Positions 1 through 25,026 of a stretch of 25,026 nt of DNA are shown here, piece by piece. Source of the stretch: a virus. The DNA lies in IMG/VR virus record IMGVR_UViG_3300035698_013493, positions 1 through 25,026 of that record; one strand, 5' to 3'. The position numbers and the translations under genes are program-made. Each line of letters starts with the position of its first letter. The stretch's first letter is position 1. The notes under the pieces are model-generated. The model was not told where the DNA came from. It made no database searches and was given only the letters and a program-made list of their open reading frames with translations.

Positions 1-56
1 AGGCTGATGCCGGTGATGGGTTTGATATGAAAACAACAAAGGAGGACAGACGATGA
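1..56 (+). other. Left-edge remnant: end of an upstream reading frame plus a 9-codon overlapping ORF
   Basis: Frame 1 reads to a TGA at 28-30 and ends in PVMGLI, which resembles the last residues (PVMGWI) of the methyltransferase at 381-1028. An ATG at 27 overlaps that stop (ATGA) and encodes only MKTTKEDRR before a TGA at 54-56. The same start, MKTTK, opens the gene at 1025. The Shine-Dalgarno site of the next gene (AAAGGAGG) lies inside this short ORF. It is either the true end of an upstream gene or a decayed copy of the methyltransferase/zincin-like junction. Too little is visible to choose. Confidence 0.3.
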
Positions 57-271
57 CAGCAGGAAGAACGATGCTAGGCGGTAGGTATTACAAGATCATT
101 CGTGAAGGCGTAGACCCGACGCGTGCAGATGACGCCGTGGCCTATAAAGACGGCGAAGACCTGTGCGTTACATCGAAGGTATACGACGCGATTCTCGACC
201 TGATCGAGCAGGCCAAGCCCGATGTCGGAATTGCTATAGCCGTAGCGGCTACGGTATGGGCTTTTATGTAG
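53..271 (+). CDS. Hypothetical small phage protein (72 aa)
   Basis: I do not recognise this protein. The ATG at 53 is chosen because AAAGGAGG sits 8-9 bases upstream. The first 55 residues are charged and soluble-looking (GGRYYKIIREG near residue 10, AVYDAILDLIEQ-like helix at about 43-53). The last 15 residues (VGIAIAVAATVWAFM) are strongly hydrophobic and end the protein, so it could be a tail-anchored membrane protein, although the segment is short for a full membrane span. The DNA coding this tail contains a perfect hairpin, CCGTAG/CTACGG with a CGG loop (about 241-255). About 110 bases with no convincing gene separate it from the methyltransferase. Confidence 0.6.
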   Translation: MTAGRTMLGGRYYKIIREGVDPTRADDAVAYKDGEDLCVTSKVYDAILDLIEQAKPDVGIAIAVAATVWAFM

Positions 272-344
272 GCAATTACAAGATAACCCACCATGAAGTG
301 CGAAGCGTGCGGCTACACGATCATGGAAAGCGAGGCATGGGAGG

Positions 345-372
345 TTGATAGATATTGATAGCAAATTGATAG
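345..372 (+). repeat. Three phased TTGATAG repeats upstream of the methyltransferase
   Basis: TTGATAG occurs at 345-351, 355-361 and 366-372, so the copies start 10 and 11 bases apart, about one helical turn. The third copy runs into the AGGAGGAG ribosome-binding site at 371-378. Repeats on one DNA face directly before a start codon can be operator half-sites. No -35/-10 pair was identified here, and the spacing could be chance in an A/T-rich gap. Confidence 0.3.
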
Positions 373-380
373 GAGGAGAA

Positions 381-1028
381 ATGAAACCAACAGCAAGAAC
401 CGGGGACAAAATGAGTACAGTAAAGCTGAACGTGGGCTGTGGAACTGATTACCGGCCGGGCTTTATCAACATTGATGGAAGCAATACTATATCAAAGGTT
501 GATAAAGTAATTATTTTCCCGGAACATTTATTCCCGGAACATTTTGCCCAGGAAACGGTTGACTATATTTTGTGCAATGATTTCATTGAACACCATTTCC
601 ATTGGGACGCAGTAAGAATACTTGCAGACTTCTACCAAATACTCAAGGTTGGTGGTAGACTACAGATACGGACACCTGACAGCACTCGCATTATCATTTG
701 CCCCTTCTTCACCGTAGAAAAGAAACTGACCATGTTGTTCGGGGGACAAGACATCCTGCAAGGCAGTGATAAAGAAATGAACCAATCCCGTAAAGAATTT
801 CCACAGTATTTCTGCCATAAATATGGCTGGACAAAAAGAAGGATGCAAAGAGACCTGAAACGAATAGGCTTCAATATACTGAGAATCAAAAACAGGGGAA
901 CAAATTTCGTGGCTTTGGCAGAGAAGCCTTCCATGGAAATCCAGAATGTAGAGGGATTCTGCGATATGTGGAATAAACATAACTCACCTATGCCGGACGG
1001 GGTTGAGCCGGTAATGGGGTGGATATGA
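381..1028 (+). CDS. Class I SAM-dependent methyltransferase
   Basis: A Rossmann-fold methyltransferase of the Methyltransf_11/COG4627-like type; the substrate cannot be read from the sequence. Motif I is LNVGCG at residues 16-21. D32 in FINID is in the position of the ribose-binding acid. IEH at 69-71 is the usual post-motif segment and LKVGG at 88-92 precedes strand 5 (RTPDS). The start at 381 is chosen over an in-frame ATG at 345 because AGGAGGAG ends just before it; 345 would add 12 residues with no ribosome site. Length is 215 aa, short for an enzyme that carries a separate target-recognition domain. The stop overlaps the next start by four bases (ATGA, 1025-1028), so the two are probably translationally coupled. 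In phages such enzymes may act on DNA, glycans or protein; none is favoured here. Confidence 0.85.
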   Translation: MKPTARTGDKMSTVKLNVGCGTDYRPGFINIDGSNTISKVDKVIIFPEHLFPEHFAQETVDYILCNDFIEHHFHWDAVRILADFYQILKVGGRLQIRTPDSTRIIICPFFTVEKKLTMLFGGQDILQGSDKEMNQSRKEFPQYFCHKYGWTKRRMQRDLKRIGFNILRIKNRGTNFVALAEKPSMEIQNVEGFCDMWNKHNSPMPDGVEPVMGWI

Positions 1029-1366
1029 AAACAACTAAAGCACAATTTGAACAATTCAAAAAATCGTTTCTGTACTGGCAGGAGAAGCTGGGGTTACAGC
1101 GGTGGCAAGCATATTTTATTCATGAGAAGATAGGCGAGCACGCATTCGCTGATGTTTGTGTAGATTTCTCTGGCACTGTTGCAACTGTTCGTCTGAATAC
1201 TTCTATTCGTACAAAGCTGACTTTAGATGCAGTACTAAGCGGAAAGCATGAAGCAATTGAACTTCTGTTGTACAGTTTGCAATCTATGGCAAGAACTTCG
1301 TGGAGCAAGACTGAAGTTGATGAAAAAACCCACGAGATAGTCAGAGTATTGGAGAAGGTGTTATGA
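1025..1366 (+). CDS. Zincin-like phage protein with a degenerate HEXXH motif
   Basis: A small (113 aa) phage protein that I associate with a group of short predicted metallopeptidase-like proteins starting MKTTK, with a WQ..LGL..W N-terminus, a beta segment ending ATVRLN and a KHEAI helix. The helix reads KHEAIELLL: His75 and Glu76 of an HEXXH site are kept, but the second His is Glu79 (numbering from 1025). A zinc site would therefore need a changed ligand set, or the protein may no longer be a peptidase. The start at 1025 forms the ATGA overlap with the methyltransferase; an ATG at 1019 would add two residues. It also overlaps the following lipoprotein gene by four bases. The family assignment rests on pattern memory, and the function is inferred. 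Confidence 0.7.
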   Translation: MKTTKAQFEQFKKSFLYWQEKLGLQRWQAYFIHEKIGEHAFADVCVDFSGTVATVRLNTSIRTKLTLDAVLSGKHEAIELLLYSLQSMARTSWSKTEVDEKTHEIVRVLEKVL

Positions 1367-1839
1367 AGTATCTTTGTATCGTATTATTGGTCGGGTTGTT
1401 GCTCGGGTGTGTTGAAGACGATTACCCGACCATCGTTATTCCCGATGGGACCACAAATATAGCGGGAACTGTCGACATAGTGTGGGAAACCAATAGGATG
1501 AGTTATTCTAGTGATGTATCTGGTGTGGATTTCTCTGACTTTATTGTTTTTGGTCCAGTAATCATAAACGGATCCGGCAAGGTCACAATTGAGGAAGGCG
1601 TCACGTTAGATGAAGCGACCTTGCTTTTTTGGGAAGGTGTGGAACAGGTGCATGGCGGTTCGACCAACATAATTAAACGACTTGCCAAGGAAGGGCATAT
1701 CTGTGAGGTGCTTGGACATTCATGGAGAAAAGGGCGACCGGGAGGGGGATGGTATGCTGATTATCATCCTAACACATATTATCGGACATGCCGTATCTGT
1801 GGAAAGTGCGAGAAGCAGACAATCAATGATTGGAAATAG
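1363..1839 (+). CDS. Phage-encoded lipoprotein with C-terminal Cys/His cluster
   Basis: The N-terminus is a lipoprotein signal: MKYLC start, hydrophobic core to residue 14, lipobox LLLGC with Cys16 as the predicted lipidated residue, then VEDDY. Asp at +3/+4 (residues 19-20) would not clearly force inner-membrane retention. The middle is beta-rich (residues 25-95). The C-terminus holds His112, Cys114 and His119, then Cys143, Cys146 and Cys149 in RTCRICGKCEK, a probable small zinc or disulfide knuckle. Its start overlaps the previous stop (ATGA, 1363-1366). An envelope lipoprotein in a phage could act in superinfection exclusion or lysis; that is inference from the lipobox alone. A cytoplasmic zinc-ribbon reading is less likely given the clean lipobox. 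Confidence 0.75.
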   Translation: MKYLCIVLLVGLLLGCVEDDYPTIVIPDGTTNIAGTVDIVWETNRMSYSSDVSGVDFSDFIVFGPVIINGSGKVTIEEGVTLDEATLLFWEGVEQVHGGSTNIIKRLAKEGHICEVLGHSWRKGRPGGGWYADYHPNTYYRTCRICGKCEKQTINDWK

Positions 1840-1841
1840 AT

Positions 1842-2003
1842 ATGAATACAGAACCGGATGCTGAGCTCCAGCGCAAGCAAGATGCTGATATCATTGATTT
1901 CTTTCGCAAGTCGTTGCTGCCGTATCAACGGCAAGCACTTGACCGCTTACGTGCAAAAGCTGAAGCGGAAAACGGTAAACTCAACATAAATGAAAGGAGA
2001 TGA
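1842..2003 (+). CDS. Hypothetical small protein (53 aa), upstream of ssb
   Basis: An ATG two bases after the lipoprotein stop opens a 53-codon frame: MNTEPDAELQRKQDADI... ending in NINERR. It is charged and probably helical, with no membrane segment and no motif I recognise. Support is positional: it fills the gap between two well-supported genes in the same direction, and its stop (2001-2003) lies 3 bases before the ssb start, with the ssb ribosome site (AAGGAGA, 1994-2000) inside its last codons. No strong ribosome site of its own is seen, so translation may be coupled to the lipoprotein gene. Confidence 0.5.
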   Translation: MNTEPDAELQRKQDADIIDFFRKSLLPYQRQALDRLRAKAEAENGKLNINERR

Positions 2004-2006
2004 GTA

Positions 2007-2402
2007 ATGAGTGGAATGGCAAAGGTAATCATTATGGGCCGGATCGGGCGGACGCCTGAGTTGAAATATCTGAAGGATGGCGACCCTGTCCTTGAAATCC
2101 CTGTTGCGGTTGGAGATGGGAAGGACCACACGTCCTGGTTCGACTGCACTTTCTTCGGAAAGACCGCTGACAATGTGGCTAAGTATTTCAATAAGGGTTC
2201 CCGGATCCTGCTAGAAGGAAATCTCTGGCAGGATAAATGGGAGAAGGACGGTACACCCCGATCGAAGGTAAAAGTCAAGGCGTACTCCTTCCATTTCATT
2301 GATGCGAAGTCTGAGGAACCTTCTGAATTTGACCAGCGGCCGGCTGTTGAGGAAGAGGACGTGTCACAAGATCAGAAAGAGGAGTCCCCACTTCCATTTT
2401 GA
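2007..2402 (+). CDS. ssb: Single-stranded DNA-binding protein
   Basis: SSB coats single-stranded DNA during replication and recruits partner proteins through its acidic tail. The OB fold spans about residues 5-100: AKVIIMGRIGRTPELKY at the start, WFDCTFFGKTA with aromatic residues W44, F45 and F49, the helix NVAKYFNKGSR, then LLEGNLW and VKVKAYSFHF. The C-terminus (residues 101-131) is a disordered, acidic tail ending SPLPF, close to the bacterial DDDIPF tip. Length 131 aa is slightly short for bacterial SSB but usual for phage SSB. The start at 2007 is set by AAGGAGA six bases upstream. It marks the end of a replication or nucleotide module before the packaging genes. Confidence 0.93.
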   Translation: MSGMAKVIIMGRIGRTPELKYLKDGDPVLEIPVAVGDGKDHTSWFDCTFFGKTADNVAKYFNKGSRILLEGNLWQDKWEKDGTPRSKVKVKAYSFHFIDAKSEEPSEFDQRPAVEEEDVSQDQKEESPLPF

Positions 2403-2403
2403 A

Positions 2404-2504
2404 AGGATGTAGAGTGCTTTCTGCTACAAACATCCTGCATACAGGAGAATTGGAAAAGGCTAACATGATGCGGCCCGCATTATAGGCTCTGTAGAAAGCA
2501 CTCT
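2404..2504 (+). ncRNA. Candidate structured RNA (three-way junction) in the ssb 3' intergenic region
   Basis: The gap after ssb folds by simple base complementarity. P1 pairs AGAGTGCTTT (2411-2420) with 2495-2504, a CTG bulge follows, and CTACA (2424-2428) pairs with TGTAG (2490-2494). P2 is TCCTG/CAGGA with a CATA loop (2433-2446). P3 is ATGATGCG/CGCATTAT with a GCC loop and one G-U pair (2465-2483). A competing helix exists: AGGATGT (2404-2410) with ACATCCT (2430-2436), which would trap the P1 5' strand in its loop and use part of P2. There is only a weak U-rich tail, so it is not a plain terminator. It could be an RNA gene, a 3'-UTR element or a switch for the 52-aa gene at 2528. No known RNA family was recognised. 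Confidence 0.5.
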
Positions 2505-2527
2505 TAATTTATTAACCGAGGATAACG

Positions 2528-2686
2528 ATGAGTACAAGCAAGCGTGACAGGAAATACAAGGAGCGATTCAGAAAGAAACTTCCCAAAAAAATACGACCCT
2601 TGCCTTTTGAAAAGGAAAAAAAGACATTGACGCATTGGAGCAAGCCAACAGAGATGATTAAAAGTGGACATGGAACAATTACATAA
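2528..2686 (+). CDS. Hypothetical small basic protein (52 aa)
   Basis: ATG at 2528 is preceded by GAGG six bases upstream. The frame gives 52 residues starting MSTSKRDRKYKERFRKK and is very rich in Lys and Arg through residue 33, then less charged (THWSKPTEMIKSGHGTIT). The charge suggests nucleic-acid or protein binding, but no domain is recognisable. It lies between the structured RNA and the terminator at 2741 and appears to be the last gene of the left-hand operon. The base composition here is A-rich relative to the structural genes. Confidence 0.5.
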   Translation: MSTSKRDRKYKERFRKKLPKKIRPLPFEKEKKTLTHWSKPTEMIKSGHGTIT

Positions 2687-2740
2687 AGCGGTGGGAGAAG
2701 CGGAAGTAATTCAGGGAATCCAATATCTTAATCTTAACTG

Positions 2741-2780
2741 AAGGCAGTATGGCCGTTAATGGTTGTACTGCCTTTTCTTT
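2741..2780 (+). terminator. Rho-independent terminator ahead of the packaging genes
   Basis: AAGGCAGTA (2741-2749) pairs perfectly with TACTGCCTT (2766-2774). The inner TGGCC/GGTTG strands extend the helix with G-C and G-U pairs around a GTTAAT loop. TTTTCTTT follows the stem at 2773-2780. This ends the module containing ssb and the 52-aa gene. The 60-odd bases up to the terminase small subunit hold a TTGACG (2786-2791), but no convincing -10 at a usable position. Confidence 0.8.
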
Positions 2781-2821
2781 TGATCTTGACGTTTCTCTCG
2801 AATTGTGGTAAGCGCATTCTT

Positions 2822-3439
2822 ATGAAGAAGTGTGATCCCAGTGTGCCAAAACATAAGAGCAAGCCGAAAAAGAAAGTTCCGTCTGACCCAGCCAAGCCGG
2901 TAAAGAATCATAAACATGAGACGTTTATCCAAGGCTGTATCGAGGGGAGCCGATGTGATGAGTACATTTCCGTCTACCCGCGAGCCGCCAAGTGGAAGCG
3001 TGATTCGGTACTCAGGGAGTCGCACAGGCTTTATACCCGCTATCTACCAAGAATCACTTTACTGCGAACAGATATGGCTGAACGGCTTCAGTCCAAACGT
3101 ATTGCGACCAAAGAAGAGATCGCTGCGGATTACACTCTGATAATGCGGACTACCTTGGCTGATTTCGTCGAGGTGGATCAGGATGGTGAGTTATTTGTCA
3201 AGGTCACGAAAGAGACAATAGGCGTACTGGCCCTAAAGCGGATCAAGCTCAAGCGAATAGTTGATGAGGCTGGTAATCAGGTCATGGGGATTCACTTGAC
3301 CGATCTGGAGTTGGTCGATCCTGTTACTGTCAGGAAAGCACTGGCAGAGCTCCTGGGCTACAATGCGCCCAAAGAAGCCAATGTCCGCGTATTCGGTATC
3401 GCCGAGATCCTGGATGAAATTGATCAGGGTGCCGAGTGA
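2822..3439 (+). CDS. terS: Terminase small subunit (DNA recognition for packaging)
   Basis: The small terminase binds phage DNA and loads the large subunit. The first 30 residues are Lys/Pro-rich and basic, then comes a helix-turn-helix-like stretch (residues about 33-70: FIQGCIEGSRCDEYISVYP, then RESHRLYTRY). The rest follows the Terminase_2-like pattern: RIATKEEIAADYTLIMR, an acidic beta insert, and the closing KALAELLGYNAPKEAN near residue 180. Length is 205 aa. The start at 2822 is preferred: the in-frame ATG at 2759 would lie inside the terminator hairpin, lacks a ribosome site and would add a hydrophobic stretch that mimics a lipoprotein signal. The stop overlaps the GTG of the large subunit by four bases (GTGA), the usual coupling of the two terminase genes. 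Confidence 0.8.
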   Translation: MKKCDPSVPKHKSKPKKKVPSDPAKPVKNHKHETFIQGCIEGSRCDEYISVYPRAAKWKRDSVLRESHRLYTRYLPRITLLRTDMAERLQSKRIATKEEIAADYTLIMRTTLADFVEVDQDGELFVKVTKETIGVLALKRIKLKRIVDEAGNQVMGIHLTDLELVDPVTVRKALAELLGYNAPKEANVRVFGIAEILDEIDQGAE

Positions 3440-4857
3440 AGGGCGGCGACGATCGCCAGCGACTCAAAGACCTGCTTATCAGGTATCGTGTTGACGCGGT
3501 GGCATTTGTCGTTCAGGTACTCCAAGCCAAGCCCACCAAACAGCAGGCTATGATTCTGAGGGCGATTGTGGAGCCGGGCGCCAGAGTTTCGCTGCGGTCC
3601 GGGCACGGCGTGGGCAAGACATCACTACTGGCATGGATTATCCTCTGGCAGCTCTGTCTCTGGCCGCATGACACGCGGATCGGTTGCCTGGCTCCTACTG
3701 CGCATCAGCTCTATGATGAGCTCTGGGCCGAGATAGCCAAGTGGAAGGGCCAAATGATTCAGGCGTTCGCGCAAATGCTGAACGTCCATTCTGACCGGGT
3801 TGTCGTTGTCGGGCGTGAAAAGACCTCGTGGGCTGCGGCTCGAACGGCCAGACCAGAGAACCCAGAGGCGCTCCAGGGGCTCCATTGCCAGAATATGATG
3901 ATTTTAGTTGACGAATCTTCAGGTGTTCACGAAAAGATATTTGAGGTTGGTGAGGGTGCGCTGACCACGGAGGGCGCACGGATCATTCTCACTGGGAACC
4001 CGACCAGGACAGATGGCTACTTCTACCGATCGCACACGTCGGACCGGGCGCACTGGAAGACGTTTGTGTTCAGCGCGGTAGATTCGGAGCTTGTGTCGAA
4101 GGAGTGGGTCAAGCAGATGGGCGACCGGTACGGCAAGGACTCTGACGTGTATCGGGTTCGAGTGAAAGGCGAGTTCCCGAAGGGCTCGGCTGACACGCTG
4201 ATCCCGCTGGAACTGGTCGAGGCGGCTATTGGACGTGATATCAAGACTGAGACATCAAAAAGAATAGCGGGCCTGGACGTTGCCCGGTTTGGCGACGACG
4301 CTAATGCCCTGGTGATACGACAAGGTGGGATGCTGACCCATGTCGAGCAATGGTATAAGCAGGACACAATGGTCACGACAGGGCGTGCTGTGGGTGCGTT
4401 CAGGCGTAAGAAACTATTTGATCGTATCCATGTTGACGAAATCGGGATGGGTGCCGGCGTTGTTGATCGGCTGAAAGAGCTGGGGATACCGGTGCTTGGC
4501 GTAAACGTGGGTGAGTCGGCCCCAGAGCGTGACGAGTATATGCGCTACCGAGATCAGCTCTGGTGGGCGGTGAAAGAATGGTTTGAAGCCCGGACCTGCC
4601 GGATTGACCCGAAACTTGACAGGGATCTCGTCAACTTGCTCGTGGCGGAGCTGACAGGCATCAAATACACGTACACGTCATCGGGTAAGATCAAAGTACA
4701 GGGTAAGCGTGAATTCAAGGAAGACGGCATAATCGTTTTTGACGGACTGAAACGCAGCCCGAACATTGGTGACGCGTTGATGCTGACTTTTGCTGAGGGT
4801 GTCGTTACAGGCGGAAAAGGAACGGCTGAGATAAAAACGGAAGACTATCCATGGTGA
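3436..4857 (+). CDS. terL: Terminase large subunit (packaging ATPase/nuclease)
   Basis: The motor that cuts concatemeric DNA and pumps it into the prohead through the portal. The ATPase domain has Walker A GHGVGKT at residues 56-62, Walker B ILVDE at 156-160 and the coupling motif LTGNPT at 185-190. The C-terminal RNase H-like nuclease has D281 (GLDVARFGDD), D334 (HVDEIG) and D446 (PNIGDALML) as the expected metal-binding acids. Length is 473 aa, usual for the family. Translation starts at a GTG that overlaps the terS stop. The portal gene follows 12 bases after the stop. All expected catalytic residues are present, so it should be active. Packaging strategy (headful or cos) cannot be judged from motifs alone. 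Confidence 0.95.
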   Translation: MKGGDDRQRLKDLLIRYRVDAVAFVVQVLQAKPTKQQAMILRAIVEPGARVSLRSGHGVGKTSLLAWIILWQLCLWPHDTRIGCLAPTAHQLYDELWAEIAKWKGQMIQAFAQMLNVHSDRVVVVGREKTSWAAARTARPENPEALQGLHCQNMMILVDESSGVHEKIFEVGEGALTTEGARIILTGNPTRTDGYFYRSHTSDRAHWKTFVFSAVDSELVSKEWVKQMGDRYGKDSDVYRVRVKGEFPKGSADTLIPLELVEAAIGRDIKTETSKRIAGLDVARFGDDANALVIRQGGMLTHVEQWYKQDTMVTTGRAVGAFRRKKLFDRIHVDEIGMGAGVVDRLKELGIPVLGVNVGESAPERDEYMRYRDQLWWAVKEWFEARTCRIDPKLDRDLVNLLVAELTGIKYTYTSSGKIKVQGKREFKEDGIIVFDGLKRSPNIGDALMLTFAEGVVTGGKGTAEIKTEDYPW

Positions 4858-4869
4858 GGAGCAATAAAT

Positions 4870-6945
4870 ATGAATGAATCCACATTTACCGATACCGATC
4901 AGACCATATTGCCGGTTCTGACTAATACAATGATCGCCGAACGAGAGGAGCAGGAACGGCTGAAGAAACAATCGGAGAATGAACCGGTCAAGACAGCGCT
5001 CCTCGCGCATGTTGAACTGAAATGGACTGAGGCACGCGACGCCAGGAGTTCATCGGGTGTCACTGAGAAACTGCGCGATGCGGCTCGTCGGCGCCAGGGT
5101 GAATACGATTCGGATATCCTCGCAAAACTCGTTAAACGCGGGGTGCCTGCCAAGTGGATGCCTATTACCGAAACTCAATGTCTGACCGGCGAGGCATGGA
5201 TGACGGATATCGACATGACAGTGAACGAGCAATCGTGGACGCTGACTCCTACACCCGACCCGGAAATGTCCCAGAATGTCCAGCAGGAAGCTCTGAGCAT
5301 TACAATGGAAGCGGCACAGGCCCGGTTTGCTACTGGTGAAGATCCGGCCAGCCTGGAAGAGTTGGAGGAGGAGCAGGCCGAACAGGAGAAGGCTATTGAG
5401 GCACGGATCAAGAAAGAAGCGCGGGACCGTGCTGAGAAGATGAGTACCAACATTAAAGACGATTTGACCGAGGCGAAGTGGAACCAGGTCAAGAAGGACT
5501 TCCGCTCTCATTGTCTGACATTCGGCACAGGCATCTTGAAAGGGCCACTGGTTCAGATGCGGATGAAGATAGCGTGGGCGGGTGACGAGCCAACTATAAC
5601 CTCAACTCCGAAGATTTACGTGACCGCTCCCAATCCGCAGGATATCTACCCTAGCCCGAACAGCGAAGGACCGGGTGACGGCTATATCATTGAGACGTAC
5701 TCGCTCACGAGAAAAGAACTGTCCGATCTGAAGGCACTGGCCGGCTATGATTCGACAGCTATTGACAAGATTCTTTCCGATCACCCGGAAGGTGTCACGA
5801 ATCAGCAGGTAGTGGATGCCGATAGACAGAGCACGGAGAACAAGGCAACTGGTCAGAGCCAAGCGGAAAACCCCTTCGATGTTTTGGAGTTCTGGGGGCC
5901 GATCAGCGGAGAGATGCTGACAGCCGAGGGTGTTAAAGGGATCGAGAAGACTATGACCTACGAGTATCAGGTGATATGGTGTGGTACGGAGATAATCAAG
6001 TTGCTGCCCAATCCCGACCCGCTCGGGCGCAGCATCTACCACACGGCGAGCTATAAACGCATTCCGGGCTCCTTCTGGGGCAAGGGTATTCCCTTACTCA
6101 TGGGCACAGCACAGGATATCGCCAATTCCGCCGGTCGTCATATTATAGGCAACATGGCAATTGCATCCGGGCCACAGGTTGATGTGGATATGTCACAGAT
6201 CAACCCGAAGACAGATATAACCACTATGTACGCGTGGAAGGTATGGCCGACTGTAAGTAAGAGCGGAGCGAATCGGAAGGCAGTGGAATTCTTCCAGCCG
6301 GACGACCGGACAGCCGCATTGATGGCCGTCTATGATAAGGGTGTTGAGATGGGGCAGGAAGCAACTGGTATTCCCCCGTATATGTATGGCTCAGACGAAG
6401 CTGCCGGTGCGGGTAAGACTGCCAGTGGCTTGAGTATGTTGATCAATGCCTCGGCACGGGGCATGAAGGAATCGCTCGGGAACCAGGACGAAGCTGTAGC
6501 GAGCTTCATAGCCCTGTTTTACGCATGGAAGATGCTCTACGACCCGGATGATTCAATCAAAGGCGACTGTTGCGTGGAAGTCAAAGGCACTATGGGCGTA
6601 CTGCTCATGGAGTTGAGGCAGATACGGATCACGGAATTTCTCGACAGATTACTGCACCCGACCGTCTTCGAGTTTGTCGGGCCGGAAAGCATTATGAAGA
6701 CCCTGCACGAATACGGGGAACTACTGCAAATCGACCACGACAATCTGCTGCCATCAGTTGAGGAAGTTACGGATATCCTCAAGCAGCGCGAAGAATCGCA
6801 ACAGCAGGCAGAGGCTCAACAGGCGGCAGCGATGCAGGCTGAACAGGCAGTGGCTCGTGAGGAGAATGCTCGCGGTGAAGCCAGAGCAAACGAGGAACTT
6901 GCTCTGAAACGTGCCATAGGAATTGCTAATATCGAAAAAGGATAA
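4870..6945 (+). CDS. Portal protein
   Basis: A ring-forming protein at one capsid vertex through which DNA enters and leaves, and to which the tail attaches. AGGAG lies 9 bases before ATG 4870. The protein has 691 residues, close to the roughly 700-aa portals of P22-like short-tailed phages. Portal-like features are FGTGILKGP and PNPQDIYPSP in the wing/clip region, WGKGIPLLMGTAQDIAN with a following helix, and GAGKTASGLSMLINASARG, the segment portals usually carry before the crown helices. Residues about 155-200 and the last 60 (a Glu/Gln/Ala-rich stretch after EEVTDILKQREE) are predicted coiled coils; the latter could be the portal barrel. Specific assignment to one portal superfamily is not certain. 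Confidence 0.88.
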   Translation: MNESTFTDTDQTILPVLTNTMIAEREEQERLKKQSENEPVKTALLAHVELKWTEARDARSSSGVTEKLRDAARRRQGEYDSDILAKLVKRGVPAKWMPITETQCLTGEAWMTDIDMTVNEQSWTLTPTPDPEMSQNVQQEALSITMEAAQARFATGEDPASLEELEEEQAEQEKAIEARIKKEARDRAEKMSTNIKDDLTEAKWNQVKKDFRSHCLTFGTGILKGPLVQMRMKIAWAGDEPTITSTPKIYVTAPNPQDIYPSPNSEGPGDGYIIETYSLTRKELSDLKALAGYDSTAIDKILSDHPEGVTNQQVVDADRQSTENKATGQSQAENPFDVLEFWGPISGEMLTAEGVKGIEKTMTYEYQVIWCGTEIIKLLPNPDPLGRSIYHTASYKRIPGSFWGKGIPLLMGTAQDIANSAGRHIIGNMAIASGPQVDVDMSQINPKTDITTMYAWKVWPTVSKSGANRKAVEFFQPDDRTAALMAVYDKGVEMGQEATGIPPYMYGSDEAAGAGKTASGLSMLINASARGMKESLGNQDEAVASFIALFYAWKMLYDPDDSIKGDCCVEVKGTMGVLLMELRQIRITEFLDRLLHPTVFEFVGPESIMKTLHEYGELLQIDHDNLLPSVEEVTDILKQREESQQQAEAQQAAAMQAEQAVAREENARGEARANEELALKRAIGIANIEKG

Positions 6946-6954
6946 AAATTATAG

Positions 6955-6984
6955 TTGACTTTTTGAGGAAAATATGCTTACGGT
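6955..6984 (+). promoter_or_regulatory. Sigma70-like promoter after the portal gene
   Basis: TTGACT at 6955-6960 matches a strong -35. With an 18-base spacer, TACGGT at 6979-6984 keeps the T, A and final T of a -10 box. The expected start of transcription is near 6991, which gives a leader of about 140 bases before the gene at 7135. TATGCT at 6973 is a better -10 by sequence but would leave a spacer of only 12 bases. It sits in the longest gene-free stretch of the window, consistent with separate high-level transcription of scaffold and capsid. Confidence 0.55.
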
Positions 6985-7004
6985 GTGATTCATAAACAGA
7001 ATAT

Positions 7005-7104
7005 GGGGTAGCCGCCTGTTGCAACGGGCGTATGCCATGACTTTTCAGGACGGTAGTTAGGTGCCTAACCATCTAATCGCCGTCCTTTTTTTATGGTCTA
7101 CCCC
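7005..7104 (+). ncRNA. Structured leader RNA / attenuator upstream of the capsid operon
   Basis: Three helices can form in this leader. The outer one pairs GGGGTAG (7005-7011) with CTACCCC (7098-7104). A hairpin pairs CGCCTGT (7013-7019) with ACGGGCG (7024-7030) around TGCA. The third is the terminator at 7047-7092. The outer helix can close only if polymerase reads past the T7 run, so full folding marks read-through transcripts. The arrangement resembles a transcription attenuator, but no ligand-binding family or leader peptide was recognised. Confidence 0.45.
7047..7092 (+). terminator. Rho-independent terminator in the leader
   Basis: AGGACGG (7047-7053) pairs with CCGTCCT (7080-7086) and is followed by a run of seven T (7086-7092). 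A second hairpin, GTTAG/CTAAC with a GTGC loop (7056-7069), stacks inside. It lies downstream of the promoter at 6955-6984 and 43 bases upstream of the next start codon. It therefore either ends portal-operon transcripts or attenuates those from the new promoter. Confidence 0.75.
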
Positions 7105-7134
7105 TTTCGGTCACAATTAAAAAGGAGAGGCACC

Positions 7135-7335
7135 ATGGCTTATTATGAATTGTTACCTGTAGGCGTACTTAGACTGACGCCCAAAACCGTTGTGGAGATT
7201 ACTGCAATTACCGACCCGGCAAACGGGATGGTGTGTTTTTGCAGCAATGAAGGAACATCCGGGCGTTGCCTGGTATCCTACGATGCCACTGAGACGGAAT
7301 GGATAGTGGTAGAGACCGGCGCAACAATGGCATAA
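7135..7335 (+). CDS. Hypothetical small structural-type protein (66 aa)
   Basis: ATG 7135 has AAGGAG 7 bases upstream; an in-frame ATG at 7093 falls within the terminator tail and is rejected. The product is a 66-aa, beta-rich protein ending with a CLVSYD...WIVVETGATM segment. That pattern is common at the ends of small phage virion or fibre-associated proteins (a YSDG..W..V-type strand pair). It lies between portal and scaffold, first gene after the leader. A virion or assembly role is likely from position, but no specific function is recognised. The stop overlaps the AAGGAG site of the next gene. Confidence 0.7.
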   Translation: MAYYELLPVGVLRLTPKTVVEITAITDPANGMVCFCSNEGTSGRCLVSYDATETEWIVVETGATMA

Positions 7336-7349
7336 GGAGCCCCCCGGCA

Positions 7350-7568
7350 ATGATTGAACCGCGTGAACAGGAGCGAAAAGAATTACAGACGGCGGTTGCC
7401 CGCATCAAGATGGTGGCAGCCGGAGATTTTGAAATCTTCCTTAACTGGCTGAGACGAGAACGCGATCAGCGCGACGTTGAAAACAGGCGGAAAGGATTTG
7501 AGAACGGCACGACAGAAGCCGAGGCATTGAGTACAATCCTGAATTTTGTTGATGGAGATGATGAGTAA
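7350..7568 (+). CDS. Hypothetical protein (72 aa)
   Basis: ATG 7350 is placed by AAGGAG ten bases upstream, at 7334-7339; an earlier in-frame ATG at 7299 would overlap the previous gene by 37 bases. The protein is helical and highly charged (REQERKELQTAVARIKM, then WLRRERDQRDVENRR) and ends with the acidic DGDDE. No domain is recognised. It resembles in size and charge the small accessory proteins often found between portal and scaffold genes, but this is position-based only. Confidence 0.65.
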   Translation: MIEPREQERKELQTAVARIKMVAAGDFEIFLNWLRRERDQRDVENRRKGFENGTTEAEALSTILNFVDGDDE

Positions 7569-7608
7569 TTGCGAACGGATAACCGCGAACGATGAAAGGT
7601 GAGACGCT

Positions 7609-8652
7609 ATGAAAAAGGATGAAAAAATGGTGGATGAATTTAGAGACGATCTGGGATTGAAGCGGGCCCGGAAAGAAGTTGAAGCTGAAAAGCAGAAACT
7701 CGTTGAGCCTCCGGTTAAGCCCACGGTTGAACCAGTAGTGCCGGAACCTCCGAAAGAGGAACCGCCTCCTGCTGAACCGGTAGTCGAGGACCCACCGCCG
7801 GCTGAACCCGATCCGATTGAACCACCGCCTGATGAACCGCCCCTTGAAGAGGATGAGGATCTGACGAAGGGCGCCAAACGGATCGAGGAGCTGACGAAGA
7901 AGCTGAATGACCGGGATGGAGAGCATGGAACAGCGATTGCTGAATTGCGCCAGAAGAACCTGCTCATGCAGGCTGAGATGGAGCGTATGAAAGCAGCGCG
8001 ACCAACGCCGGTGTCCGAGTCCGAGCCGGACTTGAGTGAACAGGCGAAGGAAATGGTATCCAAGCTGCCGCAGCGGATCAGAGACAAGTACGATTCCGAT
8101 GAAGAGTTGTTAGACTTCATGGAGTTGCAACTTGCTATGGAAGGCAACCGCAAAAGGTCAGATGTTTCCGCACAGCCGGAATCCGTGCAGGAGATCAAAG
8201 ACAGGATCGACCGCATGGAAGACCGACGCTGGTATGATTCCATTGAAGCGCTTGTACCGGGATTTACTGTTGCTAATGGCGACGGTGTTTCGGTGCCGGG
8301 CGACAAGGCTTGGGGCGAGTATCTGGCCGAGCCGGTATATTCCGGCGCAAAGCTGACTCGTGCCGAGGCATTGAATGGAGCATCAGCGGAAGCAGTTGCG
8401 GAACAGTTCAAGGCTTATTCGTCCGGGACAGGGGTAAAAGTTCCTTCTCCCGCACGTCCTACAGTGGAACAGCAAGTCTCACCGAAAACAAAGGGCAGCG
8501 CGACAAAGCAAGTGCAGGGCAAGCAGACGATGACGCAAGCCCAATTTGATGCCTTTGCGAAGCAAGCTGCTCAACCTGGCTCAAGTGAAGAAGACCGCAA
8601 GAAATGGAAAAACGCAGTGCAAGCGAATCAGGAAGGCCGCGTAGTCGGGTGA
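7609..8652 (+). CDS. Capsid scaffolding protein (probable)
   Basis: A prohead scaffold directs coat assembly and then leaves the shell. This 347-aa protein lies directly before the coat gene, as scaffolds do. Residues about 32-80 are an acidic Pro/Glu repeat (EPP, PAEP, DEPP), followed by a coiled coil (about 87-130, KRIEELTKKLNDRD onwards). A helical middle follows (LSEQAKEMVSKLPQRIRDKY, IKDRIDRMEDRRWYDSIEAL). The C-terminal third is Gln/Ser/Ala-rich and ends in a charged helix (SSEEDRKKWKNAVQANQEG), a plausible coat-binding element. Low-complexity coiled coils evolve fast, so the call rests on position and composition. An internal core protein is the main alternative. A ribosome site (AAAGGTGAG) precedes ATG 7609. 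Confidence 0.7.
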   Translation: MKKDEKMVDEFRDDLGLKRARKEVEAEKQKLVEPPVKPTVEPVVPEPPKEEPPPAEPVVEDPPPAEPDPIEPPPDEPPLEEDEDLTKGAKRIEELTKKLNDRDGEHGTAIAELRQKNLLMQAEMERMKAARPTPVSESEPDLSEQAKEMVSKLPQRIRDKYDSDEELLDFMELQLAMEGNRKRSDVSAQPESVQEIKDRIDRMEDRRWYDSIEALVPGFTVANGDGVSVPGDKAWGEYLAEPVYSGAKLTRAEALNGASAEAVAEQFKAYSSGTGVKVPSPARPTVEQQVSPKTKGSATKQVQGKQTMTQAQFDAFAKQAAQPGSSEEDRKKWKNAVQANQEGRVVG

Positions 8653-8702
8653 TTATCGCCGGGCTTGCTGACTGCTTGCGCAAATAGAAAGGAATATAAA
8701 GT

Positions 8703-9629
8703 ATGAGTGTAACAGCAGCAGCGGGTCATCCGCAATATGCAGATATGGGTCTGATCCCGACATTGTTCGCCAAGGAGTTCAATGTCGAGTATTGGGCCAC
8801 CACCATCATGCCACGCATCACGACCGGAAAGTTTTATGAAGGTCTATTGAAGCAGGGGCATGGCATTGAAGTCGCAACTCTCCCGTCCATCGATACTTTC
8901 CCGTACAAGAAGGGCATGACCCTGCCTGTACAGGCACCGGAAAGCACGCCGATCACAATGGACGTGAACAGGGCGCGCGGTTTCAACATCCTGATAGATG
9001 ATATCGACCTGAAACAGACTCATCTCGATATCTCAGGGAAATACGTGAATCAAGGTGTCGATCAAATGCGCGAGGATGTTGAAAAGGAGTTCTTTGAGTC
9101 CATCTATTCGCAGGCACACGCCGACAACCAGGGCACGACCGCCGGAGCGAAATCCAGCGCGTACAACCTTGGTGTTGCCGGAACGCCAATAGCAATTACA
9201 ACCGCCAACGCCACGGAGATGCTTACGCGGATACGCGCCGTACTGGGCGAACAGAACTGCGCCACACCCGGCAAGATGTGGGTGATATTGCCGGAATGGA
9301 TGAGGTATTACCTGGTCAACTCAGACCTGAAGAACGCTGCTCTGATGGGCGATGACACTTCAGTAATGAGGACTGGCCGACTCGGTTCGATAGACGGTCT
9401 GACCATCTATGTATCGAACCTGCTCTATACGACCGATGCTGACGAAACCACCGGCACGTATGCTATGGGCGGGAACATGGATGCGATTTCTCACATCCAG
9501 CAGTTGAACAAGGTTGAACGTCTGACTTCCGAATCCACGTTTGGTAAGAAGATGCGCGGCCTCAATGTGTACGACTGGAACGTGCGCAAGCCGGAAGGGT
9601 TAGTGTCCTTGTATTGCTATAAGGGCTGA
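8703..9629 (+). CDS. Major capsid protein (HK97-fold coat)
   Basis: The shell protein of the virion. It is 308 aa, follows the scaffold and is in the size range of N4-gp56/P22-like coat proteins without a cleaved prodomain. The N-terminal arm contains FAKEFNVEYWATTIMPRITTGKFYEG; the spine helix is DQMREDVEKEFFESIYSQAHAD-like at about residues 120-140. The A-domain contains TEMLTRIRAVLGEQN, then GKMWVILPEWMRYYLVN, typical of capsid proteins that place a Pro-rich strand before the E-loop. The C-terminus carries GLTIYVSNLLYT and a closing strand GLVSLYCYKG. AAAGGAA lies 11 bases before ATG 8703. A GC hairpin with a UUCG loop follows the stop. Confidence 0.85.
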   Translation: MSVTAAAGHPQYADMGLIPTLFAKEFNVEYWATTIMPRITTGKFYEGLLKQGHGIEVATLPSIDTFPYKKGMTLPVQAPESTPITMDVNRARGFNILIDDIDLKQTHLDISGKYVNQGVDQMREDVEKEFFESIYSQAHADNQGTTAGAKSSAYNLGVAGTPIAITTANATEMLTRIRAVLGEQNCATPGKMWVILPEWMRYYLVNSDLKNAALMGDDTSVMRTGRLGSIDGLTIYVSNLLYTTDADETTGTYAMGGNMDAISHIQQLNKVERLTSESTFGKKMRGLNVYDWNVRKPEGLVSLYCYKG

Positions 9630-9635
9630 TTTAAC

Positions 9636-9657
9636 GGGTGGCTCTTCGGGGCCATCC
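9636..9657 (+). terminator. UUCG hairpin after the capsid gene (possible weak terminator)
   Basis: GGGTGGCTC (9636-9644) pairs with GGGCCATCC (9649-9657) over nine bases, with two G-U pairs and a TTCG tetraloop. The following TGTTTAACTTC is only modestly T-rich. It may stabilise the abundant capsid mRNA or partly terminate transcription. The core CTCTTCGGGG recurs in the hairpin at 10617-10642. Confidence 0.5.
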
Positions 9658-9690
9658 TGTTTAACTTCACAAAAAGAAAGGTAAACAGAT

Positions 9691-10188
9691 ATGAGGTTTT
9701 TCAAAAACAGTATGATAGGGCTGGGTGTTCTTGTTCTCATGGCAGTTACCGTGATTGCGGACACAGAGGATAAAACGGTCGGGGGTACAATAGGATATCC
9801 ATCTCGAGGTGCAGGGCAGACGATTCTGTTAGAGAGGACGCTTGATTTTTCAAGTTCCTCACATACGGGCACGGCTGAGAATGTTTATCAGATGTTCAAC
9901 GTGCCGGCAGGCACTTTTATTGTTGCTGTAGGCTATGAGATCGAGGATAACGGCAACTATACCGGAGAAGACAGTACGCTGACTATTGATATCGGTGATG
10001 GTGATGATACGGATGGGTGGATTGATGGAGCCAATTGTCTTACCGGACAGACGGCCGTTGCAATGTCCGCATGGTCGTTTGGATCATCCTTGGCCGTGAT
10101 TACCAATGTGGCGGATACTACGGGAACATTTGTTACCCAACGTGACCCGATACAACAGGGGACGTTCGTGACCAACGTTTACGGATAA
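9691..10188 (+). CDS. N-terminal part of an interrupted, signal-peptide-bearing virion-associated protein
   Basis: ATG 9691 has an AAAGG site about 9 bases upstream. The first 23 residues form a Sec-type signal: MRFFKNS, a hydrophobic core and VIA before Asp24. The mature part resembles small phage head-associated proteins: TFIVAVGYEIEDNGN followed by a DIGDGDDTDGWIDGAN segment (residues about 70-115). The frame ends at TAA 10186-10188, inside 11-residue NVTDTTGTFVT repeats. The same frame continues downstream without a new start signal to a normal family-like C-terminus. The stop is best explained by single-base homopolymer additions in the repeats (see findings), so this is half of one gene. 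A decoration protein is my best guess. A real, truncated 165-aa product is possible. Confidence 0.6.
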   Translation: MRFFKNSMIGLGVLVLMAVTVIADTEDKTVGGTIGYPSRGAGQTILLERTLDFSSSSHTGTAENVYQMFNVPAGTFIVAVGYEIEDNGNYTGEDSTLTIDIGDGDDTDGWIDGANCLTGQTAVAMSAWSFGSSLAVITNVADTTGTFVTQRDPIQQGTFVTNVYG

Positions 10189-10227
10189 CCACGGGGGACG
10201 TTTGTTACCAACGTAACGGATACTACG
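10105..10227 (+). repeat. 33-bp coding repeats with six single-base homopolymer expansions
   Basis: Four copies of a unit coding NV(T/A)DTTGTFVT start at 10105, 10139, 10174 and 10210; the last is partial. Removing one base from each of six runs restores perfect 33-bp units: C at 10136-10138, C at 10146-10148, G at 10158-10161, T at 10178-10180, A at 10187-10188 and G at 10193-10197. The first three additions together restore the frame and change NVTDTTG to QRDPIQQ. The second three also restore the frame but create the TAA at 10186. Confidence 0.8.
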
Positions 10228-10605
10228 ATCGAATTGGTCTACATGACGAATATAACCACGACTACCACAAACTACAACGGAACGAACTTCATTGCTTCGG
10301 TGACAGCGTTGTTTGCCACGCAAACAGTGGTGACCGCGACGGCCACGGGAACCGACGATGCTGTAACCGCGACGGCAATTGTGACCGACAATGCAGTCGT
10401 GTCAACGGCTACGGGAACTGATGCCGCTGTAACCGCGACTACCTCGACCACTGCAACGATATACCCGATTACATCGGCGCCTGTTGCATACGCAGGTGGA
10501 CAGTTGTACACATCGACCGACACCATCGACGTGACGTTGAACAACGATGCGGATCAACTCAAGATCACTGTAAGAGCACTGGCAGTTCCACTTGCCGGAC
10601 TCTAA
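10189..10605 (+). pseudogene. C-terminal part of the interrupted virion-associated protein
   Basis: This stretch continues the frame of 9691-10188 past the TAA. It starts with another GTFVTNVTDTT unit and goes through a Thr/Val/Ala-rich repeat zone (VTATATGTDDAVTATAIVTD and relatives, about 10325-10445). It ends with GGQLYTSTDTIDVTLNNDAD and a hydrophobic strand. That ending (YTS.DTI..T.NN) is the expected end of the small head-associated proteins that the N-terminal part resembles. The only internal starts are a TTG at 10234 and an ATG at 10243, neither with a ribosome site. Independent translation is therefore unlikely. Without the repeat-zone additions the joined protein would be about 302 residues. 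Confidence 0.6.
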
Positions 10606-10616
10606 AACTCAACCTG

Positions 10617-10642
10617 GCACTGACCTCTTCGGGGGTCAGTGC
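10617..10642 (+). terminator. Perfect UUCG hairpin after the interrupted gene
   Basis: GCACTGACCTC (10617-10627) pairs with GGGGTCAGTGC (10632-10642) over eleven bases, one of them a T-G pair, closed by a TTCG tetraloop. TCTAAACTAT follows, so a T tract is lacking and strong intrinsic termination is doubtful. The loop core is identical to that of the hairpin at 9636-9657, so the broken gene is bracketed by two related hairpins. Confidence 0.55.
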
Positions 10643-10663
10643 TCTAAACTATAAGGAGTGGTT

Positions 10664-10999
10664 ATGAAGAAATTCATGAAGAACATCAAAACTGGTGCAA
10701 TGTTTCCGTATAATGAGGCACATGTACAAAATCTGTTCATGGAAGGGTTGAAGGACAGCAGCAAAGCCGCAGACAGAACGCCCATCAATAATCTTGCGGA
10801 GTGCGATAAGAACGGCGAACTACTGATTCAGGATGAAAGCAAAGCCCCACCTCCCGAACAGCCATCGACGGAACCGGACAACACTCTCATTGAAATGACA
10901 AAGGCGGAATTGATCGCCTATGCCGATGCCAAGGAGATTAAGATTGATGTGACGAAGAAGAAAGCCGACATAATTGCTGTAATCAGGGAAAATGAGTGA
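10664..10999 (+). CDS. Hypothetical head-region protein with C-terminal HeH/LEM-like domain
   Basis: ATG 10664 is preceded by AAGGAG at 10653-10658; a GTG at 10658 would overlap that site. The 111-aa product begins with a basic segment ending in FPYNEAHVQNLFMEGLKD, has a Pro-rich linker (KAPPPEQPSTEP, about 65-76) and closes with MTKAELIAYADAKEIKIDV plus KKADIIAVIRE. This last part is the helix-extension-helix pattern (HeH/LEM, SAP-like) that many phages carry on small head or connector proteins, where it may bind DNA or protein. The stop overlaps the next GTG start by four bases. The function is inferred from fold pattern and position. Confidence 0.7.
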   Translation: MKKFMKNIKTGAMFPYNEAHVQNLFMEGLKDSSKAADRTPINNLAECDKNGELLIQDESKAPPPEQPSTEPDNTLIEMTKAELIAYADAKEIKIDVTKKKADIIAVIRENE

Positions 11000-11589
11000 T
11001 ATCAACCTATGCAGCTTTGAAGCCGTATATTGTCCCGCGCCTGCCGGGCGGGGTAAGCGGCGGTGTACTGGATAATGAAATCCTGCTTGCCTGTCAACAG
11101 TTCTGTGAGGACTCGGAAAGGTGGGAGGCGGAACTCACGGCTATTGATATAGTCGCGAATCAGCAGGATTACGACCTGTCCACCCTTCTTCCAGACGACA
11201 GTGAGATACAGAAAATCGTATGGGTTGAAGTGGATGATGCGATAGAGACTGTCTCACATTACAAATTGGTTGAGGAAGCGACCTTTCAATGGCATGAGGA
11301 CTATATCCCGACTGCGGCCAGTACGGGCGGACTTGAGATTAAAGTCGCGCTTAAACCTGACCTGGTTGACGATATACTCCCCGACTGGTTTCTGACGCGC
11401 TGGCGGATGGCGCTCGTGTGGCTGACGCTCTCCAACCTTTGTGCAATCCCGAACAAGCCATATACCGATCCAAACGCAGCCGCACAATATGAAGACAGAT
11501 ATCAGGCAAAGCTGAGTCAGGCGAAACTTGTGCGATATTACCAGCATCGCAGTCAGGATATAAGCGTTGTGCATAACGAATGGCTGTAA
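10996..11589 (+). CDS. Head-tail adaptor protein (putative)
   Basis: The protein (197 aa) starts at a GTG overlapping the previous stop (GTGA). It has the layout of phage adaptor/connector proteins that dock below the portal. A helical N-terminus carries YAALKPYIVPRLPGGVSGGV and LDNEILLACQQFCEDSERW, followed by the ANQQDYDLS strand that these proteins use to begin a beta region. A central beta section carries WVEVDD and a Trp-rich insert. The C-terminal helices contain WRMALVWLTLSNLCAIPNKPY and AAAQYEDRYQAKLSQAKL. Position after capsid genes and before the fibre fits. Homology to P22 gp4- or T7 gp11-type adaptors is suspected but cannot be confirmed by eye. Confidence 0.65.
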   Translation: MISTYAALKPYIVPRLPGGVSGGVLDNEILLACQQFCEDSERWEAELTAIDIVANQQDYDLSTLLPDDSEIQKIVWVEVDDAIETVSHYKLVEEATFQWHEDYIPTAASTGGLEIKVALKPDLVDDILPDWFLTRWRMALVWLTLSNLCAIPNKPYTDPNAAAQYEDRYQAKLSQAKLVRYYQHRSQDISVVHNEWL

Positions 11590-11608
11590 ACGATGAATGG
11601 AATACGAT

Positions 11609-14600
11609 ATGAAAAGACTTTTTATATTACTCTGCCTGACAGCTGCTCTTGCAAAAGCCGAGGTTGGCACCGAACGTTTTGTTATCCGACTGGATGACCA
11701 TTCATCGAGACAGTTTCATCTCAAGCTCCCCCAGCAGGGCACACCGCGTTATGTCTTCACGCTCATGGAAGATAAAGATACCACCTTTGATGCTCGCGGT
11801 CTGGCCCCTCAACTCAGAATAGCCACCAACGCCCAGCCGGATGTCGTCGGGATGCGGACTATCCCCGGTGTGATCGAGGATGGCACAGATGGTACGAACA
11901 TCATCTTCCAGCTCAACACCAACGATTGCGTCACTACCCGCCAGAAAGCTTATGCTGCCGTCGTCATCAGGAACGATACTCAGGCGCTTACAAGAGCAAG
12001 AGGCTGGTGTACCGTGTGGGAAGGTGACGAGATAATTACACCTGACGAGATATACTCTATCAGCACCAATTGGGGGGGGTACGTCGAAAGCGATCCGCTG
12101 GCTGTTCATCTCGATACCACGCATGAAGGCGATGTCACCGGGCTATACAACGCGATGATTGTCACGCAGATTGAAGACATGGCCTCAGCGACTCTGACCA
12201 ACTACGCCACACTGGGCTTTACAGGTTACAACGATCTGACTAACTGGCTCGGAACGAACACGACAGTAGACGCTGAAACGGCGTTTGGTGGTAATGTAAG
12301 CGGTGTTTACAGTAATCTTACCGTTACGAATATATCCGGTGTAGCGGTTTCCACTCTTACCAATCAAGCTGCTTTGGGCTTTGCCAGCTACAATGACCTC
12401 ACCAACTGGCTCGGCACGAATACGACCCTGAATGCTGAAACGGCGTTCGGCAACGACGTGAGCGGTGTTTACAGTAATCTTACCGTTACGAATATATCCG
12501 GTGTAGCGGTAGCGACATTAACTAATCAGGCTGCTCAGGGTGCAACTGCCTATGGATGGGGCGATCATACAACCAACGCCTACCTATCAACGTCAACCAA
12601 TTTCGGTGGTGATGTGAGCGGTGTTTACAGTAATCTTACCGTTACGAATATATCCGATGTAGCGGTTTCCACTCTTACCAATCAAGCTGCTCAAGGCGCT
12701 ACGGCCTACGGCTGGGGCGATCATGGGACAGAGGGATACACAACTGTAAGCAATGTTCTGTTCACCGACGGCTCGGCTGACTGGGCAGCTTACCAGAACG
12801 CTGACGAATACGGTGTGACCAATGCGGCCTACCTTTACCTGCGCGGCTCGAACAGTGTTGATCTGATTGCGGATGGAACTTTTGCAACAAACACGAGCTG
12901 GACTGAAGGCGGGAGCTGGTCAATAGCTGGCGGTGAGGCCGAATGTTCAACAGCTAATTCCGACCTGTCCCAGGATATCGGGGCGATTTCCGGCAAGCAG
13001 TACCGCGTGACATTCACCATGAACGAAGCGAACGAGACAGTCACGCCGTATATTGGAACGGCGGCGGGAACGAGCAGAACCACGTCCAACACGTTTACGG
13101 AAGTGATTACGTGTCTTGCCGATTCCGGTGATCTGATTATGCGCTATTCGCAGAGTGGGGGGCTGGCCTGTACGATTGACGATGTATGTGTCTATGGGCT
13201 GGATGAGATTGAGACCATCTCACCGCTGAAGGTCAATACGTGGGATACAGCGATTCTGACCAATACGGCATCAGGTGGAGATATATCCGGTGTATTCGGG
13301 AGTCTGACAGTAACTCAGGTATTCGGAGTGGCAGGCGCTACTTTAACCAATCAGGCGGCACAGGGCGCAAGTGCCTATGCGTGGGGTGATCACGGGACAG
13401 AGGGCTATTTAGATACCAATAGCACATTTGCTGGCGATGTTACAGGAACATACGATTCCCTTTCAGTTACGCAGGTATCGGGGGTAGCGGTAGCGACGCT
13501 CACAAATCAGGCGGCGGAAGGTGCAGCGGCTTATGCATGGGACGACCATGGGACAGAGGGTTATTCCACTACGAATAACGCCGTTCTCACCAATACGCCG
13601 GCAGGTGGAGATATGTCCGGTGTATTCGGAAGTCTGACGGTAACTCAGGTCTCTGGCATGGCATCAGAGACGCTCACTAATTATGCCACACTGGGCTTCG
13701 CCAGTTATAATGATCTCACAAACTGGTTTGGCACAAACAAGACTCTGCAAGCAGATGGCTCAGTTGCATGGACGGCAGATCAGAATGCGGGTGAAAAGAC
13801 TTTATCTAATCTCGCGTCTATAGGTTTTTACCCAACCCCAGGCCCAGGCTCATGGGGCATCGCCGGTTCATATGGTTCCTCTCTGCGTTTTGCTTTTGAT
13901 GGTAATACTTACATCGTTTTCTACACCAATGGGCTTGTTAAGGATTGGCCGGGCGTAGTCTGGGACCTCAATGTCGTATCCAATGCCACCTACTACGGCA
14001 CTACCCACGCAGCCGCAGGTTCGGGCTTCACCGTCCCTGCTACTCCGGCAGCCACCAACGCGCCTGTCACTCAGCAATGGATACTAGACAAGGAATATCT
14101 CTCGTCCACAAGCAACGAGTTTGAGGAGGTCACTATTGCCAACCGTGCCTCGTTGGGCAGTGAGCTGACCACGAACGGGACATTTACCGGCTCGGCGGAT
14201 CACTGGGCGCTGGTCAACTGCACATTCGAATCTTTGGGAACATACTCCAATAAAATCAGGGTGGCGGCAGGGGTTTCAGCCACGATCACTCCCTCAAACG
14301 TTGTGGGCGCCACTCTAGGGCAAACCTATCTGATATCCGCAACAGTCTACTCGTTCGGGGACAGTGTGACGAACTCGTTCATCTTTGGCGGGGTAACGAA
14401 CCAGAATGTTGATGTAGCAATATCGGGCAACAGCAATCTGGTGACAGCTTTGACGACCAATGATCTGATTTACGCTATTAAGTCGGGTACAAATTACTCG
14501 ATTTACGTAGATAATATCTCGATCAAGAAAGTTACAGGCGGCAACCTTAACGTGGCGGGTAATGGATACTTCGGTGGCGATGTCTATGCTGCTTCCAACT

Positions 14601-15520
14601 CATACTACTTCAGTCACGGTGGCAGGATAACCTCGTCGGGCAATACGTTGTACTGGGTAGACCCGGATGGAACAACAAACGATATCTCATTGAGCAATAC
14701 GCTGGTAACAGCATATACGGCGGCGGACGCGGTTGTGACGGCAGCCTACATTGCAGCGGATGTGGTTGTCACAAATGCTTTTATTACGGCAGACACCGCA
14801 CAGAGCAATGCGCTGGTGACCGCCTACATTGCCGCTGATACGGTGCAAACAGACGCATACAGCTCCACCAACGGCGCGGCTATGATCGGAGTGAATACCA
14901 ACGACTTGTCTGATATTACTCCTGCGGGAACAAACCTGCAAACGGTTTTGGAGGACATTACAAGTCTGCTTGGTGCCGGTAGCGGCATTACTGACCCCAC
15001 GAACACGCATTACTACATGCGACTGAAAATACCGCTGAATCCGGGCGGGTATCCGGGGAACTGGACAGACGCCGAGGTCAAAATCTGCGAGGTTACGAAC
15101 ACAACTCAGGAGTGGAGTGACGATGCACTGAAATACTATTACCAATCGATGGCGGCAGTTGACGCAACATACGGCGATACAAACGCGCATCTCTATTTTG
15201 TTGACGATCATAATGCGTTTGTGGGGGAGAGCCGGGGGATACTGAAATGGTCGTTGCTGTGGGATTTTTCGGTATGGGTCCAACTTACCAATGCCAATTC
15301 AGTGGTGGAATATCTGTATCTGTACCCCAGTCACGAGGGCTGCAAGAAAGACTGGGAGACGTGGCAGTGGTACACGAATGCTCACAATTTGAGGGCGAGT
15401 TTTATTCGATATGATTCTGTCGGGCCAGAGACGAACAGTTTGGGAGTCGGACGCTGGCAGCCGCTTGAAATTGATTGGATAAAGGAACGATTAAACGAGG
15501 CACCGTTGCCTCAAGGATAA
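11609..15520 (+). CDS. Large repeat-rich tail fibre / receptor-binding protein with signal peptide
   Basis: A 1303-aa modular fibre. The start at 11609 is preferred over 11597 because it gives a clean signal peptide, MKRLFILLCLTAALAKA before EVGTE; the ribosome site is weak. Residues about 20-145 resemble a baseplate-attachment (BppU-like) beta domain. Residues about 165-380 hold GDVSG.Y.NLTVT...VA.LTNQAA repeats of 50-55 aa, often with GATAYGWGDH..GY. Two beta-sandwich, carbohydrate-binding-like domains begin near SVDLIADGTF (about 410) and ELTTNGTF (about 850). More repeats lie between them (about 550-700), and Ala/Thr/Val-rich AAD..VTA coiled-coil repeats near 1030-1080. The last 200 residues are a Trp/Tyr-rich unknown domain, a good candidate for the receptor-binding tip. 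Export of a fibre is unusual. Confidence 0.8.
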   Translation: MKRLFILLCLTAALAKAEVGTERFVIRLDDHSSRQFHLKLPQQGTPRYVFTLMEDKDTTFDARGLAPQLRIATNAQPDVVGMRTIPGVIEDGTDGTNIIFQLNTNDCVTTRQKAYAAVVIRNDTQALTRARGWCTVWEGDEIITPDEIYSISTNWGGYVESDPLAVHLDTTHEGDVTGLYNAMIVTQIEDMASATLTNYATLGFTGYNDLTNWLGTNTTVDAETAFGGNVSGVYSNLTVTNISGVAVSTLTNQAALGFASYNDLTNWLGTNTTLNAETAFGNDVSGVYSNLTVTNISGVAVATLTNQAAQGATAYGWGDHTTNAYLSTSTNFGGDVSGVYSNLTVTNISDVAVSTLTNQAAQGATAYGWGDHGTEGYTTVSNVLFTDGSADWAAYQNADEYGVTNAAYLYLRGSNSVDLIADGTFATNTSWTEGGSWSIAGGEAECSTANSDLSQDIGAISGKQYRVTFTMNEANETVTPYIGTAAGTSRTTSNTFTEVITCLADSGDLIMRYSQSGGLACTIDDVCVYGLDEIETISPLKVNTWDTAILTNTASGGDISGVFGSLTVTQVFGVAGATLTNQAAQGASAYAWGDHGTEGYLDTNSTFAGDVTGTYDSLSVTQVSGVAVATLTNQAAEGAAAYAWDDHGTEGYSTTNNAVLTNTPAGGDMSGVFGSLTVTQVSGMASETLTNYATLGFASYNDLTNWFGTNKTLQADGSVAWTADQNAGEKTLSNLASIGFYPTPGPGSWGIAGSYGSSLRFAFDGNTYIVFYTNGLVKDWPGVVWDLNVVSNATYYGTTHAAAGSGFTVPATPAATNAPVTQQWILDKEYLSSTSNEFEEVTIANRASLGSELTTNGTFTGSADHWALVNCTFESLGTYSNKIRVAAGVSATITPSNVVGATLGQTYLISATVYSFGDSVTNSFIFGGVTNQNVDVAISGNSNLVTALTTNDLIYAIKSGTNYSIYVDNISIKKVTGGNLNVAGNGYFGGDVYAASNSYYFSHGGRITSSGNTLYWVDPDGTTNDISLSNTLVTAYTAADAVVTAAYIAADVVVTNAFITADTAQSNALVTAYIAADTVQTDAYSSTNGAAMIGVNTNDLSDITPAGTNLQTVLEDITSLLGAGSGITDPTNTHYYMRLKIPLNPGGYPGNWTDAEVKICEVTNTTQEWSDDALKYYYQSMAAVDATYGDTNAHLYFVDDHNAFVGESRGILKWSLLWDFSVWVQLTNANSVVEYLYLYPSHEGCKKDWETWQWYTNAHNLRASFIRYDSVGPETNSLGVGRWQPLEIDWIKERLNEAPLPQG
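12072..12079 (+). repeat. G8 homopolymer within the fibre gene
   Basis: Eight consecutive G at 12072-12079 encode Trp-Gly-Gly in the frame as given (TGG GGG GGG TAC). Gain or loss of one G runs into a stop within about 30 codons, before any of the repeats or binding domains. Confidence 0.85.
12299..12691 (+). repeat. Three near-identical DNA repeats in the fibre gene
   Basis: A segment starting AGCGGTGTTTACAGTAATCT begins at 12299, 12461 and 12617. The first and third copies match over 75 bases with a single difference (GGT to GAT); the second matches the first over its leading 50 bases. Spacing is 162 and 156 bases. Other repeats in the gene keep the protein pattern but have diverged in DNA, so these copies are recent or gene-converted. 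Confidence 0.8.
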
Positions 15521-15536
15521 ACGCCGCAACAGCGGC
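15497..15536 (+). terminator. Two consecutive hairpins around the fibre stop codon
   Basis: GAGGCA/TGCCTC with a CCGT loop (15497-15512) lies in the last codons of the fibre gene. GCCGC/GCGGC with an AACA loop (15523-15536) follows the TAA. Neither has a T tract; ATAAAAGGAGGAG follows. They may slow polymerase or stabilise the transcript rather than terminate it. Confidence 0.35.
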
Positions 15537-15551
15537 ATAAAAGGAGGAGCT

Positions 15552-16217
15552 ATGAGATTCATGGCAACAATGTTGGCGCTGGTGCTTGTCGCCGGTGTGT
15601 CTGTGTCCTTTGCGGGATATGACGAGGATGTGACCACCGCAGTCGTCGCGTGTCAGAAGGACGGGGTGTCGCAGGCAGCGCGGAGGGTTTTGATTGCAGC
15701 CTATGAGAAGGCTGCGACAGACTGGCCGACTGCGGATGCAGTCATTGATCAATCGTATAAGGTCGCCATTGCCGCGCACTTGTATAGGTTGGGCGATTGC
15801 TCCGGCGCGTTGACCGCATATCAGGCGGGCATAGATGCTATTTCCGGGAAGCGGAAAGTTATAGGGCTCACGAACATGGGTAACTGTCAACGAATCGCTA
15901 AAGACTATACGAATGCGATTGTCTCATGGAGATCGGCGGTTGCGTTGGGGTTTGATTCGAGTCAGGCGCAACTCTACATTGCGACGTATATCAAGCGGGC
16001 TGGCGGGACTCAGGCGGATATCGACGCAGAGTTACTGGCCGTCTGCGATTACGGCGACACGGCTGCGCTGCGCAGAGGGATCACCATAGCTCGACTTGGC
16101 GCAAGCGAAGCCGGATATCTGGCTTATCTGGTGCGTTGCCGGATGATCATTCTTCCGAGCGACGAGGACGCGGAGCTGTTGGGACAGATTGACGTGCAAA
16201 TCGGACTAATCGAATAG
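15552..16217 (+). CDS. Exported helical-repeat (TPR-like) protein, function unknown
   Basis: AAGGAGGAG precedes ATG 15552. The first 21 residues are a Sec signal peptide (MRFMATMLALVLVAGVSVSFA, cleavage likely before GYDED). The mature protein of about 200 residues is helical with TPR-like spacing: ALTAYQAGIDA, IGLTNMGNCQRIAKDYTNAIVSWRSAVALG and AQLYIATYIKRAG resemble paired TPR helices. Four or more Cys residues are present. It follows the fibre gene and precedes another exported protein eight bases after its stop, so the three look co-transcribed. A fibre chaperone, a periplasmic partner or a host-surface protein are all possible; nothing visible decides. Confidence 0.7.
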   Translation: MRFMATMLALVLVAGVSVSFAGYDEDVTTAVVACQKDGVSQAARRVLIAAYEKAATDWPTADAVIDQSYKVAIAAHLYRLGDCSGALTAYQAGIDAISGKRKVIGLTNMGNCQRIAKDYTNAIVSWRSAVALGFDSSQAQLYIATYIKRAGGTQADIDAELLAVCDYGDTAALRRGITIARLGASEAGYLAYLVRCRMIILPSDEDAELLGQIDVQIGLIE

Positions 16218-16224
16218 GAGCATT

Positions 16225-17046
16225 ATGTGGTCATGGATATACATATTTCTGGCGGTGGGTTTTTCGCTGCAAATCTATGCCGCCGACCTTGAGCCGATCG
16301 CAATCGAGCCTGCCGCTTCTGCAACCAATCAATGGGAGAAACAGGCGGATGAGACCAATTCTGCTGTTGCTGTCAAGCTCTACGCTGTGGCTATCACCAA
16401 TTACAGCATAGCAGCCAAGCCTGATATTGCAGGCGTGATACGATGCCTCGACAAGTTCCCGTGGCAGGAAGTCGACGCAGCCGAGTTCAAGGCGATGGCG
16501 CGGGAAATGGAGCCGTTACTCAGCGCGGATAATCAGAAGTTTGCTGAGTGGCAGAAAAGGCTGGTGACGAAGTACCGGTTGCTGCAAGACGATGATGAGC
16601 CGGATATTGCGCTCAATAAACTAGGGTATGTCATTCCGCGAATAGATATCCCTGAGATAGACATTCCTGAAAACGCCATCGTCTTGGTACGGATAGATGA
16701 TGGCGCATTCAACGAAATAGAGACGTGGTCAATAGACATTCCTGAAAACGCCATCGTCTTGGTACGGATAGATGATGGCGCATTCAACGAAATAGAGACG
16801 TGGTCAGCGGTATATGAGTTGGCGTTCCGGGTGATGGGGCGCGACGGACTTTATGTTCCGCACCACAACTCACCGCTCGGATGGCGGCGGACGTATCTCG
16901 TTCGGAAGCTGGAAGCGGCGGGGCCGGGCTGGCGGACTGATCCCGACTTGCTGGCGGAGTGGGAGGAGTACTGGGTTTATATCCGGGCCGGACTTGACCG
17001 GCGGGAACGGATGCAGGGTCAGAGAACAAGGATACTGACAAGGTGA
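16225..17046 (+). CDS. Exported hypothetical protein with a perfect 25-aa internal duplication
   Basis: AGGAG at 16216-16220 sets ATG 16225. Residues 1-20 form a signal peptide (MWSWIYIFLAVGFSLQIYAA, cleavage near ADLEP). The mature N-terminal half is helical and acidic (QWEKQADETNSAVAVKLY; EFKAMAREMEPLL). In the middle, a 25-residue block beginning IDIPENAIVLVRIDDG occurs twice in tandem with identical DNA. The C-terminal part is basic and Trp/Arg-rich (GLYVPHHNSPLGWRR; WRTDPDLLAEWEEYWVYIRAG). I recognise no family. It forms an exported pair with the preceding gene. The last codons (QRTRILTR) are echoed in the next small gene. Confidence 0.65.
   Translation: MWSWIYIFLAVGFSLQIYAADLEPIAIEPAASATNQWEKQADETNSAVAVKLYAVAITNYSIAAKPDIAGVIRCLDKFPWQEVDAAEFKAMAREMEPLLSADNQKFAEWQKRLVTKYRLLQDDDEPDIALNKLGYVIPRIDIPEIDIPENAIVLVRIDDGAFNEIETWSIDIPENAIVLVRIDDGAFNEIETWSAVYELAFRVMGRDGLYVPHHNSPLGWRRTYLVRKLEAAGPGWRTDPDLLAEWEEYWVYIRAGLDRRERMQGQRTRILTR
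16657..16806 (+). repeat. Perfect 75-bp tandem duplication
   Basis: Bases 16657-16731 and 16732-16806 are identical over all 75 positions, and the match ends at both flanks. It adds exactly 25 codons in frame. No third-position change has accumulated, so the event is recent, under conversion, or an assembly product. Confidence 0.95.
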
Positions 17047-17050
17047 CACT

Positions 17051-17218
17051 ATGAAAGATAATCCACAGGAAGGCATGGGGCTGGCCTGTTACATGATTGG
17101 CGCGGTAGTCGTGTTCTTTCTTGTATTGGCTATCTTTAGATTTGTGCGAACAGGAACAGAGAACGAGGGTACTGACAACATGCAACCACCGGCACAACTT
17201 ATGATGTTGACAAGATGA
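17051..17218 (+). CDS. Small single-TM protein (55 aa), holin- or spanin-like candidate
   Basis: ATG 17051 follows AAGGTGA. The product begins MKDNPQEGMG, has one membrane span at about residues 10-32 (LACYMIGAVVVFFLVLAIFRF) and a polar tail ending MMLTR. Size, single span and position directly before a peptidase fit a small holin or an inner-membrane spanin subunit, but such proteins have no diagnostic motif. The N-terminus is short and acidic, and the tail after the span starts with Arg-Thr, so the C-terminal side is less clearly placed. It is also too short for many spanins, which carry a coiled coil. Stretches of it repeat the 3' end of the preceding gene. Confidence 0.5.
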   Translation: MKDNPQEGMGLACYMIGAVVVFFLVLAIFRFVRTGTENEGTDNMQPPAQLMMLTR

Positions 17219-17242
17219 GACTATCGGCAGAATTTATGCTAA

Positions 17243-17890
17243 ATGGATAATGAGAAAATGATTTTTCACACCGGATTTTCAGGCGGAGGATGGATACGGG
17301 ACGAACCAAAGGATCGTCTGCTTCGCGCTCCGCATGGTTTTTCCGCTCCAGAGTATATTGATAGTCGGTCGTATTGCTTACCCGCTAACCATCAGGGGGT
17401 CGAGTCGATTTGCGCGGGGGTCGCCGTGGCGGGATATGTCGAAGTCCAGAGATGGAAAGAAACACATATCGCTCAACAAGTTGACGGTCGGGAGATTTAC
17501 AGTAAAGCCCATAAATGGATACCCGCCGCTGACGGCACTACGCTTGAATATGCTTTTAAGGCGGCTCAAGCGTTGGGCTATTATACAGATAGACATATAG
17601 AGTATTTTACGACTAAGAAAGATTTAACATTTGCGCTGCACTCACATACTGCATGTGTTGTCGGCATGGACATCACGGACAACTGGAATAAGACGAATGT
17701 TAAGACCGGCTGGATAGGCGAGGGGGACGATGAGAAAATAGGCGGACACGCTGTGCTGGCCTGCTGGTATGACGATGATGGATTTGGTTGGCAGAATTCA
17801 TGGTCGGGCAGATGGGGCGTCGATGGATTCGGCAGGATGCGATGGAGCCAATTTGATAAAGAGTTTGTTTACGGAGCGGTACTCGTTTAG
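17243..17890 (+). CDS. Papain-like (C1 family) cysteine peptidase
   Basis: A 215-aa cysteine peptidase of the papain fold with all expected active-site elements: Gln51 (oxyanion hole, NHQGVES), Cys57 (ICAGVAVAGYVE), His169 (GGHAVLACWYDD) and Asn185 in NSWSGRWG. The opening SAPEYIDSRSYCLPA corresponds to the mature start of papain-type enzymes. There is no signal peptide and no long prodomain, so it is made in an active-looking form in the cytoplasm. It follows a small membrane protein and precedes an XhlA-like one, where an endolysin is usually encoded; peptidoglycan cross-link cleavage is one possible role, virion protein processing another. The start at 17243 has only a weak ribosome site; ATG 17258 is an alternative. 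Confidence 0.8.
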   Translation: MDNEKMIFHTGFSGGGWIRDEPKDRLLRAPHGFSAPEYIDSRSYCLPANHQGVESICAGVAVAGYVEVQRWKETHIAQQVDGREIYSKAHKWIPAADGTTLEYAFKAAQALGYYTDRHIEYFTTKKDLTFALHSHTACVVGMDITDNWNKTNVKTGWIGEGDDEKIGGHAVLACWYDDDGFGWQNSWSGRWGVDGFGRMRWSQFDKEFVYGAVLV

Positions 17891-17947
17891 GAGAAGATAG
17901 TTGAGCAAGACGGAGTTTGCCAGCATAAGGGAAGCGAGGGTGTAGAT

Positions 17948-18259
17948 ATGGATGAGAAAGAGGCAATGCTGTTAGGGAGAATAGAAGAGCGACTGAAAGC
18001 TATTGAAGTCAATCAGGCTCTTGCACATCAGGAACGGCGCGAAGACAACGAGAAGGTACACGGTCGCCTTACGAAACTCTATAAAGAGGGCTGCGCTAAT
18101 GCGCCGCAACATCCTGACCATGAATTACGTATTCGCCAAGTTGAAACTGTTGTTACGAAATGGGGGGTTGTCGGAGCATTTATCGCTATCGTATGCGGAG
18201 TCGTCGGTGCAAGCGTGACTGGCTGGATAAGCAGACACTTTCATTGGGGGTCGCTATGA
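17948..18259 (+). CDS. Coiled-coil plus C-terminal TM protein, XhlA/holin-like
   Basis: A 103-aa protein with a charged coiled coil (GRIEERLKAIEVNQALAHQE, about residues 10-45) and one membrane span at about 71-93 (KWGVVGAFIAIVCGVVGASV), then a short tail WISRHFHWGSL. This is the build of XhlA-type proteins associated with phage lysis, and of many small phage proteins of unknown role. A purine-rich region (GAAGCGAGGG) precedes ATG 17948. The stop overlaps the DUF1353 start by ATGA. With 17051-17218 and the peptidase it makes a plausible membrane/lysis cluster. A holin role is inferred; topology alone does not prove it. Confidence 0.65.
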   Translation: MDEKEAMLLGRIEERLKAIEVNQALAHQERREDNEKVHGRLTKLYKEGCANAPQHPDHELRIRQVETVVTKWGVVGAFIAIVCGVVGASVTGWISRHFHWGSL

Positions 18260-18720
18260 AATCGGTATTCAGCGGATGGCCGGAAGGCGTGTTTCTGTAC
18301 AAGTTCCTGCTCGATCAGGAATGGAAATATACTGTCCCGCGTCCGGACGTGAAGCTGTTCGATGGCAAGCATTTCCTGCTGCTCGAAGATCTGCATTATA
18401 CGTGTCAGTCGGGCGTGGTGCATACGGCAGAGCGCGGACAGGTTTCGGACGGCGGCTCGATCAGGACTCCGGTTGGATGGGCGTTGTTAAGCACGCCGTT
18501 CCAAAGGTATCTCCCTGCCTATCTGGTGCATGACCATTTCTGCGATGAGGCAGATGATTTGATAAAGGAAGGGCTACCCGACAGTGCGTGGGATGTCAGG
18601 CGATTCGGAGATGACCTGTTTCCTGAGATGCTGCTTGACTTGGGCGCGTCGTACTGGGACGCGTGGAAGGGGCATAAGGCTGTCAGACTGGCGGGCTGGT
18701 GGAACTTCCTGCTGGTGTGA
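18256..18720 (+). CDS. DUF1353 family protein
   Basis: The start at 18256 gives the ATGA overlap with the preceding gene; a GTG/ATG extension upstream would read through that gene in another frame. The 154-aa protein matches the DUF1353 layout: a beta region ending with the conserved DGGSI at residues 65-69, a Trp/Pro segment (RTPVGWALLSTPFQRY) and LVHDHFCDEA with His92 and Asp93. The family is common in tailed phages near lysis or tail genes and its function is unknown; the conserved His/Asp pair suggests a hydrolase-like site, which is inference. The last 50 residues (WDVRRFGDDLFPEMLLDLGA onwards) form the usual helical end. Confidence 0.8.
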   Translation: MKSVFSGWPEGVFLYKFLLDQEWKYTVPRPDVKLFDGKHFLLLEDLHYTCQSGVVHTAERGQVSDGGSIRTPVGWALLSTPFQRYLPAYLVHDHFCDEADDLIKEGLPDSAWDVRRFGDDLFPEMLLDLGASYWDAWKGHKAVRLAGWWNFLLV

Positions 18721-18762
18721 GTTGATAGAGAGCTACGTTGTTAATCAGTTAAGGAGTTAGGC

Positions 18763-19107
18763 ATGAAAGGTACAGATGTAATTACCAGACGGGTACGTGT
18801 AATCTGCAATGATGCGGATGACGGAAGTTACTCGGTTGAGGATGCTGAAGCTATCATATTCCTGAATGACGGGGTAAGACTCATCATCAAGCTCAGACCG
18901 GATGCCAGAATTAACACGGCTGGCAGTCTGCTGACGATAACTGATATAACCGATCTGACGGGGACAATCGGGATCAGTGACAACTGGATAGTCGAATTGA
19001 CCGATTATGTCTGTTCCCGGTTCTTCGACTGCGATTCGGGTGATATCAGGGATCTGAAGAGGGCCGAATCCCATTTTGCAAAGTTCATGTTGCTCATAAA
19101 GGCGTGA
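18763..19107 (+). CDS. DUF6682-like phage connector protein (short form)
   Basis: AAGGAG at 18751-18756 fixes ATG 18763. The 114-aa product shows landmarks I associate with DUF6682-type phage proteins: AIIFLNDGVRLIIKLRPDA near residues 30-48, a beta section with TITDITDLTG, then W...LTDYVCSRFFDCDSGD and RAESHFAKFMLLI at the end. It is about half the length of full members, as if the central beta domain were missing. Such proteins are thought to be part of the virion connector or tail. It is followed two bases later by the 965-aa protein, so the two are probably translated together. Family assignment is from memory and moderate. Confidence 0.65.
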   Translation: MKGTDVITRRVRVICNDADDGSYSVEDAEAIIFLNDGVRLIIKLRPDARINTAGSLLTITDITDLTGTIGISDNWIVELTDYVCSRFFDCDSGDIRDLKRAESHFAKFMLLIKA

Positions 19108-19108
19108 A

Positions 19109-22006
19109 ATGGCATACGACAATGCGAGAAATTTCATCAGAGAAAAGGACGCCCGGCTCGTTCACGTAAGCGCTCTGTCCCAATTCAAAGCCCGTACCGT
19201 TCTCCGCTTCTGGGACAAGGTTTCAGATAAACACTCTGCTGAAATCCTCGAATTTGCCGACAGTTATATCTCGTATGATTCAGGGGCGTTCAGCGAGCGT
19301 CAGACCATCACCGACCCGATAGGCTCCAAAGAGAAAATCGAGGGAACCTTCCGACTGACCCACAACCGCATGGCCAAGCATGGCGAAGAGGCCGGTTACT
19401 ATCAGGCGCTCACGGAAGTATTCGAGACCAACACGCTGGCCCGGCTCGGGGCGCGTGAGTTCCACACCACCCAGGATCATTCGATCCTTAAACTGTTCGG
19501 ACTGAAAGAGGGCGAGGGCGAGAACAAAGTCGTAATCATCCCATACGTCAACCCATCCGAGGCCACCAAAACTTATCTTCTTGAGACCGTCACCGATGCT
19601 CAACTTGTAGCTCAATTCGGATCAGGCTGGCATTATGCGCAGCGGAAGTTCGAGCAGAACATCGAGAACAATACCGGCACGTTTATGATAGCCTTCAGTA
19701 AGGCAACTTGGCGCAGATGGGACGCTACCGACGCATGGGCGACCGAGACGGTCTACGGATTGAGAGATCAGGTTCTTCAATCGACTGTCTCCTACGACTG
19801 CGCTGAGGCGCATACGGCGGAAACGTTCGGTGACGATCTTATTGCCGGCAAGTGGGTAGCGACACATAACCCGGATCACACTGCCTATGAAAACGCGGGC
19901 GAGGGTGATGAAGTCAGAAGGAAAACGTGGAGCGGTTTCGACAAGGCTGATCTTGCTCTGGTTCTGGGTGCAATCGTCAACGATGACGGCGGAGTAGGAA
20001 ATGATTCCGGGATGCACGTCACGACTGCGGAAATTGCGGACAATGGTGACGGCTCGATAACCGCTGTGCAGGGTCAGATACGTAAGTTTCAAGAGCAAGC
20101 CACCGACAGCACGCGCAACCTCGACGGAGAGAAGGCGGTCAATCCGCACGGACTGGTTTCGGGAACGCTTAACCAGAGAAAGACCATCTTCCGTCACTTC
20201 CGCTTAACAGACTCATTGGGTGATACAGGCCCTGATAACTGGGAATTGGTTGACCAGGACTCTAATCCTGAAGGAAATGGATTCTACACAAGAATCTACA
20301 TTTACGAGAAGGCTTCATGGAACGCATGGCTGGTGGATAGTGTGCCAAGATCCCCCACCATTACTCAGGACACCAACGAGGGCCGGAACGGAGCTGAACG
20401 GCGCAAGGAATGGCACGGGATAAAGAAATCCGACCTCGCCACGGCTATGACCGCCATCAAGAACGACTCGGGCACGGTCGGGAACGATACGGGCTATCAC
20501 GTCGTGGAAGCACTTGCCAATGACAACCGGGACGGCTCGATCACTCTGATCCAGACCCAGGTAGCGCTTGTGAGCGAGGTGGCGAGTTCAAGCGGGAAGC
20601 TCACCGGCGAACGCGCCGTTGACGCGCATGGACTCGTGCCGGGCAAGATCAATACCAAGCGTTCTGTCTATCGGAATTTCGACAGTACGGAACTGGCCGC
20701 AATCAGTGACGGCGTTCCATCCGACAGCTATGTGCTAGTCGATGCCTCCCCGCAGATTCAGTCGAACGGATTGTGGACGAAAGTGTTCGAGTATGAACTG
20801 CCCGAGTGGGACGCGTGGGCTTTGGATGAAACAGGCAAACTGCCCGCGCCAGACAAGAGCACCTCCATCTATCCCGACAGAGAAGGGGAAGGTTACATCC
20901 GGGAATGGTATGGAATCAAGCTATCCTCTCTGTCGTCAGCCATGGCCGGCCTTCAAGACGAGACTAAACTGGAAGTTGATTACGCTGAAAACTGGCACAT
21001 CCAGAGAGTGGAAGCTGTTGACCGGAAAGACGGCAGTATCGCTCTGTCCCAGATAATAGTGAAAGAAGTCAGCGAATCCGCGGACAGCAACGGGAATCTT
21101 GTAGGTAAAGAGAGAATCCATCCACACAGCATGAGCGGGAGTAATCGTGTCGGTACGATAGAGAAACTACGTTCCGTCTACCGCAACTTCCCGGCCGCCG
21201 ATATCCCTGATGAAGATGATTTCGGAGATTACACACTTGTCCGGCAGCTCCCCGACATCCAGCAGGACGGGTTGTTCACGCGGATCTATGAATTTGAGAA
21301 AGCTACTTGGGATGGGGTATGGGACAATAATATTCGAGTTGGCGCAAGCGCGTCCAATGGATTCAACAAAACCGAAACGCATCAGGCGACGGGTATCTCA
21401 GAAGCTGAAGCAGCAACAGCCTTGGCCGCCGCTATCAGTGAAACCAGTAGTAATGGTGACTATGTTCTGGCGGACGCTTCTCTTGTGGAACGGGCACATG
21501 GCGAGTTCGCGGTGAGCCGCAGACAGAAGCTGATTAATAAATCCCTCCCTGCCCCTGTGATCGTGGAGAAGCAGGAACAGATGTTGGGCAAGAATGGCTA
21601 TGTCAGACGGGCGTGGTACAGGATCACAGCAAGTATAGCTAAGGAGCAGTCTGCATATGCCGCAGATTACAAATATTTTAAACACGTCGTAATAGATCAT
21701 GGCGACGGTGCGTTCACTCTTTTGCAGACTGACGTTAATGTGTATAATCCTGCTCCCTCCGGTAGGGCTATAACTCAAAGAACAAGCCGTATCAGAACAA
21801 AACCAGGCACGGATACGCTTCAGCGTGCACATTACAACTGGATTAAAACTATATCTTTTCACGAGGAATGGTCTAGCGCTATGAGTACAATGGTCGGTTC
21901 ATATCAGAGCACAAATCCCGTAAACTTTAATGGTTTATGGATGGCTATAAACTATAGCAAACCATTGCAGCAATCAGAATGGGAAGACATCTCACTTTTA
22001 ACATGA
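19109..22006 (+). CDS. Large modular repeat protein (965 aa), probable virion component
   Basis: Not recognised as a named family. ATG 19109 follows the previous stop by one base. Residues 1-220 form an alpha/beta N-terminal region (KARTVLRFWDKVSDKHSAEIL). From about 268 the protein repeats a module of about 165 residues: RRK.W.GI..SDLA.AM, then YHV.EA..NGDGSI...Q, a Gly/Asn linker with HGLV.G, NTKRSVYRNF, and finally LVD..P..NGL.TR++EYE...WDAW. Full copies start near 268, 430 and 595; degenerate parts follow at about 755 and 830. The last 60 residues differ. Repeated YE..WDAW ends suggest stacked beta domains. A tail or surface structure fits its place and length. No signal peptide is present. 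Confidence 0.75.
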   Translation: MAYDNARNFIREKDARLVHVSALSQFKARTVLRFWDKVSDKHSAEILEFADSYISYDSGAFSERQTITDPIGSKEKIEGTFRLTHNRMAKHGEEAGYYQALTEVFETNTLARLGAREFHTTQDHSILKLFGLKEGEGENKVVIIPYVNPSEATKTYLLETVTDAQLVAQFGSGWHYAQRKFEQNIENNTGTFMIAFSKATWRRWDATDAWATETVYGLRDQVLQSTVSYDCAEAHTAETFGDDLIAGKWVATHNPDHTAYENAGEGDEVRRKTWSGFDKADLALVLGAIVNDDGGVGNDSGMHVTTAEIADNGDGSITAVQGQIRKFQEQATDSTRNLDGEKAVNPHGLVSGTLNQRKTIFRHFRLTDSLGDTGPDNWELVDQDSNPEGNGFYTRIYIYEKASWNAWLVDSVPRSPTITQDTNEGRNGAERRKEWHGIKKSDLATAMTAIKNDSGTVGNDTGYHVVEALANDNRDGSITLIQTQVALVSEVASSSGKLTGERAVDAHGLVPGKINTKRSVYRNFDSTELAAISDGVPSDSYVLVDASPQIQSNGLWTKVFEYELPEWDAWALDETGKLPAPDKSTSIYPDREGEGYIREWYGIKLSSLSSAMAGLQDETKLEVDYAENWHIQRVEAVDRKDGSIALSQIIVKEVSESADSNGNLVGKERIHPHSMSGSNRVGTIEKLRSVYRNFPAADIPDEDDFGDYTLVRQLPDIQQDGLFTRIYEFEKATWDGVWDNNIRVGASASNGFNKTETHQATGISEAEAATALAAAISETSSNGDYVLADASLVERAHGEFAVSRRQKLINKSLPAPVIVEKQEQMLGKNGYVRRAWYRITASIAKEQSAYAADYKYFKHVVIDHGDGAFTLLQTDVNVYNPAPSGRAITQRTSRIRTKPGTDTLQRAHYNWIKTISFHEEWSSAMSTMVGSYQSTNPVNFNGLWMAINYSKPLQQSEWEDISLLT

Positions 22007-22013
22007 GTTCCAA

Positions 22014-22751
22014 ATGAGTAGAATAGGATTCAAGCGGGAAGAAGACCGGCCCCTGCGCTACATAGACGCTGAGGGCGAGGAGCGGGTTGTGGGGCGCAGT
22101 CAAGGCAGCATGAGTATGCGGTCCCGGCAGCTTGCCGAGTTGAGGGAGCGGCATCCTGACGCGCCCGAGAGCCTGCTGCGTGAGTCCCGTTCATTCTCTG
22201 CCCGTGAAACCCCGTTGCCCGGTGATATCGGAAGTGGACTCACGAACCGGCCTGTCCGCCAGATAGGAGAAGAGCCGCCAGCAGACGTTCAACAGGTCGG
22301 CGATCCCCGCGCAGTTCCTGTAGAAGTTGAACAGACAGGACAGGATTATGACGACCCGGTAGCGGCGGTTAACAAGATCATTCTGGAAGATAAAGACCCA
22401 TTGTTGCATGGGTCTCCGAATCCGTCTTTAATGGATGAGTTCGGGGTGGGACAACTCTTTGACGATAACCTGTGGATAGAAGAATCTTTCGCCTTCGTAT
22501 TCACAACGCATGGCAAGATATTCGTCGGTGGAGCCGAAGTGACTAACCCGGCACTTGGCAACGATGACCTTGCTGAGGCTGAGAATTTTTACCTTACGAT
22601 TGTTATCCCTACCGGGTCTGTAGAGGGCGCGACGGTAAGCGCCAGTACAGGCACTGCGCCGACAGGTACATATAACACTGAATACTGGCAGATCAGGCGC
22701 GACAGTATTTGGGTACAGAATTCCGATATACACATAACGAGGTTTGCATAA
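22014..22751 (+). CDS. Hypothetical protein (245 aa) with beta-rich C-terminal domain
   Basis: The N-terminal 110 residues are charged and Arg/Glu/Pro-rich (RQLAELRERHPDAPESLLRE, PLPGDIGSGL), probably disordered or a docking segment. The C-terminal 120 residues look like a compact beta domain (ESFAFVFTTHGKIFVGG; NFYLTIVIPTGSVEGATV; YWQIRRDSIWVQ). No family is recognised. It starts 7 bases after the 965-aa gene with a weak ribosome site, and its TAA overlaps the next ATG (TAATG, 22749-22753). Context suggests it belongs to the same virion or adsorption module. Confidence 0.7.
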   Translation: MSRIGFKREEDRPLRYIDAEGEERVVGRSQGSMSMRSRQLAELRERHPDAPESLLRESRSFSARETPLPGDIGSGLTNRPVRQIGEEPPADVQQVGDPRAVPVEVEQTGQDYDDPVAAVNKIILEDKDPLLHGSPNPSLMDEFGVGQLFDDNLWIEESFAFVFTTHGKIFVGGAEVTNPALGNDDLAEAENFYLTIVIPTGSVEGATVSASTGTAPTGTYNTEYWQIRRDSIWVQNSDIHITRFA

Positions 22752-24337
22752 TGGGTTGGAATGAAAGCATTTGGCCGTCTAACAGACACCCGAGAGAGGT
22801 GTATAAGCAAATGATAGATCTTGTTTATGCCGTAGAAGAACGTCTTGCTGTAAGCGATCATTACGAGAATCAGCATTTCATAATGACAAGCGATGAATGG
22901 AGAGATGATTATGCGCTTCGTCATGGAGGAGATTACGAAAACCTAGATCTCGAATGGGCGTTCTATAAGGTGGGGAGATGTTCAGGCGTAGTGAATTCTG
23001 GCTATGCGCCTCTTCCGCCTCATTGGGAAATGTTTGCCGCAAGAGCTCCTAATGCTCTATTCTTCTGGCTCAAGTGTGTTCTGTATAGGATGGCTCCGAG
23101 CTTTCTTGATCCTGTTGCTATTGCGGGCGGCGATTCCGTAAACGAAAATCAGGTGGAGTCTTGGATTGAAAGTAACTCAACTCATCCATATAGAGACGTG
23201 ATCGCACACGTATTCCACGCTGGTACAGTTCCGGCCCTTCCTGCTATAGGTGATGATATCGGGGCTTTTATGGTCGGGCTCGGATTGCCGCATAACTATT
23301 TGCAATATGGCTACTCAACCTTTGCTCCGCCCAGGGCGATATCGGGCGCAGGTGATCTTGGGGTAATAGAATTTGAATACGAAGGCGAAACAGTTGAGTA
23401 TGAGTTAAATCAGTATAGTGTAGAGGGGATGAAAACTATACTATCGTCTATGCTATACAAGCCATATTCTGCCCGATTCAGCGATTACAATACTTATCTA
23501 CATACTTTAGAGGACGGCGATTCAGAACATATTTATATCATACACGATGGCAGCGGGAGTAATAGCTGCCATGATTCTGACGAGGACGATCATGGAAGCT
23601 GTACTTTGGGATGGCCTTCCGTTGTATCTGATTTCAATGAAGATTGGAATGATGGCGGGCATGATAAGACTTATTACCCTTACGCCGATATCTTCCCGCC
23701 GTTCCCGTACAGCCAGATCGCGGCCGCTGTAAGTTATAGTAGTCGTTCTGAATTGAAGGGCTTAGACGAGTGGTATTCTAACACGAAGAGTGGGCACCTA
23801 GAGGCTGATGTATTTAGCTCGTTCTTCGGTATAGATTTTCCATCGACACTCCCATCGTTTCTTACGGGAGAAAATAATGTTCCGGTAAGGAACGCGAATG
23901 TTCATGCGTTCGTGTATTCCATTGCACCCGGCTATAGTTTTTTCAATTGTGAAGGTGATGAGAGATCAAGGGTGTACCATGCTAATGGAGAAGATATTTC
24001 TAATCTTCACTGGACGTATTTTAGCGTTGGTTATTTGCAGGAGTCAAGCCTTAGAGCGTATACCTTGCCTGCCAGTCCGCCCGGTACATGGTCGCCTCCA
24101 TGGGGCACCGACGAGAGGCACTCTTTATGCACAAGGCTGTTCGGCGCAACGGGCCAACCGTCTCTCGCCCCAAACCCAGGCGCACCGAGCTTGGTGCCCT
24201 ATCCTGATCATCCAAATTTTGTATTTGGGAATAAAAGGATTGACAAAGGCGCTATTGTTAGCACGAGCGTTATACCCTATGGTGGCGGCGGATGGCCGGG
24301 ATATCTTGACTTCACCAGTTCAATGGAATACAAATGA
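22751..24337 (+). CDS. Orphan 528-aa protein with a metal-binding-like acidic Cys/His loop
   Basis: The start at 22751 is chosen for its overlap with the previous stop. The N-terminus is helical with aromatic residues (REVYKQMIDLVYAVEERL; WEMFAARAPNALFFWLKCVLY). Around residue 270 a segment HDGSGSNSCHDSDEDD then HGSC holds two Cys, two His and many Asp/Glu, a possible metal site or disulfide loop. The rest is Tyr/Ser/Pro-rich and ends with GGGGWPGYLDF. No homology is recognised. The DNA is visibly richer in A and T and in codons such as AGA, ATA and AGT than the adjoining genes, which could mark recent acquisition. An adsorption or tail-tip protein is possible from position only. Confidence 0.65.
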   Translation: MGWNESIWPSNRHPREVYKQMIDLVYAVEERLAVSDHYENQHFIMTSDEWRDDYALRHGGDYENLDLEWAFYKVGRCSGVVNSGYAPLPPHWEMFAARAPNALFFWLKCVLYRMAPSFLDPVAIAGGDSVNENQVESWIESNSTHPYRDVIAHVFHAGTVPALPAIGDDIGAFMVGLGLPHNYLQYGYSTFAPPRAISGAGDLGVIEFEYEGETVEYELNQYSVEGMKTILSSMLYKPYSARFSDYNTYLHTLEDGDSEHIYIIHDGSGSNSCHDSDEDDHGSCTLGWPSVVSDFNEDWNDGGHDKTYYPYADIFPPFPYSQIAAAVSYSSRSELKGLDEWYSNTKSGHLEADVFSSFFGIDFPSTLPSFLTGENNVPVRNANVHAFVYSIAPGYSFFNCEGDERSRVYHANGEDISNLHWTYFSVGYLQESSLRAYTLPASPPGTWSPPWGTDERHSLCTRLFGATGQPSLAPNPGAPSLVPYPDHPNFVFGNKRIDKGAIVSTSVIPYGGGGWPGYLDFTSSMEYK

Positions 24338-24374
24338 TAACAGAAAGACCCTAACAAGAAAGAAGGAGGACATC

Positions 24375-25026
24375 ATGGCAACACTAATGAGAAGAGAGCA
24401 ACCGCAGGGCACTCTGTCTATCAGGGGACCGGGCGTTTCGTTACGGCGGCACAAGGGCGGGCCTGTCATAAAGATGCAGAGGACGGAAAGCCCTGAAGGT
24501 TCACCGGAGTATAGAATATTCAACAGGGGTCAAATGCCATTAAAGCGTCCGCCTTCCTATGAACAGATCGGGCGCGGGAATCTGACCGACCCGCAACTCT
24601 CCTCATTGCAGAATCTGGAATCTACCGGAAGAGAAGTTGGCAGGGGCATGATCTACAACGATGACACCTACGCCTTCGCCACGAACCGGCCCGCACTCAG
24701 CCCGAGAAGGATGGTTCCTAACATCTATGGCGATCAGACCGAGGTGGCCGGAAGACCTGAACAGACTACTATGGGCGGTAGACCGGCATTTGAAGCAGCC
24801 AAGGCACGCCACGATGAACAGCAGACCAGATTCCGAGGGGATACAGGACCGGGCAGACAACAGGCGACGCTTCAGAGATACCTCAACACAACAGGGCTTA
24901 AAGGTCCCACTCCCATAGGCAAGCGGGCAGACGCGCTGAAAAGGGCAGAGGCGCAAGACGCGCTGGTGAGAGAGGGCATGGCAAGTCAGGAGCGGATCGC
25001 CGAGATCCAGAGGCCGACTCTGCAAG
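24375..25026 (+). CDS. Hypothetical protein, 3' end beyond the window
   Basis: GAAGGAGGA five bases before ATG 24375 is a strong ribosome site. The frame stays open for 217 codons to the right edge, so the true length is unknown. The visible part starts MATLMRREQPQGTLSIRGPG, is basic and Arg/Gln/Pro-rich with little hydrophobic content, and turns helical towards the edge (GKRADALKRAEAQDALVREG; SQERIAEIQR). This composition resembles the disordered start of long internal virion or tail proteins, but no domain can be named. Confidence 0.75.
   Translation, partial: MATLMRREQPQGTLSIRGPGVSLRRHKGGPVIKMQRTESPEGSPEYRIFNRGQMPLKRPPSYEQIGRGNLTDPQLSSLQNLESTGREVGRGMIYNDDTYAFATNRPALSPRRMVPNIYGDQTEVAGRPEQTTMGGRPAFEAAKARHDEQQTRFRGDTGPGRQQATLQRYLNTTGLKGPTPIGKRADALKRAEAQDALVREGMASQERIAEIQRPTLQ

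Follow-up and report, generated by a model that had tools for sequence, protein, structure and literature searches.

A putative capsid cement protein gene interrupted within a short tandem repeat of a metagenomic virus record, probably by a local consensus error

Directly after the major capsid gene of the virus record IMGVR_UViG_3300035698_013493 lies a gene that is recorded in two pieces but belongs, as judged from its relatives, to a single reading frame. The stretch analysed, referred to here as the window, covers positions 1 to 25,026 of that record (25,026 bases). Within it, an upstream open frame of 165 amino acids (9691-10188, plus strand) is closed by an in-frame TAA at 10186-10188, past which the same frame reopens until a TAA at 10603-10605; the downstream open frame occupies 10234-10605 (plus strand). 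The whole gene (9691-10605, plus strand) appears to encode a capsid cement (decoration) protein, as the two pieces match a profile of 18 relatives and the profile of the family also picks up cement proteins of solved structure. The interruption is probably a local error in the consensus sequence, technical in origin and most likely absent from the phage.

The interrupted gene is part of a head module arranged in the order terminase-like gene, SU10-type portal, scaffold-like gene, major capsid protein gene, interrupted gene, and connector- and tail-type genes. The intact major capsid protein gene (8703-9629, plus strand) matches phrog_267 with an E value of 8e-28, and the interrupted gene begins 61 bp past it. 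The PHROGs and Pfam collections did not recognize the interrupted gene. Elsewhere in this module and the late region, a 162-bp repeat (12213-12510; 83% alike, no indels) lies in the repeat-rich tail-type gene of 1,307 amino acids (11597-15520), and an exact 75-bp tandem duplication (16657-16806; 100% identical, in frame, 25 residues), which is either very recent or an assembly duplication, lies inside the gene at 16225-17046. The late-region frame 17243-17890 gave a weak match to papain-type cysteine proteases (Pfam PF00112, E 0.12, under the cut-off), and its product may be a protease acting in lysis or in the virion. The chromosome of Lentisphaerae bacterium WC36 (CP085689.1) contains a capsid gene that shares 34% identity with that of the window, which hints weakly at the group of hosts that such phages infect.

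Neither of the two pieces, used directly as a query, found a match in viral contigs, genomes or a phage collection. Relatives were therefore reached via the capsid gene, giving more than 150 loci. Wherever the gene downstream of the capsid gene is related to the interrupted one, it is one uninterrupted frame (18 relatives, 133-201 amino acids as aligned). Against a family profile built from these 18 relatives, with the window left out, the upstream piece scores E 3.9e-23 (positions 2-123) and the downstream piece, collinear with it, E 1.6e-6 (positions 90-151). With the C-terminal part of the profile alone, the downstream piece scored an E value of 4e-9, while the next best open reading frame of the window had an E value above 1. 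An earlier profile built from five distant phages had found the N-terminal half and missed the C-terminal half, and an alignment of the N-terminal half with distant homologues was too divergent for scanning; a terminase search in the records of five relatives returned nothing. These matches indicate that the upstream and downstream pieces belong to one gene. They bear out the original prediction that one phage structural gene is broken here and that the frame past the stop carries the expected C-terminus, as the 18 relatives hold both halves in a single frame beside the major capsid gene. None of the relatives is split or ends at the same stop, and none among them is a close relative with repeats at this place in which the peptide QRDPIQQ, read from the disturbed repeat, could be sought.

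The nearest relative is the homologue in IMGVR_UViG_3300018080_000023 (hereafter L089), a record syntenic with the window (portal 34% and capsid protein 43% identical) and has the same gene order around the gene in question. The L089 protein is 49% identical to that of the window where aligned, and has the same hydrophobic N-terminus and the same neighbours; it differs in that both halves lie in a single frame of 192 amino acids, with a Thr-rich loop of about 40 residues as compared to about 150 in the window. A DNA search of the viral contigs for an undisturbed form of the repeat found none, and a separate search for relatives brought up L089 alone. More distantly, HMO-2011-type phages encode, immediately downstream of the coat gene, a protein that shares position, core motifs and the C-terminal ...DTIDxL...KIRVxA strands (HMO-2011 phage1322_46, Roseobacter phage CRP-345 gp57, Pelagibacter phage HTVC033P gp72 and Sinorhizobium phage phiM6 gene 15). 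However, the HMO-2011-type proteins, at 161-163 amino acids, are uninterrupted and have neither the repeat loop nor a signal-like N-terminus.

The resemblance to cement proteins comes from both sequence and modelled structure. The family profile, with the window included, matched the solved structures of Pam1 (7eel_H, E 1.1e-4) and KHP30 (7dn2_1, E 0.003). A single-sequence model of the window's read-through protein was useless (pLDDT 33), but a model of the L089 protein made with the family alignment reached a pLDDT of 70.6, with the core above 80. The beta core was modelled with confidence in two segments, at about residues 41-110 and 151-190, and the stretch between them (111-150) with low confidence; the best matches of the model among solved structures were the cement chains of KHP30, GP4, Pam1 and KHP40 (E 8e-6 to 2e-4). 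Thus, sequence homology, a beta-sandwich fold (on L089) and adjacency to the capsid gene are all shared with the trimeric Ig-like cement proteins of the cyanophage Pam1 (PDB 7EEL chain H), the Helicobacter phage KHP30 (gp15, PDB 7DN2) and the Ralstonia phage GP4 (gp1, PDB 8H89 chain J). In GP4, cement proteins with an Ig-like fold occupy the quasi-threefold axes of the outer capsid surface as trimers (PMC9698820). We infer that the window gene likewise specifies an Ig-like or beta-sandwich capsid cement protein that would decorate the virion. It differs from the solved proteins in being about twice as long, owing to its repeat-rich loop, in its hydrophobic N-terminus, and in being interrupted in the record.

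The N-terminus (MRFFKNSMIGLGVLVLMAVTVIAD; 9691-9762, plus strand) is signal-peptide-like or hydrophobic, with a hydropathy maximum of 3.06; it is conserved in L089 and missing in more distant relatives. Signal-peptide-like N-termini occur on four genes of the structural module, starting at 9691, 11597, 15552 and 16225, and a lipoprotein-looking start was seen at 1363. It is uncommon for proteins of a capsid module to have signal peptides. At the other end, the downstream frame holds the conserved C-terminal strands AYAGGQLYTSTDTIDVTL...ITVRALAV. As the beta core of L089 flanks the low-confidence stretch, the repeats of the window are expected to sit in a surface-type loop; in the window phage, a loop between core strands may have grown into a Thr/Val-rich repeat region. 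Because the repeats lie between core strands, the TAA at 10186 would remove the last of these strands, and the truncated form of 165 amino acids would then presumably be unable to fold.

The 33-bp repeat is present in four copies within 10096-10230 (plus strand). Unit 0 (10096-10125, VITNVADTTG) is undisturbed, as is unit 3 (10198-10230, TFVTNVTDTTI), while units 1 and 2 (10126-10200) have three extra bases each (10136-10163 and 10178-10200), making each disturbed unit 36 bp long. When 10126-10224, which comprises three units coding for TFVTNVTDTTG, was aligned with this peptide by a codon-aware dynamic programme, the cost was 12, corresponding to six +1 insertions with 0 substitutions and 0 deletions; shuffled DNA of the same composition had a mean cost of about 68 and a best cost of 59.5 (200 trials). 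The disruption of the repeat by six +1 changes in about 60 bases, as originally described, is therefore confirmed in the recorded sequence. The insertions span about 61 bp, and the chance that six uniform events in 25 kb would cluster in this way is about 5e-13. They yield the peptide QRDPIQQ followed by the in-frame TAA, a stop created by the second group of insertions.

Two further statements about these insertions needed qualification. Most of the extra bases extend an existing run, but not all six as had been claimed: the A of the second group duplicates a single A and at that site lengthens no existing run, and of the three extra bases in the first group the last is ambiguous, being either an additional G (codon ACA) or an inserted A (ACG, as in the neighbouring units). 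A random inserted base extends its neighbour about 42% of the time, giving a probability of about 0.005 for six of six and about 0.05 for at least five of six; the neighbour-extending pattern is thus suggestive but not overwhelming. Similarly, the two groups of three do restore the frame, but six insertions return to frame in one case out of three anyway, and this return therefore calls for no explanation or selection.

The disturbed units also bear on when the extra bases arose. Between units 1 and 2 there are seven synonymous differences and not one that alters an amino acid (chance about 1e-5 under random substitution), which implies that the unshifted frame was held by selection until the extra bases arose. 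All six insertions would therefore be younger than the divergence of the two units, with nothing else altered and no time spent under relaxed selection.

Several lines of evidence support a consensus error as the source of the break. In addition to the single open frame across the break in the 18 relatives, the collinear profile matches of both pieces and the purely synonymous divergence of units 1 and 2, the six events, confined to 61 bp, are insertions without exception, and the affected runs, 1-4 bases long before extension and at six different places, are too short for ordinary slippage. A second degenerate 33-bp repeat (10333-10439, plus strand; about 3 copies, Thr/Ala/Val-rich), 110 bp downstream, has 0% indels, and the rest of the structural module has open frames and keeps its synteny with L089. 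The extra bases, and with them the TAA, could stem from read errors of the insertion type that escaped correction across a short tandem repeat, and the true gene would then run as a single open frame for about 300 codons. Errors in PacBio subreads are mostly insertions; in viral metagenomes, genes are called too short because of indel errors, and polishing leaves a residue of them (PMC6487183, PMC10926689). Assemblies are also known to go wrong at tandem repeats (PMC6868369). Against a consensus error, the window's other long genes are open, as had been stated, and no further frame break was seen across the 25 kb, so that the error would be confined to one repeat, which is unusual; repeats of this size also fit inside ordinary short reads. 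Illumina assemblies seldom gain insertions like the six seen. Runs of six to eight bases elsewhere in the window sit in open frames (for example, G8 at 12072 inside the gene of 1,307 amino acids), and a general miscounting of run lengths is therefore not the cause. Among the three explanations originally offered, local consensus error fits best, while a hypermutable-repeat switch and ongoing decay are both disfavoured.

The second most likely reading, though an unlikely one, is a real and recent disruption: the extra bases would belong to a phage lineage or to a minor variant whose cement protein is cut to 165 amino acids, being dispensable and in early decay. The deposited sequence does read so, and the first group of insertions, taken alone, affects residues of the loop and no others, which the protein would tolerate. 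Some phages can do without their decoration proteins. However, six independent insertions with neither a deletion nor an amino-acid change would be hard to accumulate, as a gene broken by its first insertion would collect other changes; ongoing decay is disfavoured precisely because the shifted units show only synonymous differences. Moreover, the C-terminal piece still matches the family and the remaining genes are open.

We consider it very unlikely that the direct repeats of 33-36 bp form a reversible switch, in which loss or regain of the stop-bearing unit turns the full-length cement protein on or off. The arithmetic allows for it, since recombinational loss of the 36-bp unit bearing the stop restores the frame, and the repeat does lie in a loop. 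Nevertheless, no variant was seen, no relative carries the repeat (the viral contigs searched with the open repeat gave no match), and the changes fall at six scattered sites in runs of 1-4 bases, while longer runs such as G8 are undisturbed, which disfavours a hypermutable repeat; the single long simple tract of a phase-variable (contingency) gene is not seen here. Slimmer still is the chance that a tandem-repeat surface loop whose stop-bearing unit is lost and gained gives rise to decorated and undecorated heads in one phage population.

The least probable reading is that programmed readthrough or frameshifting yields short and long forms of the protein. Plain readthrough would indeed give the long form, the reading frame being unchanged across the stop, but this stop is TAA, which terminates six other genes of the window, it is missing from the 18 relatives, and single-strand DNA folding of 10100-10235 was no better than that of shuffled sequences (z +1.2 and +0.6). 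Neither a leaky stop or slippery site, nor structure, nor conservation, the marks of programmed recoding, was found, and an error induced by a hairpin was rejected on the same folding result. Reassignment of TAA as a sense codon was also rejected, as TAA ends 7 of the 24 listed genes, including the portal gene, the gene of 1,307 amino acids and the far end of the interrupted gene. As to separate initiation of the downstream piece, the absence of a start signal held for the first in-frame starts, 10234 and 10243, which have no convincing ribosome site, but a 5-base GGTGA precedes the TTG at 10309.

The present case illustrates that error and biology can be separated without reads in a metagenomic virus record when repeat units are protein-identical except for +1 insertions and intact relatives are available. 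The unannotated family of small proteins whose genes immediately follow that of the capsid protein in HMO-2011-like and related phages probably consists of cement proteins, and that of the window phage has an unusual repeat loop. If the stop were real after all, it would bear on whether head decoration is dispensable or switched in nature.
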